From NCBI RefSeq assembly GCF_003665095.1, contig NZ_RCHV01000002.1:62001-126000 (forward strand): a stretch of DNA of 64,000 nucleotides, read 5' to 3'. The DNA is from Streptomyces sp. Z26 (GTDB taxonomy: Bacteria > Actinomycetota > Actinomycetes > Streptomycetales > Streptomycetaceae). Both the position numbers and the translations under genes were made by a program. The notes under the pieces were generated by a model. It saw only the letters and a list, made by a program, of their open reading frames with translations. It was not told where the DNA came from and searched no databases. Below are positions 1 to 64,000 of this stretch, one piece after another. The stretch's first letter is position 1. The number at the start of each line of letters is the position of its first letter.

Positions 1-3000
1 CACCTGGGTGACCTCGCAGGAAGGCGCCGATCCGGCCGCCGCTTCCCACACCCTCACCCACCACGTACTCGACCTCGTCCAGACCGTGCTGGCCGACGAA
101 CAAGAGCCCCGCCTCGTCCTCCTCACCCAACACGCCATGACCACCACCCCCAACGACGAGCGGGCCGACCTGGCCGCCGCCTCCGTCTGGGGCCTCATCC
201 GCACCGCCCAAACCGAACAACCCGACCGCTTCACCCTCATCGACACCGACGGCACCGACGCATCGTTGAACGCCGTCCCCGCCGCACTCACCTCCAGCGA
301 ACCGCAGTTGGCGCTCCGCGACGGGAAGCTCCTCGCTCCCCGCCTCGCCCGCGCCACCAGCGAGAACGACAGCGAGCAGGCGACGTTCAGCCCGGACAAG
401 ACCGTCCTACTGACCGGTGGTACGGGTGCGTTGGGCACCCTCCTGGCCCACCACCTCGTCGAGAATCACGGGGTGCGGCACCTGCTGCTGGTCAGCCGCC
501 GTGGTGAACAGCCCGGGAGCACACTGGTCGCGGACCTCGCCGCGCTCGGTGCGCAAGCCAGGATCGCGGCGTGTGACACCGCCGACCGGGACGCCCTGGA
601 AACCCTCCTGGCCACCCTCCCCGCGGAGCACCCGTTGGGTTCGGTGATCCACTGCGCGGGCACCCTGGACGACGGCCTGATCACCGGTCTCGACCACACC
701 CGCCTGGACACCGTCCTGCGCCCCAAGACCGACGCGGCGTGGAACCTGCACGAGCTGACCTACGCGACCGAGTTGGACGCGTTCGTGATGTTCTCCTCCG
801 CCGTGGGCACCCTCGGTGGCCCCGGACAGGCCAACTACGCGGCCGCGAACAGCTTCCTCGACGCCCTCGCCCAACACCGCCACACCCAGGGCCTTCCGGC
901 GAAATCCCTCGCCTGGGGCCTGTGGGAGGGCGGTATGGCCGACACCCTCGACGAAGCCGACCGCGCCCGCATGAGCCGGACCGGGCTGCTGCCCATGCCC
1001 GCCGACCGCGGCCTGGCCCACTTCGACACCGCGCTCACCGCACCCGCGGCGACCGTCGTGCCCGCCAAGCTCGACCTGACCGGTCTGCGCACCCGCGCCG
1101 CCACCGCACCCGTCGCGTCGATCTTCCGTGGCCTGGTCCGCACCCCCATGCGCGCCGCCGCGAAGGCCACCACCGCCACAGGGGACGCGGGGAGTCTCCA
1201 GCAGTCCCTCACCGGCCGCCCCGAAGCCGAACAGACCAAGGCGATCATGGACTTCGTCCGTGGCCACGTCGCCACCGTCCTCGGCTACAGCTCCCCCGAA
1301 GCCATCACTCCCGACAGTTCCTTCAAGGAACTCGGCTTCGACTCCCTCAGCTCCGTCGAGCTGCGCAACACCCTCAACAAGGCGTCCGGGATGCGCCTCC
1401 CCTCCACCCTCCTCTTCGACTACCCCACCCCCGCCTCCCTCACCGCCCACATCCGCACCGAACTGGTCGGCAGCGAACAGACCGACTCCGCGACGAAGAC
1501 CCGCGGACCCGCCCGCACCCCACGCCGTAAGGGCGACGCCTCGGAACCCATCGCGATCGTGGGTATCGGTTGCCGCTTCCCCGGCGGCGCCACCACCCCC
1601 GAGGGCCTGTGGCAGCTCGTCGCGGAAGGCCGCGACGCCGTCGGCTCCTTCCCCGAGAACCGGGGCTGGGACGTCGAAGGACTCTACGACCCCGACCCCG
1701 ACGCCGGAGGCAAGACCTACGCCCGCGAAGGCGGCTTCCTCTACGACGCCGACCGCTTCGACCCCGACTTCTTCGACATCACCCCTCGCGAAGCCCTCGC
1801 ACTCGATCCCCAGCAGCGGCTTCTCCTCGAAACGACGTGGGAGGCGTTCGAGAGTGCGGGTATCGAGCCCGCGTCCCTGCACGGCAGCTCCACCGGCGTC
1901 TTCGCCGGAGTCGTCACCCAGGAGTACGTGTCCCTGACGCACCACGGCAGTGAACGCGTCGAGGGCTACCTCCTCACCGGCACGACCGCCAGCGTGGCGT
2001 CCGGACGTGTCGCCTACACCTTCGGCCTCGAAGGCCCCGCCGTCACCGTCGACACCGCCTGCTCCTCCTCCCTCGTCGCCCTCCACCAGGCGTGCCAGGC
2101 GATCCGGAACAGCGAGTGCGACATGGCCCTCGCCGGTGGCGCGACCGTCATGGCGAACGCGGGTATGTTCCTGGAGTTCAGCCGCCAGCGTGGCCTCTCC
2201 CCCGACGGCCGCTGCAAGTCCTTCGCCTCCGCCGCCGACGGCGTCGCCTGGGCCGAGGGTGTCGGCATGGTCCTCCTGGAACGCCTCTCCGACGCCCAGG
2301 CCAACGGGCACCCCGTCCTCGCCGTGATCCGGGGCTCCGCCGTCAACCAGGACGGCGCCTCCAACGGCCTCACCGCCCCCAACGGCCCGTCCCAGCAGCG
2401 CGTCATCCACGCCGCCCTCGCCCAGGCCGGACTCACCACCGCCGACGTCGACGCCATCGAAGGCCACGGCACCGGCACCAAACTCGGCGACCCCATCGAA
2501 GCCCAGGCCCTCCTGGCCACCTACGGCCGGGACCGGGACACCGACAACCCCCTGTGGCTCGGCTCGTTCAAGTCGAACATCGGCCACGCCCAAGCAGCCG
2601 CAGGCATCGGCGGCGTCATCAAGATGGTGCAGGCCATGCGCCACGAGACACTGCCGCGGACCCTGCACGTCGACGAACCCAGCCCGCACATCGACTGGGA
2701 CGGCACCGTCCAACTCCTCACCGAGGAACAGCCCTGGCCCGCCGGGAACAAGCCCCGCCGCGCCGCCGTCTCCTCCTTCGGCATCTCCGGCACCAACGCG
2801 CACCTCATCATCGAGGACGCACCCCAGCCGAAGAACCACACCAAGCCCGTCGAACCGCGCCCCGCGCAGGTCCCCTGGCTCCTCTCCGGCAAAACCGAGG
2901 AAGCCCTCCGCGACCAAGCCCAACGCCTCCTCGACCACATCACCGAACACCCCGAACTGCCCCTGACGGAGGCGGCACACGCCCTCGCCACGACCCGCAC

Positions 3001-4600
3001 CCACTTCGCCCACCGCGCGGCACTGACCCCCTCCGACCGGGACGGGCTCACGCGGGCGCTGCGTGCCCTCACCCGTCGTGAGTTCTCGAACGATCTGGTC
3101 ACGGGCGCCACTCACCGGGGCAGGACCGCGTTCCTGTTCACCGGGCAGGGTTCGCAGCGGGCGGCCATGGGGCGCCGTCTCCACGCCACGTATCCCGTGT
3201 TCGCCACCGCGTTCGACGAGGTGTGCGCGGCGCTGGACACCCACCTGGAGGCCGAACGCCCGCTGAAGGACGTCGTGTTCGACGACGACCCGACGCTCCT
3301 GAACCGCACCGCCTTCACCCAGCCCGCGCTGTTCGCCCTGGAGACCGCGCTCCACCGCCTCGTCACCTCCTTCGGGATCACCCCCGACTACGTGACCGGC
3401 CACTCCATCGGCGAACTCACCGCAGCCCACGTCGCGGGCGTCCTCTCCCTCGACGACGCCTGCCGCCTGGTCGCCGCACGCGGCACCCTCATGCAGGCCC
3501 TCCCCGCCACCGGCGCCATGCTGTCGGTCCGCGCCACCGAGGACGCCGTACTCCCCCTCCTCGAAGGCAAGGAACAGGCCGTAGCCGTCGCGGCGGTCAA
3601 CGGACCCGACTCCCTCGTCCTGTCCGGCGACGACGACGCCGTCACCGACATCGAGAACGCCCTCGCCCAACGCGGCGTCAAGACGCGCCGCCTGACCGTC
3701 TCCCACGCGTTCCACTCACCGCACATGGACGCGATGCTGGACGACTTCGAACGCGTCGCCGACAAGCTCACCTTCCACGCGCCGCGGATACCCGTGGTCT
3801 CCAACCTCACCGGCGAGTTGGCGGACGCCGACGAGATCACCACCCCCGCCTACTGGGCCCGGCACGTCCGGGAGGCCGTCCGCTTCCACGACGGCGTACG
3901 CGCCCTCCACCGCCACGGGGTACGGCACTTCCTGGAGCTGGGCCCCGACGGCACCCTCACCGCCATGGCACGCGAGGGCCTGCCCCACGACGCCACGGAC
4001 CTCACCCTCGCTCCCGTGCTGCACCGGGAGCGGGACGAGGCGCACACGTTCCTCACCGCGCTCGGTACGGCCCACGCCCACGGCATCGCCGTCGACTGGA
4101 CCCCCGTCTTCGGCGAGGACGCCGCCGCACACGTGCAACTGCCCACCTACCCCTTCCAGCGCCAGAGCTACTGGCTGGACACCAGGACGGTCACCGGCAC
4201 ACCCTCCGGCCTGGGTCTGGAACCGGCCGCGCACCCGATGCTGTCCACGCACACGGAACTCCCGGACGGGACGCACCTGTTCACCGGGCGGCTGTCGCTG
4301 AACACCCATCCGTGGCTGGCCGACCACCTGGTGCACGGCACGGTCGTGCTGCCGGGCGCGGCCGTCGTGGAGCTCGCCCTGTACGCCGCCCAGACGGTCG
4401 GCGTGGACGAGATCGCGGAGCTGGTCCTCAACTCGCCGGTCCTCTTCGATCCGAAGGCGGCCGTGCTGTTCCAGATCATCGTCGGCCCCGAGCAGGCCGG
4501 GGGCCGTACGTTCACCATGAGGTCCCGGGCGGAGGACGACCACGCCTGGGTGACCAACGCGAGCGGGGACCTGGCGCTCGTACGGGAGCTGGCCGGGTGA
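1..4600 (+). CDS. Type I modular polyketide synthase, 5' end outside window, ends inside a DH domain
   Basis: The reading frame is open from base 2, so the start lies upstream of the window. Domains in order: KR (structural part from about nt 20; NADPH motif GGTGALG near nt 415; catalytic Ser and YAAAN near 796-850), ACP (GFDSL near 1336), KS (Cys in DTACSSSL near 2050; His in EGHGTGT and NIGHA), AT (GHSIGE near 3400; HAFH at 3704-3715), then the N-terminal half of a DH (HxxxGxxxxP at 4325-4354). The LDDG motif in the KR suggests a B-type reductase. HAFH in the AT is the usual malonyl-CoA signature. The protein stops about 125 residues into the DH. The second hotdog half with the catalytic Asp, and any KR, ACP or thioesterase of this module, are missing. 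The final module therefore cannot work alone; it may be a remnant, or the rest may be supplied elsewhere. Confidence 0.95.
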
Positions 4601-4606
4601 GCCCAC

Positions 4607-4659
4607 GGGGTCGGGGGAACGGGTCGTGGTCCGGGTGACGGCCCGTTCCCCCTGACCCC
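4607..4659 (+). terminator. Hairpin directly after the PKS stop codon
   Basis: The arms 4607-4623 (GGGGTCGGGGGAACGGG) and 4642-4659 pair almost perfectly, with one bulged base. The hairpin starts seven bases after the PKS stop. No U-tract follows, which is usual for Streptomyces terminators. Its presence suggests that transcription is meant to end here despite the truncated DH. Confidence 0.6.
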
Positions 4660-4679
4660 GGCGCGGTAGGGAACGTACG

Positions 4680-4721
4680 GAGGCCGGTCGGCCCGCGGTG
4701 GCTCGCGGGCCGACCGGCCTC
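4680..4721. terminator. Perfect 18-bp stem-loop between convergent genes
   Basis: The arms 4680-4697 (GAGGCCGGTCGGCCCGCG) and 4704-4721 are exact reverse complements around a 6-base loop. The hairpin lies between the 3' ends of the PKS gene and the MerR gene, so it probably serves both strands. Confidence 0.75.
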
Positions 4722-4763
4722 GGGCGTTCCGCGCGCGGGGGCCACCCGGCCGCGTACCGGCGC

Positions 4764-5531
4764 TCAGATGGTGTCCCGTGCCCGGCGCGCCACGGTCTCC
4801 AGGGCGCGGCGTACCGCGGCCGACTGGGCCGGGGCCAGGTCCCCGAAGAGCGCGTCCGCCGCGACGCCCCCGGTGCCGGAGGGTCCAGCCCCGCCGGGCA
4901 GGTACGCGGCCAGCCCGTCCGGCAGCAGCGCCGCGAGTTCCGCCGCGACGGTGCTGACGCGCGGGTCCCGGGTGGACGCGTCCGCGAGGTCGTCCAGGAG
5001 CGCGTAGACCGTGTCCGCCTGCCCCCGCATCCCCTCCAGGAGCGCCATGAGTCCGGCGCGCTGCTCGGCGGGGAGTACGCCGTCGAGGTACGCGAGGTGG
5101 TCGCGGTCCTTCGCCGCCATGGGCGACTCCCGTACGTCCCCGTCGAGTTCCGCCAGCAGCCTGGTGACCTCGGGCGACAGCGGCCCGCCGTCCGCGAGGC
5201 GCCCGGCGCGCGCCTCGGCGAGTACGGCGCGCAGCCGCGTACGCCGTTCCCTGAGCGCCGCCTCCTGCCGTCCCAGGCTCTCGTCGAGCCCTTCCAGGAC
5301 CTCGACCAGTTCCCGCCCCCGGTCGTCCGTGAGGACGTCGCGCACCTCCTCCAGCGCGAGGCCCAGCTCGGTGAGGCGTCTGATCCGGGCGAGTACGACG
5401 GCCTCGCGCAGGCCGTAGTCCCGGTAGCCGTTGCCCAGTCGTACGGGCTCGGGCAGCAGCCCCTGGTGGTGGTAGTGGCGTACGGCCCGCGGGGTGACCC
5501 CGACGAGCGCGGCGACCTCGCTGATGCGCAT
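4764..5531 (-). CDS. MerR-family transcriptional regulator
   Basis: 255 residues. The N-terminus is a MerR winged helix (MRISEVAALVGVTPRAVRHY, then the wing GNGYRDYG), followed by a long dimerisation helix rich in Arg and Glu. The C-terminal 130 residues are not a recognised drug- or metal-binding domain, and no Cys metal site is visible. The gene is divergent from the SnoaL-like gene at 5682. Two equal dyads in the gap suggest autoregulation and control of that neighbour. The ligand cannot be read from the sequence. Confidence 0.9.
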   Translation of the reverse strand: MRISEVAALVGVTPRAVRHYHHQGLLPEPVRLGNGYRDYGLREAVVLARIRRLTELGLALEEVRDVLTDDRGRELVEVLEGLDESLGRQEAALRERRTRLRAVLAEARAGRLADGGPLSPEVTRLLAELDGDVRESPMAAKDRDHLAYLDGVLPAEQRAGLMALLEGMRGQADTVYALLDDLADASTRDPRVSTVAAELAALLPDGLAAYLPGGAGPSGTGGVAADALFGDLAPAQSAAVRRALETVARRARDTI

Positions 5532-5548
5532 GGGCCCAGTACAGACCC

Positions 5549-5567
5549 TGACGCCACGGCAACGTCA
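5549..5567. promoter_or_regulatory. Likely MerR operator, promoter side of the merR gene
   Basis: TGAC (5549-5552), 11 bases, then GTCA (5564-5567), 18 bp upstream of the MerR start. It has the same arms and spacing as the dyad at 5597-5615. A long spacer between short arms is typical of MerR-family sites lying between -35 and -10. Confidence 0.55.
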
Positions 5568-5595
5568 ACACGGCGCGGGCCCGCGCGCGACCGCC

Positions 5596-5615
5596 TTGAC
5601 CCTGCCGCGACGTCA
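5596..5615. promoter_or_regulatory. Likely MerR operator, promoter side of the SnoaL-like gene
   Basis: TTGAC at 5596-5600 is followed by 11 bases and GTCA at 5612-5615, repeating the geometry of the dyad at 5549. The TTGAC arm could also be the -35 element of a plus-strand promoter for the gene at 5682. Confidence 0.55.
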
Positions 5616-5681
5616 GGGATTCCACTGGGCGTGCCCGGTCGCCGTACCGCGACCGGCGAACCCCCGGAAAGGACGGGTCAC

Positions 5682-6110
5682 GTGACCACCACGCCCGAGC
5701 AGAACATCGCCCTCGTACGCACCGCCTACCGGGCGATGGAGAACGGTGATCTCGACGCCGCCGTCGGGATGCTCACCGAGGACTTCCTCGCCCACGTCCA
5801 CGGCGCCGCCGAGCCCCTCCCCGGCCGTGACGTGTGGCGTTACGGCGCGCAGGGGATGCGGGACGCCTTCCCCGACCTGACGATCACCGTGCGGGACATC
5901 TTCGCCACGGGCGACAAGGTGACGGTCCTCGTGCTCATGGAGGGCACCCATCAGGGCGCGTTCCAGCAGTTCGAGGCCAGCGGCGCGCGGGTCGCGTTCC
6001 GCAGCGTGGAGGTCTACCGCGTGGCGGGCGGCCGGATCGCGGAGGAGTGGGTCGCGCCCGACCTCCTCCAGCTCATGCAGCAGATCGGTGCCGCGCCGGT
6101 CGGTCTCTGA
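5682..6110 (+). CDS. SnoaL-like / ester cyclase family protein
   Basis: 142 residues from a GTG start preceded by a GGAAAGGA ribosome binding site. The pattern is a small alpha+beta barrel of the NTF2/SnoaL type: N-terminal helix with LVRTAYRAMENGDLDAAVGML, then DFLAHV, a central AFPDLTITVRDIFATGDKVTV segment that includes the usual DxxxxF/DKV pair, and a C-terminal strand GGRIAEEWVAPD. Members include polyketide cyclases and many uncharacterised proteins. It is probably controlled by the divergent MerR regulator. Lying close to a PKS does not by itself prove a role in cyclisation. Confidence 0.8.
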   Translation: MTTTPEQNIALVRTAYRAMENGDLDAAVGMLTEDFLAHVHGAAEPLPGRDVWRYGAQGMRDAFPDLTITVRDIFATGDKVTVLVLMEGTHQGAFQQFEASGARVAFRSVEVYRVAGGRIAEEWVAPDLLQLMQQIGAAPVGL

Positions 6111-6254
6111 GCGGCGGTCTCCCGTGGCGGGTGCGCGGCCGCCGTACGGGACGCGCGCCCGCCGTACGGAGCGTTCCTGGTTGAGCGCCGGGAACCGGGG
6201 CAGAGGCTGTTGCACGCTCAACGAGCCAGCCCGTCACGGCACTTGGAGGAAACG

Positions 6255-6458
6255 ATGAGTTCGACCGACCGGTGGCACGTCGTCCCGCGGAGCCGCGTCG
6301 TCAGTGTGTGCCTGCTGATCGCCGGTGTCCTCACGCTGATCAGTTCCGGCAGCCAGTTGGCCGACGGCGTGGCCGCGCTGCCGCTCGTCGCGGCCGTCCT
6401 CGCCGTCGTCGTCATCGGCTTCTCCCTGGTGGGGCTCGTACGGTCCCCGGCCCGGTGA
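6255..6458 (+). CDS. Small membrane protein, two predicted helices
   Basis: 67 residues from ATG, with a strong GGAGGAAA ribosome binding site 6 bases upstream. Two hydrophobic segments are visible (about residues 15-30 and 39-60) separated by a short SSGSQLADG loop. There are no catalytic motifs and I do not recognise a family. A longer upstream start at 6210 lacks a good ribosome binding site. Confidence 0.65.
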   Translation: MSSTDRWHVVPRSRVVSVCLLIAGVLTLISSGSQLADGVAALPLVAAVLAVVVIGFSLVGLVRSPAR

Positions 6459-6582
6459 CGCGGCGCGGGCCGGGGCGGTGGCGGGTTCGGACGCGTACCG
6501 GCGGCGAGGAGGGGAACCCCGGACCGGGGACGGCCCGCGCGTGCGGGTCGGCCGAGGACGCAGCGGACACGAGGAGGACGCC

Positions 6583-6951
6583 GTGGGAGCCGGACCGGTA
6601 CGAGTGGTGGGCGCGGCGACCGCCGCTTACGGCGTAGGGGTGCTCGTCCGCCCGGAGCTGATGGCGCGCCCCTGCGGGCTGACCGACGAGGACGGGTCCG
6701 TGCCCGCCGCCACGGCGCTGCTGATCCGCGCCCTGGGGGCCCGGGACGCCGCGGTCGGCGTCGCCATGGTGGCGGCGGGGGACGGGTCGGCGCGGCGGAC
6801 GGCGACCGCGTGCCGCGTGGTCTCCGACGTCGCCGACGCCGTACTGCTGGGCACCCTGCTCCCCGACCCGGCGGCGCGCCGCAAGGCGGCGGTCGTCGCC
6901 GGTGTCTGGGGAGCGCTCTGCGCGGCGGCGGGGCTGGCCGCGGACAGCTGA
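6583..6951 (+). CDS. Small integral membrane protein (DUF4267-like)
   Basis: 122 residues from GTG, with GAGGAGG just upstream. The sequence has several Ala/Val-rich helices, a charged RPELMARPCG stretch and the segment LLIRALGARDAAVGVAMV. This pattern resembles small DUF4267 membrane proteins; the family call is tentative. The function is unknown. A longer in-frame start at 6478 is possible but has no ribosome binding site. Confidence 0.6.
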   Translation: MGAGPVRVVGAATAAYGVGVLVRPELMARPCGLTDEDGSVPAATALLIRALGARDAAVGVAMVAAGDGSARRTATACRVVSDVADAVLLGTLLPDPAARRKAAVVAGVWGALCAAAGLAADS

Positions 6952-6964
6952 CAGGATGAGCGGC

Positions 6965-7189
6965 ATGGACACCGTGAAGCTGGAACTCGCCGCACAGCGC
7001 CACAAGGAGGCCGCCGCGGCCCTCGACGCCGCGGAGAGCGATCTGCGCGACGAGGCCGTCGCCGCTCTCCGCCAGGACCCGGCCGCGGCCCCGGACGTGC
7101 GGGGCGCCGATATGGCGGAGGTGGCACGTGTCACCGGCTGGACGGAGGAGCAGATCGCGTTGCTCGTACGGGCCGCCGGGTCGCGGTAG
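6965..7189 (+). CDS. Small hypothetical protein with helix-turn-helix-like tail
   Basis: 74 residues. The first half is a charged helix (LAAQRHKEAAAALDAAESDLRD). The second half (ADMAEVARVTGWTEEQIALLVR) has the spacing of a helix-turn-helix. The start at 6965 is favoured because AGGA lies 8 bases upstream; ATG at 6956 would add three residues. It sits just upstream of the SPFH operon but is separated from it by the tandem operators. No function is recognised. Confidence 0.6.
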   Translation: MDTVKLELAAQRHKEAAAALDAAESDLRDEAVAALRQDPAAAPDVRGADMAEVARVTGWTEEQIALLVRAAGSR

Positions 7190-7213
7190 CCGGAGGCGCG
7201 CCTCACCCCTCTT

Positions 7214-7264
7214 ATCGTCAGCTTGACGATTCATGGAGAGCCCCCTTATCGTCAACATGACGAC
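7214..7264. promoter_or_regulatory. Two tandem operator dyads before the SPFH gene
   Basis: Site 1 is ATCGTCA-GCT-TGACGAT (7214-7230), a perfect 7-bp inverted repeat. Site 2 is ATCGTCA-ACA-TGACGAC (7248-7264), with six of seven pairs. Their centres are 34 bp apart and site 2 ends 15 bp before the SPFH start codon. The repeat strongly suggests a dedicated dimeric regulator, which is not encoded next to the sites. Confidence 0.7.
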
Positions 7265-7279
7265 ATCAGGGGGTCCTCC

Positions 7280-8293
7280 ATGGCCGACATCACCCGGCGC
7301 CTCGGCTGGCGCCATCTGCGTTCCGCGCCCACCGCGCACATCCGCCACCACCGGCACGGCCGTCTCGTCCACGACGGCCGGGGCATCGGCTTCTGGTACC
7401 GGTCGCTGTCGGCCGCGCTCAGCGAAGTGCCGGTCGACGACCGCGAGTTGGCGATGGCCTTCCACGCCCGTACGGCCGACTTCCAGGACGTCACCGTGCA
7501 GGCCACCGTCACGTACCGGATCAGCGACCCCGCCCAGGCGGCCGACCGGCTCGACTTCTCCGTGGACCCCGACACGGGCACCTGGCGCGGCACCCCCCTG
7601 GAGCAGATCGCCACGCTCCTGACCGAGACCGCGCAGCAGCACGCGTTGGACGTCCTGACGGGCATCCCGCTGGCCGACGCGCTGGCGAACGGCGCCGCCC
7701 GCGTACGGGAACGGGTCGCCGCCGGGCTCGCCGCCGAGCCGCGCCTGCCCGCCACCGGCATCGACGTGGTGACCGTACGCGTCGTCGCGATCCGCCCCGA
7801 GGCCGAGGTGGAACGCGCCCTGCGCACCCCCGCCCGCGAGCGGATCCAGCAGGAGGCGGACCGGGCCACGTACGAGCGCCGGGCCGTCGCCGTGGAACGT
7901 GAGCGCGCCATCGCCGAGAACGAGCTGGCCAGCCGCATCGAACTGGCCCGCCGAGAGGAGCAGCTGGTCGAGCAGCGCGGCACCAACAGCCGCCGCGAGG
8001 CGGAGGAGGAGGCGGCGGCCGACGGCGTGCGGGCCGAGGCCCAGGCCGCCCGCACCACCCGGCTCGCCCGCGCGGACGCCGAGGCGACGCGCGCCAAGGG
8101 CGCCGCCCGCGCCGAGGCGCAGGCCGCGTGGCTGCGGGCGCATGGCGAGACCGACCCCGCCACGCTGCACGCGCTGGCGGCCACCCGGGCGGCGGAGAAC
8201 CTGCCGCGGATCGACAGCGTCACGCTCTCCCCCGACGTCCTCGGCGCCCTGCTCGGCAGGCTCGGACGCCCCTCGGCCGGGACCGACGCGTGA
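7280..8293 (+). CDS. SPFH / band 7 domain protein
   Basis: 337 residues. The first 180 match the SPFH pattern: beta-rich start with an R-H-x-G segment, DRELAMAFHARTADFQDVTVQATVTYRI-type strand, then a helical TLLTETAQQHALDVL block and a GIDVVTVRVVAIRPEAEVERAL segment. After this comes a long Arg/Glu/Ala coiled coil (about 185-290), as in stomatin and flotillin relatives. No membrane anchor is visible, so it may act in the cytosol. ATG 7280 is chosen over an upstream TTG at 7223, which lies inside the operator. The stop overlaps the next start (GTGA), so the two genes are translationally coupled. Confidence 0.85.
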   Translation: MADITRRLGWRHLRSAPTAHIRHHRHGRLVHDGRGIGFWYRSLSAALSEVPVDDRELAMAFHARTADFQDVTVQATVTYRISDPAQAADRLDFSVDPDTGTWRGTPLEQIATLLTETAQQHALDVLTGIPLADALANGAARVRERVAAGLAAEPRLPATGIDVVTVRVVAIRPEAEVERALRTPARERIQQEADRATYERRAVAVERERAIAENELASRIELARREEQLVEQRGTNSRREAEEEAAADGVRAEAQAARTTRLARADAEATRAKGAARAEAQAAWLRAHGETDPATLHALAATRAAENLPRIDSVTLSPDVLGALLGRLGRPSAGTDA

Positions 8294-9186
8294 GCCTGGC
8301 GCCGCGTGCCGTGCTGGTGCACCGCAGGACGGAGTACGAGGAGCTGCTCGCGCGGCACGGTACGCACGGGCAGGCCGCGTTCTTCCTCTCCAGCCGGGGC
8401 CAGTCGGTCGACGAGGTCGTCCGCCGTCACGAGCGCACCCGGCGGGCGCTCCAGGAGGTGGCGGCGGCCGTACCGCTGACCTGGCGCAGCTGCCGGGTGG
8501 AACGGGCCGACCTGGACCGCTTCCTGTTCGCGCCGGAGGACGTGGTGGTCGCCGTCGGGCAGGACGGGCTGGTCGCCAACACCGCGAAGTACCTCGCCGG
8601 GCAGCCCGTGGTCGGCATCGACACCGACCCGGGGCGCAACCCGGGCGTGCTCGTCCGCCACCGCTGCGCCGACACGGCCGCCCTGCTGCGTGCCGCGGCC
8701 GCCGGGCAGGGGGCGGAGGAGCTGACCATGGTCGAGGCCGTCGCCGACGACACCCAGCGGCTGCTGGCGCTCAACGAGATCCACCTCGGCCCGCCCGGCC
8801 ACCAGACCGTCCGCTACCTCCTCGCCCCGGGTGAGGAGGGTGACCCGGTCGAGGCGCAGGCGTCGTCGGGTGTGCTGGTCGGGACCGGTACGGGCGCGAC
8901 CGGCTGGCTGCGCTCCCTCTGGTCGCAGCGCGGGGGCACCACCCCGCTGCCCGCGCCCCGCGATCCGCGCCTGGTGTGGTTCGTACGGGAGGCGTGGCCC
9001 TCCCCGACGACCGGGACGTCGTACGTCAGCGGGGAGTTGGGGCGCGGCCAGGAGCTGCGGCTGACCGTGGAGTCGGACCGCCTCACGGCCTTCGGGGACG
9101 GGATGGAGGGCGACGCGATGGAGCTGGCGCGGGGGCAGACCGTACGGCTGTCGGTCGCGGGCACCTCGTTGCGGCTCGTCACGTGA
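8290..9186 (+). CDS. NAD-kinase-like protein with altered nucleotide motif
   Basis: 298 residues from GTG. Three landmarks of the ATP-NAD kinase fold are present in order: VVAVGQDG (G90-G93) where true NAD kinases have GGDG, LNE (161-163), and GTGTGATGW where the family has a TPTGST-type loop; a late FGDGME also fits. The Asp of GGDG is kept but the second Gly is Gln, and the Ser/Thr loop is changed. The enzyme may use another substrate or act as a sensor. It is coupled to the SPFH gene by a 4-base overlap and its end overlaps the convergent gene by 8 bp. Confidence 0.75.
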   Translation: MSLAPRAVLVHRRTEYEELLARHGTHGQAAFFLSSRGQSVDEVVRRHERTRRALQEVAAAVPLTWRSCRVERADLDRFLFAPEDVVVAVGQDGLVANTAKYLAGQPVVGIDTDPGRNPGVLVRHRCADTAALLRAAAAGQGAEELTMVEAVADDTQRLLALNEIHLGPPGHQTVRYLLAPGEEGDPVEAQASSGVLVGTGTGATGWLRSLWSQRGGTTPLPAPRDPRLVWFVREAWPSPTTGTSYVSGELGRGQELRLTVESDRLTAFGDGMEGDAMELARGQTVRLSVAGTSLRLVT

Positions 9187-10180
9187 ACGCGTCCGGGGGC
9201 GGTGACGTTGGCTTCGGTCCGGGCGGTGACGTGGACGGCGGAGGGGCCGGGGCGGCGGCGTGGAGCGAGACCACCTCGTACGAGAGTGCCGTGCTCGGCT
9301 GCGCCCCGCGGCAGGTCAACCGGCGTGGCGGGGCACGGCGGGCCAGCACCCCGACCTCCAGGAGCGGCGGGTGCGGCGGGCGGCCGGAGACCCGTACGCG
9401 CCAGCCGTCGCCCTCGCGTACGGAGCCGGTGACGGCGTAGTCGTACCGCCCGGCGGGCCCGAAGCGGGCGAGGAGCGCCGCCACGGCGGCCTGCTGCGGC
9501 GGGGGGAGGGTGGTGTAGCCGCGCAGGTGACCGGCGTGGACGCGGTCGGCGAGGTGTTCCGCGACGACCGCGACGGCGGCGGTGGCGTCGAGGCCGCCGT
9601 AGTAGACGCCGTCGGGAGCGACGACGACGTTGGCGGCGAACCGGTCACCGCCCACGTGCGTGCACTCCCACACCAGGTCGGGCCAGCGCTCGGCCAGGGC
9701 GCGCCCGACGGGCCTGCCGCGTACGGCGCAGCAGGTGTCGTGCACACCGTGGGCGCAGACGAGGACCACGGGCGGGTGGCCCGTCTCCCCCGGATCGTCC
9801 ACGGCGGCGGCGATCGCCGCCAGGTCCTCGTCGCGGCGCCAGGTCCCCCAGCGCTGGCGCAGGGCGCCGGAGTCGTCGTGGCGGAGCACCGCCCAGCGGC
9901 CGTACGCGCGGGGTCCGCGCCGCCCCGCCCTGCCGGGCCGTCTGACCAGCAGGATGCGGGCCCGTACGGCCTGGGCGGCGGCGAAGACCAGCGCCTTGGT
10001 GGCCGGGTCGAGCGGGAGGCCGTCGAACCCGTCGGCGGGCCAGCCGCCCGGGTGCTCGACGAGCACCCAGCGCGAGCCGTACGGGGCGGTGCCCGCGAGC
10101 GTGTCCCCGCGCGCGCGGGCGGCGTCCGCGCACAGGAAGCGCGGCGGGGCGGCGGGCGGTTCGCCGGGCGGGCCGGTCAC
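9179..10180 (-). CDS. Sucrase/ferredoxin-like protein (thioredoxin-like [2Fe-2S] type)
   Basis: 333 residues. Cys17 (FLCADAA), Cys142, Cys150, Cys151 and Cys173 lie in the conserved blocks CAHGVHDTCC and ECTHVGGDRFAAN, which identify the Suc_Fer-like family. This fold is related to thioredoxin-like ferredoxins, so an iron-sulfur or redox role is likely. The start is GTG 10180, overlapping the stop of the upstream JmjC gene (GTGA). It is the third gene of the operon that begins with the repeat peptide. The C-terminal 40 residues are Pro-rich and probably disordered. Confidence 0.8.
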   Translation of the reverse strand: MTGPPGEPPAAPPRFLCADAARARGDTLAGTAPYGSRWVLVEHPGGWPADGFDGLPLDPATKALVFAAAQAVRARILLVRRPGRAGRRGPRAYGRWAVLRHDDSGALRQRWGTWRRDEDLAAIAAAVDDPGETGHPPVVLVCAHGVHDTCCAVRGRPVGRALAERWPDLVWECTHVGGDRFAANVVVAPDGVYYGGLDATAAVAVVAEHLADRVHAGHLRGYTTLPPPQQAAVAALLARFGPAGRYDYAVTGSVREGDGWRVRVSGRPPHPPLLEVGVLARRAPPRRLTCRGAQPSTALSYEVVSLHAAAPAPPPSTSPPGPKPTSPPPDAFT

Positions 10181-11382
10181 CGGTCGGCGGGCACCAGTAC
10201 GCCCGCCCGCAGCAGCCGCTCGGCCAGTTCGACGCCGAGGTCGCCGGCGGTGTCGACCCGGCCCGCCAACAGCCGTGCCACGCGCGGCAGTTCCGTCTCC
10301 GGGAAGTCGAGCCAGCCGACCCGCGTGGACAGCCGCGCGCCCTCCAGCCGGGGCGCCAGCGCGTCCCGCAGCCGTACGGGCGAGGTGGGGCCGAGCGCGC
10401 GCAGCGCCGCCAGCTGCGCCAGCGGCCCCAGCGCCGCCGGGCGGCCCTGGCCCCGGTGCGCGCGGTGGAAGGACGGGGCGGGGTCGGCGGCGGCCACGGC
10501 GGCCAGCAGGCGTTCGCGGACCCGTTCGGTCTCGGCGCCCGTCGCGTCCGTACCCAGGGGCAGGCTGTCGCGCATGCCGGGGTCGTCGCGCAGGGCGGCG
10601 AGGGCGGCCCGGGTCAGCTGCTCGGCGAGGGCGTGGCGGGTCCAGGGGTGGACGCCGAGGGTGAGGTGTACGGAGACCTCGCCCCGGGCCCGCGCGGAGT
10701 GCAGCCAGCCGCGCGGCAGGTAGAGGACGTCGCCGGGGCGGAGGACCGCGTCGAGGCGGGCGGGTCCGCGGGCCGCCTCCGCGACGGCGGCGCGGTGGTC
10801 GGTCCACGGCTGGTCGCGCAGCGGGGCGGGGAGCACCGGTTCGTGGACGGTCCAGCGCTTCGTCCCCTCGACCTGGAGGACGAACACGTCGTGCACGTCG
10901 TAGTGCGCGTCGAAGCCGCGGTTCTGCGGGGGTGTCACGTACGCGTTGGCCTGCACCGGGTGCCCCAGCTCCGTACCCAGTCCGGCGACGAGGTCCGCGA
11001 CCGGCTCCCACGTGCGGTGGAGCGCCTGGAGCACGAGCGTGGCGCCGTCCGCGAACGCCCGCCACAGCTTCGTGTCGTCCAGCTGGTCCCCGATGGTGGC
11101 GCCCACGCCCGCGGGCGCGGTGAACGCCGACTCGGGCAGCGTGGCGCCGTCCTTCGCGACGCGGAGGAAGGGCGTACGGAGTCCGCGCCGGGAGACCAGT
11201 TCGTCGACGGCCGCCGCGGAGAACAGGTCGGAGAAGTCGCTCGCGCCTTCGGTGAGTCGCGCGGAACGGGCCCACACGAGGTGGGCGAAGTCGTCCCGGG
11301 TCAGTCCGGTGAGGCGGGGGATCAGGACGCCGACACCGCTGGTGGTGTCGGCGTCCTGGTGCCCGGTGGGGGTCACGCTCAA
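10177..11382 (-). CDS. JmjC/cupin-type 2-oxoglutarate oxygenase
   Basis: 401 residues. A cupin core carries the iron triad H160-x-D162 (FDAHYDVHD) and distal H228 (YLPRGWLHSAR), with VEGTKRW between them as in ribosomal oxygenases such as YcfD, NO66 and MINA53. Those enzymes hydroxylate Arg or His in proteins. The C-terminal 150 residues form the helical and winged-helix-like part usual for this group. TTG 11382 is chosen because it overlaps the stop of the repeat peptide gene; GTG two codons later is possible. The gene order suggests that the upstream repeat peptide could be its substrate (inference). Confidence 0.8.
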   Translation of the reverse strand: MSVTPTGHQDADTTSGVGVLIPRLTGLTRDDFAHLVWARSARLTEGASDFSDLFSAAAVDELVSRRGLRTPFLRVAKDGATLPESAFTAPAGVGATIGDQLDDTKLWRAFADGATLVLQALHRTWEPVADLVAGLGTELGHPVQANAYVTPPQNRGFDAHYDVHDVFVLQVEGTKRWTVHEPVLPAPLRDQPWTDHRAAVAEAARGPARLDAVLRPGDVLYLPRGWLHSARARGEVSVHLTLGVHPWTRHALAEQLTRAALAALRDDPGMRDSLPLGTDATGAETERVRERLLAAVAAADPAPSFHRAHRGQGRPAALGPLAQLAALRALGPTSPVRLRDALAPRLEGARLSTRVGWLDFPETELPRVARLLAGRVDTAGDLGVELAERLLRAGVLVPADR

Positions 11383-11702
11383 GAACGGCTGCCCGCACCG
11401 CCGTCGGCGCCGCCGTCGTGTTCGCCGGGCGTACCGGCCGCGCCACCATCGGCGGGGCCCTCGGCACCTCCGTCAGCGCCACCGTCGTGCACACCCGGCG
11501 TACCGGCCGCGCCGCCGTCCGCCGGACCCTCGGCACCACCATCCGCCCCGCCGTCGTGTTCGCCGGGCGTACCGGCCGCGCCACCATCGGCGGGGCCCTC
11601 GGCACCTCCGTCAGCGCCACCGTCGTGCACACCCGGCGTACCAGCGGCGCCACCGTCCGCCGGACCCTCGTACCCGTTCGGGTCCTGTTCTGACTGGGTC
11701 AT
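11379..11702 (-). CDS. Repeat peptide: four 23-residue units, possible modified-peptide precursor
   Basis: 107 residues from ATG with GGAGGAA 5 bases upstream. After an 11-residue start (MTQSEQDPNGY) come four tandem units: EGPADGGAAGTPG, then V or E, then HDGGADGGA. Units alternate V, E, V, E and the end is GSRS. There is no signal peptide, no Cys and a single aromatic residue. Each unit holds one His-Asp pair and one further Asp, giving four evenly spaced identical sites. The gene overlaps the JmjC oxygenase gene (TTGA), which in turn overlaps the Suc_Fer-like gene. The layout is that of a precursor with modifying enzymes. It could instead be a metal-binding or spacer protein. Confidence 0.7.
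   Translation of the reverse strand: MTQSEQDPNGYEGPADGGAAGTPGVHDGGADGGAEGPADGGAAGTPGEHDGGADGGAEGPADGGAAGTPGVHDGGADGGAEGPADGGAAGTPGEHDGGADGGAGSRS
11413..11688 (-). repeat. Tandem duplication of 138 bp (two 69-bp units each)
   Basis: The segments 11413-11550 and 11551-11688 are nearly identical over more than 100 bases. Each contains two 69-bp units coding for the V- and E-type peptide repeats. The higher identity at 138 bp than at 69 bp shows that the V-E pair was duplicated as a block, and recently. Confidence 0.85.
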
Positions 11703-11853
11703 CGTTCCTCCAAAGGTCCGTGTGGCCGGATGTGTGTGCCCCACGCGCCGGACGAGACCGGGCGCTCCACCGGACGGGACCACTCCGCACGGCGGGACCC
11801 TACAAACCGTATCTCTCCGGACGAAAACCCTCGAATCCACCACCGCCGTCTCC

Positions 11854-12810
11854 TCACTTCGCGGCCCACGCGCGGGCGCCCTCCGCGAGTGCCCGGCTGC
11901 GCGCCAACGCAACCTCCAGGCCGGGGGCCGGGCCGGAGCCGGGGCGCTGGTGCAGTACGACGCCGAGGACCAGCCGTTCCGCCGCGCCCCCGCCCGTGGT
12001 CGCCGCCCACATCAGGGCGCCTCCGGCGGGGGTGCTGGAGCCGGTCTTCCCGCCGACGATCCCGGCGTGGCCCAGCAGGGTGTTGGTGTTGGCGAGCCGC
12101 GCCCCCGTGCCGGGTTCGGTGGTGCCCGGCTGCGCCACGATCTCCCGGAACGTACGGTTCCGCATGACCTTCGCGGCGAGTACGAGCTGGTCGTCGGAGG
12201 TGCTGCGGGTGGTGGGCTCGTAGCCACTCGCGCCCGTGTACGTCGTACGGTCCATGCCGAGCGCCGCCGCCGCGTCGTTCATCCTCGCCGTGAACGCCTC
12301 CTCGCTGCCCGCGTCCCAACGGGCCAGAAGCCGCGCCGCGTTGTTGCCCGAGGGGATCAACATCAGCTCCAGCAGGCGCCGTTGGGAGAGCCGCCGTCCC
12401 TCCCGCAGCCGTACGCTCGACTCGTCCGCCGACGCGGACTCCGCCGCCGCCCGCCGGTCGACCGTCACCGACGGGCCCGACTCCCCCGCGCGCAGCGGGT
12501 GGTCGCGGAGGATCACGTACGCCGTCATCACCTTCGTGACGCTCGCGATCGGCACGGGCTCCTGCCTCCCGCGCGTGCCCAGGCTCCCCACGCCCTCGAC
12601 CGCGACGCTGGCCTGGCCCTCGCGCGGCCAGGGCAACGGCCGCGCGCCGGGGCTGAGTTCGTCGCCGTCGCGCGGGTCCGCGAGGCCCGGCACGCTCCAC
12701 AGCGCGAGCAGCACGGCGGCGACCACGCCGACGACCGCGCGGGGCGGGCGGGCGCGTACGGGTGCCGGTGCGGGTGGGGGGACGACGGGTGTACGCGGTG
12801 GGCAGCGCAT
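11854..12810 (-). CDS. D-alanyl-D-alanine carboxypeptidase, S11 family
   Basis: 318 residues. The three penicillin-binding motifs are present: S90-V-T-K93, S154-G-N156 and K254-T-G256. An N-terminal hydrophobic segment (about 24-42) after Arg residues acts as a signal or anchor, placing the enzyme outside the membrane, where it trims the terminal D-Ala of peptidoglycan stems. There is no long C-terminal amphipathic anchor. The gene lies downstream of, and on the same strand as, a two-component system, which may control it. Confidence 0.9.
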   Translation of the reverse strand: MRCPPRTPVVPPPAPAPVRARPPRAVVGVVAAVLLALWSVPGLADPRDGDELSPGARPLPWPREGQASVAVEGVGSLGTRGRQEPVPIASVTKVMTAYVILRDHPLRAGESGPSVTVDRRAAAESASADESSVRLREGRRLSQRRLLELMLIPSGNNAARLLARWDAGSEEAFTARMNDAAAALGMDRTTYTGASGYEPTTRSTSDDQLVLAAKVMRNRTFREIVAQPGTTEPGTGARLANTNTLLGHAGIVGGKTGSSTPAGGALMWAATTGGGAAERLVLGVVLHQRPGSGPAPGLEVALARSRALAEGARAWAAK

Positions 12811-12945
12811 GGACGGACGCCTCCGGAGCCTCGGGGACGGCGGAACGTGAGCCGTTCACGCCTGCCGCCCACGCTCCGGCGCGCCCGTGTCCGCCACCCG
12901 CGCGCCCGGCGCTCCGCCGCCGCTCGGCCACGCCTCCGCCGTGTA

Positions 12946-14232
12946 TCAGCCCCGGTCCGCGGGTGCCCCCGGCCCGCCCCCGGGCAGCCGCAGCGTGGCG
13001 ACGGCGCCGCCCTCCGGCGCGTTCGCCAACGTCAGCTCCGCCCCGATGACCCGCGCCTGCCCCGTAGCGATCGTCAGGCCGAGGCCGTGGCCCCGACCGC
13101 GTTCCGCCGCGCCCGTACGGAAGCGCTGCGGGCCCTCGGCCAGCAGCACCGCCGGGAAACCCGGGCCACGGTCCCGTACGGAGACCACGCCGTCCCGCAC
13201 CGCGACGCTCACCCGCGGCGCCTCCCCGGCCCGCGTGCCGTCCGGGACGGCGCCGTGCCGGTGGGCGTTCGTCACAAGGTTGACGACGATGCGGTCCAAC
13301 CTGCGCGGGTCCGTCTCCACCAGCGGAGCGCCCTCGACCGTCAGCTCCACGGGGAACCCCAGGCGTGCCACCGCGTCCGCGACGACCTCGCCGAGCGGTA
13401 CCCGGCGGAGGTCCGCGCGCTCCGCGTCCGCGTCCAGCCGGGAGACCTCCAACAGGTCCTCGACGAGGCCGCGCAGCACCCCCACCCGGTCCCTGACCAG
13501 GTCCGTCGCCTCGCCCTCCGGGAGCAGGCCCGCCGAGGTCACCAGGCCCATCAGGGGTGTCCGCAGTTCGTGGGCGACGTCGGCGGTGAACCGCTGCTCG
13601 CTCACCAGCCGCCCCTGGAGGCTGTCCGCCATGGAGTCGACCGTGGCCGCGATGTCCGTGATCTCGTCCCCCGCCCGGCCGCCCGCGCCGGTACGGGCGC
13701 CGAGGTCACCGGCGGTGATGCGGCCCGCCGTACGCGCCACCCGCCGCAGGCGCCGGTTCGGCAGCTCGGCGGCCAGCGCCGCGAGCGGCACGATCACCGC
13801 CAGCGCCAGCAGCGAGTACTTGACCATGTGCCGGTCGAGGGCGCGGCGGCTCAGCTGGTCGGGGACCATGTCCACGGGGATCGCGACCAGCCGCCCGCCG
13901 TCCAGCCGCCGTCCCGCCCACATCCGCGGCCGGTAGGCGCGGCTCTCGTCGTACAGGTGCGCCTCGTCCGCCGACCGCAGGCGCCGCGCCAGTTCGGGCG
14001 GCATCTCCCCGGCGCCGTACGCCAGGACGCCGTCCTCGTCGCCGGAATCCAGCGCGCCCTCCAGCGCGGAGTACGCGCGCGCGGCGCCGTCGTTCATCGA
14101 CCGCTCGTACGTGCTCCGGTGCACCAGCAGGCCCACCGTGAGCGCGATCGCGCAGCAGGAGACGGCGACGAGCAGGGCGATCCGCCAGCGCAGGGAACGC
14201 CAGTTGGCCGTCTCCCGGACCAGGCCGCGCAC
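12946..14232 (-). CDS. Sensor histidine kinase
   Basis: 428 residues from GTG. TM helices at about 17-38 and 139-156 enclose an extracytoplasmic sensor of about 100 residues. A HAMP-like segment follows, then the H box FTADVAHELRTPL with phospho-acceptor H221, the N box NLVTNAHRHG, and the G boxes RDRGPGF and GHGLGLTI. All parts needed for activity are present. It starts 1 bp after the stop of the response regulator, so the two are co-translated. The ligand is unknown; the neighbouring D,D-carboxypeptidase suggests a cell-wall signal. Confidence 0.92.
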   Translation of the reverse strand: MRGLVRETANWRSLRWRIALLVAVSCCAIALTVGLLVHRSTYERSMNDGAARAYSALEGALDSGDEDGVLAYGAGEMPPELARRLRSADEAHLYDESRAYRPRMWAGRRLDGGRLVAIPVDMVPDQLSRRALDRHMVKYSLLALAVIVPLAALAAELPNRRLRRVARTAGRITAGDLGARTGAGGRAGDEITDIAATVDSMADSLQGRLVSEQRFTADVAHELRTPLMGLVTSAGLLPEGEATDLVRDRVGVLRGLVEDLLEVSRLDADAERADLRRVPLGEVVADAVARLGFPVELTVEGAPLVETDPRRLDRIVVNLVTNAHRHGAVPDGTRAGEAPRVSVAVRDGVVSVRDRGPGFPAVLLAEGPQRFRTGAAERGRGHGLGLTIATGQARVIGAELTLANAPEGGAVATLRLPGGGPGAPADRG

Positions 14233-14233
14233 G

Positions 14234-14935
14234 TCAGCGCCGCAGCTTGTAGCCGAAGCCGCGGACCGTCTCGATGCGTTCGGCCCCGATCTTCTTCCGC
14301 AGCCGCTGGACGCACAGGTCGACGACGCGGCTGTCGCCGTCCCACCCGTAGTCCCACACGTTCCGCAGCAGCGTCTGGCGTTCCAGCACGATGCCGGGGT
14401 GGGCCGCGAACTCCAGCAGCAGCCGCAGTTCCGTCGGCGCGAGCGCGACCGGCCGCCCCGCCCGGAACACCTCCAGGCCCCCGGTGTCGATGCTGAGGTC
14501 CCCGAAGACCAGCGGCGCCGGTCCGTCCGGAGCGGTGTCCGGCGGCGGGTCCGGCGCGGGGTCCGGGCGGAACGTCGTGCGCCGCAGCAGCGACCGGATG
14601 CGCGCCACGAGCACCGACGTGTCGACGGGCTTCACCACGTAGTCGTCGGCGCCCGCCTCTAGCCCGGACACCACGTCCAGCGCGTCCCCCCGCGCGGACA
14701 TCATCAGTACGGGGTCCGTGCTGGTCTCCCTGATCCGGCGGCACAGTCCGATGCCGTCCAGGCCCGGCAGCATCACGTCCAGCAGCAGCAGGTCGTACCG
14801 CCCCTCCCGGAACAGCTCCAGGCCGGTCAGGCCGTCCTCCGCCGTGGTCACGCCGTAGCCGTAGCGCTCCAGGGCCAACGCGACGGACCGGCGGATGACC
14901 TTGTCGTCCTCGACGAGAAGTACGGATACGGGCAT
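14234..14935 (-). CDS. OmpR/PhoB-family response regulator
   Basis: 233 residues. The receiver domain has the acidic pair E9/D10/D11, phospho-acceptor D53 (LLLLDVMLPG) and the conserved VKP Lys. The C-terminal winged helix ends in VRGFGYKLRR, typical of OmpR type. A 25-residue Pro/Asp-rich linker joins them. ATG 14935 gives a family-length protein; upstream in-frame starts do not add recognised sequence. The receiver resembles CseB-type regulators, but I cannot assign an orthologue. Confidence 0.92.
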   Translation of the reverse strand: MPVSVLLVEDDKVIRRSVALALERYGYGVTTAEDGLTGLELFREGRYDLLLLDVMLPGLDGIGLCRRIRETSTDPVLMMSARGDALDVVSGLEAGADDYVVKPVDTSVLVARIRSLLRRTTFRPDPAPDPPPDTAPDGPAPLVFGDLSIDTGGLEVFRAGRPVALAPTELRLLLEFAAHPGIVLERQTLLRNVWDYGWDGDSRVVDLCVQRLRKKIGAERIETVRGFGYKLRR

Positions 14936-15159
14936 GTCCCCCACCTGTCGGCCCCTGTCACCTCGGTCGCCGCGTGCGCCCGGTCGCCGCCCAGCCTGCC
15001 GTGAGCGGGTGTCCGTACGGCCGTCGCGGAGCGTTGAACGTACCTCAGCCGTGTATCGGCCGGGCATCACGACCTGCCGCGACGCGCGTCGCCCGGCGCC
15101 GGGGGCGGTGCGCGAAAACCGTTTGCCGGAGCCGTGCGGCGGGCCGAGACTTGGCGACC

Positions 15160-15930
15160 GTGCTGACACGTACGGAGATCGAGGAGTTCGTCGCGAACGG
15201 CTTCGTCCGGGTGCCCGGCGCCGTGCCGGAGGAGGTCGTCGGGCGGTGCCGGGCGGAGCTGTGGGAGGCGACCGGGTCGGACCCGGACGACCCCGCGACG
15301 TGGACCGAACCGGTGGTGCGGCTGGGCGGCTTCGCGACGCCGCCGTTCCGGTCGGCGGCCAACGCGCCCGTACTGCACGAGGCGTTCGACCAGCTCGTCG
15401 GCGCGGGGCGGTGGCGGGCGCCGGGCGGGCTCGGCACGTTCCCCGTGCGCTTCCCCAGCGAACGGGAGCCGGGCGACGACGGCTGGCACCTGGAGGCGAG
15501 CTTCCCGGGCGCGGCGGGTGAGAACCGGGTCAACGTGCGTTCGCGCGGGCGGGCGCTGCTGATGCTGTTCCTCTTCTCCGACGTCGGCCCGGACGACGCG
15601 CCGACCCGGGTGCGCGTCGGGTCGCACCACGACGTACCGGCGCTGCTCGCGGACCACGGGGACGAGGGCCGCGAGTGGTTCGAGCTGTGCGGGGACGCCG
15701 TCGCCGCGAGCGAGGGCCGCCCCGAGACGGCGGCGACGGGCCGGGCGGGGGACGTGTACCTGTGCCACCCGTTCCTGGTGCACGCCGCGCAGCCGCACCG
15801 GGGCACGGTGCCGCGGTTCATGGCGCAGCCCCCGCTGGAGCCCGTGGGCCTCCTCGACCTCACGTCCGACGCGCCCGTCCCGGTGGCCCGGCCCGTGGTC
15901 GAGGCGCTGGCGCGGGCGCGGGAGTCGTAG
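15160..15930 (+). CDS. Phytanoyl-CoA dioxygenase (PhyH) family protein
   Basis: 256 residues from GTG. The start TRTEIEEFVANGFVRVPGAVP is the classic PhyH N-terminus. The iron ligands fit W-H-L-E (H followed two residues later by an acid) near residue 112 and the distal His in FLVHAAQPHRG, which is followed by the Arg expected to bind 2-oxoglutarate. HLE in place of HxD is a conservative change. The substrate is unknown. The gene is divergent from the response regulator, with a 224-bp gap. Confidence 0.8.
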   Translation: MLTRTEIEEFVANGFVRVPGAVPEEVVGRCRAELWEATGSDPDDPATWTEPVVRLGGFATPPFRSAANAPVLHEAFDQLVGAGRWRAPGGLGTFPVRFPSEREPGDDGWHLEASFPGAAGENRVNVRSRGRALLMLFLFSDVGPDDAPTRVRVGSHHDVPALLADHGDEGREWFELCGDAVAASEGRPETAATGRAGDVYLCHPFLVHAAQPHRGTVPRFMAQPPLEPVGLLDLTSDAPVPVARPVVEALARARES

Positions 15931-16058
15931 CACGCGGAACGGCGGGCGGGCGTACGGGCGTTCGCGGGGCCCCCGGAGGCTGCGGCGCGGCCCCCGGCCC
16001 CCGCGTCTACCCGGCACAATGGACGGCAGGAAGCACGACCCCCGTCGGAGGAGAAGAC

Positions 16059-16205
16059 ATGCCCGGACTCATCGGCCGCCTCAAGGAGTTCAGCCGCAGC
16101 CCCCAGGGCCAGAAGGCCATGGACGCGGCGCGGCAGGCCGCTTCGGACCCCAGGAAGCAGGCGCAGGCCCGCAAGCTGCTCGACAAGCTCCGCAAGCGCC
16201 CCTGA
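16059..16205 (+). CDS. Small conserved Lys/Arg-rich protein
   Basis: 48 residues from ATG with a strong GGAGGAGAAG site. The peptide is helical and basic (MPGLIGRLKEFSRSPQGQKA, ending LLDKLRKRP). It may bind nucleic acid, but I recognise no family. The good ribosome binding site and clear stop support it as real. Confidence 0.65.
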   Translation: MPGLIGRLKEFSRSPQGQKAMDAARQAASDPRKQAQARKLLDKLRKRP

Positions 16206-16233
16206 CCCGCCCGGTCCGTGACGTCGCCCGGCG

Positions 16234-16653
16234 CTACGGCAGTTCGGCCCGTACGCGCGCGGCGACGGCCTCGGCGTGGGCGTCGTCCGGGTAGCGCCCG
16301 CGGGGCCAGAAGAAGCCGCGCAGGCCGTCCTTGGGGTTGCGCGGCACGACGTGCAGGTGGAGGTGCGGCACGGACTGGCTGACGCGGTTGTTGGCCGCCA
16401 CGAACGAGCCCGCCGCGCCGGTGCCGCGCTCCACCGCGCCGGTGACCTGCCGGACGGTCTCGAAGAACGGGCCGACCTCCGGCACCGGCAGGTCGGTCAG
16501 CGTCTCGGCGTGCCGTCGCGGGACGACCAGCGTGTGGCCGGGGAAGAGGGGCCGGGTGTCGAGGAACGCGACGGCCCGGTCGTCCTCGTACACGCGGTGG
16601 CCGGGCGCCTCACCGGCCACGATGGCGCAGAAGATGCAGTTCACCCGGCCCAC
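16234..16653 (-). CDS. HIT-family nucleotide hydrolase/transferase
   Basis: 139 residues. CIFCAIVAGEAP and DTRPLFPGHTLVVPRRH at the front and the catalytic triad HLHLHVVPR (H-phi-H-phi-H) define the HIT family. The Cys pair in CIFC could be part of a zinc site. Substrates of such proteins are usually adenosine-containing nucleotides. GTG 16653 is given; GTG 16644 is equally possible. Confidence 0.9.
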   Translation of the reverse strand: MGRVNCIFCAIVAGEAPGHRVYEDDRAVAFLDTRPLFPGHTLVVPRRHAETLTDLPVPEVGPFFETVRQVTGAVERGTGAAGSFVAANNRVSQSVPHLHLHVVPRNPKDGLRGFFWPRGRYPDDAHAEAVAARVRAELP

Positions 16654-16676
16654 CGTACGAGCCGGGGGCGGGCGGG

Positions 16677-16718
16677 GGCCGGAGCCGCCGCCGGAACGGT
16701 TCGGCGGCGGCCCCGGCC
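16677..16718 (-). terminator. Hairpin after the amidase gene
   Basis: The arms 16677-16693 and 16702-16718 pair over 17 bp with a single mismatch, around an 8-base loop. The hairpin lies 29 bp beyond the amidase stop on the minus strand. Confidence 0.7.
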
Positions 16719-16746
16719 TGTGGCCTCCTCGGGGTGTGCGGCCTCG

Positions 16747-17841
16747 TCAGCCGTTGACGTAGGCCATGTACGTGTCCCAGTTCCAGTTCGGGCCCGGGTC
16801 GGTGTGGTCGTTGCCGGGCACCTCGCTGTGGCCGACGATGTGCGCGCGGTCCTTCGGGATGCCGTGGGTGTCGCACAGGTGCTTCGTCAGGGCCGCGGAC
16901 GAGCGGTACATCGCGTCCGTGAACCACGACGGGTCGTCGACGAAGCCCTCGTGCTCGATGCCGAGCGCCGAGGCGTTGGCGGAGCGGGCGTGCCAGGCGG
17001 TGTCGGCGTCGCGGACCATCTGGGTGATCTCGCCGTCGGCGGAGCGGACCACGTAGTGGGCGCTGACCTCGGCCTCCGGGTTCTGGAACCAGCTGATGGT
17101 GCCCGCGTAGCTGCCCTGCGTGACGTGCACGACCACCTGGCTGATGGCCGCCGAGCGGCCCGCGGCGTAGTTCCCGGCGTTGGCCGGGACCCAGGCCGCG
17201 GGCGGGTAGTCGGGGCTCTGCGTGCCGATCGCGGGCACGTCGGCGTAGTCGCCGCGGTCGGGTCGTACGTCGCGCGCGCGGGTGCGTACGTCGGCGCCGC
17301 CGCGTACGCCCTCGGCGAGGATCTCGTACGCGCTATCCGCGTAGAACTTCGCCAGCCGTTCGTTCTTCACCCCGCCGTAGCGGGCGACGGCCGGGTACCA
17401 CTTGGCGACGTCGTCCCGGGCGGAGGCGTCGAGGCCCAGCGCGTCGGCGTGCGCGCGGAGGACGGCGGCGCCGCCCCTTATGTTGGCGCGCGTGTCGCGC
17501 TTCAGGTCGGCCCGCGACTCACCGGTGATCTTCGCGGCCCGGCCCAGGGAGTCCCGCTCCGGGTTGCTGACCAGGTGCATCACGCCGTAGCCGTTGTCCT
17601 GGCTCGGCTTGCCGTCGTGGCCGTCGAGGTGCGTCTCGCCGTAGCCGACGGCCACGAGGAGGTCGCGCGGTACGTCGTACTCCGCCGCGGCGTCCGTGAA
17701 CGCCCCGGACATGGAGTCCGCCTCGGGCGCGCCGGTGGCGGTGGCGGGCTGCGCGGTGAGGGTGATCGCGGCGATCGCGGCGGTCCCGCACACGACGGCC
17801 GTTCCGCGGCGCCACGCGCTCCTTCTGGCTCCTGACTTCAT
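16747..17841 (-). CDS. Secreted N-acetylmuramoyl-L-alanine amidase (Amidase_2)
   Basis: 364 residues. A signal peptide (about 1-37: basic MKSGARRSAWRR, hydrophobic core, cleavage near TAQPATA) sends it outside the cell. Residues 45-180 resemble a lysozyme-like helical domain (LLVAVGYGETH, NGYGVMHL) of the type found before Amidase_2 in Streptomyces. The C-terminal half is the PGRP/Amidase_2 fold with zinc ligands in VVVHVTQG and HTDPGPNW, plus HSEVPGND. It should cut between MurNAc and L-Ala. ATG 17841 is favoured over 17859 because GAAGGGA lies just upstream. Confidence 0.9.
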   Translation of the reverse strand: MKSGARRSAWRRGTAVVCGTAAIAAITLTAQPATATGAPEADSMSGAFTDAAAEYDVPRDLLVAVGYGETHLDGHDGKPSQDNGYGVMHLVSNPERDSLGRAAKITGESRADLKRDTRANIRGGAAVLRAHADALGLDASARDDVAKWYPAVARYGGVKNERLAKFYADSAYEILAEGVRGGADVRTRARDVRPDRGDYADVPAIGTQSPDYPPAAWVPANAGNYAAGRSAAISQVVVHVTQGSYAGTISWFQNPEAEVSAHYVVRSADGEITQMVRDADTAWHARSANASALGIEHEGFVDDPSWFTDAMYRSSAALTKHLCDTHGIPKDRAHIVGHSEVPGNDHTDPGPNWNWDTYMAYVNG

Positions 17842-18410
17842 GGTGTTCCCTTCTGACATCCGGCGCCCGTGGGGGGTGCTCCGTGCTGCCGCTCCGTTCC
17901 CGACGGGACCGACACGCCGGACCCGGCCTGCCGTCAGGGACGTTCAGCGCGGCGGCGGACACGGGGGCCGGTGGGGAGCGGGGTGTCCGCTCTCCGGGGT
18001 GGGGGGGGCCGGCCGTCGTTCCGCCCGTTCGCATCGAGCCAGGCAAGGAAAGCAGCCAGATCATGTTCGCGACAAGATCTGGGAGCTGATGACAGGTCGA
18101 TTCCCCAGTGACACGCGCGGATTCGGAGGTGGCGGCGTGGGCGCGACCACGGACGGGCACGGGCGGGCGGCGGCACCGTACGGCCGGGGTGGTACGACAC
18201 GCCCGGGGTCGGTGGGAGCCGCGTGGCGGGAGAGCGCCCGCACGCGGCGCGCGGGGTGCCGTACGGCTCCCGGCCACACCCTGGCGGCGCGGACGCGGAC
18301 AGCCGGTCGGGAACCGGCGCGGACTGACGGGAAATGCCGCAGTGCCGATCCGGGTCGCGCAACTACCGTCGAAAGAAGGGCGGTTGACGCATATCCGGAG
18401 GAGGGCACAC
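17842..18410. other. 569-bp non-coding stretch with a long dyad
   Basis: No convincing gene is seen. It separates the divergent amidase and DUF2690 genes and should hold both promoters. The segment 18030-18110 is clearly lower in GC than its surroundings. It contains the dyad CCAGATC (18056-18062), 13 bases, GATCTGG (18076-18082). A minus-strand reading of this part resembles a tyrosine-recombinase N-terminus (HDLAAFLAWLD), but it is too short to call. Confidence 0.5.
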
Positions 18411-18968
18411 GTGGCGGGAGAAGGCCGTGCGTCGGGGGCGCTCAGGCGTCTGGGTACGGGGCTACGGCACCCGGGACCAGCGCTGCGGTCCGCCTGGCGG
18501 TGGGCGAGCACCCATGCGAGGAGCGCCACGGCGTTGGCCCTGACCGTGGCCGTCGTGGGCGGCGTCGCGCCGGTGCTCGTGTCGGACTGGCTCGCCCCCG
18601 ACCCGTCCTCGTGTCCCGGGTCGGGCTGCGGCGGGAAGGCTCCGCAGAGCGCGGGGTGCGACGCGGACGCCGTGTCGCTGGAGCCGCCGCGGGACAACCC
18701 CGTCCGGCTGATGGTGCGCTACAACGAGCGGTGCGACGCCGTGTGGGCGAAGGTCATCCGGGCGCGCGCGGGCGACAAGGTGACGATCCGGGTGGCCGGG
18801 GGCGACGCGGAATCGGAGGTCGTGAACTACGGCCGGGACCAGTACACCCGGATGACGTACGCGCCCGGGTCCTTCACCGCCACCGCCTGCGCCGTACCGA
18901 GCACCCAGTCACCCCGCACCTGGACGAAGTACTGCACCGAGGCCGAGCCGCGGTCCCCCTGGCGGTGA
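18411..18968 (+). CDS. DUF2690 membrane-anchored protein
   Basis: 185 residues from GTG with GGAGGAGG upstream. One transmembrane helix (about 43-62) is followed by an extracytoplasmic domain with CPGSGCGGKAPQSAGCDADA and RYNERCDAVWAKV, the pattern of DUF2690. Its Cys residues could form disulfides outside the cell. In many Streptomyces proteins this domain follows a helix-turn-helix; here it is attached only to a membrane helix. The function is not known. Confidence 0.8.
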   Translation: MAGEGRASGALRRLGTGLRHPGPALRSAWRWASTHARSATALALTVAVVGGVAPVLVSDWLAPDPSSCPGSGCGGKAPQSAGCDADAVSLEPPRDNPVRLMVRYNERCDAVWAKVIRARAGDKVTIRVAGGDAESEVVNYGRDQYTRMTYAPGSFTATACAVPSTQSPRTWTKYCTEAEPRSPWR

Positions 18969-19077
18969 ACGCGGGCGCGGACCGGTCGGCCGCCACGCGC
19001 GCACGGGCACCTTCCGTACGGCTCCGTGGCCCCGGAAGCACCGGGCCGGGAAGCCACGTGACCGGGGAGAACGCAAC

Positions 19078-19107
19078 TTCGACACCGTCCGCGCGGACGG
19101 CTACGTT
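19078..19107 (+). promoter_or_regulatory. Putative promoter with palindrome between -35 and -10
   Basis: TTCGAC (19078-19083), an 18-base spacer and TACGTT (19102-19107) fit a vegetative promoter about 100 bp before the DUF3291 gene. The spacer contains a perfect 16-bp palindrome, CCGTCCGCGCGGACGG (19085-19100), which would let a dimeric repressor block the promoter. Confidence 0.4.
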
Positions 19108-19207
19108 CACCCGGTCCCCGGCGGACGCGCACGGCCGAGCCCTCGGCCGCTCCGCGCGCACGCCACCGCACCGGGCCCGTGTGAGGCGCCCCGTCAGGGA
19201 GAGAAAC

Positions 19208-19791
19208 GTGCCGCATCTCGCGCTCTACACCTTCGGCGTCCTCCACTCGCCGCTCGCCGCCGCCACGCCCCTCATGGACGCGTTCTACGACACCGGCGAG
19301 GCCGTCCACCGGGAGATCGCCCGGCGCCCCGGACACCTCGCGCACGCCGAGGCGGCGGACGCCGCCCGGGGCGACCTCTTCGACGCGGACTGGGGCGCGT
19401 GGGGAGAGTTCGCCGTACCGACCTGGTACGACAAGGGCCGTACGCCCGACACCACCGCCCTGGCCGCGAGCCTCTCCCTCTGGACGGCCTGCGCCCCGCG
19501 TTCGACGCCGTCCACTCCGGTGCGCACCGTACGGCGCTGCGGCGGCGCGGCGACTGGTTCGAGCGGACGGGGCGCGCCAACCACGTGCTGTGGTGGGTTC
19601 CCGAGGGCACGGTGCCCACCTGGCGGGACGGGGTCGCGCGGCTGGAACACCTGCACGGCCACGGGGCGGCGCCGTACGGCTTCACCTTCCGGGACGCGTA
19701 CGCCCAGGACGGGGCCCCGGCGCGGGTGCGGGCCGACCGCGCGGCCGACGGCCGGGACCGCGGGGCTCGCGGGCTGGAGGGCCAGGGCTAG
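19208..19791 (+). pseudogene. DUF3291 family protein, frameshifted
   Basis: GTG 19208 (ribosome binding site AGGGAGAG) opens with PHLALYTFGVLHSPLAAATP and runs in frame to LAASLSLWT near 19490. The expected continuation GLRPAFDAVHSGAHRTALRR, then DWFERTG, HVLWWVP and APYGFTF, is in another frame up to the stop at 19791. Adding one base (most likely one G in the GG run at 19489-19490) joins the halves into about 194 residues, normal for DUF3291. Either the gene is broken or one base is missing in the sequence. The stop overlaps the end of the convergent gene by 4 bp. Confidence 0.75.
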
Positions 19792-20387
19792 GGCTGGCGG
19801 GCGGTCCAGGCCGGGTCGCGGCCGCTGAGGCCGACCGCCTGGTCCAGCCGCGACGCGTCGGACGGCACCGGTACGGGCGTCCCGAACAGTCCCCCACCCT
19901 CCCCGGCCTCCTCGGCGGCCCGGCGCAGGAAGGCGACCACGGCCTCGGTGACGGCGGGGTCCCCGGCGTAGGGGCGGTTCAGGGCGCGGCTCAGGTCCCA
20001 GCCGTGGATGAGGAGTTCGTCGGCGGTGACGAGCGCCGCGACCCGGGCGGGCATGGTGACGCCGCCCGCCTCGGCCGTACCGACCCAGGCCGCGGGCCGC
20101 TGCCAGGCGGCGGCGAGCGCGTCGAGGCGCTCCGGCAGCAGGCGCCGCCACTCCGGGTCCAGCCGCTCGGCGGAGCTGGTGGGGGCGGCGGTCGCGCCCG
20201 CGTCGTAGGACTTCTCGGCGGCCATCCGGAACGCGGCCGCGAGGCCCATCATGTGGTCGAGCAGGTCACCGACCGTGTACTCCTCGCAGGGGGTGGGCAG
20301 CGTCAGCTGCTCGTCGCCGAGGTCGTCGAGCAGACGCTTCAACTCCTCGGTCTGGGCGGTCAGGTCGAACGCGGGCTTCTCCAGCAT
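19788..20387 (-). CDS. TIGR03086 family metal-binding protein (DinB-like fold)
   Basis: 199 residues from ATG with GAGGAAG upstream. The early TPCEEYTVGDLLDHMMGLAAA and the later TADELLIHGWDLSRAL are the two hallmark helices of TIGR03086 proteins, carrying the His residues that bind metal in the DinB/MDMPI fold. Relatives include mycothiol-dependent enzymes; which thiol or substrate this one uses is unknown. Confidence 0.88.
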   Translation of the reverse strand: MLEKPAFDLTAQTEELKRLLDDLGDEQLTLPTPCEEYTVGDLLDHMMGLAAAFRMAAEKSYDAGATAAPTSSAERLDPEWRRLLPERLDALAAAWQRPAAWVGTAEAGGVTMPARVAALVTADELLIHGWDLSRALNRPYAGDPAVTEAVVAFLRRAAEEAGEGGGLFGTPVPVPSDASRLDQAVGLSGRDPAWTARQP

Positions 20388-20582
20388 GCTGCTTCCTCGG
20401 TGTGTCGGGCGGCGTACGGCGTGCCGCGGGCGCGCGCGGGCTCCGCCGCGGTTGTCGGGGGTACGGACTCCCGGCGGGCCCGGAACTCATCGGTCCGCCG
20501 GCACTCCCCCGTACGGCGTGCCGACGGCGCGACGGGGCGTACGGGTCCCGGCGCGCCGTACCGTCGGCGGTGGGCGTCGCCG

Positions 20583-21497
20583 TTACCGGGCGTCGAGCCC
20601 GTCGATCATGCGCAGCAGCAGCGCGCGGGTGACCGGCGCGGGCTCGGCCCGGGTGACGAGCTGGTCGATGACGTGGCGGTAGGACTCGACCTGTTCGGGG
20701 TCGTCGGGGTAGGCGGCACCGATGAGCTGTTCCAGGTAGACCACGTCGGGGAGTTCGCGCTGCGGCAGCCGCAGCAGGGTCACGGGGCCGCCCGCCGCCG
20801 GGTGCGCTCCGGCCCGGAACGGCAGCAACTGCACGGTGACGTGCGGCAGTTCGCACACCTCCACGAGGTGCCGCAGCTGCGCGCGCATCACGTCGGGGCC
20901 GCCGACCGGGCGCCGTAGCGCGGCCTCGTCGATCACGCACCACAGGTGCGGGGGGCGGGGCCCGTGGAGGATGCGCTGGCGCCGCATGCGCAGTTCGACA
21001 CGCCGTTCCCGCTGGTCCTCCGAGGCGTCGGCGTGGCCGAGGTCGATGACGGCACGCGCGTAGTCCTCCGTCTGGAGGAGGCCGGGCACGAACTGCACCT
21101 CGTAGCCGCGGATCACGTCGGCGGTCTGTTCCAGGCCGAGGTACGTGTGCAGCCAGCCGGGTACGACGTCCTCGAACTCCTGCCACCAGCCACAGGTGTT
21201 GGCCTGCTCGGTGAGCGCGAGCAGCATGGCGCGCTCGGACTCGTCGGAGACGCTGTAGATGGTCAGGAGGTCCGCGACGTCGCGCGGTCGGCAGGAGACG
21301 CGGCCCAGTTCGAGCGCGGTGATCAGCGCGGGCTCGGCCCTGATGGCCTCCGCCGCCTCCTCCCGGGAGACGTACTCCGCCTCCCGCAGCGTCCGCAGCC
21401 GCGCGCCCAGGACCATGCGCGGCACGGCCGGACCGCCCCGCTGGTCCGCGACGACACGGCCGGTAGGCCCGTTCACGGTGGCCCGAGTGCTACGCAT
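20583..21497 (-). CDS. XRE-family regulator with Scr1-type (DUF5753) C-terminus
   Basis: 304 residues. The N-terminal helix-turn-helix is LGARLRTLREAEYVSREEAA with a second helix around EPALITALELGR. The C-terminal 190 residues follow the DUF5753 pattern: WWQEF, YLGLEQTA, VQFVPGLLQTEDYAR, LWCVIDEAALRRPVGG, LPHVTVQLLPF, VVYLEQL. In most Streptomyces a small DUF397 partner lies next door; none is seen within 200 bp either side here. A promoter is visible at 21671-21699. Confidence 0.9.
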   Translation of the reverse strand: MRSTRATVNGPTGRVVADQRGGPAVPRMVLGARLRTLREAEYVSREEAAEAIRAEPALITALELGRVSCRPRDVADLLTIYSVSDESERAMLLALTEQANTCGWWQEFEDVVPGWLHTYLGLEQTADVIRGYEVQFVPGLLQTEDYARAVIDLGHADASEDQRERRVELRMRRQRILHGPRPPHLWCVIDEAALRRPVGGPDVMRAQLRHLVEVCELPHVTVQLLPFRAGAHPAAGGPVTLLRLPQRELPDVVYLEQLIGAAYPDDPEQVESYRHVIDQLVTRAEPAPVTRALLLRMIDGLDAR

Positions 21498-21808
21498 CGT
21501 CTCGCTTTCCGTCCTGGCTGCGCCCTGCTCCGACCACGTTACGCCCGCGCCCGTACGGGCGGGCGCCGCGGGGGAACGGGCCCGGAACGGGCAGCACCGC
21601 TCCGCCCCGCAGCATCGCGGACCCCACGTCGCGCGGCACGTGCCGTACGGGCGATCCCGGCGTCGTTCCCAATGTAGGAGACAGCTGACCGCATGTCAGC
21701 AGCAGTGCGCAACCCGGCTGGTCGGTACGGCGGTTGACGCCCGTCGCCCGGAACGCGGTGCCCGTGTGGGCCCGTTCGCGCACCTCGCGGGCCGGGGCGG
21801 GCGGCGGG
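21498..21808. other. 311-bp intergenic region with the promoter of the XRE gene
   Basis: No gene is seen. The right part holds the minus-strand promoter described at 21671-21699, overlapped by the dyad GCTGAC-N5-GTCAGC (21684-21700). The rest is a long untranslated leader of about 165 bases with several CCGTACGG-type elements. Confidence 0.5.
21671..21699 (-). promoter_or_regulatory. Sigma-70-like promoter of the XRE regulator
   Basis: Reading the minus strand, CTGACA (complement of 21694-21699), 17 bases, then TACATT (complement of 21671-21676). This is close to the TTGACA/TATAAT consensus. The dyad GCTGAC-N5-GTCAGC (21684-21700) covers the -35 box, so the gene may be autoregulated. Confidence 0.6.
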
Positions 21809-22639
21809 TCAGGTCGCCCGGCGCGGGGTGACGAGCAGGTGGCGCCTGCGGCGGCTGTCGAGATAGCGCTCGGCGTCCCAGCCGCGGGCGGCCAACAGCC
21901 GGGCGCAGGCGTCGAGTCGCTCGGCGGGGCCGTCGCCGTACGCGTCGCCGCCCACCGGCTCCGTACCCGCGGCGTGCCGCCACTCGACCCGTACGGCGTC
22001 CGGCCCGGCGTCCTCGTCGTCGGCCGCGGCGACCCGGTAGCCCGTACGCACCCGGCGCCCGGCCCCGTCCACGGCGGACGGCGGGACACCCGCCGACTCC
22101 AGGGCGAGCGCGACGGCGTGCAGGGGGCGCGCCCGTTCCCAGCCGGCGGGGACGGCGCGCGGGTCCCGGACCGGCTCGGCGTCCGGCGCCGCCCCGGAAG
22201 GAGGGGCGGCGGTGACACGTCGGATCTCCAGCAGGGCGTCCCAGGCCCGGCGCGCGGCCCCGAGGTGCGCCTCCGGGTCGGCGGGCGGATGCCCGTCGCC
22301 GTCCGCGGGGGTGAACGCGCCGCCCCCGGCGCCGGGTTCGACACGCGCCGGGCCCGCCGCCTCGGCCAGCAGGCGGTGCCGCAGGTCACGCCCGGCGGCC
22401 GTCAGGTAGTGCGCGCCGAAGCGCCCGTACGGGAGCGCCAGCCCGTACGCGGCCAGCTTGCGCAGGGTGGGCGCCCCGCCGCCGACGCGGCCGGTGTCGG
22501 GGTCCGCCTCGGACACGGCGCGCCGCTGGGCGCGCGTCAGCTCCGGCGCGGGCGGCGCGGTACGGGCCTCGCCCGGCTCCGCGCCGTGCGCCGCGCGCCG
22601 CTCCGGGTCGGTGGGTCCCGACGATGCCCCGGCCGTCAT
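21809..22639 (-). CDS. Hypothetical protein with winged-helix-like N-terminus
   Basis: 276 residues from ATG 22639. After a disordered Pro/Ala-rich start, LTRAQRRAVSEADPDTGRV, APTLRKLAAYGLA and AHYLTAAGRDLRHRL have the layout of a winged helix. The C-terminal half holds ARPLHAVALALESAG and a conserved-looking LLAARGWDAERY. I recognise no named family. It may be a regulator, but no ligand or target is visible. Confidence 0.6.
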   Translation of the reverse strand: MTAGASSGPTDPERRAAHGAEPGEARTAPPAPELTRAQRRAVSEADPDTGRVGGGAPTLRKLAAYGLALPYGRFGAHYLTAAGRDLRHRLLAEAAGPARVEPGAGGGAFTPADGDGHPPADPEAHLGAARRAWDALLEIRRVTAAPPSGAAPDAEPVRDPRAVPAGWERARPLHAVALALESAGVPPSAVDGAGRRVRTGYRVAAADDEDAGPDAVRVEWRHAAGTEPVGGDAYGDGPAERLDACARLLAARGWDAERYLDSRRRRHLLVTPRRAT

Positions 22640-22848
22640 GCGCTCACCCCCGGGGGCGCCGTACCCGCGTACGCGCCCCGCACCCACCGTAGCCGCGACC
22701 GGCACGCGCGGCACGGCCGCGCGGACCTCTCCCCGCGTGGCGCCGAGGGACGGCAGGTCCCACCGTGGGCGCGGGTGATCCGGGCGCGCCCGCCGACCAG
22801 GCTCCCGGAGGGACCTGACCGGCGGGCGGGTGCCGTCGCGCCGGGGTG

Positions 22849-24075
<1,227 letters not shown>

Positions 24076-24111
24076 GGGGAGCCTCCGCGGTGGTTCGGTG
24101 CCAGGATGGTG

Positions 24112-24150
24112 GTTACTATCGGTAACACGCAGTCTGTTACCAGCGGGTAG
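24112..24150. promoter_or_regulatory. Two tandem TetR-type operators over the acyl-CoA dehydrogenase promoter
   Basis: Site 1 is GTTAC-TATCG-GTAAC (24112-24126), a perfect 5-bp dyad. Site 2 is GTTAC-CAGCG-GGTAG (24136-24150), a near copy, 24 bp further on. On the minus strand TTGACA (complement of 24154-24159) with CAGACT 18 bases later gives a plausible promoter, and both sites cover it or lie just downstream. Confidence 0.65.
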
Positions 24151-24297
24151 CACCTGTCAACTCCCCTCGTCCGCCCGCTGTCCGGAAGCGGCCCGCCGCA
24201 GGTCCGCGTACGTGCCGTCGCCGCCCCCGGCCATAACCGACGGCGACCGCCGGGTGTTACGTTGCGCGGCAGGAGATCACACGCGAGAGGACTCACC

Positions 24298-24942
24298 GTG
24301 GCGACGACACAGCGGGACGACCAGCGCGGCGCCACGGAGCGGCGGCGCGGGGAACTGCTGGAGGCCGCCGACAGAGTCGTCCTGCGCGACGGGCCCGCCG
24401 CCTCCATGAACGCGATCGCCGCCGAGGCGGGCATCACCAAGCCCATCCTGTACCGGCACTTCGGGGACAAGGGCGGCCTCTACCGCGCCCTGGCCGTACG
24501 GCACACCGACGCGCTCCTGGAGGCCCTGCGCGCCGCCCTCGACGCGCCCGCCGACCGCCGCGCGCGCGTGGAGCGGACGCTCGACACGTACCTCGCCGCG
24601 ATCGAGTCCCGGCTGGAGGTGTACCGCTTCCTGATGCACCCCGCCGACAGCGGTTCCACCGGCGAGCAGGGCTTCGACGTCGGGCAGCACTCCGCCCCGC
24701 TCCTGCGGCGGCTCGGCGAGGAGTTGGCCACGGTCATAGCCGAACGCGTCGACCTCGGGCCCGGCGGCGCGGAGCAGGCGCGCGTTTGGGGGCACGGGAT
24801 CGTCGGCATGATGTACGCCGCCGGGGACTGGTGGCTGCGGGAACGACCCTGCTCCCGCGAGGAGTTGGTACGTCACCTCGCGGACCTGCTGTGGGGGCGG
24901 CTGGCGACGGCGGCCGACCGCGAGGGCGGGCCGGGCTTCTGA
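24298..24942 (+). CDS. TetR-family regulator, likely controlling the acyl-CoA dehydrogenase
   Basis: 214 residues from GTG. The TetR helix-turn-helix reads LLEAADRVVLRDGPAASMNA then EAGITKPILYRHFGDKGGLY. The C-terminal domain, with YLAAIESRLEVYRFLMHP and GIVGMMYAAGDWWL, resembles regulators of fatty-acid degradation in actinobacteria. The divergent layout with the acyl-CoA dehydrogenase and the paired GTTAC/GTAAC sites support that target. The effector is probably an acyl-CoA (inference). Confidence 0.9.
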   Translation: MATTQRDDQRGATERRRGELLEAADRVVLRDGPAASMNAIAAEAGITKPILYRHFGDKGGLYRALAVRHTDALLEALRAALDAPADRRARVERTLDTYLAAIESRLEVYRFLMHPADSGSTGEQGFDVGQHSAPLLRRLGEELATVIAERVDLGPGGAEQARVWGHGIVGMMYAAGDWWLRERPCSREELVRHLADLLWGRLATAADREGGPGF

Positions 24943-25057
24943 ACGGCCGCGCCGCGTACGGGAGTTGCCGGGCAGGCCGGTTGGCACATGCCGAAGGCCG
25001 CGTGCCGACGGCGTTTTCGGGCCAGGTTTTCCGGCCACCCCGCCCGTAGGCCCCGCC

Positions 25058-25636
25058 TCAGCCCGGCCCCGTACCCGACGCCGTACCCGTACCCGACCCC
25101 GTCGCCCACGGCGCGCGCCGCGCCGCCCGGAGCGTACGGCGGCGGCGCAGCCCGCCGAGGCGGTCCGGGTAGACCGTCCCCTCCAGGTGGTCGCACTCGT
25201 GCTGGAGGCAGCGCGCGAAGAAGCCCGTGCCGCGCACCCGCAGCGGTTTCCCGCTCAGGTCCTCGCCGGTCACCAGCGCCTCGTCGTGGCGTACGGTCGG
25301 CGCCTCCAGACCGGGCAGCGACAGGCACCCCTCCGGGCCGCGTACGGTGACACCGCCCGTCTCCGCGAGGCGCGCGTTGACCACGTGGCCGCGGTGGCGG
25401 CGGTCCTCATCGTCGGGGCAGTCGTAGACGAACACCCGTAGCGGCACGCCGACCTGGTTCGCCGCGAGGCCGACCCCGCCCACCGCGTACATCGTCGCGA
25501 ACAGGTCCTCGACCAGCCGCTCCAGCGGCCCGTCGGCGGGCGTGACGTCGCGGCAGGGCGCGTGCAGGACGGGGTCGCCGAGCAGCCGCAGCTCCCGGTG
25601 GACGCCCGAACTGCCGGGGATCGTACGGCGTGGCAT
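25058..25636 (-). CDS. def: Peptide deformylase
   Basis: 192 residues. All three motifs are intact: GVGLAANQVG, EGCLSLPG and QHECDHLEG, giving the Cys and two His metal ligands and the catalytic Glu. It removes the formyl group from the N-terminal Met of new proteins. The last 15 residues are a Gly/Thr/Ser tail coded by short tandem GTACCCG repeats (about 25068-25105) and are unlikely to matter for catalysis. Streptomyces usually carry several paralogues. Confidence 0.93.
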   Translation of the reverse strand: MPRRTIPGSSGVHRELRLLGDPVLHAPCRDVTPADGPLERLVEDLFATMYAVGGVGLAANQVGVPLRVFVYDCPDDEDRRHRGHVVNARLAETGGVTVRGPEGCLSLPGLEAPTVRHDEALVTGEDLSGKPLRVRGTGFFARCLQHECDHLEGTVYPDRLGGLRRRRTLRAARRAPWATGSGTGTASGTGPG

Positions 25637-25743
25637 GCGGCAAGCGTACGAGTGCCGGGGCCCGGCCGGTGACGCGGTGTGCCGGACCGGCCGCGGACCT
25701 CGATAGGCTGGGCCGAGACCGAGGGCAAGGAGGCATCAGGACG

Positions 25744-26982
25744 ATGGCAGGCAACACGGAGCCGCTGTCGCCGCGGGCGAAGCTGGCCGTGACGGCGGGC
25801 AAGGCTGCGGCCGCGGTGTCGCGGGCCGCGGGCCGCGGCAGCGGGTCGGTGATCGGCGGCAAGGTGGCGCTCAGGCTGGACCCCGATCTGCTTGCCCGGC
25901 TGGCACGACACCTGGACGTGGTCCTGGTGTCGGCCACGAACGGCAAGACGACCACGACCAGGCTGATCGCCGAGGCCCTGCGCGCCAACGGCGGCGTGGT
26001 CTCGAACGCGTTGGGCGCCAACATGCCCGCCGGGATCACGTCGGCGCTGGCCGGTGGCTCCGACGCCAAGTACGGCGTGATCGAGGTGGACGAGAAGTAC
26101 CTCGCCGGTGTCGCCGGTGACGTGGGCCCCAAGGCGATCGCCCTGCTGAACCTCTCCCGCGACCAGCTCGACCGGGCCGCCGAGACCCGGATGCTGGCGG
26201 AGAAGTGGCGGGAGGGGCTGTCCGGTTCGAAGGCCGTGATCATCGCCAACGCCGACGACCCGCTCGTCGTCTGGGCCGCGTCCTCCTCGCCGAACGTCGT
26301 GTGGGTGGCCGCCGGGCAGGAGTGGAAGGACGACGCCTGGTCGTGCCCGTCGTGCGGCGGTGTGCTGCAACGGCCGGGCGACGACTGGTTCTGCGGCGAC
26401 TGCGGTTTCCGCCGCCCCACCCCGACGTGGGCGCTGAACGGGGACCACGTGCTGGACCCGCACGGCGCGGCGTGGCCGATCCACCTCCAGCTGCCGGGCC
26501 GGGCGAACAAGGCGAACGCCACCACGTCCGCCGCGGTCGCCGCCGCCTTCGGGGTGCCCCCGCTGACGGCGCTCCAGCGCATGTACGCGGTGACGGCGGT
26601 CGCGGGCCGGTACGACGTGGTGTCGTACCAGGGGCGCGACATCCGGTTGCTGCTGGCGAAGAACCCGGCGGGCTGGCTGGAGACGTTCTCGCTGATCGAC
26701 CCGCCGCCGACCCCGGTGATCCTCGCGGTCAACGCGCGCGGCGCGGACGGCACCGACACCTCCTGGCTGTGGGACGTCGACTACGCGCGCCTGGCCGGGC
26801 ACCCGATCTGCGTGATCGGCGACCGGCGCCTGGACCTGGCGGTGCGGCTGGAGGTCGCGAACGTCGACTTCCAGGTGTACGACTCCGCGCAGGAGGCCGT
26901 ACGGAACTGCCCGCCCGGTCGGATCGAGGCGATCGCGAACTACACGGCGTTCCAGGACCTGCGCCGCGTGGTCGGCAACTGA
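25744..26982 (+). CDS. murT: Lipid II isoglutaminyl synthase, MurT subunit
   Basis: 412 residues. A Mur-ligase ATP site (SATNGKTTTTR, near residue 63) is followed by the MurT-specific four-Cys zinc ribbon C201-x2-C204 and C217-x2-C220, and by LPGRANKANATTS. The C-terminal domain with LLLAKNPAGWLE and NARGADGTDTSWLWDV is typical. With GatD it amidates the alpha-carboxyl of D-Glu in lipid II using glutamine nitrogen. gatD follows after 34 bp. Confidence 0.96.
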   Translation: MAGNTEPLSPRAKLAVTAGKAAAAVSRAAGRGSGSVIGGKVALRLDPDLLARLARHLDVVLVSATNGKTTTTRLIAEALRANGGVVSNALGANMPAGITSALAGGSDAKYGVIEVDEKYLAGVAGDVGPKAIALLNLSRDQLDRAAETRMLAEKWREGLSGSKAVIIANADDPLVVWAASSSPNVVWVAAGQEWKDDAWSCPSCGGVLQRPGDDWFCGDCGFRRPTPTWALNGDHVLDPHGAAWPIHLQLPGRANKANATTSAAVAAAFGVPPLTALQRMYAVTAVAGRYDVVSYQGRDIRLLLAKNPAGWLETFSLIDPPPTPVILAVNARGADGTDTSWLWDVDYARLAGHPICVIGDRRLDLAVRLEVANVDFQVYDSAQEAVRNCPPGRIEAIANYTAFQDLRRVVGN

Positions 26983-27016
26983 CAGACGGACTCGCACAGA
27001 TACGGAGAGCGGGCGC

Positions 27017-27745
27017 ATGAGTGAGACCAACCTGCGGCTGGTGTGGATCTATCCGGACCTGCTGAGCACCTACGGGGACCAGGGGAACGTACTGGTCACG
27101 GAGCGACGGGCACGGCAGCGCGGGCTGGCGGTGCAGCGGGTGGACGTCCGCTCGGACCAGCCGCTGCCGACGTCCGGGGACATCTACCTGATCGGCGGCG
27201 GCGAGGACCGTCCGCAGCGGCTGGCGGCCGAGCGGCTGCTGCGGGACGGGGGCCTGACCCGCGCGGTGGACAACGGCGCGATCGTCTTCTCCGTCTGCGC
27301 CGGCTACCAGATCCTGGGCCAGGAGTTCGTCAACGACCTGAACCAGCCGCAGCCCGGTCTGGGGCTGCTGGACGTGGTCAGCACGCGCGGCGAGGCGGAG
27401 CGCTGCGTGGGCGACGTGCTCGGGGACGTGGACAGCAAGCTGAACCTGCCGCAGCTCACGGGCTTCGAGAACCACCAGGGCATCACCCACCTCGGCCCCA
27501 CCGCGCGCCCCCTGGCGCACGTACGGCTGGGCAACGGGAACGGCACCGGCGACGGCACCGAGGGCGCCTGGAACGGCACGGTCTTCGGCACGTACATGCA
27601 CGGCCCGGTCCTCGCGCGGAACCCGCTGATCGCGGACCACCTGCTGAAGCTGGCGCTGGACGTGAACGCGCTGCCCCCGGTCGAGGAGCGGTGGTACGAG
27701 GCGCTGCGCGGCGAACGGATCGCGGCGGCCACCCAGTCGGCGTGA
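27017..27745 (+). CDS. gatD: Lipid II isoglutaminyl synthase, GatD glutaminase subunit
   Basis: 242 residues. A class I glutamine amidotransferase with catalytic C94 (SVCAGYQILG) and H195 (TYMHGP); IYPDLLSTYGDQGN at the start is characteristic of GatD. It supplies ammonia to MurT. A GNGNGTGDGTEG insertion before the His motif is longer than needed and probably a loop. A strong terminator follows. Confidence 0.95.
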   Translation: MSETNLRLVWIYPDLLSTYGDQGNVLVTERRARQRGLAVQRVDVRSDQPLPTSGDIYLIGGGEDRPQRLAAERLLRDGGLTRAVDNGAIVFSVCAGYQILGQEFVNDLNQPQPGLGLLDVVSTRGEAERCVGDVLGDVDSKLNLPQLTGFENHQGITHLGPTARPLAHVRLGNGNGTGDGTEGAWNGTVFGTYMHGPVLARNPLIADHLLKLALDVNALPPVEERWYEALRGERIAAATQSA

Positions 27746-27764
27746 CCCGAGGCGTGTGACGCGC

Positions 27765-27793
27765 GGGGCGGTACGGGACTCCCGTACCGCCCC
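27765..27793 (+). terminator. Terminator of murT-gatD
   Basis: A perfect 13-bp stem (GGGGCGGTACGGG at 27765-27777 with 27781-27793) and a 3-base loop, 19 bp after the gatD stop. Confidence 0.8.
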
Positions 27794-27886
27794 GTTCCGC
27801 GTGCGGCCACCCCGGCGCGTACGCCCGGGGGCGGCGGTTCTACCCTGGTGCGGACGGACGGACCGTCACGAACCGGGAGCGTACGG

Positions 27887-28846
27887 ATGGACCACGGCGG
27901 CCACGGCGGGCACGGCATGACGACGGACCTGCCGCCGTTCACCCTCTCCTGCGGGCTGGAGTTCACCGGCGACGGGTTCTTCCTGGCGGGCTGCGTGCTG
28001 GCGCTCGCCCTGTACGGCTGGGGCGTGCTGCGGCTGCGACGGCGCGGCGACGCGTGGCCCGTGGGCCGTACGGTCGCGTTCACGCTGGGCGTGCTGACGG
28101 TGGCGCTGGTGATGTGCACGGCGCTCAACGCGTACGGCATGGTGCTGTTCAGCGTGCACATGGTGCAGCACATGGTGGTCAGCATGCTGTCGCCGATCCT
28201 GCTGCTCCTCGGGGCGCCGGTGACGCTGGCGCTGCGGGCCCTGCCCGCGGCGGGCCGCGGCAGGCGCGGGCCGCGCGAGCTGCTGGTGGCGGTGCTGCAC
28301 AGCCGGTGGGCGCGGGTCGTGACGCACGCGGCGTTCACCATCCCGCTGTTCATCGCGAGCCTCTACGGGCTGTACTTCACGCCGCTGTTCGACTTCCTGA
28401 TGGAGTCGCGCGCGGGGCACGTCGCGATGATGACGCACTTCCTGCTGGTGGGCCTGGTGTTCTTCTGGCCGATCATGGGCGTGGACCCGGGCCCGCACCG
28501 CCCCGGCTACGTGATGCGGATGCTGGAGCTGTTCGCGGGCATGCCGTTCCACGCGTTCTTCGGGATCGCGCTGATGATGGCGAGCGAGCCGATGGTGGGC
28601 ACGTACGCCGATCCCCCGGCGTCGCTGGGCGTGACAGCGATGGACGACCAGACATGGGCGGGCGGCATCGCGTGGGCGTTCAGCGAGATCCCGTCGGTGC
28701 TGGTGCTGATCGCGCTGGTGTACCAGTGGTACTTCTCGGAGCAGCGGCAGGCGCGCAGCCGCGACCGCGCGGAGGACCGCAACGGCGACCGGGAGCTGGT
28801 GGCGTACAACGCCTACCTCGCGTCCCTCCAGTCGCGGGGCCGGTAG
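27887..28846 (+). CDS. Cytochrome c oxidase assembly protein, CtaG family
   Basis: 319 residues with about seven transmembrane helices. The start MDHGGHGGHGM is His-rich and could bind copper. Family landmarks include FSVHMVQHMVVSMLSPILLLLGAP, ASLYGLYFTPLFD, MTHFLLVGLVFFWPIMGVDP and LIALVYQWYFSEQRQ. Caa3_CtaG proteins help insert copper into terminal oxidases. ATG 27887 is chosen; the earlier in-frame GTG at 27848 gives no conserved sequence. Confidence 0.9.
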   Translation: MDHGGHGGHGMTTDLPPFTLSCGLEFTGDGFFLAGCVLALALYGWGVLRLRRRGDAWPVGRTVAFTLGVLTVALVMCTALNAYGMVLFSVHMVQHMVVSMLSPILLLLGAPVTLALRALPAAGRGRRGPRELLVAVLHSRWARVVTHAAFTIPLFIASLYGLYFTPLFDFLMESRAGHVAMMTHFLLVGLVFFWPIMGVDPGPHRPGYVMRMLELFAGMPFHAFFGIALMMASEPMVGTYADPPASLGVTAMDDQTWAGGIAWAFSEIPSVLVLIALVYQWYFSEQRQARSRDRAEDRNGDRELVAYNAYLASLQSRGR

Positions 28847-28982
28847 CCCGCGCGCGGAGCGCACGCCGGACCGTACGGGAGGTAGCGCTCGCGGGCGCGG
28901 CCGGTGACCATGGATACCTGGCGGACGGTCCGGCGTCGTTCCCGGCGGCGCCTCGCCGTGCCGCGGGGAGGAAGGTGCTGCG

Positions 28983-29159
28983 ATGCTTGGGACGACGGGG
29001 CTGCCCCGTGCCGCGAAGGCGATGACCGTGTGCACGGTGGTCGCCCTGGTGGTGGTCACGGGGTACACGGTGGTGCTCGGCGGCAGCGGCTGGCTGTGGC
29101 TGGCCTGGATGGTACTGGTGCTGGTGACGGTCGGGATGGCCTCCGCCGGGGATGGCTGA
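28983..29159 (+). CDS. Small membrane protein, two helices
   Basis: 58 residues from ATG, with GGGGAGGAAGG about 9 bases upstream. Two hydrophobic segments (about 15-32 and 36-53) are joined by GGSG. It follows the CtaG gene on the same strand and may belong with it in the membrane. No family is recognised. Confidence 0.6.
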   Translation: MLGTTGLPRAAKAMTVCTVVALVVVTGYTVVLGGSGWLWLAWMVLVLVTVGMASAGDG

Positions 29160-29302
29160 CGGGCCGGGCGCGCCACCGTACGCCCGCGCGCGGGCCGTAC
29201 GCCGGGGGCGTTCCGCTCGGAATCGTGCCCCGGCACTCGCCCGTACGGTGATCGGCAAGTACATTGCGGCGACACCGTGAACGATGGGGGAAGGCCAGCC
29301 GC

Positions 29303-30010
29303 GTGTTCTACCACCTGCTGAAGTACGTGCTCCTGGGACCGCTGCTGCGACTGCTGTTCCGGCCGAGGATCGAGGGCCTCGAACACATCCCGGACGAGGG
29401 CGCGGCGATCATCGCGGGGAACCACCTCTCGTTCTCCGACCACTTCCTCATGCCCGCGGTGCTCCAGCGCCGCATCACGTTCCTGGCGAAGGCCGAGTAC
29501 TTCACCGGGCCGGGCGTGAAGGGCCGCCTCACCGCGGCGTTCTTCCGGAGCGTCGGGCAGATCCCCGTGGACCGCTCCGGCAAGGGCGCGGGCCAGGCCG
29601 CGATCGACGAGGGGCTGGGGGTGCTGGCCAAGGACGAGCTGCTGGGCATCTACCCGGAGGGGACCCGTTCGCACGACGGGCGGCTCTACAAGGGCCGCGT
29701 CGGGGTCGCCGCGATGGCGCTGCGGGGGAAGGTGAAGGTGGTGCCGTGCGCCATGGTCGGCACGTTCGAACTCCAGCCGCCCGGACGCAAGTTGCCCCGG
29801 CTGGGCCGGGTGACGATCCGTTTCGGGGAGCCGTTGGACTTCTCCCGCTTCGACGGGATGGAGAACGACCGCACCGTGCTGCGCGGGGTCACCGACGAGA
29901 TCATCTACGCGATCATGGAGCTGTCCGGCCAGGAGTACGTCGACCTGTACGCGCAGGAGGCCAAGGCCGCCGAGCAGAAGAGCGGTGAGGGCCGCCCCGG
30001 CGGCAAGTGA
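29303..30010 (+). CDS. Lysophospholipid acyltransferase (PlsC-like)
   Basis: 235 residues from GTG with GGGGGAAGG upstream. The acyltransferase motifs are present: NHLSFSDH (NHx4D), VGQIPVDRSG, YPEGTRS and VVPCAMVG. It should acylate lysophosphatidate or a related acceptor at the membrane face. The C-terminal 30 residues are charged and probably disordered. A bidirectional terminator follows. Confidence 0.92.
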   Translation: MFYHLLKYVLLGPLLRLLFRPRIEGLEHIPDEGAAIIAGNHLSFSDHFLMPAVLQRRITFLAKAEYFTGPGVKGRLTAAFFRSVGQIPVDRSGKGAGQAAIDEGLGVLAKDELLGIYPEGTRSHDGRLYKGRVGVAAMALRGKVKVVPCAMVGTFELQPPGRKLPRLGRVTIRFGEPLDFSRFDGMENDRTVLRGVTDEIIYAIMELSGQEYVDLYAQEAKAAEQKSGEGRPGGK

Positions 30011-30051
30011 CCCGACCGTTCCGGACCGCCGTCACCGGCCGGGAACACGTA

Positions 30052-30093
30052 CGGCCCCCTTCCGCGGTCGGATTCCGACAGCGGAGGGGGGCC
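30052..30093. terminator. Bidirectional terminator
   Basis: CGGCCCCCTTCCGC (30052-30065) pairs with GCGGAGGGGGCCG (30081-30093) with one bulge. An inner stem GTCGG/CCGAC (30067-30079) lengthens it. It lies between two convergent genes. Confidence 0.8.
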
Positions 30094-30134
30094 GCTTCAC
30101 GCGATCACCCGGTCACCCGGTCACGGGAGCACCG

Positions 30135-31811
30135 TCACGGGAGCCGGGGCAGGTCCGCGGCGGCCTTGCGGGCACCGGCGGACTCGCTCGCCTTCTCCGG
30201 CTCGGGCACGGCGTGCGGCTCGCACGTCACGTCCCGGCGGTCGGTGGTGCCCTTCAGCAGGTACGTGTCGACCCGCTTGTTGACGCAGGCGTTCTCCAGA
30301 CCGGTGACACCGTGCGAACCGGCGTCCCGCTCCGTGACCAGACGCGAGCCCTTGAGCCGCTCGTGCAGCTCGACGGCGCCCTCGTACGGCGTCGCCGCGT
30401 CCCGCTCGGACTGGACGATCAGCACGGGCGGCAGGCCCTTGTGCGTCGCCACGTCGACCGGGCGCTGCTGCTTGGCGGGCCAGGTGGCGCAGGGCAGGTT
30501 CATCCAGGCGTTGGACCAGGTGAGGAACGGGTAGTCGGCGTGCAGCCGCTCGCTGTCCCGGTTCCAGCGCGACCAGCTCCTGGGCCACTTGGCGTCGGTG
30601 CACTCGACGGCGGTGTAGACGGCGTTGCCGTTCTCCGACGAGGCGTTGCCCGCGGTGTCAGACATGTCCGGGGCGGCGGCGTCGACGAGCGCCTGCTCGT
30701 CACCCTTGAGGTACGCCGACCAGGTCGCCGCGGTGGGCGCCCAGGAGCTGTCGTAGTACGGCGCGCCCTGGAAGAACGACAGCAGCTCGGCGGGGCCGAC
30801 GACGCCACCGAGGGGCTCCTTCTTCGCGGCGGCGCGCAGCTTCTCCCACTGGGCCTGGACCTTCTCGGGGGTGTCGCCGATGCCGTAGGTGGCGTCGTTG
30901 GCGGCGACCCAGTCCTTCCAGTCGTTCCAGCGCGTCTCGAAGGCGACGTCCTGGTCCAGGTTCGCCTGGTACCAGATCTTCTCCCGGGACGGGTTGACGA
31001 CGCTGTCGACGACCATGCGGCGCACGTGGTCCGGGAAGAGGGTCGCGTAGACGGCGCCGAGGTAGGTGCCGTACGAGACGCCCAGGTAGTTGAGCTTGCG
31101 GTCACCGAGCGCGGCGCGGACGACGTCCAGGTCGCGCGCGGTGTTCGGCGTCGTCATGTGCGGCAGCATGTCGCCGCTGCGCTCGGCGCAGCCCTCGGCG
31201 TACTCGCGGGCGAGCTTGCGCTGGGCGCGCTTGTCGGCCTCGTCGTCCGGTACGGGGTCGGCCTTGGGCGCCTTGACGAACTCCTGCGGGTCCATGCAGG
31301 AGATGGGCGCGGAGTGGCCGACGCCGCGCGGGTCGAAGCCCACGAAGTCGTACGCCTTGGCCGTCTTGGTCCACAGCGGGTTCCCGGTGGTGACGCGCGT
31401 CGGGAAGCGCATGCCGGAGCCGCCGGGGCCACCGGGGTTGTAGACGAGGGAGCCCTGGCGGGCCTCGGCGCCGCCGGTGTTGCGGGCGCGGTTGACGGCG
31501 ATGTCGATGGTGCGGCCGCGGGGGTGCGCGTAGTCGACGGGCACGGTGACGTAGCCGCACTGGATGGGCTTGTCGAAGCCCCAGTCCTTCGGGCAGTCCT
31601 TCCAGGCGACGCCCTTGTCGGCGGCGCGTGCCGCGGCCTGCCGTACGCCCCGGGCCTCGGCGGAGTCCTTCGCGGCTGCGCCCGTGCGGTCGGCGCGCTG
31701 GGCGGCGGTGGTCCCGTCGGCCATGGCCGACGGGACGGTTATCAGGCCGGCGACGAGCGCGCCGGCGGCGATCGTGCCCGACGCGGCGAGCACGGTGGTG
31801 CGTCTGTTCAA
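30135..31811 (-). CDS. Secreted tripeptidyl aminopeptidase-type alpha/beta hydrolase
   Basis: 558 residues. A signal peptide (NRRTTVLAASGTIAAGALVA, cleavage near SAMA) directs export. The catalytic parts are the nucleophile elbow GVSYGTYLG, the Asp in QSERDAATPYEGA and the His in AGSHGVTG. The oxyanion segment NPGGPGGSG and DPRGVG are typical of the Tap/SlpD/SlpE peptidase family, which removes tripeptides or acts on cell-surface peptides. TTG 31811 is chosen because GGGGG lies 8 bases upstream and the signal peptide starts there; a longer open frame begins at 31934. Confidence 0.88.
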   Translation of the reverse strand: MNRRTTVLAASGTIAAGALVAGLITVPSAMADGTTAAQRADRTGAAAKDSAEARGVRQAAARAADKGVAWKDCPKDWGFDKPIQCGYVTVPVDYAHPRGRTIDIAVNRARNTGGAEARQGSLVYNPGGPGGSGMRFPTRVTTGNPLWTKTAKAYDFVGFDPRGVGHSAPISCMDPQEFVKAPKADPVPDDEADKRAQRKLAREYAEGCAERSGDMLPHMTTPNTARDLDVVRAALGDRKLNYLGVSYGTYLGAVYATLFPDHVRRMVVDSVVNPSREKIWYQANLDQDVAFETRWNDWKDWVAANDATYGIGDTPEKVQAQWEKLRAAAKKEPLGGVVGPAELLSFFQGAPYYDSSWAPTAATWSAYLKGDEQALVDAAAPDMSDTAGNASSENGNAVYTAVECTDAKWPRSWSRWNRDSERLHADYPFLTWSNAWMNLPCATWPAKQQRPVDVATHKGLPPVLIVQSERDAATPYEGAVELHERLKGSRLVTERDAGSHGVTGLENACVNKRVDTYLLKGTTDRRDVTCEPHAVPEPEKASESAGARKAAADLPRLP

Positions 31812-33092
<1,281 letters not shown>

Positions 33093-33198
33093 CCCGGGTG
33101 CCACCCGTCCGGGTGCCGCGCGGCGGCTGAGCGGACTCCGCCCACCACCCGCGGAACGCCGGGCACGGACGGCACCACGCACGGACGAGTACGACGGT

Positions 33199-33229
33199 AC
33201 GGCCCGCACGCAGGACGCGTGCGGGCCGT
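33199..33229. terminator. Hairpin between convergent genes
   Basis: The arms ACGGCCCGCACGC (33199-33211) and 33217-33229 pair perfectly over 13 bp around a 5-base loop. They lie between the M28 gene and the antitoxin gene. Confidence 0.75.
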
Positions 33230-33280
33230 TCCGCGTTCCCGCACTCCCCCGGCGCCCCGTTCCGCCGTTTCCCGCTCCGG

Positions 33281-33583
33281 TCAGTCCCGACGGCCCGGAC
33301 GCCGCTCCCCGGTGTCCGGGCCGCGGTGTTCCGCCGCGATGCCGAACCGGCGCCGTTCGCCGGGAGCGGACGGGAGGTCGCGGACGCTGGAGACGGTGCT
33401 GATCACCCCGTCCCGCTCGGCCTCGCTGAGGGCTTCGAGTCGTGCCAGGTCAGCGGCGGACACGAGACCCACCAGGGGCTTGCCGTGCCGGGTCACGACG
33501 ACCCGTTCGCCGCCGTACACGACGCGGTTGATCAGTTCGGCGAGGGCTGCGCGGGCTTGCGTCACCGGAATCTCGTAGGCCAT
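33281..33583 (-). CDS. Phd/YefM-family antitoxin, apparently without toxin
   Basis: 100 residues. [20 protein letters not shown] and [15 protein letters not shown] are the DNA-binding half of Phd/YefM antitoxins. The C-terminal 35 residues, which normally cover the toxin, are Arg- and Pro-rich. No RelE/YoeB or Doc toxin lies downstream: the next 190 bp are non-coding and end in a terminator. A YefM-type operator stands directly upstream. It may be an orphan repressor or partner a toxin elsewhere. Confidence 0.85.
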
Positions 33584-33600
33584 GCTCCCAGCATAACGTC

Positions 33601-33617
33601 ATGTACGTCCTGTACAT
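33601..33617. promoter_or_regulatory. YefM-type operator
   Basis: ATGTAC-GTCCT-GTACAT (33601-33617) is a perfect 6-bp dyad ending 17 bp before the antitoxin start. It contains TGTACA (33611-33616), the core hexamer known from E. coli yefM operators. It also lies 53 bp before the ClpP gene, so it could affect both genes. Confidence 0.7.
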
Positions 33618-33669
33618 TTTTGACAGAGCGCCCGCGCGGGCGCCCCGTCACCCGACGAGAGGTGTGGCC

Positions 33670-34326
33670 ATGGACCGCCCCCGCACGTACGCCACCGGGA
33701 TCACCGTCCGCTACGTCCTGCCCGAGTTCACCGAGCGCACCAGCGCCGGGACCCGGACCCTCGACCCGTACTCGAAGCTCCTCGACGAGCGGATCGTCTT
33801 CCTCGGCACGCAGATCGACGACACCTCCGCCAACGACGTGATGGCGCAGCTCATGCACCTCGAACACGCGGCGCCCGACCAGGACATCTCGCTCTACATC
33901 AACTCCCCCGGCGGCTCCTTCACCGCCATGACCGCCATCTACGACACGATGGCGTTCGTCACCTGCGACATCGAGACGGTCTGCATGGGCCAGGCCGCCT
34001 CCGCCGCGTCGCTGCTGCTGGCGGCGGGCACCCCCGGCAAGCGGCTGGCGCTGCCCGGCGCGCGTGTCCTGATGCACCAGCCGTCCTTCTCCGAGCCCGT
34101 CCAGGGGCAGGCAGCCGACCTGGAGATCCAGGCGCGCGAGATGCTGCGCACCCGCGAGCTGATGGAGGAGATGTACGCGCGGCACACCGGCCGCCCGGTG
34201 GAGCTGATCCGCGCCGACATCGAACGGGACATGGTCCTCGACGCGGCGGGCGCCCGGGAGTACGGCCTGATCGACCGCGTCACCGTCTCCCGCAAGCGGT
34301 CCGCCGCCGGGCGCGCGAGCCGGTGA
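33670..34326 (+). CDS. ClpP-type serine peptidase
   Basis: 218 residues. The catalytic triad is complete: S111 ([14 protein letters not shown]), H136 (LMHQPS) and D183 (RADIERD). [12 protein letters not shown] and EYGLIDRV are family hallmarks. Streptomyces carry several clpP genes; this one is not paired with another clpP or with clpX, so it is not the main clpP1-clpP2 operon. The Clp ATPase partner is unknown. It overlaps the next small gene by 4 bases (GTGA). Confidence 0.9.
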
Positions 34327-34640
34327 GCCACGCACTCCCGCCGGAGCTGCCGCCGCTGCCCGCGCTCACCCGCGCGGAGGGCCGGTACGTCGACGGCTAC
34401 CTGGAGGTGGTGGACCTGCTCGGCCGGACCAACCCGGCGCGCGGCGGCGACACGTACGGCGCCCTGCGCGCGGCGCAGGCCCTCGCCGGTCGCGCCGCGG
34501 AGCTGCGGGACGCGCTCGCCGTGATGCACGAGCGCGGCGAACGGGAGCTGCACGCCGAGGTGTTGGCCCGCGCGCTGCGCGTGCTGGACGGCGAGCGGCG
34601 GGCGTCCCGGGTGGCGGTCCCGCCGGGGCGGCGGGACTGA
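34323..34640 (+). CDS. Small hypothetical protein coupled to ClpP
   Basis: 105 residues from GTG overlapping the clpP stop. It is mostly helical: [51 protein letters not shown]. No motif is recognised. The 4-base overlap suggests it is made together with ClpP, so a regulatory or adaptor role is possible but unproven. Confidence 0.65.
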
Positions 34641-34668
34641 AGCGCTCCCCAGCGGTTACCCGGTGTGC

Positions 34669-35181
34669 ATGGATGCCGGGGAGTGCCGCGCGAGGGCCGG
34701 GGACGGGACGCCGAACGCGGCGCGGAACGAGACGCCGTACGAGCAGGCCGACCGCAACTTCGCGGAGCTGCTCCAGGAGTTGAGGGTGACGCAGACGGGG
34801 GTGCAGATCCTGTTCGCGTTCCTGCTCACGCTCGCGTTCACCGAACGCTTCCCGGACCTGGACGCGTACCAGCGCGGCACGTACCTCACGACGCTGCTGC
34901 TGGCGGTGCTGGCCGCCGCCCTGTTCACCGCGCCCGCCGCGCTGCACCGCACGCTGTTCGGGCGCGGCGCCAAGCGGCTGATCGTGGACGTGTCGTCGCG
35001 CCTCGCCGCGTACGGACTGGCCGTGCTGGCGCTCGCCCTGGCCGGGGCGGTGACGCTGGTGGTGGACGTGGTGCTGGGCCGGGCGGCGGGAGCGCTGACG
35101 GGCGGGCTGGCGCTGCTCACCTGCGCGGGTCTGTGGGCCGTGCTGCCGTGGGCGCTACGGCGCGGAGCGGGCGTCCCCTGA
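34669..35181 (+). CDS. DUF6328 family membrane protein
   Basis: 170 residues. RNETPYEQADRNFAELLQEL followed by RVTQTGVQILFAFLLTLAF is the hallmark start of DUF6328; four transmembrane helices follow. ATG 34669 is given; GTG 34663 would add two residues. No clear ribosome binding site is seen, so it may depend on read-through from upstream. The function is unknown. Confidence 0.8.
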   Translation: MDAGECRARAGDGTPNAARNETPYEQADRNFAELLQELRVTQTGVQILFAFLLTLAFTERFPDLDAYQRGTYLTTLLLAVLAAALFTAPAALHRTLFGRGAKRLIVDVSSRLAAYGLAVLALALAGAVTLVVDVVLGRAAGALTGGLALLTCAGLWAVLPWALRRGAGVP

Positions 35182-35211
35182 GACCGGCGGTCACGCCGCG
35201 CGCCCGCCCGT

Positions 35212-36366
35212 TCAGGCGCCCGGCGGCGCCGTGCGCAGCACCGTGTCCGCCGCCCGGCGCACCTCGTCGGGGCCCAGGTCGGCGCGGGCGGTGAGGCGCA
35301 GCCGGGACACCCCGTCGGGGACGGACGGCGGCCGGAAGCAGCCGACCGCGACGCCCTCCGCCCGGCAGTCCGCCGCCCAGCGGACGGCCGCCTCCGGGGA
35401 GGGCGCCCGTACGGAGACCACGGCCGCGTCCGGCTCGCGGGCGGTCAACCCGGCGGCGGTGAAGCGCCGGTGGAGCTCCGCCGCGACGTCCCGCACCCGC
35501 GCGGGACGGCCGGGTTCGGCGCGCAGCACCTCCAGGGCGGCGAGCGCCGCGCCGGTGGCGGCGGGGGCGAGGCCGGTGTCGAAGATGAAGGTGCGGGCGG
35601 TGTTCAGCAGGTGCTCGATCACGCGGCGCGGGCCGAGGACCGCGCCGCCCTGGCTGCCCAGGGACTTGGAGAGGGTGACGGTGACCACGGTGTCGTACGC
35701 CCCGGCCAGCCCCGCCGCGTACGGGCCGCCGCGCCCGCCGTCGCCGAGGACGCCGAGGCCGTGCGCGTCGTCCACGAGCAGCGCGGCGCCGTGCGCGCGG
35801 CAGGCGGCGGCGAGCGCGGGCAGCGGGGCGGCGTCGCCGTCGACGGAGAACACCGAGTCGGTGACGGCGACGGCCCGCCCCTGGTGGGCGTCGAGCGCCT
35901 TGCGTACGGCGTCCGGGTCGGCGTGCGCGACGACGGCGGTGTCGGCGCGGGACAGGCGGCAGCCGTCGATGAGCGAGGCGTGGTTGGCGGTGTCGGACAC
36001 CACGAGGCCGCCGGGTCCGGTGAGGGCGGTGACGGCGGCGAGGTTGGCGGCGTACCCGGAGGACAGCACGAGGGCGGCCTCGAAGCCGCAGAACTCCGCG
36101 AGCGCCGCCTCCAGTTCGGCGTGCAGCGCGGTGGAGCCGGTGACCAGCCGGGAGCCGGTGGCACCGGCGCCCCAGCGGTGCGCGGCGTCGGCCGCGGCGG
36201 CGGTGACGGCGGGGTGGCGGGTGAGGCCGAGGTAGTCGTTGCCCGCGAGGTCCAGCGGCCCCGCGTCCGCGGGGCGGGGGCGCAGGGTGCGGGTCAGGCC
36301 GTCGCGGCGGCGCTGCTCGGCGGCGGCGTCGAGCCAGCCGAACGGGTCCTTGGGCGGTACGGGCAT
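35212..36366 (-). CDS. bioF: 8-amino-7-oxononanoate synthase
   Basis: 384 residues. The PLP enzyme has GSRLVTGSTALHAELE, SDTANHASLIDG, VDDAHGLGVLG and the Schiff-base Lys in TLSKSLGSQGG. It condenses pimeloyl-ACP or -CoA with alanine to give KAPA, the first ring-building step of biotin synthesis. It is divergent from bioB-bioA-bioD. The shared dyad at 36501-36520 could control both directions. Confidence 0.94.
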   Translation of the reverse strand: MPVPPKDPFGWLDAAAEQRRRDGLTRTLRPRPADAGPLDLAGNDYLGLTRHPAVTAAAADAAHRWGAGATGSRLVTGSTALHAELEAALAEFCGFEAALVLSSGYAANLAAVTALTGPGGLVVSDTANHASLIDGCRLSRADTAVVAHADPDAVRKALDAHQGRAVAVTDSVFSVDGDAAPLPALAAACRAHGAALLVDDAHGLGVLGDGGRGGPYAAGLAGAYDTVVTVTLSKSLGSQGGAVLGPRRVIEHLLNTARTFIFDTGLAPAATGAALAALEVLRAEPGRPARVRDVAAELHRRFTAAGLTAREPDAAVVSVRAPSPEAAVRWAADCRAEGVAVGCFRPPSVPDGVSRLRLTARADLGPDEVRRAADTVLRTAPPGA

Positions 36367-36500
36367 GGGTGGGCGGTCCTCGGTCTCGCGGGCGGCGGCG
36401 GTCGGCGTACGGCGGCGGGGCGGGCGCGGCGCGGGCGCCCGGCTCGGCGGGCGCTCCTGTCCGCCGACCATAGAACGTAGCCGCGCGGGCGGGCGGACAG

Positions 36501-36520
36501 GGTGTGGCGATACCCACACC
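36501..36520. promoter_or_regulatory. Perfect dyad between bioF and bioB
   Basis: GGTGTGG-CGATAC-CCACACC (36501-36520) is a perfect 7-bp inverted repeat with a 6-base spacer. It lies 66 bp before bioB and 134 bp before bioF. Its place in the divergent biotin promoter region suggests a biotin-responsive repressor site; I do not recognise the sequence as a known BirA or BioQ box. Confidence 0.55.
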
Positions 36521-36586
36521 GGAATCAACCGATCTTGTGGACTCCCTCCTTGGCCGACACCGCCGCCGTAGGCGAGTATCGGCGCC

Positions 36587-37651
36587 ATGGACCTGCTGAA
36601 CGCACTGGTGGACAAGGGGCTGCGGGGCGAATCCCCGACGCGCGAGGAGGCACTCGCCGTACTCGCCACATCCGACGACGAACTCCTCGACGTGGTGGCG
36701 GCGGCCGGGAAGGTGCGCCGCCGGTGGTTCGGGCGGCGGGTGAAGCTCAACTACCTGGTCAACCTCAAGTCCGGGCTGTGTCCCGAGGACTGCTCGTACT
36801 GCTCGCAGCGGCTGGGCTCGAAGGCGGAGATCCTCAAGTACACCTGGCTGAAGCCGGAGGAGGCCGCCAACGCCGCGAAGGCCGGGGTCGCCGGGGGCGC
36901 GAAGCGGGTCTGCGTGGTGGCGAGCGGCCGCGGCCCGACCGACCGGGACGTGGAACGGGTCTCCGACACCATCGCGGCGATCAAGGAGCAGAACGAGGGC
37001 GTCGAGGTGTGCGCCTGCCTCGGCTTCCTCTCCGACGGCCAGGCCGAGCGGCTGCGCGCGGCGGGCGCCGACGCGTACAACCACAACCTGAACACCTCCG
37101 AGGCGACCTACGCCGACATCTGCACCACGCACGGCTTCGACGACCGCGTGGACACCGTACGGAAGGCCAAGCAGGGCGGCCTGTCGGCCTGTTCGGGGCT
37201 GATCGCGGGCATGGGCGAGTCGGACGAGGACCTGGTGGACGTGGCGTTCGCGCTGCGCGGTCTGGACCCGGACTCGATCCCGGTCAACTTCCTCATCCCG
37301 TTCGAGGGCACCCCGCTGGCCGACGAGTGGAACCTCACGCCGCAGCGCTGCCTGCGCATCCTGGCGATGGTGCGGTTCGTGTGCCCGGACGCGGAGGTAC
37401 GGCTCGCCGCGGGCCGCGAGGTGCAGCTGCGCTCGATGCAGCCGCTGGCCCTGAACCTGGCCAACTCCATCTTCCTGGGCGACTACCTGACCAGTGAGGG
37501 CCAGGAGGGCAAGGCGGACCTCGACATGATCGCGGACGCCGGTTTCGAGGTGGAGGGCGCCGACACCACCACCCTGCCCGAGCACCGCGTCGAGGAGCTG
37601 GTCAGCGTCCGCAGGCGCGGTACGGGCACGGACCTGCCGCCCAATGCCTGA
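36587..37651 (+). CDS. bioB: Biotin synthase
   Basis: 354 residues. The radical-SAM motif C65-x3-C69-x2-C72 (CPEDCSYC) is intact, and [15 protein letters not shown] and [13 protein letters not shown] mark BioB. It inserts sulfur into dethiobiotin. The end (ATGCCTGA) overlaps bioA by 8 bases, so both are translated together. Confidence 0.97.
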
Positions 37652-38954
37652 GCCGGGCCCCCTGCCCGCCGCCGAACTCCTCGCGCTGGACCGGCAGCAC
37701 GTGTGGCACCCGTACGGGCCGATGCCCGGCCGGGACGAGCCGCTGCTGGTCGAGTCGGCGTCCGGGGTACGGCTGCGGCTGGCCGAACCGGTCGAGGGGC
37801 GGCGGGAGCTGGTCGACGGCATGTCGTCCTGGTGGTCCGCCGTGCACGGCTACGGGCACCCGGTGCTGCACGACGCCGCGGTGGAGCAGCTGGGGCGGAT
37901 GAGCCACGTGATGTTCGGCGGGCTCACGCACGAGCCCGCCGTACGGCTCGCGAAGCGGCTCGTGGACCTCACGCCCGACGGTCTGGAGCACGTGTTCCTG
38001 TCCGACTCCGGTTCGGTGTCGGTCGAGGTCGCGGTGAAGATGTGCCTCCAGTTCTGGCGGTCGACGGGGAACACCCGCAAGCAGCGGCTTCTGACCTGGC
38101 GCGGCGGCTACCACGGCGACACCTGGCACCCCATGTCCGTGTGCGACCCGGAGGGCGGGATGCACGGGCTGTGGTCCGGCGTCCTGCCCCGGCAGGTCTT
38201 CGCGGACGAGCCCCCGGCGGGCTTCGACGCCGAGCCCGACCCGGCGTACGTGGCGGCGCTGCGAGAGCTGGTCGCGCGGCACGCCGACGAGCTGGCGGCG
38301 GTCGTCGTGGAGCCGGTGGTGCAGGGCGCGGGCGGCATGCGCTTCCACTCCCCCGGCTATCTGCGGGTGCTGCGCGAGGCGTGCGACGAGTACGGCGTGC
38401 TGCTCGTGCTGGACGAGATCGCCACCGGGTTCGGGCGTACGGGCGCCCTGTTCGCCGCCGAGCACGCGGGCATCACCCCGGACGTGATGTGCCTGGGGAA
38501 GGCGCTGACCGGCGGCATGATGACGCTGGCCGCGACGCTCTGCACCCCGCGCGTGGCCGAGGGGATCTCCTCGGGCGAGGTGCCGGTGCTGGCGCACGGG
38601 CCGACGTTCATGGGCAACCCGCTGGCGTGCGCGGTGGCCGACGCGTCGGTCTCGCTGCTGCTGGAGCGGGACTGGGCGGGCGAGGTGAAGCGCGTCGAGT
38701 CCGGGCTGCGGGAGGGGCTGGAGGCCGCCGCGGACGTGCCGGGCGTGGTGGACGTACGGGTGCTGGGCGCGATCGGCGTCGTCCAGCTGGACCGGCCGGT
38801 CGACATGGCGGCGGCCCGGCGGGCGGCGGCGCGGGAGGGCGTGTGGCTGCGGCCGTTCCGCGACCTCGTCTACACGATGCCGCCGTACGTGACGGGTGAC
38901 GAGGACGTGGCGCGGATCTGCGCCGCGGTGCGCGCGGCGGCAGCGGCGGGCTGA
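37644..38954 (+). CDS. bioA: Adenosylmethionine-8-amino-7-oxononanoate transaminase
   Basis: 436 residues. The class III aminotransferase has DRQHVWHPY at the start, [52 protein letters not shown] and the PLP Lys in CLGKALTGG. It converts KAPA to DAPA with SAM as amino donor. The start overlaps the end of bioB. Confidence 0.96.
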
Positions 38955-39022
38955 ACGGGACCGGGTGGACAGGGCCGCGCCGGGAGCGTGGGGGCGCGGG
39001 CGGGGTACGGAGCGGGAGCACG

Positions 39023-39736
39023 ATGGCGATCATGGTGGTGTCCGGTACGGGCACCGGCGTCGGGAAGACCGTCGCCACGGCGGCGGTCGCGGCCGCGGCG
39101 CTGGGCGCCGGGCGGTCGGTGGCGGTGCTGAAGCCGGCGCAGACGGGCGTCGGCCCGTACGAGCCGGGCGACGCGGCGGAGGTCGTACGGCTGGCGGGCG
39201 ACGCGGTGACCACCGCCGAACTGGCCCGCTACCCCGAGCCGTTGGCGCCCGCCACCGCCGCCCGCCGCGCGGGCCTGCCGCCGGTCGGCCCGGAGGCGGT
39301 CGCGGAGGCGGCGGCGGAGCTGGCCGGGCGGCACGACCTGGTGCTGGTGGAGGGCGCGGGCGGGCTGCTCGTACGGTTCGACGACCGTACGGGCGCCACG
39401 CTGGCCGACGCGGCGCGGCTGCTGGCGGCGCCGGTGCTGGTGGTGGCGTCGGCGGGGCTGGGCACGCTCAACTCCACGGCGCTGACGGCCGAGGCGCTGT
39501 CCCGGCGCGACCTGGCGTGCGCGGGCGTGCTGGTCGGCGCCTGGCCGTCCGACCCCGACCTGGCCTGCCGCTGCAACCTCGCGGACCTGCCGGTGGCCGC
39601 CGGGGCGCCGCTGGTGGGGTTGCTGCCCGAGGGCGCGGCGGCCGGTGATCCGGCCGGGTTCCGCGCGGCGGCGCCGGGCTGGCTGGCGCCCGCGCTCGGC
39701 GGCCACTGGGCCGGGCCGGACGCGGCCACGGCGTAG
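39023..39736 (+). CDS. bioD: Dethiobiotin synthetase
   Basis: 237 residues. The P-loop SGTGTGVGKT (about 7-16), KPAQTG and VEGAGGLLV are the family landmarks. It closes the ureido ring from DAPA with CO2 and ATP. It lies 68 bp after bioA, in the same direction. Confidence 0.95.
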   Translation: MAIMVVSGTGTGVGKTVATAAVAAAALGAGRSVAVLKPAQTGVGPYEPGDAAEVVRLAGDAVTTAELARYPEPLAPATAARRAGLPPVGPEAVAEAAAELAGRHDLVLVEGAGGLLVRFDDRTGATLADAARLLAAPVLVVASAGLGTLNSTALTAEALSRRDLACAGVLVGAWPSDPDLACRCNLADLPVAAGAPLVGLLPEGAAAGDPAGFRAAAPGWLAPALGGHWAGPDAATA

Positions 39737-39879
39737 GGACGACGGCGCGGCGCGTACGACCTGGGGCCGACGCGCGTACGGGCCGCGCGGTCCGTGGCCC
39801 GCAGCCGTACGGGCGTGAGACGATCCCGGCGCCGAGACGGCGCCCGGCCGCCGGGCCCGTGCGGAACGTGGAGGGTGCC

Positions 39880-40470
39880 ATGCTCGCGACATCCCTGGGC
39901 GACGACGGCGCGGAACTGTGCCCGGTCGAGCCGTGGCGGGCCGCCGAGTTCCTGGCGCACATCGACCGCGGCCGGGAGTTCATCGGCCGCTACAACGGCC
40001 TGCCGGACGTCGTGACCGACCTGGCGTCGAGCCGCGCGTACCTGCGGGAGTACGCGGACCGGGCCGCCGCCGACACCGGGCGGCTGCACGGCATCCGGCT
40101 GGACGGCGCGCTCGTCGGCGGTGTCCTGCTGCGCACCCTGGACACGGTGCAGGGGACGGCCGAGGCGGGCTGCTGGCTGGAGCCGTCGGCCGTGGGCCGT
40201 GGCCTGGTGACGCGGGCGGTGCGCGTACTGGTCGACTGGGCCGTCGAGGAACGCGGCGTGCACCGCGTCGAGTGGTGGGCGGCGTCGGCGAACCTGCCGA
40301 GCATCGCGGTCGCCCGGCGGCTGGGCATGACGCGGGACGGTGTGCTGCGGGAGAGCTACGCGTACCGGGGGACGCGCCACGACATGGAGGTCTGGTCCGT
40401 GCTCGCCCCGGAGTGGCGGGCGGCGCGTACGGCGGGAGCGCCGGGGGCGGACCGGGCGGCGGCGCCGTAG
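39880..40470 (+). CDS. GNAT-family acetyltransferase (RimJ/RimL type)
   Basis: 196 residues from ATG, with GTGGAGGG upstream. Features of the fold: ELCPVEPWRAAEFLAHIDR at the start, CWLEPSAVGRGLVTRAVRVL (acetyl-CoA site) and HRVEWWAASANLPSIAVARRLGM. This subtype acetylates ribosomal proteins or small amines; the acceptor is unknown. An in-frame GTG at 39859 is less likely. Confidence 0.88.
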   Translation: MLATSLGDDGAELCPVEPWRAAEFLAHIDRGREFIGRYNGLPDVVTDLASSRAYLREYADRAAADTGRLHGIRLDGALVGGVLLRTLDTVQGTAEAGCWLEPSAVGRGLVTRAVRVLVDWAVEERGVHRVEWWAASANLPSIAVARRLGMTRDGVLRESYAYRGTRHDMEVWSVLAPEWRAARTAGAPGADRAAAP

Positions 40471-40527
40471 CGCGTACCGACGGGGCGCGCGGCCGGGGCG
40501 ACGTACGGGCGTCCCCGTGCGCGGGGC

Positions 40528-40899
40528 TCAGACGCTCCAGGTCCGCAGCTCCTCCGCGATGGCGTACACGTCGGCCATGCCGTCCTTCACCAGCCGCGCC
40601 AGGTCGCGGATCTGCTCGGGCGAGGTGGCGACCTTCAGCCCGCTGGCGACCAGGTAGGCGTACGCGACGGCGGAGGCGAACAGCGCGTTGGAGCGCTCCA
40701 GGGCGGGGACGTGCAGCAGCAGTTGGAGGAGGGCGGCGGCGCGTTCGTGCGCGTCGGCGTAGACGGGGCGGTCGAAGACGGCGGCCTCGTGGCGGCTGAT
40801 GGCGGCGATGAGCGCGCCGTAGTCGGTGACGCGGGGGTCACCGGGGGTCTTCTCGTCCGCGATGATCAGCAGCCACGCCAGGTCGATACGGAGGGTCAC
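40528..40899 (-). CDS. Fic/Doc-like toxin with degenerate FIC motif
   Basis: 123 residues from GTG. The helical Fic/Doc core is recognisable: YGALIAAISRHEA near the flap and LLHVPALERSNALFASAVAYAYLVASG where Doc has HPFxDGNKR. H63 is present, but the F, D/E-G-N and R of the canonical motif are not in place, so ordinary AMP or phosphate transfer is doubtful. It overlaps the RHH gene (GTGA), giving a standard antitoxin-toxin order. Confidence 0.78.
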   Translation of the reverse strand: MTLRIDLAWLLIIADEKTPGDPRVTDYGALIAAISRHEAAVFDRPVYADAHERAAALLQLLLHVPALERSNALFASAVAYAYLVASGLKVATSPEQIRDLARLVKDGMADVYAIAEELRTWSV

Positions 40900-41132
40900 C
40901 GACCGCTGCGGCCTTCGCTCTCCCTGGCGCCGAACTCCTCGGCGAACACCGACTCGTAGCTCTTCATGAAGTCCGCGGCGGCGTCCACGAAGGTGTGTCC
41001 GACCTCCCCGGCGTCCCGCTGGACCAGTTCCTCGATGTAGCGGTTCACGCTCATCCCCCTCTGGAGGGCCCGCTCGCGGGCGGTCTCCGCGGTCTCCTCG
41101 TCCACCCGTACGTTCAGCTGCGTCTTGGCCAC
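40896..41132 (-). CDS. Ribbon-helix-helix antitoxin
   Basis: 78 residues from GTG. The N-terminus KTQLNVRVDEETAETARERA then RGMSVNRYIEELV is a ribbon-helix-helix DNA-binding fold. The acidic C-terminal half (FVDAAADFMKSYESVFAEEF) would wrap the toxin. The promoter at 41139-41167 places the transcript start at or near the GTG, so the mRNA is probably leaderless. Confidence 0.85.
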   Translation of the reverse strand: MAKTQLNVRVDEETAETARERALQRGMSVNRYIEELVQRDAGEVGHTFVDAAADFMKSYESVFAEEFGARESEGRSGR

Positions 41133-41138
41133 ACCTTC

Positions 41139-41167
41139 ACGCTAGCGCCGGAACGCTATCACGACAA
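41139..41167 (-). promoter_or_regulatory. Promoter of the RHH/Fic toxin-antitoxin pair
   Basis: On the minus strand: TTGTCG (complement of 41162-41167), 17 bases, TAGCGT (complement of 41139-41144). The -10 box ends 6 bases before the antitoxin GTG. Two CGCTA half-sites (41140-41144 and 41154-41158) fall on the -10 box and in the spacer, so the RHH protein could bind and repress here. Confidence 0.55.
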
Positions 41168-41483
41168 GCGGCGGTGCGTACGGCCCGCTCCCCGGCCCGT
41201 ACGGCGGAGGGTCCGGCGCCCGTACGGGGATGGACCGCGCCCCGCCGGGTACGCGTGCCACGTCCCGCTTCCTCCCGGGGCGGGACGTCCCGCCCCGCCC
41301 GCAGTCGGGCCTTTGCGGCCCCTTTACCATGAGTCGTCCACCGCACCACCACCCCCACGAACTTCCTCCCCACGAAAGGTGTGAGCGTCCGCAGATGGGC
41401 GAGCCTCCTTCCCGCCGCTGCGCCGACCCGAGCCGTCGCGCACGTACCGCCACCCCCTCCCACCACGGGACGGGGGTGACCCG
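41168..41483. other. 316-bp leader region of the CNNM operon
   Basis: It holds a perfect 20-bp palindrome (41277-41296; half GGGGCGGGAC), the small hairpin GCCCG-CAGT-CGGGC (41297-41310), and a possible His-rich small gene (41329-41487). No recognised riboswitch fold was found by eye. Confidence 0.45.
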
Positions 41484-41487
41484 ATGA
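41329..41487 (+). CDS. Possible His-rich leader peptide
   Basis: 52 codons starting MSRPPHHHPHELPPHER. The stop overlaps the CNNM start (ATGA), as in translational coupling. Against it, no ribosome binding site precedes the ATG and the later part is Arg/Ser/Pro-rich, as random GC-rich frames often are. If real, it could sense metal or histidine supply. Confidence 0.25.
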   Translation: MSRPPHHHPHELPPHERCERPQMGEPPSRRCADPSRRARTATPSHHGTGVTR

Positions 41488-42830
41488 CCGAGACGCTCCT
41501 CCTCCTGGTGGCCGTCCTGCTCTCCCTGGCCTGCGGCTGCTTCGTCGCGGCCGAGTTCTCCCTGACGACCGTCGTCCGCGCCGAGCTGGAGAAGGCCGTG
41601 GAGAACGGCGAGCGCGGCGCCGCCAACGTGCTCAAGGCCGTCACGTCCCTCACCTTCCAGCTGTCCGGCGCCCAGCTCGGCATCACCGTCACCAACCTGC
41701 TCGTGGGCATGCTGGCCGAACCGTCCATCGCGCGGCTGATCTCCGGCCCGATCACCTCCCTCGGCGTACCGGCGTCGGCGGCCTCGTCCGTGTCGCTGAT
41801 CGTGGGTACGGCGCTGTCCACCGTCTTCGTCATCGTCGTCGGTGAGCTGGTGCCGAAGAACTGGGCGATCTCCAGCCCGCTGCCGGTGGCCAAGCGCGTC
41901 GCCGCGCCGCAGCGGGCGTTCTCCGCGACGTTCCGGCCGCTGATCCGGCACCTCAACAACAGCGCCAACCGCATCCTGCGCCGCCTCGGCCTGGAGCCCA
42001 CCGAGGAGCTGGCGTCCGCCCGTTCGCCGCAGGAACTGGTCGCGCTGGCCCGGCACTCCGCCAAGGAGGGCGCGCTGGAGCCGGACACGGCCGACCTGTT
42101 CGTCCGCACCCTGCACCTGTCCGAGCTGACCGCGGAGAACGTGATGACGCCCCGCGTCCAGGTCACCGCCCTGGAGGTGCAGGCCACCGCCGAGGACGTG
42201 GCGAACGCGACCCGCGCCACCGGTCTGTCCCGCTTCCCCGTGTACGAGGGCAGCATGGACACCGTCGTCGGCGTCGTCCGCATCAAGGACGTCCTGGCGC
42301 TGCCCGCCGCCGAACGGCCCACCCGGCCCGTGACGGCCCTCATGCGGGAGCCGCTGCTGGTGCCCGAGTCGCTCACCGTCGACCGGCTGCTGGACCGGAT
42401 GCCGGGCGGCGAGCGGAGCATCGCCGTCGTCATCGACGAGTACGGCGGCACGGCGGGCGTCGTCACGCTGGAGGACATCGTCGAGGAGGTCGTGGGCGAG
42501 GTCCGCGACGAGCACGACCCGCAGGAGCGGCCCGACCTGGCGCCCGCGGGCGAGGACACCGAGGGGCGGCCGCGGTTCGACGCGGACGGCGCCGCCCGTA
42601 CCGACCAGCTGGAGCAGATCGGGCTGCGCGCGCCAGAGGGCCCGTACGAGACCCTGGCCGGGCTGGTCGCGGCGGAGCTGGGCCGGATCCCCGTGGCGGG
42701 CGACGTGCTGGAGGTCGCGGACTGGCACGTGGAGGTGGCGGACGCCAGCGGGCGCCGCGCCGCGCGCGTACGGCTGACGGGGCCGCCGCCGACGGAGGAG
42801 CAGGACGAGGAAGAGGGGGTCTGGCGATGA
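41484..42830 (+). CDS. CNNM/CorC-family membrane protein (DUF21, two CBS, CorC_HlyC)
   Basis: 448 residues. The DUF21 membrane domain (about 1-200: LACGCFVAAEFSLTTV, GITVTNLLVGMLAEP, VGELVPKNWAI) is followed by two CBS domains (VMTPRVQVTAL, SRFPVYEGSMDTVVGVVRIKDVL, VVIDEYGGTAGVVTLEDIVEEVVGE) and a C-terminal CorC_HlyC domain. Relatives act in magnesium or cobalt efflux and adenosyl-ligand sensing. It overlaps the second copy by 4 bases. Confidence 0.93.
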   Translation: MTETLLLLVAVLLSLACGCFVAAEFSLTTVVRAELEKAVENGERGAANVLKAVTSLTFQLSGAQLGITVTNLLVGMLAEPSIARLISGPITSLGVPASAASSVSLIVGTALSTVFVIVVGELVPKNWAISSPLPVAKRVAAPQRAFSATFRPLIRHLNNSANRILRRLGLEPTEELASARSPQELVALARHSAKEGALEPDTADLFVRTLHLSELTAENVMTPRVQVTALEVQATAEDVANATRATGLSRFPVYEGSMDTVVGVVRIKDVLALPAAERPTRPVTALMREPLLVPESLTVDRLLDRMPGGERSIAVVIDEYGGTAGVVTLEDIVEEVVGEVRDEHDPQERPDLAPAGEDTEGRPRFDADGAARTDQLEQIGLRAPEGPYETLAGLVAAELGRIPVAGDVLEVADWHVEVADASGRRAARVRLTGPPPTEEQDEEEGVWR

Positions 42831-43846
42831 TGCTCGTGCAGGTTTTCGTCGGGCTGCTGACGCTGGTGCTGAACGCGGCGTTCGTGGGCGGCGAGTTCGC
42901 CCTGATCTCCGTACGGCGCAGCCAGGTCGAGCCGCTCGCGGAGGAGGGCGACCGGCGGGCCCGCAAGGTGATCTGGGGGCTGGAGCACGTCTCCGCGCTG
43001 CTGGCCACGGCCCAGCTGGGCATCACGCTGTGCAACCTGGTGCTGGGCGTCGTCGCGGAGCCGCTGATCGCGCACCTGCTGGAGCCGGTGTTCCACGCGG
43101 TGGGGGTGCCGGTGGGGCTGATCCACCCGGTGTCGTTCGCGATCGCGCTGGGGGTGGCCACGTATCTGCACATGCTGTTCGGCGAGATGGTGCCGAAGAA
43201 CATCGCGCTGGCCGAGCCGCTGCGTACCGCGATGCTGCTGGGCCCGCCGCTGGTCACCCTCTCCCGGGCGCTGCGGCCCGTGGTGTTCTCCGTCAACGCC
43301 TTCGCCAACGGCCTGCTGAAGCTGCTGCGGGTGGAGCCGCGCGACGAGGTCGAGTCGACGTTCTCCGACGACGAGCTGTCCCGGATGGTCGACGACTCCG
43401 GCGAGGCGGGGCTGCTCGACGACCGCGCCACGGAACGGCTGCGGGACGCCCTGGAGCTGGGCCGCAGGCCCGTGTCGGAGGTGACGCGGCCGCTCGGCGC
43501 GGCGGTCACGGCCCCGCTGGGCGTCACCCCGGAGGAGCTGGAGCGGCTGTCGGCGGAGTCCGGCTACTCGCGCTTCCCCGTCGTGGGCCGCAACGGCCGC
43601 GCCATGGGCTACCTGCACGTCAAGGACGCGCTGGACGCGGCCCCGCGCGACGAGCCGTTCCCGCTGACGGCGATGCGGCCGATCGCGGTCGTCCGCGACT
43701 CGATGCCGCTGGACGACGTGCTGGGCGCGATGCGCGGCGGCGGTACGCACCTGGCGGCGGTCATCGGCGCGAACGGGCGGGCGGCCGGGCTGGTCACCAT
43801 GGAGGACGTGCTGCGGCAGCTGGTGGGCGGGCCGCGGGCGGGCTGA
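42827..43846 (+). CDS. Second CNNM-family membrane protein (DUF21 plus CBS)
   Basis: 339 residues. It has the same DUF21 core as its neighbour (FVGGEFALISVRRSQVEPLA, GITLCNLVLGVVAEP, GEMVPKNIALAEP) and two CBS repeats (YSRFPVVGRNGRAMGYLHVKDAL; MEDVLRQLV), but lacks the CorC_HlyC tail. The ATGA overlap and shared fold suggest the two form a hetero-oligomer. Confidence 0.92.
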   Translation: MMLVQVFVGLLTLVLNAAFVGGEFALISVRRSQVEPLAEEGDRRARKVIWGLEHVSALLATAQLGITLCNLVLGVVAEPLIAHLLEPVFHAVGVPVGLIHPVSFAIALGVATYLHMLFGEMVPKNIALAEPLRTAMLLGPPLVTLSRALRPVVFSVNAFANGLLKLLRVEPRDEVESTFSDDELSRMVDDSGEAGLLDDRATERLRDALELGRRPVSEVTRPLGAAVTAPLGVTPEELERLSAESGYSRFPVVGRNGRAMGYLHVKDALDAAPRDEPFPLTAMRPIAVVRDSMPLDDVLGAMRGGGTHLAAVIGANGRAAGLVTMEDVLRQLVGGPRAG

Positions 43847-43940
43847 CGTACGGCCGGTGTGCGGGCGCACGGACACCGGCCGCCCGCACACCGGACCCGG
43901 CACGGGCGCCCCGGGGGGCCGGGGATATCCTGCACGGGCC

Positions 43941-44732
43941 ATGGAGAGCACACCCACACCACCCCTGATCAGCAGCTACGTCGCGCTCGGCGACTCGTTC
44001 ACCGAGGGCATGTCGGACCGGCTGCCGGACGGTACGTACCGCGGCTGGGCCGACCTGCTGGCCGCCCGCCTCGGCGCCCGCGCCGACGGCTTCCGCTACG
44101 CCAACCTGGCCGTACGCGGCAAGCTGATCCAGCAGATCGCCGAGGCCCAGGTCCCCGTCGCGGCGGAGATGAAGCCCGACCTCGTCACGCTCGTCGGCGG
44201 CGGCAACGACACCCTCCGCCCCCGTTGCGACATGGCACGGGTACGGGCCCTGCTGGAGGAGTCCGTCGAGACCCTCGCCCCGGCCTGCGGGCAGCTCGTC
44301 CTGATGTGCAACCCGGCCCGCAACGGCCCCGTCCAGGACCGCTACCGGGACCGGATGGAGGCGCTGTTCGCCCTCGTCGAGGAGCTGGCGGGACGGCACG
44401 GCGCGGTCCTCGTCGACCTGTACACCGGGGACCCCCTCGGGGACCAGCGCTTCTGGGCCGACGACCGGCTGCACCTCACCGAGGAGGGCCACCGCCGCGT
44501 CGCGGAGGCCGTCTGGCAGTGCCTCGGGAACGCCGCCGAGTCGGACTGGCGCAGCCCGCTGCCGCCCTCCGCGCGGCAGGGCTGGACCGCGCGCCGCCGC
44601 ACGGATCTGCGCTTCACCCGCGAACACCTGGCGCCGTGGGTCGTACGGCGGCTGACCGGGCGCTCCTCCGGCGACGGCCGTCCGCCGAAGCGGCCGGAGC
44701 TGGCGCCGTGGCCCGGTGAGGACACGCCGTAG
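43941..44732 (+). CDS. SGNH/GDSL-family hydrolase
   Basis: 263 residues. The SGNH blocks are complete: YVALGDSFTEG (Ser), the Gly of block II in NLAVRGK, VGGGNDT (Asn) and DRLHLTEEGHRRVA (Asp, His). No signal peptide, so it is cytosolic. The C-terminal 60 residues are basic. It is probably an esterase or lipase with unknown substrate. Confidence 0.92.
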   Translation: MESTPTPPLISSYVALGDSFTEGMSDRLPDGTYRGWADLLAARLGARADGFRYANLAVRGKLIQQIAEAQVPVAAEMKPDLVTLVGGGNDTLRPRCDMARVRALLEESVETLAPACGQLVLMCNPARNGPVQDRYRDRMEALFALVEELAGRHGAVLVDLYTGDPLGDQRFWADDRLHLTEEGHRRVAEAVWQCLGNAAESDWRSPLPPSARQGWTARRRTDLRFTREHLAPWVVRRLTGRSSGDGRPPKRPELAPWPGEDTP

Positions 44733-44742
44733 ACTCCCCCGC

Positions 44743-46173
44743 GTGACCGAGAAGCCCCGCATCCCGAACGTCCTGGCCGGCCGCTACGCCTCCGCGGAGC
44801 TGGCCGTCCTGTGGTCCCCCGAGCACAAGGTGCTGCTGGAACGGCGGTTGTGGCTCGCCGTCCTCCGCGCGCAGCAGGACCTCGGCGTGGACGTGCCCGA
44901 GGGCGCGCCCGCCGACTACGAGCGCGTCCTGGACCGCGTCGACCTCGCGTCGATCGCCGCGCGGGAGAAGGTCACGCGGCACGACGTGAAGGCCCGGATC
45001 GAGGAGTTCAACGCGCTCGCCGGGCACGAGCAGATCCACAAGGGCATGACGTCCCGGGACCTCACCGAGAACGTGGAGCAGCTCCAGATCCGGCTGTCCC
45101 TGGAGCACGTACGGGACCGCACGGTCGCGCTGCTCGCGCGGCTCGGCGGGCTCGCCGCGGACCACGCGGAGCTGGTGCTGACCGGCCGTTCGCACAACGT
45201 GGCCGCGCAGGCGACGACGCTCGGGAAGCGCTTCGCGACCGCCGCCGACGAACTGCTGGCGGCGTACGGGCGGTTGGAGGACCTGCTGGGCCGCTACCCG
45301 CTGCGCGGCGTCAAGGGCCCCGTCGGCACCTCCCAGGACATGCTGGACCTGCTCGGCGGCGACCCGGAGCGGCTGGCGGAGCTGGAGCGCCGTACGGCCG
45401 CGCACCTGGGCTTCCCGCGCGCCCTCACCTCCGTCGGGCAGGTCTACCCGCGGTCGCTGGACTACGAGGTGGTGACCGCGCTCGTCCAGCTGGCCGCCGC
45501 CCCCTCCTCGCTGGCGCGGACGATCCGGCTGATGGCCGGGCAGGAGCTGGTGACGGAGGGCTTCCAGGAGGGCCAGGTCGGCTCGTCCGCGATGCCGCAC
45601 AAGATGAACACCCGCTCGTGCGAACGCGTCAACGGCCTCGCCGTGATCCTGCGCGGCTACGCGTCGATGACCGGGGAGCTGGCGGGCGACCAGTGGAACG
45701 AGGGCGACGTGTCGTGCTCGGTCGTGCGCCGGGTGGCGCTGCCGGACGCGTTCTTCGCGTTCGACGGGCTGCTGGAGACGTTCCTGACGGTGCTCGACGA
45801 GTTCGGGGTGTTCCCGGCCGTCGTCTCCCGCGAGCTGGACCGCTTCCTGCCGTTCCTGGCCACGACGAAGGTGCTGATGGGTTCGGTGCGGGCGGGTGTG
45901 GGGCGCGAGACCGCGTACCAGGCGATCAAGGAGAACGCCGTCGCCGCCGCCCTGGAACTGCGCGCGGGCGCCGAACGGAACGTGCTGCTGGACCGGCTGG
46001 CCGACGACGCGCGGGTGCCGCTGGACCGGGCCGCGCTGGACGCGCTGATGGCGGACCGGCTGTCGTTCACCGGCGCCGCCGCGCAGCAGGTCGCGGCGGT
46101 CGTGGCGCGGATCGAGGAGGTCGTGAAGCGGCATCCGGAGGCCGCCGCGTACACCCCGGGGTCGATCCTCTGA
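44743..46173 (+). CDS. purB: Adenylosuccinate lyase
   Basis: 476 residues from GTG. The fumarase/aspartase signature SSAMPHKMN (about residue 281) and TSRDLTENVEQ, TGRSHNVAAQATT and KGPVGTSQD identify PurB, which acts twice in purine synthesis. A -10-like TAGACT (44730-44735) lies only 7 bases before GTG, so the mRNA may be leaderless. An upstream in-frame GTG at 44716 adds nothing conserved. Confidence 0.95.
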   Translation: MTEKPRIPNVLAGRYASAELAVLWSPEHKVLLERRLWLAVLRAQQDLGVDVPEGAPADYERVLDRVDLASIAAREKVTRHDVKARIEEFNALAGHEQIHKGMTSRDLTENVEQLQIRLSLEHVRDRTVALLARLGGLAADHAELVLTGRSHNVAAQATTLGKRFATAADELLAAYGRLEDLLGRYPLRGVKGPVGTSQDMLDLLGGDPERLAELERRTAAHLGFPRALTSVGQVYPRSLDYEVVTALVQLAAAPSSLARTIRLMAGQELVTEGFQEGQVGSSAMPHKMNTRSCERVNGLAVILRGYASMTGELAGDQWNEGDVSCSVVRRVALPDAFFAFDGLLETFLTVLDEFGVFPAVVSRELDRFLPFLATTKVLMGSVRAGVGRETAYQAIKENAVAAALELRAGAERNVLLDRLADDARVPLDRAALDALMADRLSFTGAAAQQVAAVVARIEEVVKRHPEAAAYTPGSIL

Positions 46174-46742
46174 CCGGCCCGGCCCCGGCCCCTCCCCCGC
46201 GTCCGACGCCCGCCGAACTGGACGCCGCCCGCGACCGGTTGGTGCCCGACGTGGCGGGGCCGGGGCTGCGCGTGCTGTTCTGCGGCATCAACCCGGGGCT
46301 GTGGTCGGCCGCCACCGGCCACCACTTCGCCCGCCCCGGCAACCGCTTCTGGCCCGTCCTGCACGCCTCCGGCTTCACCCCGCGGCGGTTCGCGCCCTGG
46401 GAGGAGCGGGAGCTGCTCGGCCTGGGCCTCGGCATCACCAACGTGGTGCCGCGGGCCAGTGCCCGCGCCGACGAACTCGCCCGCGAGGAGTACGTCGCGG
46501 GCGGGCGGGCGCTGGCGGAACGGGTCGGGCAGTGGCGGCCGGACTGGCTGGCGGTGGTGGGCGTGACGGCGTACCGCGCGGCGTTCGACGACCGCAAGGC
46601 GCGGATCGGGCCGCAGGAGCGGACGTTCGGCGCCACCCGGGTCTGGGTGCTGCCCAACCCCAGCGGTCTGAACGCGCACTGGACGGCGGCGGGGATGGCC
46701 GAGGAGTACGGGCGGCTGCGCGCGGAGGCGTGCGGGACGTGA
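46170..46742 (+). CDS. mug: G/U mismatch-specific uracil-DNA glycosylase
   Basis: About 190 residues. LFCGINPGLWSAATGHHFARPGNRFWP and LPNPSGLNAHW hold the two Mug motifs (GINPG and NPSGLN). It removes uracil or thymine mispaired with G. The conserved N-terminus (TPAELDAARDRLVPDV) has no ATG, GTG or TTG before it. The best fit is CTG at 46170, overlapping the purB stop (CTGA); TTG 46239 would cut off part of it. Confidence 0.85.
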   Translation: MTGPAPAPPPRPTPAELDAARDRLVPDVAGPGLRVLFCGINPGLWSAATGHHFARPGNRFWPVLHASGFTPRRFAPWEERELLGLGLGITNVVPRASARADELAREEYVAGGRALAERVGQWRPDWLAVVGVTAYRAAFDDRKARIGPQERTFGATRVWVLPNPSGLNAHWTAAGMAEEYGRLRAEACGT

Positions 46743-46823
46743 GGGCGTCGCGTACCCGTACGGGGTGGCGTCCGGTGCCGTCGGCTGTTCGCGCGCGGCG
46801 GGGCGAGCCCGTACGGCACGGGT

Positions 46824-46836
46824 TGACGTCGCGTCA
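46824..46836. promoter_or_regulatory. Dyad before the ROK gene
   Basis: TGACG-TCG-CGTCA (46824-46836) is a perfect 5-bp inverted repeat, 114 bp upstream of the ROK start. It may be an autoregulatory site. Confidence 0.3.
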
Positions 46837-46949
46837 TCGCGCCGGTCCGCGCCGACCGGCGGCGGGAGTGGCGGGAGCCTCGTGCTCGCTCGCCGCGCCC
46901 TGCCGTTCCGGATACGATCCGGCACAGGCAACGGGGCAGGGAGGCGGCG

Positions 46950-48116
46950 TTGGGGAGGCTCACCGGCGGGGACCCGTCCCTGCTGCGACGGATCAACTCC
47001 TCCGTCGTGCTGCGCGCGCTGCGCGGCACGGCCGAGCCCCCCGCGCTGACCTTCACCGACCTCGTCCACGACACCGGCCTGTCCCGCCCGACGGTCGAGG
47101 GCGTCGTGGACGGCCTCATCGAGACGGGACTGGTGGCCGAGGCGCCGCCGGAGGCGGGCGTCCCGGGCGACCCGCGCCGCGGGCGGCCCGCGCGCCGCTT
47201 CCGCTTCCGCGCCGAGGCCGGGCACGTGCTGGGGGTGGAGATCGGCGCACACCGTACGGCGGCGGTGCTGGCGGACCTCACCGGCCGCGACGCCGGTACG
47301 GCGACCCGCGACGTCGGTGAGACGGACTGCGCCGACGTCCGGCTGGAGCAGGTGCGCGGCGCGATAGGGGACGTGCTGCGCCGTTCCGGGGTGCCGCGCG
47401 ACTCGCTGCGCGCGGTGGGCGTGGGCAGCCCCGGGATCGTACGGGCGGACGGCACCGTCGGGCTGAGCACGGCGCTGCCGGGGTGGACGGGGCTGCCGCT
47501 GGCGGACCGGCTGCGGCGGTCGTTCCGCTGCCCGGTGCTGGTGGAGAACGACGCCAACGCGGCGGCGCTCGCCGAGCACTGGAAGGGCGCGGCGGTCGGT
47601 ACGGACGACGTGGTGTTCGTGCTGGCGGGCCTCAGCCCGGGGGCCGGGTCGCTGATCGGCGGGCGTCTGCACCGCGGGTTCAACGGCGCGGCCGGTGAGA
47701 TCGGCGCGCTGCACCTGCTGGGCCGCGAGGCGCGGCCGGAGAACCTGCTGTCGACGACCGGCGAGCCGCTGCCGCCGCTCGACGAGCCCGCCGTGGCGCG
47801 GGTGTTCGCGTTGGCACGGCACGGCGACGCGCGGGCCACCGAGGCCGTCGACCGGTACGTACGGCGGCTGGTGCACGACGTGGCGGCGCTGGTGCTGGCG
47901 CTCGACCCGGAGTTGGTGGTCGTCGGCGGCTGGGCGTCCGGGCTGGACGGCGTACTGGAGCCGCTGCGCCGGGAGTTGGAGCGCCACTGTCTGCGGCCGC
48001 CGCGCGTGGAGCTGTCGTCGCTGGGGGCGACCGCGGTGGCGGTGGGCGCGCTGCGGCTGGCGCTGGACCACACGGAGGAGCAGCTGTTCGCGGTGGAGGG
48101 CGCGGCGGCCCGCTAG
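46950..48116 (+). CDS. ROK-family transcriptional regulator
   Basis: 388 residues from TTG with AGGGAGG upstream. The N-terminal winged helix (FTDLVHDTGLSRPTVEGVVDGLIETGLV) is joined to a sugar-kinase-like domain (VGVGSPGIV, LVENDANAAALAE, GFNGAAGEIGALHLL, VVVGGWASG). The CxCGxxGC zinc motif of most ROK proteins is absent after GEIGALHLL. It lies directly before the GH92 mannosidase gene and may sense a mannose-derived sugar (inference). Confidence 0.88.
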   Translation: MGRLTGGDPSLLRRINSSVVLRALRGTAEPPALTFTDLVHDTGLSRPTVEGVVDGLIETGLVAEAPPEAGVPGDPRRGRPARRFRFRAEAGHVLGVEIGAHRTAAVLADLTGRDAGTATRDVGETDCADVRLEQVRGAIGDVLRRSGVPRDSLRAVGVGSPGIVRADGTVGLSTALPGWTGLPLADRLRRSFRCPVLVENDANAAALAEHWKGAAVGTDDVVFVLAGLSPGAGSLIGGRLHRGFNGAAGEIGALHLLGREARPENLLSTTGEPLPPLDEPAVARVFALARHGDARATEAVDRYVRRLVHDVAALVLALDPELVVVGGWASGLDGVLEPLRRELERHCLRPPRVELSSLGATAVAVGALRLALDHTEEQLFAVEGAAAR

Positions 48117-48184
48117 GTGTGCTGTCCGCTTCCCGCGCACGCGTCGTACGGCAGCCGCGCACCGCTGGTCCGCGGGCCGCACCC

Positions 48185-48251
48185 TTGACACCCGTACGGG
48201 CTGACGGCGAGTATCGCGCCCGTTCGTTGACATCGTTATCACCCGGCGGTC
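48185..48251 (+). promoter_or_regulatory. GH92 promoter region with LacI-type operator
   Basis: TTGACA (48185-48190) with GAGTAT 18 bases later (48209-48214) is a plausible promoter. Downstream, TGACATCGTTATCA (48238-48251) fits the LacI/GalR consensus TGNNANCGNTNNCA exactly. It lies 98 bp before the mannosidase start, where a bound repressor would block transcription. Confidence 0.55.
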
Positions 48252-48348
48252 CCCACCGGCCGGACCATGCCGCCCGCCGTACCGGAAGGAGCCGGAACGA
48301 GCAGGTCAGCGCAGGTCGGAAGAGGACGGAAGGCGACGGAGCACGCGC

Positions 48349-50874
48349 ATGAGCCCAGTGACCCCCACCACTCCCCCAGGCGCCCCCGAGCCCGCGCCGC
48401 CGAGTGCCCGCCGCGGCTGGCACGGGCCGTTCGGCCGGACCGCACGCCGTGGCCGCGCCGGGGCCCTCGCCCCGGCCGTCGCCCTGCTGACGCTCGCCGC
48501 CGGCACCCCCGCCCTCGCCTCGGCCCCGGCCGCCGCGCCGGAGGCGGCGCGGCTCGCGGAGGACCCGGCGCAGTACGTGGACCCCATGATCGGCACGAGC
48601 AACGCGGGCAACGCGTACCCCGGCGCGGTCCGCCCGTACGGGATGCTCTCCTGGAGCCCGCAGACCTCGAAGGGCCAGCAGAACAAGAACCCGGCGCCCG
48701 GCGGCTACCAGTACGACGCCACGAAGATCCGCGGCTTCAGCCTCACGCACCTCAGCGGCGTCGGCTGCTCCGGCGCGAGCGGGGACATACCGATCATGCC
48801 GCACGTCGGCGCGGTCGACTCCTCGCCGAGCGCGGACACCACCGACAGCACGTACGCGTCGACGTTCTCGCACGAGAACGAGGAGGCGCGGCCCGGCTAC
48901 TACAAGGTGGGGCTGGACAGCGGCGCCGGGGTCGAGCTGACCGCCACGGAGCGCACCGGCAGCGGGCGCTTCACGTTCCCCGAGGACAAGGCCGCGTCGC
49001 TGCTGTTCCGTACCTCCAACTCCGAGACGGGCAGCACCGCCGCGGACGTGAAGGTCGACAAGGAGCGGCGTACGGTCTCCGGTTCGGTCGAGGCGGGCAA
49101 CTTCTGCGGCCCGCAGAGCGAGAACAACCGGCACCGGATGTACACGCTGCACTTCACCGCGCAGTTCGACCAGCCGTTCGCGGAGACCGGCGGCTGGCGG
49201 GACGGCGACCTGGAGCCGGGCGCCACCTCCGCCTCCGGCGGCACCGGTTACAACGAGGACGGCGACGCGCGGGCGGGCAAGGGCTCCGGCGCGTACGTCA
49301 CGTTCGACGAGGGCGTCGGGGAGGTGGGCGCGCGGGTCGCGGTCAGCTACGTCAGCGAGGCGGGCGCCGAGGCCAACCTGGCGGCGGAGAACCCGGAGGG
49401 CACCGACTTCGGGAAGGTCGCGGAGGAGGCCACCGCCGACTGGAACGAGGAGCTGGGCCGGATCGAGGTCGGCGGGGACGACCAGAAGCGCCTCACCACC
49501 TTCTACACCGCGCTCTACCACTCGATGCTGGAGCCGACCGTCGCCAACGACGTGGACGGCAACTACACCGGCGCGGACGAGAAGACGCACCGGCTGAGCG
49601 AGGGCCAGGAGCGGCAGTTCGGCACGTTCTCCGGCTGGGACCAGTACCGGGCGCAGGTGCAGCTGATGGCCTGGCTGTCGCCCGAGGCCGCGAGCGACTA
49701 CGCGCAGTCCCTCTACAACTTCGCGGGTCAGCGCGACGGCGAGTGGGACCGCTGGCTGCTGCACCACGCGAAGACCAGCGTGATGTCCGGCGACCCGTCC
49801 GCGGTCGCCCTCGCCGGGATGCACGCCTTCGGGGCCGACGACTTCGACGTACGCGGCGCCGTGGACTCCCTGGTCCGCGCGGCGAAGGAGCCGACGGCGA
49901 ACGACTCGTCCGACGACGGCTGCCCCGTGGAGTGCGTCGGCCAGCGGCCCGCCCTGGACTTCTACCTGGACGAGGGGTACGTACCGGCCGACGACTGCCA
50001 CTGCTGGGGCGGCGCGGCCGAGACGTTGGAGGACGCGGCGGCCGACTTCGGCCTGGCGGAGCTGACCGGGCGCCTCGGGGACGAGGCGAACGCGAAGGAG
50101 TTCCTGCGCCGCTCCGGGAACTGGGCGAACGTCTTCGACCCCGACGCCACCGACGACGGCGGCTACATGCGGAACCGCGAGCGCGACGGCAGTTGGGCCG
50201 GTGACAGCTTCGACCCGGCGACGGGCGAGGGCTTCGTCGAGGGCAGCAGCGCCCGCTACACGTGGATGGTCTACTCCGACGTGGCCGGACTGACGGAGAA
50301 GATGGGCGGCAAGGAGCGGGCCGAGGAGCGGCTGGACGCGTTCTTCCGCACGCCGGACGGGAAGTTCGACTTCTCGGCGGAGGACGACACCCGCTACGAC
50401 CCGACGAACGAGCCGGACATCAACGCGCCGTACCTCTACAACTACCTGGGCACGCCCGCGAAGACGCAGGAGACGGTGCGCGCCGAGCTGGACCAGCTGT
50501 GGACGACGGGCCACGGCGGCATCCCGGGCAACGACGACGCCGGGACGATGTCCGCCTGGTACGTCTTCTCCGCCCTCGGCGTCTACCCGCAGGTGCCCAG
50601 CCGGGCCGACCTGGTGCTGTCGGCACCGGTGTTCCCGACGGCCGTGGTGCACGGCGGGAACGGCAACACCCTGCGGATCAACGCGCCGGAGGCGGCGGAC
50701 GGCGCCGCGTACATCGCGGGCGTCCGCGTCGACGGCGAGGACTCGGACCGCACCTGGGTGCCGGGCTCGCTGGTCACCGAGGGCGGCACCCTCGACTACA
50801 CCCTGGCCGACCGGGCCGGGGGCTGGGGCACCGGCGCCGACTCCGCGCCGCCGTCCTTCCCGCCGGGCGGCTGA
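48349..50874 (+). CDS. Secreted GH92 alpha-mannosidase
   Basis: 841 residues. A signal region (about 20-58, ending near ALASAPA) precedes the GH92 fold. Landmarks: QYVDPMIGTSNAGNAYPGA, GFSLTHLSGVGCSGASGDIP, FYTALYHSMLEPT, FGTFSGWDQYRAQVQL, GSSARYTWMVYSDVAGL and the C-terminal GGIPGNDDAGTMSAWYVFSALG with the acidic catalytic residues. GH92 enzymes are calcium-dependent exo-alpha-mannosidases that trim fungal or plant glycans. The ROK gene upstream and GntR gene downstream make a sugar-regulated cassette likely. Confidence 0.95.
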   Translation: MSPVTPTTPPGAPEPAPPSARRGWHGPFGRTARRGRAGALAPAVALLTLAAGTPALASAPAAAPEAARLAEDPAQYVDPMIGTSNAGNAYPGAVRPYGMLSWSPQTSKGQQNKNPAPGGYQYDATKIRGFSLTHLSGVGCSGASGDIPIMPHVGAVDSSPSADTTDSTYASTFSHENEEARPGYYKVGLDSGAGVELTATERTGSGRFTFPEDKAASLLFRTSNSETGSTAADVKVDKERRTVSGSVEAGNFCGPQSENNRHRMYTLHFTAQFDQPFAETGGWRDGDLEPGATSASGGTGYNEDGDARAGKGSGAYVTFDEGVGEVGARVAVSYVSEAGAEANLAAENPEGTDFGKVAEEATADWNEELGRIEVGGDDQKRLTTFYTALYHSMLEPTVANDVDGNYTGADEKTHRLSEGQERQFGTFSGWDQYRAQVQLMAWLSPEAASDYAQSLYNFAGQRDGEWDRWLLHHAKTSVMSGDPSAVALAGMHAFGADDFDVRGAVDSLVRAAKEPTANDSSDDGCPVECVGQRPALDFYLDEGYVPADDCHCWGGAAETLEDAAADFGLAELTGRLGDEANAKEFLRRSGNWANVFDPDATDDGGYMRNRERDGSWAGDSFDPATGEGFVEGSSARYTWMVYSDVAGLTEKMGGKERAEERLDAFFRTPDGKFDFSAEDDTRYDPTNEPDINAPYLYNYLGTPAKTQETVRAELDQLWTTGHGGIPGNDDAGTMSAWYVFSALGVYPQVPSRADLVLSAPVFPTAVVHGGNGNTLRINAPEAADGAAYIAGVRVDGEDSDRTWVPGSLVTEGGTLDYTLADRAGGWGTGADSAPPSFPPGG

Positions 50875-50881
50875 CGGCACA

Positions 50882-50919
50882 CGTACGGCCCGGCTCCCCG
50901 CGAGGGGCCGGGCCGTACG
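50882..50919. terminator. Bidirectional terminator between GH92 and GntR genes
   Basis: CGTACGGCCCGGC (50882-50894) pairs perfectly with 50907-50919, and an inner CCCC/GGGG extends the stem. It lies 8 bp after the GH92 stop. Confidence 0.8.
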
Positions 50920-50979
50920 CGCGGGGACGGGGCGGAGGTGTCCGTTCCTGGTCTCGGCTCGCGGTGTCGGCTCGTGGTG

Positions 50980-51726
50980 TCAGCTGGCCACCAGGGCGAC
51001 CGGGTCGCTCTCCCCGAAGGTGAGCCGGCAGGTGTCGGCGCGGTAGGTGGAGACGCCGACCGCGGCCGTGCGGCCCTGCGCGAAGTACCGCGTGGTGACC
51101 ACGAGGACGGGGGCGCCGGGCAGCCGGTCGAGCTGGCGGGCGTCGTCCGCCTGCGCCGAGCCCAGCTCCACGGCGCGGTCCTGGCCCTCCAGCTCCAGCC
51201 GCCGCAGCTCGCGCAGCACCAGTTGCGCGCGGGCCACGTCGTCCAGTCCCTCGCCGGGACCGGCCGCGGCGGGCACGGTGGCGGCGGGTACGTACAGCAG
51301 CTCGGTGGCGACCGGCTGGCCGTGGTTGAGCCGGGTCCGGCGGACGGCGTGCACCACGGCGGACGGCGACGTGGCCAGCAGCCGGACGACGGAGGCGGGC
51401 GGCGTGACGTCCTCGGAGCCGTCCGTCTGCCAGCTGTCGTCGGCGAGGCCGCCCCAACTGTCGTGCGTGGGGCCCACGTCGAGGCCGATACGGGGCGGCG
51501 CGACGGTGGTGCCGACGCCGCGCCTGCGCTGGAGGCGGCCCTCCAGCTCCAGCTGTTCGAGCGCCTGCCGCAGCGTGGCGCGGGCGACGCCGAACCGGGC
51601 GGCCAGCTCGCGTTCGTTCGGCAGGACCTCCCCGACGCCGAACTCGGAGTCGAGCGCGTCGGACAACACGGTCCGCAGATGCCAGTACTTCGGCTCCGGC
51701 ACCGTCTCCAGCTGCGTGGTCCCCAC
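50980..51726 (-). CDS. GntR/HutC-family regulator
   Basis: 248 residues from GTG with GGGGAGG upstream. The winged helix (KYWHLRTVLSD, LPNERELAARFGVARATLRQ, LEGRLQRRRGVGTTVA) is followed by a UTRA effector domain (VVHAVRRTRLNHGQPVATEL, VLVVTTRYFAQGRTAAVGVSTYRAD). DasR-like relatives bind amino-sugar phosphates. It may control the convergent GH92 gene or the SDR gene on its other side. An AT-rich palindrome CTTTATTAAAG (51774-51784) upstream may be its site. Confidence 0.9.
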   Translation of the reverse strand: MGTTQLETVPEPKYWHLRTVLSDALDSEFGVGEVLPNERELAARFGVARATLRQALEQLELEGRLQRRRGVGTTVAPPRIGLDVGPTHDSWGGLADDSWQTDGSEDVTPPASVVRLLATSPSAVVHAVRRTRLNHGQPVATELLYVPAATVPAAAGPGEGLDDVARAQLVLRELRRLELEGQDRAVELGSAQADDARQLDRLPGAPVLVVTTRYFAQGRTAAVGVSTYRADTCRLTFGESDPVALVAS

Positions 51727-51904
51727 CGTTGCCTCCCCGATCGTCGAGCCCAGCCCAGGCTTTACGCGTGATTCTTTATTAAAGGTTGTTGCGTATCGAC
51801 GATATGGCCGCCCCCGGGACTTGGTCAAGACCAATGCCCGGCCGATGCCCGGCGACGGGCATTTCCCGGCGCCGTACGGTTGTCGCGGTCACTTCCCCGC
51901 TGTA

Positions 51905-51916
51905 ATGATCGATCAT
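51905..51916. promoter_or_regulatory. Palindrome before the SDR gene
   Basis: ATGATCGATCAT is a perfect 12-bp palindrome, 21 bp before the SDR start. It overlaps a TAATGA that could be the -10 box. Confidence 0.4.
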
Positions 51917-51937
51917 CGCTCATTTCTGGGAGGCGGG

Positions 51938-52699
51938 ATGACACATCGGGAGGAACGGCCCGTGACGGTCGTCACCGGCGGCAGTCGCGGCATCGGCGCC
52001 GCCACGGCCCGGCGGCTGGCCGCCGACGGGCACGACGTCGGCATCGGCTACGAGCACGCCGCCGACGCGGCCGAGGAGACCGCCGAGGCGGTCCGCGCGG
52101 CCGGGGGCGCGGCGGTGGCCGTACGGCTCGACACCTGCGACGAGGAGCAGGTCGACGCCCTCTTCGCCACGGTCCGCGACCGCCTCGGCCCGGTCACCGG
52201 GCTCGTCAACAACGCGGGGATCACCGGCCCGTTGGGCCGCCTCACCGAGACCCCGACAGCCGTGCTGCGCCGCGTCGTCGAGGTGAACGTGGTGGGCGCG
52301 CTGCTCTGCGCGCGCCGCGCCGCCCTGGAGATGTCGCGGCGGCACGGCGGGCGCGGCGGGGCCGTCGTGAACATCTCGTCGTGCGCGGCGACCCTGGGCA
52401 GCCCCGGCGAGTACGTGCACTACGCCGCCACCAAGGCCGCGGTCGACGCGATGACCGTCGGGCTGGCGAAGGAGCTGGGCCCCGAGGGCGTACGCGTCAA
52501 CTGCGTACAGCCCGGGACCGTGCTCACCGACATGCACGCCGCGATGGGTGACGCGGAACGGCCGTGGAAGAAGGCGGCGATCACCCCGCTGGGGCGGCCC
52601 GGCGAGCCGTCGGAGATCGCCAACGCGGTGGCGTGGCTGCTGTCGCCCGAGGCGTCGTACACGACGGGCGCGGTGCTGCGCGTCTCCGGCGGGCTCTGA
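51938..52699 (+). CDS. Short-chain dehydrogenase/reductase
   Basis: 253 residues from ATG with GGGAGGCGGG upstream. Classical SDR: VVTGGSRGIGAATA (NADP/NAD site), LVNNAGITG, NISSCAA (Ser), YAATKAA (Tyr, Lys) and VQPGTVLTDM. The Arg at the cofactor site suggests NADPH preference. The substrate is unknown; FabG-like or sugar oxidoreductases are closest in pattern. Confidence 0.93.
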   Translation: MTHREERPVTVVTGGSRGIGAATARRLAADGHDVGIGYEHAADAAEETAEAVRAAGGAAVAVRLDTCDEEQVDALFATVRDRLGPVTGLVNNAGITGPLGRLTETPTAVLRRVVEVNVVGALLCARRAALEMSRRHGGRGGAVVNISSCAATLGSPGEYVHYAATKAAVDAMTVGLAKELGPEGVRVNCVQPGTVLTDMHAAMGDAERPWKKAAITPLGRPGEPSEIANAVAWLLSPEASYTTGAVLRVSGGL

Positions 52700-52730
52700 C
52701 CGGACTCCGGCGGGCTCCGTACGGGCCGGG
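52691..52730. terminator. Hairpin between convergent SDR and sigma-factor genes
   Basis: The left arm (52691-52709) and right arm (52714-52730) pair through CCGTACGG and CCGGG/CCCGG blocks, with two unpaired bases. It overlaps the last codons of the SDR gene. Confidence 0.65.
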
Positions 52731-52759
52731 CGCACCCGGTCCGTACGGCCCGCCGCGCG

Positions 52760-53662
52760 TCAGGGCGCGAGCCGGGCGAGCTTGTCCGGGTTGGTGACCA
52801 GATAGACGGAGTGGACGCAGCCGTCCGCGACGTCCAGCACGAGCGCCGTGTGCGGGCGGCCGTCGCTGGTGGCGAGCACGCCGACGGCGCCGTTGAACTC
52901 GACGAGCGCGACGTCGAGGCCGGTGATCCCCTGCTGCGCGATGGCGGCCACGAAGCGGCCGACCTTGTCGGCGGACCCCATGATCCGGCGCGGCGCCTTG
53001 GCCTTGCCGCCGCTGTCCCCGATCAGGCGCACGTCCGGGGCGAGCACCGCGAGCAGCCCCGGCAGGTCACCGGCGGCGGCCGCCGCCAGGAAGCGCTCGG
53101 TCAGGTCCCGTTGCTGCTCCGGGTCGGCCTCGAAGCGCGGGCGGCGCTCCTCCACGTGGCTACGGGCGCGGCTCGCCAGCTGGCGTACCGCCGGGACGCT
53201 GCGCTCCAGCGTGGCCGCGATCTCCGCGAACGGGAAGCCGAACGCCTCCCGCAGCACGAACACCGCCCGCTCCAGCGGCGACAGCGACTCCAGCACCACG
53301 AGCACCGCGAAGGACACGGACTCCGCGAGCACGACGCGTTCCGCGCCGTCCGGTACGGACGGCGGCGCGTGCAGGTCGGTGGGCAGCGGCTCCGGGAGCC
53401 ACGGGCCGACGTACGTCTCCCGCCGCGCCCGTACCTGGCGGAGCCGGTCGACGGCGAGGCGGGTGGTGACGCGGGCGAGGTAGGCGCGGGGCTCGCGCAC
53501 GTCGCCGCGGTCGGCGGCGGACCAGCGCAGCCAGCTCTCCTGGACGACGTCCTCGGCGTCCGCGACGCGGCCGAGCATGCGGTACGCGACACCCAGCAGG
53601 AAGCCGCGGTGCTCCTCGAAGACATCGGTCGCCGTGCCGGTCGCGGTGTCGTCTGCTGCCAC
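52760..53662 (-). CDS. ECF41-type sigma factor with SnoaL-like C-terminus
   Basis: 300 residues from GTG. Sigma region 2 (FLLGVAYRMLGRVADAEDVVQESWLRW) and region 4 (ERAVFVLREAFGFPFAEIAATLERSVPAVRQLASRA) are followed by a C-terminal NTF2/SnoaL-like domain. The linker motif WLPEP and the C-terminal NPDKL are the known marks of the ECF41 group, in which the extension takes the place of a separate anti-sigma factor. The usual neighbour in that group, a small oxidoreductase or carboxymuconolactone decarboxylase, is absent; an alpha/beta hydrolase is divergent instead. Confidence 0.93.
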   Translation of the reverse strand: MAADDTATGTATDVFEEHRGFLLGVAYRMLGRVADAEDVVQESWLRWSAADRGDVREPRAYLARVTTRLAVDRLRQVRARRETYVGPWLPEPLPTDLHAPPSVPDGAERVVLAESVSFAVLVVLESLSPLERAVFVLREAFGFPFAEIAATLERSVPAVRQLASRARSHVEERRPRFEADPEQQRDLTERFLAAAAAGDLPGLLAVLAPDVRLIGDSGGKAKAPRRIMGSADKVGRFVAAIAQQGITGLDVALVEFNGAVGVLATSDGRPHTALVLDVADGCVHSVYLVTNPDKLARLAP

Positions 53663-53796
53663 CGGACCATCCTGCCACCCGGGGGTACGGGCGCCGCGCG
53701 CTCCCCGTACGGACCGGTCGGTAACACCCTTCCGCCGCGCGCAGCTTGCTGACATCGTGTCCAACGCAGCGCCCGTTGTCCCCGAAGGAGTCCCGT

Positions 53797-54696
53797 ATGT
53801 CCGTCGCCTCCCCGCACGCACCCGTACGCGCCACCCGGTCCGTCGTCCACGTCCCCGCCGCCGGCGGGCGGCCCGCCTTCGACGTCGCGTACGAGCGGCG
53901 CGGCACGGACGGCGGGCACGGGGACCGGCGGCGGATCGTGCTGCTGCACGGCATCGGGCACCACTGGCAGGCGTGGGAGCCGGTGCTGACGCTGCTCGCC
54001 GCCTCGCACGAGGTGGTCGCCCTCGACCTGCCCGGGATGGGCGCCTCCCCGGCGCTGCCGCCGGGACTCGGCTACGACCGCGGCGGCATGCGTCCGGTGC
54101 TCGCCGCCACGCTGACCGCGCTCGGCCTGGAACGCCCGCACGTCGTCGGCAACTCCCTCGGCGGGCTCCTCGCCCTCGACCTCGGGCTGCACGGCCGGGC
54201 GGCGTCGGTGACGGCGCTCTCCCCCGCCGGGTTCTGGACGGAGGCGGAACGGGTGTACACGGGCGTGGTGCTGCGCGGCATGCACGCCGCCGCGACGGCC
54301 GCGCCGGAGGCCGTGGTGGCCCGGCTGGCGCGGTCGGCGGCGGGCCGCGCGGCGCTGCTGGGCACCATCTACGCGCACCCCGGCCGCCGTTCGCCGGAGG
54401 CCGCGGTCGCCGAGACGGCGGCGCTGCGGGACGCGCCGGGCTTCACGCGGACGCTGGCCGCCGCGGCCCGTCCGGACACGCTGTTCACCAGTGACGTACC
54501 CGACGTCCCGGTGACGATCGCCTGGGGCGACCGGGACCGGCTGCTGCCGCGCCGCCAGGGCGTGCGCGCGAAACGCGTGATCCCCGGCGCGCGGCTCGTG
54601 CGGCTGCGCGGCTGCGGGCACGTGCCGATGCACGACGACCCGGCGCTGGTGGCGCGGGTGGTGCTGGACACGGTGCGGGAGCCGGTGACCCCGTAG
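53797..54696 (+). CDS. Alpha/beta-fold hydrolase
   Basis: 299 residues from ATG with GAAGGAG upstream. HGIGHHWQAW holds the oxyanion HG. The nucleophile elbow is VGNSLGGLLAL; the Asp lies in AWGDRDRLLP and the His in GCGHVPMHDDP. No signal peptide. The substrate is unknown. It is divergent from the ECF41 gene and is the best local candidate for its target. Confidence 0.9.
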   Translation: MSVASPHAPVRATRSVVHVPAAGGRPAFDVAYERRGTDGGHGDRRRIVLLHGIGHHWQAWEPVLTLLAASHEVVALDLPGMGASPALPPGLGYDRGGMRPVLAATLTALGLERPHVVGNSLGGLLALDLGLHGRAASVTALSPAGFWTEAERVYTGVVLRGMHAAATAAPEAVVARLARSAAGRAALLGTIYAHPGRRSPEAAVAETAALRDAPGFTRTLAAAARPDTLFTSDVPDVPVTIAWGDRDRLLPRRQGVRAKRVIPGARLVRLRGCGHVPMHDDPALVARVVLDTVREPVTP

Positions 54697-54742
54697 CCCC
54701 GGCGGTCGTACGGGCGCCGCGCGCCGTCGGGCCGGGGCGCCC

Positions 54743-57721
54743 TCAGACCGGGGCGCCCGCCTCCGCCAGTACGGCCGCGGCCTCGCGGCGGCGGCTCTCC
54801 AGCGCGCCGTCGGGGTCGGGGGCGTCCGGCGGGCACGCGTCGAGCACGCGGGCGGCGCGTTCGGCGGCGGCGGCGTACCGGGCGAGGCCGATCTCCAGCC
54901 AGGCGGCGAGGAGTTCGGCGCCCGCGCGCGCGTCGAGCCCGGCCGGGCCGCAGGTGCCGAAGGCGGTCGCGGCGTGCTCCGCGAAGACGACGGCCTCCTC
55001 GTAGACGACGCGGCTCATGTCGTACCGCTCGGGCGGGTCGCGTTCCTCGTCGGGCGGCCCGGCGGTGGTCCGCAGGAGGAGTTCGGCGGTCTGCCGGTAG
55101 GTCTGGCCGAGTTCGCCGCGCAGCCCGGTCCGCTCGTCCTCCGTCGCGGCGTGCCGCAGCCCGCCCTCCACCTGCTGGAGGGCGGCCTCCATCAGGTCGA
55201 TGGCCTCGGGCACGCGCGCGCCGTCGACGGCGATCCAGGCGCGGGAGCGCAGGGCGCGTACGGCGGCGTGCGTGTCGCCCAGCGGCACCCACAGCCCTTC
55301 GGCGCGGGCGTACGCCTCCTCGGCCTCGCCGGTGCGGCCCGCGTGCAGCAGCGCGTCGGCGGCGAGGTGGGTGAGCATGGCGTGGTCGCCCTGGTCCGTC
55401 CAGGGGGCGGCGGTCTCGGCGGCGGCGAGGAACTGGTCGGCGGCGGGGCCCGGTTCGCCGGTGCCGGTGAGGGCCTCCCCCAGCCAGCGGCGGGCCTGCA
55501 CGGCGTCGCGGGGACCGGCGCCGGGGAGCAGGTCGGGCAGCGCGTTCTCCAGTACGGTCGCGGCCTCGGCCCAGCGGCCCAGGCCGACGTACGCGCCGCC
55601 GAGGCGGAGCCGGGCGCGCGCGGCGAGGGCCTCCGTCTCGCGGGTGCCGTCGCCGTCGGCGGCGCCGTCCGCGAGGCGCGCGGCCTCCAGCAGCAGCGCG
55701 ACCTCCTCGTCGGGGCCGGACCGCGCGCCGACGGCCTCCGCCAGCGCCAGCCGTACGCGCGCGTGCTGGGCGGGGGTGAGTGCGCCGTCGTAGCGGGAGT
55801 CGCGGAGCACGGCGCGCAGCGCGTTCTCCGCCTCGGCGGCGGCGCCGTCGGCCAGCAGGGCGCGGCCGAGGGCGAGTTCGGCCTCGACGGCCTGCCAGGG
55901 GCGGTCCGCCGCGTGGTAGGCGCGGGTGGCGTCGGCCAGCAGGCGGGCGGCGGCGCCGGGGTCGCCGGACTGCCCGGCGACGCGGCCGCGCGCCTCGGTG
56001 GCCTCCGCGATGCGGGCGAGGACGCCGGGTTCGGCGCGGTGCGGCTCCGCGAAGCCGATCAGCTCGACGAGTTCGGCGTCGACGGCCGCGGCGGTCGGGG
56101 TGGTAGCGGGGTCCGGGGCGGTCGCGGGGTCCCGGCCGCCGTCGGCCGCGCCCTCGGCGGCGGCGAGCGCCGTGGCCCGTATCCGCGCGCGGGACAGCAG
56201 TACGGCCGTCGTCTGCCGCACCCCGGCGGCGCCCCGCGTGTGCAGCGCGAGGGCCTGCGCGCACAGCGGCGCGATCCGTTCCAGGGCGGTCGCGGTGTCC
56301 CCGGCGAAGGCGGTGGCCAGCGCGGCGCGTGCCTGGCAGGCGACGGCGTCGCCCTGCCGCCCGGCGGCCCGGAAGAGGGCGGCGGCGTCGGTGAACAGCG
56401 CGGCGCCCGCGGCCGGGTCCGTACGGGCCGTGCGCATGGCGTGGTGGTCGAGGAGTTCGGCGCGTTCCGCGTCCCCGAGGACGATCCCGGCGCGGGCGAC
56501 CGCGTCCTCCGCGCGCCGCCAGTAGGCGGGCGCGCTGGGGTGGCCCTCGTCGCTGCGGCGGCGGGCCTCCGCGAGGAGCGCGAGCGGGTCGGCGCCCGCG
56601 AACGACGCGTCGTCGGGGTGACCGGCGTCGCCGTGTGCGGCGCCGCCGCCGAGCGGCGGGTGGCGCAGCCCCAACGGCACCGTGCCGGGCAGGGGTTCGG
56701 CGGCCATGCGCGCGCGTACGGCGTCGCTGACGGCGGTGGTGCCGTTGCGCGCGTCGAAGGCGCCCGCGAGGGCGAGGGCCTCGTCGGCGGCGTGTTCCAG
56801 CAGGGTGACGACGGTCCACTCGCGGCCCGGCGGGCCGGAGACCGGTACGGCGGCGTGGCCGAGGCCGGTGAGCCGCCGCAGCAGCAGCGCCACGCACACG
56901 GTCCAGTCGAGGTGGCCGCCGGGGTCGTCGCCCGGCTCCCAGCGCGCGACGCCGTGGGCGGCGAGCCGGGCCTGCTCGTCGAGTACGGCGAGGGCGCGCC
57001 GCTCGTTGCCGGTGAGGGCGCAGAACTCGACGTGCGCGGCCAGTTCGCGGCGGGCGTCGGGCAGGGCGCGCACCATGCGGTAGCCGGTGTGGTGGGCGGC
57101 GCGCGCCTCGTCCGTACGGCCGGTGCGGGCCAGCGGGAGCAGCGCGGAGGTGAGGACGGCGTACGGGTCGTAGGGGCACTCGACGGTGCCGTCCAGCAGC
57201 GGTGCCCAGATCCGCAGGGCCGCCGCGTCGTCCCCGAGCCGGGCCTGCCAGGCGCCCTGTTCGTGGAGTTCGCAGGCGGCGCAGTCGCTCGACGCGTCGC
57301 GGTCGGCGGCCAGCCAGGCGTCGTGGGCGCGGGCGGCGCGGGCGGTGTCGCCGGTGTGCAGGGCGAGGGCGAACTCGTTCTGGCGCACGGCCCGTTCGGA
57401 GTGCTCCGCGAGCCGGTGCCGGTGCGCGGCCTCCGCCTGCCAGCGTTCCAGGACGGCCAGGGGCAGTTCGGGGCGGCCGAGGAGGCCGCCGGGCGCCCAC
57501 TTGAACAGCCGGTGCAGCCGGTGCGCGGCGTCCTCCCCGAACGCGTCGGGCCGCTCGGCGCGCAGCCGCAGCAGCCGGGCGTACGGGACCAGGGCGCGGT
57601 CGGAGTCGGGCCCGTACGCGTCGGCCTCCAGCTCCGCGAACAGCGCCTCCGCCTCGGGCACTTCGGGCGCTTCGGCGGCCCCGGGCGCGGGCGCCCCGGC
57701 GCCGGGGCCGTGCGGCGTCAT
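54743..57721 (-). CDS. Large TPR-repeat protein
   Basis: 992 residues made almost only of paired Ala/Leu-rich helices, with many TPR-like units such as ALALHTGDTARAARAHDAWL, ALLADGAAAEAENALRAVL and YVGLGRWAEAATVLENAL. No enzymatic or DNA-binding domain is seen, and no signal peptide. TPR proteins are scaffolds; the partner is unknown. A Cys-x2-Cys (DCAAC) near residue 150 may be structural. Confidence 0.85.
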   Translation of the reverse strand: MTPHGPGAGAPAPGAAEAPEVPEAEALFAELEADAYGPDSDRALVPYARLLRLRAERPDAFGEDAAHRLHRLFKWAPGGLLGRPELPLAVLERWQAEAAHRHRLAEHSERAVRQNEFALALHTGDTARAARAHDAWLAADRDASSDCAACELHEQGAWQARLGDDAAALRIWAPLLDGTVECPYDPYAVLTSALLPLARTGRTDEARAAHHTGYRMVRALPDARRELAAHVEFCALTGNERRALAVLDEQARLAAHGVARWEPGDDPGGHLDWTVCVALLLRRLTGLGHAAVPVSGPPGREWTVVTLLEHAADEALALAGAFDARNGTTAVSDAVRARMAAEPLPGTVPLGLRHPPLGGGAAHGDAGHPDDASFAGADPLALLAEARRRSDEGHPSAPAYWRRAEDAVARAGIVLGDAERAELLDHHAMRTARTDPAAGAALFTDAAALFRAAGRQGDAVACQARAALATAFAGDTATALERIAPLCAQALALHTRGAAGVRQTTAVLLSRARIRATALAAAEGAADGGRDPATAPDPATTPTAAAVDAELVELIGFAEPHRAEPGVLARIAEATEARGRVAGQSGDPGAAARLLADATRAYHAADRPWQAVEAELALGRALLADGAAAEAENALRAVLRDSRYDGALTPAQHARVRLALAEAVGARSGPDEEVALLLEAARLADGAADGDGTRETEALAARARLRLGGAYVGLGRWAEAATVLENALPDLLPGAGPRDAVQARRWLGEALTGTGEPGPAADQFLAAAETAAPWTDQGDHAMLTHLAADALLHAGRTGEAEEAYARAEGLWVPLGDTHAAVRALRSRAWIAVDGARVPEAIDLMEAALQQVEGGLRHAATEDERTGLRGELGQTYRQTAELLLRTTAGPPDEERDPPERYDMSRVVYEEAVVFAEHAATAFGTCGPAGLDARAGAELLAAWLEIGLARYAAAAERAARVLDACPPDAPDPDGALESRRREAAAVLAEAGAPV

Positions 57722-57961
57722 CTGCGCGCGCCCGGCGCGTACGTGCGGACGGGGCGGGCGCGCGGCGGTATCCGTACGGGAGTCACCGGCGAATCCTATG
57801 ACCGCCGCCCGCGCCGCACCACGGCGGTCGTACGGCGGGCGGTCCCGCGCGCGGCGGCGGTGTCGGCACGGGGCCGCGCGCCACCCTGTGCGGGCCGCCA
57901 CCCGGCACGTACGATCCGGTTCGCCCGCTCTCCTCGTTCCCCCGCTCCCCGGAGGCCGTTG

Positions 57962-59611
57962 ATGACGCACGCCGACCCCGACGCGACCCCCGCGGGCCGC
58001 CCCGCGCCCGCCCGCCGCGCCCTGCTGCGCGGCACCCTCGCCGCGTCCGCCGCGCTGCCGCTGCTCTCCCGTACGGCGCCCGCGCAGGCCCTGTCCGGGC
58101 GGCCGGAGGCCCGGTGGGGCGTGCAGACGGGCGACGTGACGGCCGACTCGGGGCTGGTGTGGGTGCGCGCGGACCGTCCGGCGCGGATGGTCGTGGAGAC
58201 CTCGGCGACGGAGTCGTTCCACCGGGTACGCCGCTGGCACGGCCCGCTGCTGGGACCCGGCACGGACTTCACCGGGACGACGGCGCTGCGCGGCCTGCCC
58301 GCCGGGGAGCAGGTCCACTACCGGGTGCTGCTCGCGGACCCGGACGACCCGCGGCGCACGGGCGAGCCGGTGCGCGGCACGTTCCGTACGGCGCCGGGCG
58401 CGCGGCGGGCCGGGGGCGGCGCGGGCGGCGGCGACGTGCGCTTCGTGTGGTCCGGCGACATCGCGGGGCAGGGCTGGGGCATCAACCCGGACCGCGGCGG
58501 CTACCCGATCTTCGACGAGATGGCCGCGCTGGACCCGGACTTCTTCCTGAACAGCGGCGACACCATCTACGCGGACGGGCCGATCGAGGCGACCGTGCCG
58601 CTGCCCGGCGGCGGCGTGTGGCGGAACGTCACCACGGAGGAGAAGTCGAAGGTCGCGGAGACGCTGGCGGAGTTCCGGGGCAACTACCGCTACAACCTGC
58701 TGGCGCGCTCGCTGCGGGACTTCAACGCGCGGGTCCCGTGGATCGTGCAGTGGGACGACCACGAGGTGCACAACAACTGGTACCCGGGCCAGCTCCTGGA
58801 CGACGACCGGTACACGGTGAAGGACACCGACGTGCTCGCCGCCCGTTCCCTGCGCGCGTTCCGCGAGTACTTCCCCTTCGGCGCCCCGCACACGGGCCCG
58901 GGCGGACACGGCGGGGAACACGGCGGCGGGGGCACGGACGGCGGGCGGGTGCACCGGGTGCTGCGCCACGGCCCGCTGCTCGACGTGTTCGTGCTGGACA
59001 TGCGCGCGTACCGGAACGCCAACTCCCCCGGCAGGCAGCCCGACGACCGTCGCGGCATCCTCGGCGCCGAGCAGCTGCGCTGGCTCAAGCGGGAGCTGTC
59101 GCGGTCCCGCGCGGTGTGGAAGGTGATCGCCTCGGACATGCCGCTGGGGCTGGTCGTCCCGGACGGCGCCACCGACTTCGAGGCGGTCGCGCAGGGCGGC
59201 CCGGGCGCCCCGCTGGGCCGCGAACTCCAGATCGCGGAGCTGCTGCGGCACATCAAGCACCGGGGCGTCACCGGCACGGTGTGGCTCACGGCGGACGTGC
59301 ACTACACCTCGGCGCAGCACTACGAGCCGTCGCGCGCGGCGTTCCAGGACTTCGCGCCGTTCTGGGAGTTCGTGTCGGGACCGCTGAACGCGGGCGGTTT
59401 CCCCGCGCTGAAGCTCGACGGCACGTTCGGGCCGCACCAGGCGTTCCTGAAGGCACCGGAGTCGGCCAACGTGCCGCCGTCGGCGGGCGGCCAGTTCTTC
59501 GGGCAGGTGGACATCGACGCGGCCAGCGGCGAGTTGACCGTACGGCTGCGGGAGGAGGGCGGCGCGGTGCTGTTCACGCGGACGCTCCAGCCGGGGCGCG
59601 CCGGGCAGTGA
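57962..59611 (+). CDS. phoD: PhoD-like alkaline phosphatase/phosphodiesterase, Tat-exported
   Basis: 549 residues. An ARRALLRGTLAASAALPLLS signal has the twin Arg of Tat export. A Fn3-like N-terminal domain (WGVQTGDVTADSGLVWVRAD) precedes the PhoD metallophosphatase (SGDIAGQGWGINPDRGGYPI, FFLNSGDTIYADG, WDDHEVHNNW, DMRAYRN, VWLTADVHYTSAQHYEP). It needs calcium and iron in known members and releases phosphate from esters outside the cell. No strict PHO box was found upstream. Confidence 0.93.
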   Translation: MTHADPDATPAGRPAPARRALLRGTLAASAALPLLSRTAPAQALSGRPEARWGVQTGDVTADSGLVWVRADRPARMVVETSATESFHRVRRWHGPLLGPGTDFTGTTALRGLPAGEQVHYRVLLADPDDPRRTGEPVRGTFRTAPGARRAGGGAGGGDVRFVWSGDIAGQGWGINPDRGGYPIFDEMAALDPDFFLNSGDTIYADGPIEATVPLPGGGVWRNVTTEEKSKVAETLAEFRGNYRYNLLARSLRDFNARVPWIVQWDDHEVHNNWYPGQLLDDDRYTVKDTDVLAARSLRAFREYFPFGAPHTGPGGHGGEHGGGGTDGGRVHRVLRHGPLLDVFVLDMRAYRNANSPGRQPDDRRGILGAEQLRWLKRELSRSRAVWKVIASDMPLGLVVPDGATDFEAVAQGGPGAPLGRELQIAELLRHIKHRGVTGTVWLTADVHYTSAQHYEPSRAAFQDFAPFWEFVSGPLNAGGFPALKLDGTFGPHQAFLKAPESANVPPSAGGQFFGQVDIDAASGELTVRLREEGGAVLFTRTLQPGRAGQ

Positions 59612-59889
59612 GCCGTACGGGCGGGTCGTGACGTACGCGGCGGGGCGGGGTGGGACGGACGGTGCGGCGTACGGCCCGCGTCGGGGGCGGCGGGCGTCAA
59701 CCACCGGGCGGCGCACGGCGTCTGGCTGACCGTGGCCGCCTCCCGGCGGCCGTGCGGACGGCGCGGGCGACCCCCGGAACCGCCCGTACGGAATGGCCGA
59801 AAACGTCACCAACCCCACGGATACAGCTTTTACTCATCTGTCACGGGGCGTTCGTGGTCGCGCAACACCGGAGAGTGAGGGTGAGTCCC

Positions 59890-61188
59890 ATGACCGACGT
59901 ACCGCCGCACCCGCCGTCCCGCCGCACCGGCCGTCCCCGCCGCCGCGACCGGTTCACCGCCGCGTTCCGCCCGCGCTCCGCGCGCGGTCGCGCGCACGCG
60001 GCGCCGGAGGCGCGCGCGGTGGAGCCGTCCCTGCCGGACCTCCGCCCCGCGCTGTGGCGGATGCGGACGACCGTACGGGAGGAGCCGGGGTCCCTCGCCG
60101 CCCTGTGCACGGCGCTGGCGGAGCGCCGGATCGACGTCCTCACCCTCCAGGCGCTGCCGCTGGGCCCCGGCGGCCCCGACGACGCCCCGTCGCCGGGCGG
60201 TTGGACGGTGGACGAACTGCTGGTGCGGGCCCCCGGGGGGCTCACCGCCGACGACCTGAGGCAGCTGGTCGCGGGCGCGGGCGGCACCCGTACGTGGGTG
60301 GAGCGCGCCGTCGCGCACGACCTCGTCGACGCGCCCGCGCAGGCGCTGGCCCTGGCCACCCGCACCGCCCTGGACTCCGCCGAACTCCCCCTGGCGCTAC
60401 GGCAGCTGCTGGGCCGTTGCGTCGTACGGTCGCTGCCCGCCGGTGCCGTGGGCAACGCGTCGGGCGCGTCCGGCGCGGCGGCGGTGCCGCCCGAGGGCGA
60501 GTTCGGGGAGCACCTGCTGCGCTTCCCCGACCCGGCGGGCGGCACCCTGGCCGTGGAGCGGCACGACCCGCCGTTCACCCCGGCGGAGTTCGCGCGCGCC
60601 CGCGCCCTGGTGGAGCTGGACGCGCGGCTCGGGGAGAGCCGCGTACCGCGCGGGCGGGAGGCGCTGGCGCTGTCGGAGGGGCGACGGATCACCGTACGGC
60701 GCGCCGACACCCGCGACGTCGAGGCCGCCCGCGCCATGCACGAGCGGTGCTCGCCGCGGACGCTGTCGCTGCGCTACCACGGGCCCGTCGGCGACGCGGA
60801 CCGCTACCTCCAGCACCTGCTGTCGCCGCGCTTCGGCCGCACCCTCGCCGCGGAGACCGCGTCGGGCCGCCTCGTCGCCCTCGGCCACCTGCTGTGGGAC
60901 GGCGACGAGACGGAGATCGCCCTGCTCGTCGAGGACGACTGGCAGCGGCGCGGCATCGGCACCGAACTCGTCCGGCGGCTCGTGGACATGGCCGCGGAGA
61001 CGCGCTGCGCCCACGTGTACGCCGTCACCCAGGCGTCGAACACGGGCATGGCCGCGGCCATGCGGAGCCTGGGCCTCCCCCTGGAGCACCAGATCGAGGC
61101 CGGCACCCTGGTGATCACGGCGCGGCTGGACCGTACGCCCGCTCCGGCGTCTCCCGCGCACTCCCCGTCGGACGGCCCCGGCCGCTGA
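59890..61188 (+). CDS. ACT-GNAT protein acetyltransferase
   Basis: 432 residues. After a basic disordered start comes an ACT domain (TVREEPGSLAALCTALAERRIDVLTLQ, about 58-130), a middle region, and a C-terminal GNAT domain (ITVRRADTRDVEAARAMHERC, EIALLVEDDWQRRGIGTELV with the acetyl-CoA loop, YAVTQASNTGMAAAMRSLG). Actinobacterial ACT-GNAT enzymes, first described in Micromonospora, acetylate proteins such as acetyl-CoA synthetase under allosteric control by amino acids. Its last 74 bp overlap the convergent PLP gene, an enzyme of sulfur amino acids. Confidence 0.88.
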   Translation: MTDVPPHPPSRRTGRPRRRDRFTAAFRPRSARGRAHAAPEARAVEPSLPDLRPALWRMRTTVREEPGSLAALCTALAERRIDVLTLQALPLGPGGPDDAPSPGGWTVDELLVRAPGGLTADDLRQLVAGAGGTRTWVERAVAHDLVDAPAQALALATRTALDSAELPLALRQLLGRCVVRSLPAGAVGNASGASGAAAVPPEGEFGEHLLRFPDPAGGTLAVERHDPPFTPAEFARARALVELDARLGESRVPRGREALALSEGRRITVRRADTRDVEAARAMHERCSPRTLSLRYHGPVGDADRYLQHLLSPRFGRTLAAETASGRLVALGHLLWDGDETEIALLVEDDWQRRGIGTELVRRLVDMAAETRCAHVYAVTQASNTGMAAAMRSLGLPLEHQIEAGTLVITARLDRTPAPASPAHSPSDGPGR

Positions 61189-62311
61189 GCGCGGCGTCGA
61201 GGTCGCGCCACAGGTCCTCGACGTCCTCCAGCCCCACGGACATCCGCAGCAACCGGTCGCTGATGCCGCCCGCGGACCGGCCCGCCTCACCGACGACGCG
61301 GTGGCTGATCGAACCGGGGTGCTGGATCAGGGAGTCGACGCTGCCGAGGCTGACGGCGGGCGTCACCAGCCGCACCCCGGCGATCACCTCGTGCGGGTCG
61401 CCCGCCACCTCGAACGCGACCATGGCGCCGCCCAGCCGCGGGTAGTGGACGCGTACGACGCGGGGGTCCGCGGCCAGTCGCCGGGCCAGTTCGGCGGCGG
61501 TCGCGGACTGGGCGGCGACGCGTACGGGCAGGGTGGCGAGGCCGCGCAGCAGCAGGTAGCCGGCGAGGGGGTGGAGCACTCCGCCGGTCTCGAAGCGGAC
61601 CTGCCGCAGCTTACGGGCGTACTCGGCGTCGCAGGCGACGACGCCGCCGAGCACGTCGCCGTGCCCGCCCAGGTACTTGGTGGCGCTGTGCAGCACCAAC
61701 CGGGCCCCGCTCTCGTGCGGGCGCTGGAGCACGGGCGTCGCGAACGTGTTGTCCGCGAGCAGCGGCACCGTGCCGCACGAGTGGGCGATCGCCCGCAGGT
61801 CCAGCTCGCGGAGCGTCGGGTTGGCGGGCGTCTCGACGAGGACGAGGCCGGTGTCGGGGCGCAGCGCCTCCTCGATGCCCGCCGGGTCGGTCCAGGTGAC
61901 CTCGGTGCCGAGCAGACCGCCGTCGAGGAGGTGGTCGCTGCACCCGTAGAGCGGGCGTACGGCCACGACGTGCCGCAGCCCGTCACCGACCCGTACGAGG
62001 ACGGCCGCGGTGAGCGCCGCCATGCCGCTGGCGAAGGCGACGGCGTCCTCGGTGCCCTCCAGCCGGGCGAGGGCCTGCTCGAAGCGGGCGACGGTGGGGT
62101 TGTCGAGGCGGCCGTAGACCGGCGGCCCGTCGGGCAGTTCACCGGTGGCGGCGAACCGGTCGAGCCGGGCGGCCTCGGCGCGGCTGTCGTACGAGGGGTA
62201 CGTGGTGGACAGGTCCAGCGGCGCGGCGTGCACGCCGAGGGCGGCGAGGTCGTCCCGCCCGGCGTGCACCGCCTCGGTGGCCAGCGCGCGGGCGGCGGGT
62301 GTCGGCTCCAT
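61115..62311 (-). CDS. Cys/Met metabolism PLP-dependent enzyme (cystathionine gamma-lyase type)
   Basis: 398 residues from ATG with GGAGGAGCC upstream. The family motifs are clear: YGRLDNPTVARFEQALARLEGTEDAVAFASGMAA, LVETPANPTLRELD, LLADNTFATP and the Schiff-base Lys in HSATKYLGGHGD, then QVRFETGGVLHP and LGSVDSLIQHPGSISH. It could be cystathionine gamma-lyase, gamma-synthase or methionine gamma-lyase; residues that tell them apart cannot be judged by eye. It is divergent from an Lrp regulator. Confidence 0.92.
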   Translation of the reverse strand: MEPTPAARALATEAVHAGRDDLAALGVHAAPLDLSTTYPSYDSRAEAARLDRFAATGELPDGPPVYGRLDNPTVARFEQALARLEGTEDAVAFASGMAALTAAVLVRVGDGLRHVVAVRPLYGCSDHLLDGGLLGTEVTWTDPAGIEEALRPDTGLVLVETPANPTLRELDLRAIAHSCGTVPLLADNTFATPVLQRPHESGARLVLHSATKYLGGHGDVLGGVVACDAEYARKLRQVRFETGGVLHPLAGYLLLRGLATLPVRVAAQSATAAELARRLAADPRVVRVHYPRLGGAMVAFEVAGDPHEVIAGVRLVTPAVSLGSVDSLIQHPGSISHRVVGEAGRSAGGISDRLLRMSVGLEDVEDLWRDLDAALSGRGRPTGSARETPERAYGPAAP

Positions 62312-62416
62312 GGTCGTCGGCTCCTCCGGTGTCGTCTTCGTCGACGGCGTCTGCGTGGTGCCGATTCTGAACACCTCACGGGTGGTTGCGGGGAACAGCC
62401 GTGCTACGTTCGGCCG

Positions 62417-62890
62417 ATGCCTGGTTCCGTCGCGCTCGATCCGGTCGATCTGGACATACTGCGTCTGTTGCAGAACGACGCCCGGACGACGTACCGCGAG
62501 CTGGCCGCGGCCGTCGGTGTCGCCCCCTCCACGTGCCTGGACCGGGTCGCCCGGCTGCGGCGCGGCGGCGTCATCCTGGGGCACGCGCTGCGGCTCGACC
62601 CGGCGCGGCTCGGCCGGTCGCTGGAGGCGCTGCTGTCGGTGCAGGTGCGGCCGCACCGGCGGGAGCTGATCGGGCCGTTCGTGGAACGGGTGCGGGCGCT
62701 GCCGGAGTCCCGGGCGCTGTTCCACCTCACCGGGCCCGACGACTACCTGGTGCACGTCGCGGTGACCGGCACGGCCGACCTCCAGCGGCTGGTGCTGGAC
62801 GAGTTCACGTCGCGCAACGAGGTCGCCCGCGTCGAGACGCGGCTGATCTTCCAGCAGTGGGAGTGCGGACCGCTGCTCCCGCCCGCGTGA
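62417..62890 (+). CDS. Lrp/AsnC-family regulator
   Basis: 157 residues from ATG. The N-terminal helix-turn-helix is LDPVDLDILRLLQNDARTTYRELAAAVGVAPSTCLDRVARL, followed by an RAM effector domain (ALLSVQVRPHRRELIGPFVE, LFHLTGPDDYLVHVAVTG, VETRLIFQQW). Divergence from the PLP enzyme suggests that gene as its target, with an amino acid as signal. Confidence 0.92.
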   Translation: MPGSVALDPVDLDILRLLQNDARTTYRELAAAVGVAPSTCLDRVARLRRGGVILGHALRLDPARLGRSLEALLSVQVRPHRRELIGPFVERVRALPESRALFHLTGPDDYLVHVAVTGTADLQRLVLDEFTSRNEVARVETRLIFQQWECGPLLPPA

Positions 62891-62921
62891 CGCGGCAGGC
62901 CGCACGTACCAGGATGGGCGC

Positions 62922-64000
62922 ATGTCCGACGCGATGAACCCGAAGAGCACGCCGGCCCCCGACCAGGCGCCGCTCCTGCCCCGCGAGGTCGCCGACAGCT
63001 ATGTCGACGCCCTCGTCGAACTCGACCCGATCACCGGCACCTACCTCGGTGTCCCCACCAGCCACGGCAGGCTGCCGGACTTCTCCCCCGCCGGGCAGGA
63101 GGCGCTGGCGCAGCTCGGCCGCGACACGCTCGTACGGCTGGCGGAGGCCGAGGAGCGGCCCGGCGCCGACAGCGACGCGGAACGGCGCTGCGCGCGGCTG
63201 CTGCGCGAACGGCTCACCGCCGAACTCGCCGTGCACGACGCCGGGGAGGGGCTGCGCGCGGTGAGCAACCTCAGCTCGCCCGTGCACTCCGTACGCGGCA
63301 TCCTCAGCGTGATGCCCACCGAGACCGACGCCGACTGGGCGGCCGTCGCGTCGCGGCTGCGGGCGATGCCCGCGGCGCTGGAGGGCTACCGGCTGTCGCT
63401 GGAGGCGGGGCTCGCGCGGCGGCTCCCGGCGGGGCCGCGCCAGGTGGAGACGGTCCTCGGGCAGCTCGGCGAGTGGATCGGTGACACCCCGGACGGTGCG
63501 GACGGCGGGGCGTCGGACGAGGGGGCGGACGGCGGGAGTTGGTTCGCCGCGTTCGCCGCCGGGGGGCCGGAGGCCGCGCGCGCGGAGCTGGCGGACGCCG
63601 CCGCCGACGCGACGGGCGCGGTACGGGCGCTGCGGGACTGGCTGCGCGACGTGTACGCGCCGGGCATCGCGGGCTCCCCGGAGACCGTCGGCCGCGAACG
63701 GTACGCCCGCTGGGCCCGCTACTGGAACGGCACCGACCTCGACCTGGAGGAGGCGTACGCGTACGGCTGGGCGGAGTTCCACCGGCTGCTCGCCGAGATG
63801 CGCGCCGAGGCCGAGCGGATCCTGCCCGGCGCGGACACCCCCTGGGACGCGCTGCGGCACCTGGACACGCACGGGCAGGCGATCGAGGGCACCGAGGAGG
63901 TCGTCGCCTGGCTCCAGTCGCTGATGGACGAGGCCATCGACGAGCTGGACGGCACGCACTTCGAACTGGCCGAGCCCGTACGGCGGGTGGAGTCGCGGCT
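62922..64000 (+). CDS. DUF885 family protein, 3' end outside window
   Basis: About 359 codons are open from ATG 62922 to the window edge with no stop. LPREVADSYVDALVELDPITGTYLGVPTSHGRLPDFSPAG and the following helices (LRAVSNLSSPVHSVRGILSVMP; RLRAMPAALEGYRLSLEAGL) are typical of DUF885 proteins, which are related to zinc peptidases. The HExxH motif expected further on is outside the window. Confidence 0.85.
   Translation, partial: MSDAMNPKSTPAPDQAPLLPREVADSYVDALVELDPITGTYLGVPTSHGRLPDFSPAGQEALAQLGRDTLVRLAEAEERPGADSDAERRCARLLRERLTAELAVHDAGEGLRAVSNLSSPVHSVRGILSVMPTETDADWAAVASRLRAMPAALEGYRLSLEAGLARRLPAGPRQVETVLGQLGEWIGDTPDGADGGASDEGADGGSWFAAFAAGGPEAARAELADAAADATGAVRALRDWLRDVYAPGIAGSPETVGRERYARWARYWNGTDLDLEEAYAYGWAEFHRLLAEMRAEAERILPGADTPWDALRHLDTHGQAIEGTEEVVAWLQSLMDEAIDELDGTHFELAEPVRRVESR

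Follow-up and report, generated by a model that had tools for sequence, protein, structure and literature searches.

A gene set encoding a repeat peptide, a ROX-type JmjC oxygenase and a Suc_Fer-like protein in Streptomyces and related bacteria: a putative peptide-modification system

JmjC enzymes of the ROX type are known to modify ribosomal proteins. In the window, the 64,000-nucleotide stretch of Streptomyces sp. Z26 DNA that was analysed, a gene for such an enzyme is located between genes for a repetitive peptide and a redox protein, raising the question of whether the enzyme acts on the peptide and, if so, at which residue.

Gene order and the ROX-type oxygenase

The initial annotation described a 107-residue peptide with four 23-residue units, a JmjC/cupin oxygenase and a Suc_Fer-like protein, their genes joined by 4-base overlaps. 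This layout, with all three genes on the minus strand, was confirmed and comprises the following features:

11707..11711 (-), ribosome-binding site GGAGG of the peptide gene (from the sequence)
11379..11702 (-), repeat peptide, putative precursor, 107 aa, ATG start (from the sequence; related peptides directly upstream of 65/65 JmjC relatives, one of them a cut end)
11670..11702 (-), MTQSEQDPNGY, N-terminal non-repeat stretch, proposed leader
11601..11669 (-), repeat unit 1, residues 12-34
11532..11600 (-), repeat unit 2, residues 35-57
11463..11531 (-), repeat unit 3, residues 58-80
11394..11462 (-), repeat unit 4, residues 81-103
11379..11382 (-), overlap TTGA of peptide stop and JmjC start (TTG)
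10177..11382 (-), ROX-type JmjC oxygenase (PF08007), 401 aa, TTG start
10897..10905 (-), JmjC iron ligands H160 and D162 (HYD), invariant in 34/34 rows of alignment A1
10699..10701 (-), third JmjC iron ligand H228, invariant in 34/34 rows
10654..10656 (-), JmjC Gly243, at the position where NO66/MINA53 have the substrate-His-binding Ser
10180..10395 (-), JmjC C-terminal region, residues 330-401, winged-helix/RRE-like (predicted model; range within the NO66 match)
10177..10180 (-), overlap GTGA of JmjC stop and Suc_Fer start (GTG)
9179..10180 (-), Suc_Fer-like protein (PF06999), 333 aa, GTG start
9515..9775 (-), thioredoxin-like [2Fe-2S] ferredoxin domain of the Suc_Fer-like protein, residues 136-222

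The peptide contains 13 Asp, 4 His and no Cys, and its units read EGPADGGAAGTPG[V/E]HDGGADGGA. No NCBIfam family was found for the peptide, the JmjC or the Suc_Fer-like protein at E 1.

The JmjC protein matched Pfam JmjC_2 with 94.9 bits (cut-off 22). Its closest solved sequences were NO66 (E 1e-34), MINA53 (3e-24), R. marinus YcfD (5e-12), B. subtilis YxbC (8e-11) and E. coli YcfD (2e-7), and NO66 and MINA53 were also the top fold matches of an AF2 model (mean pLDDT 86.2). Comparison with NO66 (4e4h) yielded Z 29.4 over 369 aligned residues (rmsd 4.9, model residues 12-401), with JmjC, dimerisation and winged-helix domains all present in the predicted structure. The earlier comparison with ribosomal oxygenases was thereby supported, the nearest relatives in both sequence and fold being the histidyl ROX enzymes. 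With NO66/MINA53 (acting on His) and YcfD/RoxA (acting on Arg), the window JmjC shares the JmjC_2 family, the HxD...H triad and the fold, including its C-terminal part. The iron triad was intact in 34/34 rows, and in 28/28 (window included twice) and 37/37 members of two tree groups. In the model, the C-terminal region consists of strands followed by helices; when this part was searched alone for five members, no Pfam match exceeded a cut-off.

Linkage of peptide and oxygenase across genomes

Absence of the peptide beside orthologous JmjC/Suc_Fer pairs had been proposed as a test of the link. A DGG-type peptide was found directly upstream of JmjC in 65/65 fetched relatives, one of them seen only as a cut end, an outcome in support of the link. 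The number of units, counted with the HDGG regex, varied between 1 and 7. In a broader sample of 396 genomes from the phylum that includes Streptomyces and Mycobacterium, an Asp-rich repeat peptide preceded JmjC at 49/60 judgeable loci, the window's own included. The 63 loci read consisted of these 49, one with a non-repeat acidic ORF (L085), three excluded as contig ends (L098, L114, L140) and 10 without an Asp-rich repeat; L147 and L148 were dropped as duplicates of G214 and G139, and a weak JmjC place (G352:C14:834112) was left out. Clusters of at least two HDGGADG matches occurred in 11/396 genomes (own included), with a JmjC gene beside every cluster. In both the fetched set (one locus cut) and the judgeable loci of the broader sample, a small putative precursor gene was thus kept beside its candidate modifying enzyme, as is expected of RiPPs.

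The 10 loci without Asp-rich repeats did not provide a clean negative control. A short peptide ending in SDGND was present at two of them (L129, L139), which weakens the control, and the long-branched L142 was placed within the repeat clade. At L085/L154, a close JmjC was kept without repeat and without Suc_Fer. The peptide-JmjC association is not due to chance, and the three-gene set is widespread, occurring in many bacteria of the phylum.

Low-complexity, GC-rich repeats expand readily, and the peptide could in principle be an ordinary disordered, repeat-prone acidic protein whose gene order reflects co-expression with no biochemical link. This explanation is hardly credible in view of the linkage across many families of the phylum, the association of two repeat types with two JmjC groups, and the codon usage of the repeats. 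When codons were compared between units of one peptide (64 peptides), 3558 were identical, 1773 synonymous and 177 amino-acid-changing. This approximately 10:1 synonymous excess, in pairs that are not independent, indicated that the units are under selection. Together, the genomic data suggest that the peptide is very probably the substrate of the JmjC enzyme.

A crude gene call in flanks of up to 5 kb at 66 loci revealed no neighbouring family recurrent across genera, and hence no protease or transporter that could be assigned to the set. A Zur/IdeR-like metal-regulator box upstream was considered and rejected: MAFFT alignments of 160 bases upstream (three groups, 37 loci, judged by eye, no statistics) showed nothing beyond the ribosome-binding site and, in some Streptomyces, a loose shared stretch. 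No relative was found on viral contigs, and the peptide had no match on plasmids at E 0.01 with the low-complexity filter on. Six chosen Streptomyces plasmid JmjCs (of 81 matching records) follow peptides of 43-49 aa, four of which end in SD...G[RK]SD[GM]ND, and four plasmid relatives are accompanied by an aldo/keto reductase. At plasmid loci L158-L162, from other phyla, no Asp-rich repeat peptide was annotated beside JmjC.

Repeat types and the candidate target residue

Two clade-specific repeat types were distinguished: EGPADGG..HDGGADGG, and runs such as SDGDASDASDGDA that are almost free of His. Repeat type tracked the JmjC tree, in which 28 DGG-type rows and L085 formed one group (support 99/100) and 36 of the 37 other repeat rows a second (support 97/95). 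Repeats of the sister clade are built of Asp-Ala/Gly/Thr/Ser with 0.6% His; their cores contain 35% Asp, 22% Ala and 16% Gly, and consecutive Asp residues are spaced by 2 or 3 residues in 602/677 steps. Asp content of HDGG-type peptides is 12-22%. After removal of 142 Ala-Asp spacer sites, Asp occupied 221/223 sites of the HDGG type versus 201/223 for His, with Gln in the His place at 13/223. No His occurred in 2/64 peptides (L045, L049) and the L083 array has Gln throughout, while the JmjCs of all three loci fall within the HDGG clade. The initial annotation's observation that every unit carries the same His-Asp pair therefore stood in the window's clade and failed for the system as a whole, given the Gln swaps and a sister clade nearly devoid of His; nor could the pair be retained as the conserved site. 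Because Asp was more constant than His in the HDGG type and the sister clade is nearly His-free, Asp, rather than the pair, is the constant element.

The active site pointed in the same direction. Of the Tyr and Ser with which NO66 and MINA53 bind the substrate His, the window JmjC keeps Tyr148 and has Gly243 in place of Ser, a replacement seen in 34/34 rows. E. coli RoxA, an Arg hydroxylase, also has Gly at this position, so that this residue is stronger evidence against His than in favour of Asp; RoxA differs from the window JmjC in having Ile at the Tyr place. According to passages of PMC9994133, human NO66 and MINA53 are narrow for His, and use of Asp would consequently require an altered pocket. 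Beta-hydroxylation of the His in every HDGG unit by the JmjC, analogous to the action of NO66 and MINA53 on ribosomal His, would agree with the closest sequence and fold relatives of the enzyme, with the frequency of His in the window's clade and with the kept Tyr. In view of the Gln sites, the His-free arrays served by JmjCs of the same clade, the composition of the sister clade and the invariant Gly, His, the target originally proposed, is improbable.

Oxidation of the peptide elsewhere or otherwise, at a Gly, Ala or Thr carbon, by desaturation or cross-linking, or by further conversion of hydroxy-Asp with electrons from Suc_Fer, has a small but appreciable probability. Common core residues other than Asp are Ala, Gly, Thr and Ser; FIH, a JmjC enzyme, is reported in passages of PMC9994133 to desaturate as well, and the redox partner and the aldo/keto reductase of the four plasmid relatives suggest more than one hydroxylation. 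However, Asp is the sole residue kept across the repeat types seen, and Asp is the likely main target.

A ribosomal protein could instead be the substrate, with the acidic peptide serving as a regulator, chaperone or RNA mimic. The ROX fold and family would fit such a role, acidic low-complexity peptides could plug a basic groove, and the Streptomyces sp. Z26 genome has no other PF08007 match. Against this, Asp is retained through changes in repeat number and type, Asp makes up only 12-22% of HDGG-type peptides, 338/396 genomes lack a JmjC match at E 1e-20, and short peptides precede some relatives too. A ribosomal target thus appears quite improbable.

Leader, redox partner and proposed pathway

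An N-terminal motif, [DE]x[DE][IM]x[TS], was present in 30/37 sister-clade peptides as called, 8/12 DGG-type peptides of the 396-genome sample and 16/64 DGG-type peptides of the 65-locus set; these counts hinge on script-chosen starts, and some of the 7 sister-clade misses may start too far in. A 17th regex match, in L049, looks like a chance match, and L097 shows a near-match (DEDVQA). The window peptide and other Streptomyces peptides do not carry the motif.

The third protein matched the Suc_Fer-like Pfam family with 59.9 bits (cut-off 34.9), and its model domain aligned with Aquifex ferredoxin 1m2a at Z 11.3 over 87 residues (rmsd 1.8). C142, C150, C151, C173, H175 and D179 are invariant in this domain. 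Aim32 of yeast has a thioredoxin-like ferredoxin fold and an HX3H motif, according to passages of PMC8482512. With Aim32/Apd1-type proteins, the window protein shares the Suc_Fer match, the predicted fold and the CX8C spacing. Instead of the Aim32 motif CX8CXnHX3H, 32/32 members have CX8CXnHX3D, and the further invariant C150 and C173 could be ligands. Suc_Fer adjoined JmjC in 62/65 loci, the remaining three being cut by contig ends. In the 396-genome sample it was missing at 5/49 peptide-JmjC loci, and L114, a contig end re-read as L155, also lacked it. Suc_Fer is therefore a usual but dispensable partner, and an obligate role for it is not supported.

These observations are consistent, with moderate confidence, with a RiPP-like system whose JmjC oxidises, and most likely beta-hydroxylates, Asp along the repeats with help of the ferredoxin. 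The first gene would encode a short peptide with no evident signal sequence, consisting of an N-terminal stretch, in many lineages bearing the motif described above, and an Asp-containing array of varying length. The second would provide a ROX-fold Fe(II)/2-oxoglutarate oxygenase that oxidises this array at many sites; Asp beta-hydroxylation in D-G/D-A contexts would add 16 Da per site at up to 12 core sites of the window peptide. The modelled C-terminal winged-helix (RRE-like) part of this enzyme may bind the N-terminal stretch. The ferredoxin probably maintains the JmjC in a reduced state or powers a subsequent redox reaction. A hydroxy-Asp-rich peptide, perhaps able to bind metal, would result.

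Individual elements of such a pathway have precedents. BipG and PbsQ, JmjC/cupin-like Orn hydroxylases of biphenomycin-type RiPPs, likewise act on a ribosomal precursor, but as described in passages of PMC12707348 and PMC12257519 they perform one step among those of several metalloenzymes (MNIO, radical SAM, arginase or like), whereas in the window set the JmjC is the sole oxygenase and the repeat is long and Asp-containing. Corallotide, a repeat-core graspetide with a 2OG oxygenase, likewise derives from one precursor with five repeated motifs, each modified; there, according to passages of PMC13097080, the Lys delta-carbon is the site, after cyclisation, and the window set has no graspetide synthetase gene. 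3-Hydroxyaspartate, the residue proposed for the window peptide, is described in RiPPs for PesHI (passages of PMC13060819) and SmaO (as cited in PMC13097080); unlike the JmjC array, PesHI is an MNIO enzyme acting on a single Asp (Asp21) and SmaO an oxygenase of a graspetide cluster. A passage of PMC12710340 reports that PF08007 proteins of fish and algae carry RRE-like folds and that the closest bacterial JmjC homologues occur in RiPP-like contexts, without specifying a precursor, repeat, Suc_Fer partner or reaction. From NO66 and MINA53, the window JmjC differs in being encoded with a repeat peptide and in the Ser-to-Gly replacement beside the kept Tyr. The set was undescribed among the matches listed in open-licence PMC papers, where four peptide strings were also absent.

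More speculatively, and with rather less than even likelihood, the set might define a new class of ribosomal peptide: a genome-coded poly-(3-hydroxyaspartyl) repeat, produced in the cytosol by a ROX-fold JmjC that contains its own leader-binding domain. Repeat copy number would determine the length of the array, which would form a polymer that binds metal (iron or calcium), with a dedicated [2Fe-2S] protein as reductase. In that case, the ribosomal oxygenases of animals would be relatives of peptide-maturing enzymes.

Across many families of the phylum, the ROX fold is accompanied by a repetitive Asp-rich peptide of its own, whose repeat dialects follow the enzyme clades; other short peptides accompany some more distant JmjC relatives. 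This linkage makes substrate choice by the ROX fold testable with natural enzyme-peptide pairs. Streptomyces and mycobacteria would share a simple, putative peptide-modification system, undescribed in the papers searched. If the proposed chemistry is true, the hydroxy-Asp array would represent a novel type of ribosomal metal ligand.

Gene organization and linkage in close relatives

In the window, the three-gene arrangement proposed in the initial annotation was confirmed, with the following coordinates and with overlaps at the gene junctions of TTGA (peptide/JmjC) and GTGA (JmjC/Suc_Fer):

11379-11702, minus strand, repeat peptide (107 amino acids)
10177-11382, minus strand, JmjC protein (PF08007)
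9179-10180, minus strand, Suc_Fer-like protein

The peptide contains four units of 23 amino acids, each with three Asp and one His, and no Cys. The JmjC gene was the only PF08007 match in its own genome. An ORF at 14974-15930 on the plus strand resembled, by eye only, a phytanoyl-CoA-dioxygenase-type (PhyH-like) enzyme.

A JmjC scan of one genome per species, covering by design close relatives only, yielded 65 loci (numbered with the prefix L), all actinobacterial as judged by title. Absence of the repeat peptide beside orthologous JmjC/Suc_Fer pairs, which the initial annotation had named as evidence against its view, was not observed: a DGGADG-type ORF was found directly upstream of JmjC in 65/65 loci, including, as a cut end, L032, whose contig starts 53 bases before JmjC, yet in which DGGADGGS was readable. 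Sixty of these 65 ORFs matched the regular expression H[DHQN]GGADG, at -42 to 152 bases from the JmjC match, and four more were close variants of this pattern. Suc_Fer was present 3' of JmjC in 62 of the loci; in the remaining three, the contig ended within 8, 1, and 593 bases. Since codons differed between units of one peptide at 1773 synonymous as opposed to 177 residue-changing positions (approximately 10:1), the repeats look to be held by selection on the protein. At L047 (4404-5717), the repeat array and the JmjC start were in one continuous frame that shifted at a later position; this may reflect either a fusion or a sequencing error.

Repeat types and the conserved residue across the phylum

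Of 396 genomes sampled across the phylum, 58 had JmjC matches (E 1e-20 or better), and 63 loci were read, that of the window among them. Directly upstream of JmjC, 49 of these carried an Asp-rich repeat peptide, either of the DGG type found in the window (12) or of other types (37). The other 14 comprised one locus with a non-repeat acidic ORF (L085), three cut by contig ends, and 10 without an Asp-rich repeat. Other-type peptides mostly consisted of runs such as SDGDASDASDGDA or DADGTDADGTDA, with unusual repeats in L101 (SADGTDQGV-GGTYGPRDA), L127 (AGDGAGDAAG), and L133 (PTEDDENLDAPGEHSQDTGDE).

Of the 49 peptide-JmjC loci, 42 carried Suc_Fer, L097 retained only a remnant of it (E 5e-4), and in L117 it was cut off. 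Five loci, for which longer stretches were searched, lacked it (L082, L084, L101, L127, and L133). The peptide-JmjC pair is therefore the core, with Suc_Fer as a frequent third member. Suc_Fer was not found in the fetched stretches of the ten repeat-less loci or of L085. L085/L154 encodes a close JmjC without repeat peptide or Suc_Fer, and a 95-amino-acid acidic, repeat-less ORF takes the place of the peptide.

Repeat type co-varied with enzyme clade. In a JmjC tree of 79 rows, 28 DGG-type rows and L085 formed one group (99/100) and 36 of the 37 other-repeat rows a second (97/95). L133 and nine of the ten repeat-less loci fell outside both; L142, on a long branch, fell inside the second. In a reverse search, HDGGADG matches occurred in 40/396 genomes and were clustered in 11, in all of which they adjoined JmjC. 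Isolated HDGGADG-coding matches only were seen in 29/396 genomes, and a reversed control pattern hit four (our count from the list).

At 223 DGG-type sites, counted with 142 Ala-Asp spacers left out, Asp was found in 221, His in 201, and Gln in 13. The initial annotation had described a His-Asp pair kept in every unit; the pair was largely kept in the clade of the window, but the Gln sites and three arrays without any His (L045, L049, and L083) departed from it. Of its expectations for actinobacterial genomes, a varying unit number was borne out (one to seven per peptide, regex-counted), while strict retention of the pair was not. Cores of the 37 other-type peptides contained 35% Asp and 0.6% His, with Asp spaced two or three residues apart in 602 of 677 steps. 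Asp is the only residue common to the repeat types seen.

The JmjC enzyme and the Suc_Fer-like protein

The solved proteins nearest to the JmjC protein in a profile search were the ribosomal oxygenases (ROX) NO66 (1e-34) and MINA53 (3e-24), followed by Rhodothermus marinus YcfD (5e-12), Bacillus subtilis YxbC (8e-11), and Escherichia coli YcfD (2e-7). An AlphaFold2 model (pLDDT 86.2) matched NO66 with Z 29.4 over 369 residues, MINA53 with 26.8, YxbC and YcfD with 19.6, and FIH with 13.3. The iron triad (H160, D162, and H228) was invariant. In the model, the C-terminal part showed strands and then helices, corresponding to the winged helix that ROX proteins carry; for PF08007 proteins, RRE-like folds are reported in the available text of PMC12710340.

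According to the available text of PMC9994133, NO66 and MINA53 hold the substrate His with a Tyr and a Ser (Tyr328/Ser421 and Tyr167/Ser257, respectively). By the profile-search alignment, this Tyr is kept in the window JmjC (Y148), and the Ser is replaced by Gly243 (34/34; also 28/28, with the window counted twice, and 37/37 in the two tree groups). The NO66 residues that we take to be counterparts of Y148 and Gly243 were assigned by spacing to the iron ligands, with presumed numbering. E. coli RoxA shares the Gly but has Ile at the Tyr place. The Gly, as also found in RoxA, argues against a NO66-like His pocket, without proving an Asp pocket.

In a model of the Suc_Fer-like protein (pLDDT 92.4), residues 136-222 matched, with Z 11.3, the thioredoxin-like [2Fe-2S] ferredoxin of Aquifex. 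C142, C151, H175, and D179, which form a CX8CXnHX3D motif, were invariant in 32/32 sequences, as were C150 and C173, so that these two Cys may also be ligands. The motif of yeast Aim32, CX8CXnHX3H in the available text of PMC8482512, shares CX8C but has HX3H instead of HX3D.

Other peptide-JmjC loci and proposed peptide oxidation

Six Streptomyces plasmid JmjCs (L163-L168), our selection from 81 Streptomyces records, were more distant; in all six, an annotated CDS of 43-49 amino acids lay directly upstream of JmjC. Peptides of L164-L167, with an aldo/keto reductase downstream, end in SD...G[RK]SD[GM]ND(T), as do those of L129 and L139, whose JmjC genes likewise directly follow peptides of 43-49 amino acids. 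Both are chromosomal and belong to the ten repeat-less loci, which weakens these ten as a negative control. L163-L168, L129, and L139 form a second peptide-JmjC family that is likely RiPP-like.

JmjC genes were also seen on other plasmids. On a Dolichospermum (cyanobacterial) plasmid, an ORF of 71 amino acids (L159:939-1154), with MSDEDIKS near its start, a Gly-Gly site, and SSAQL repeats at its end, lies approximately 1.1 kb upstream of JmjC, with one ORF between. On an E. coli plasmid of approximately 7.9 kb (L160), JmjC lies behind genes for an ABC transporter and for a protein whose C-terminus is rich in Cys and Gly; JmjC matches occurred in 25 Escherichia plasmid records. A Rhizobium etli plasmid (L161) has the gene row radical SAM/SPASM, unknown, JmjC, unknown, GNAT.

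In the best reading, the repeat peptide would be a precursor oxidised at many Asp residues by its own JmjC. The analysis shows the gene linkage, the co-variation of repeat type and enzyme clade, the intact catalytic residues, and the folds in predicted form; we infer the reaction and its site, together with what the winged helix, the ferredoxin, and the product do. Hydroxy-Asp is a metal ligand; a crude gene call at 66 loci, with flanks of up to 5 kb, revealed no transport or metal gene accompanying the set. In the available texts, JmjC-type hydroxylases in RiPPs (BipG and PbsQ; PMC12707348, PMC12257519), Asp beta-hydroxylation in RiPPs (PesHI; PMC13060819), and a repeat core hydroxylated by a 2OG oxygenase (corallotide; PMC13097080) are described. 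Among the open-licence literature matches listed, none described a stand-alone ROX-fold JmjC combined with both an Asp-repeat precursor and a thioredoxin-like ferredoxin. The short Asp-bearing peptides at L163-L168, L129, and L139 make a wider case that the ROX-fold JmjCs here serve small peptides.
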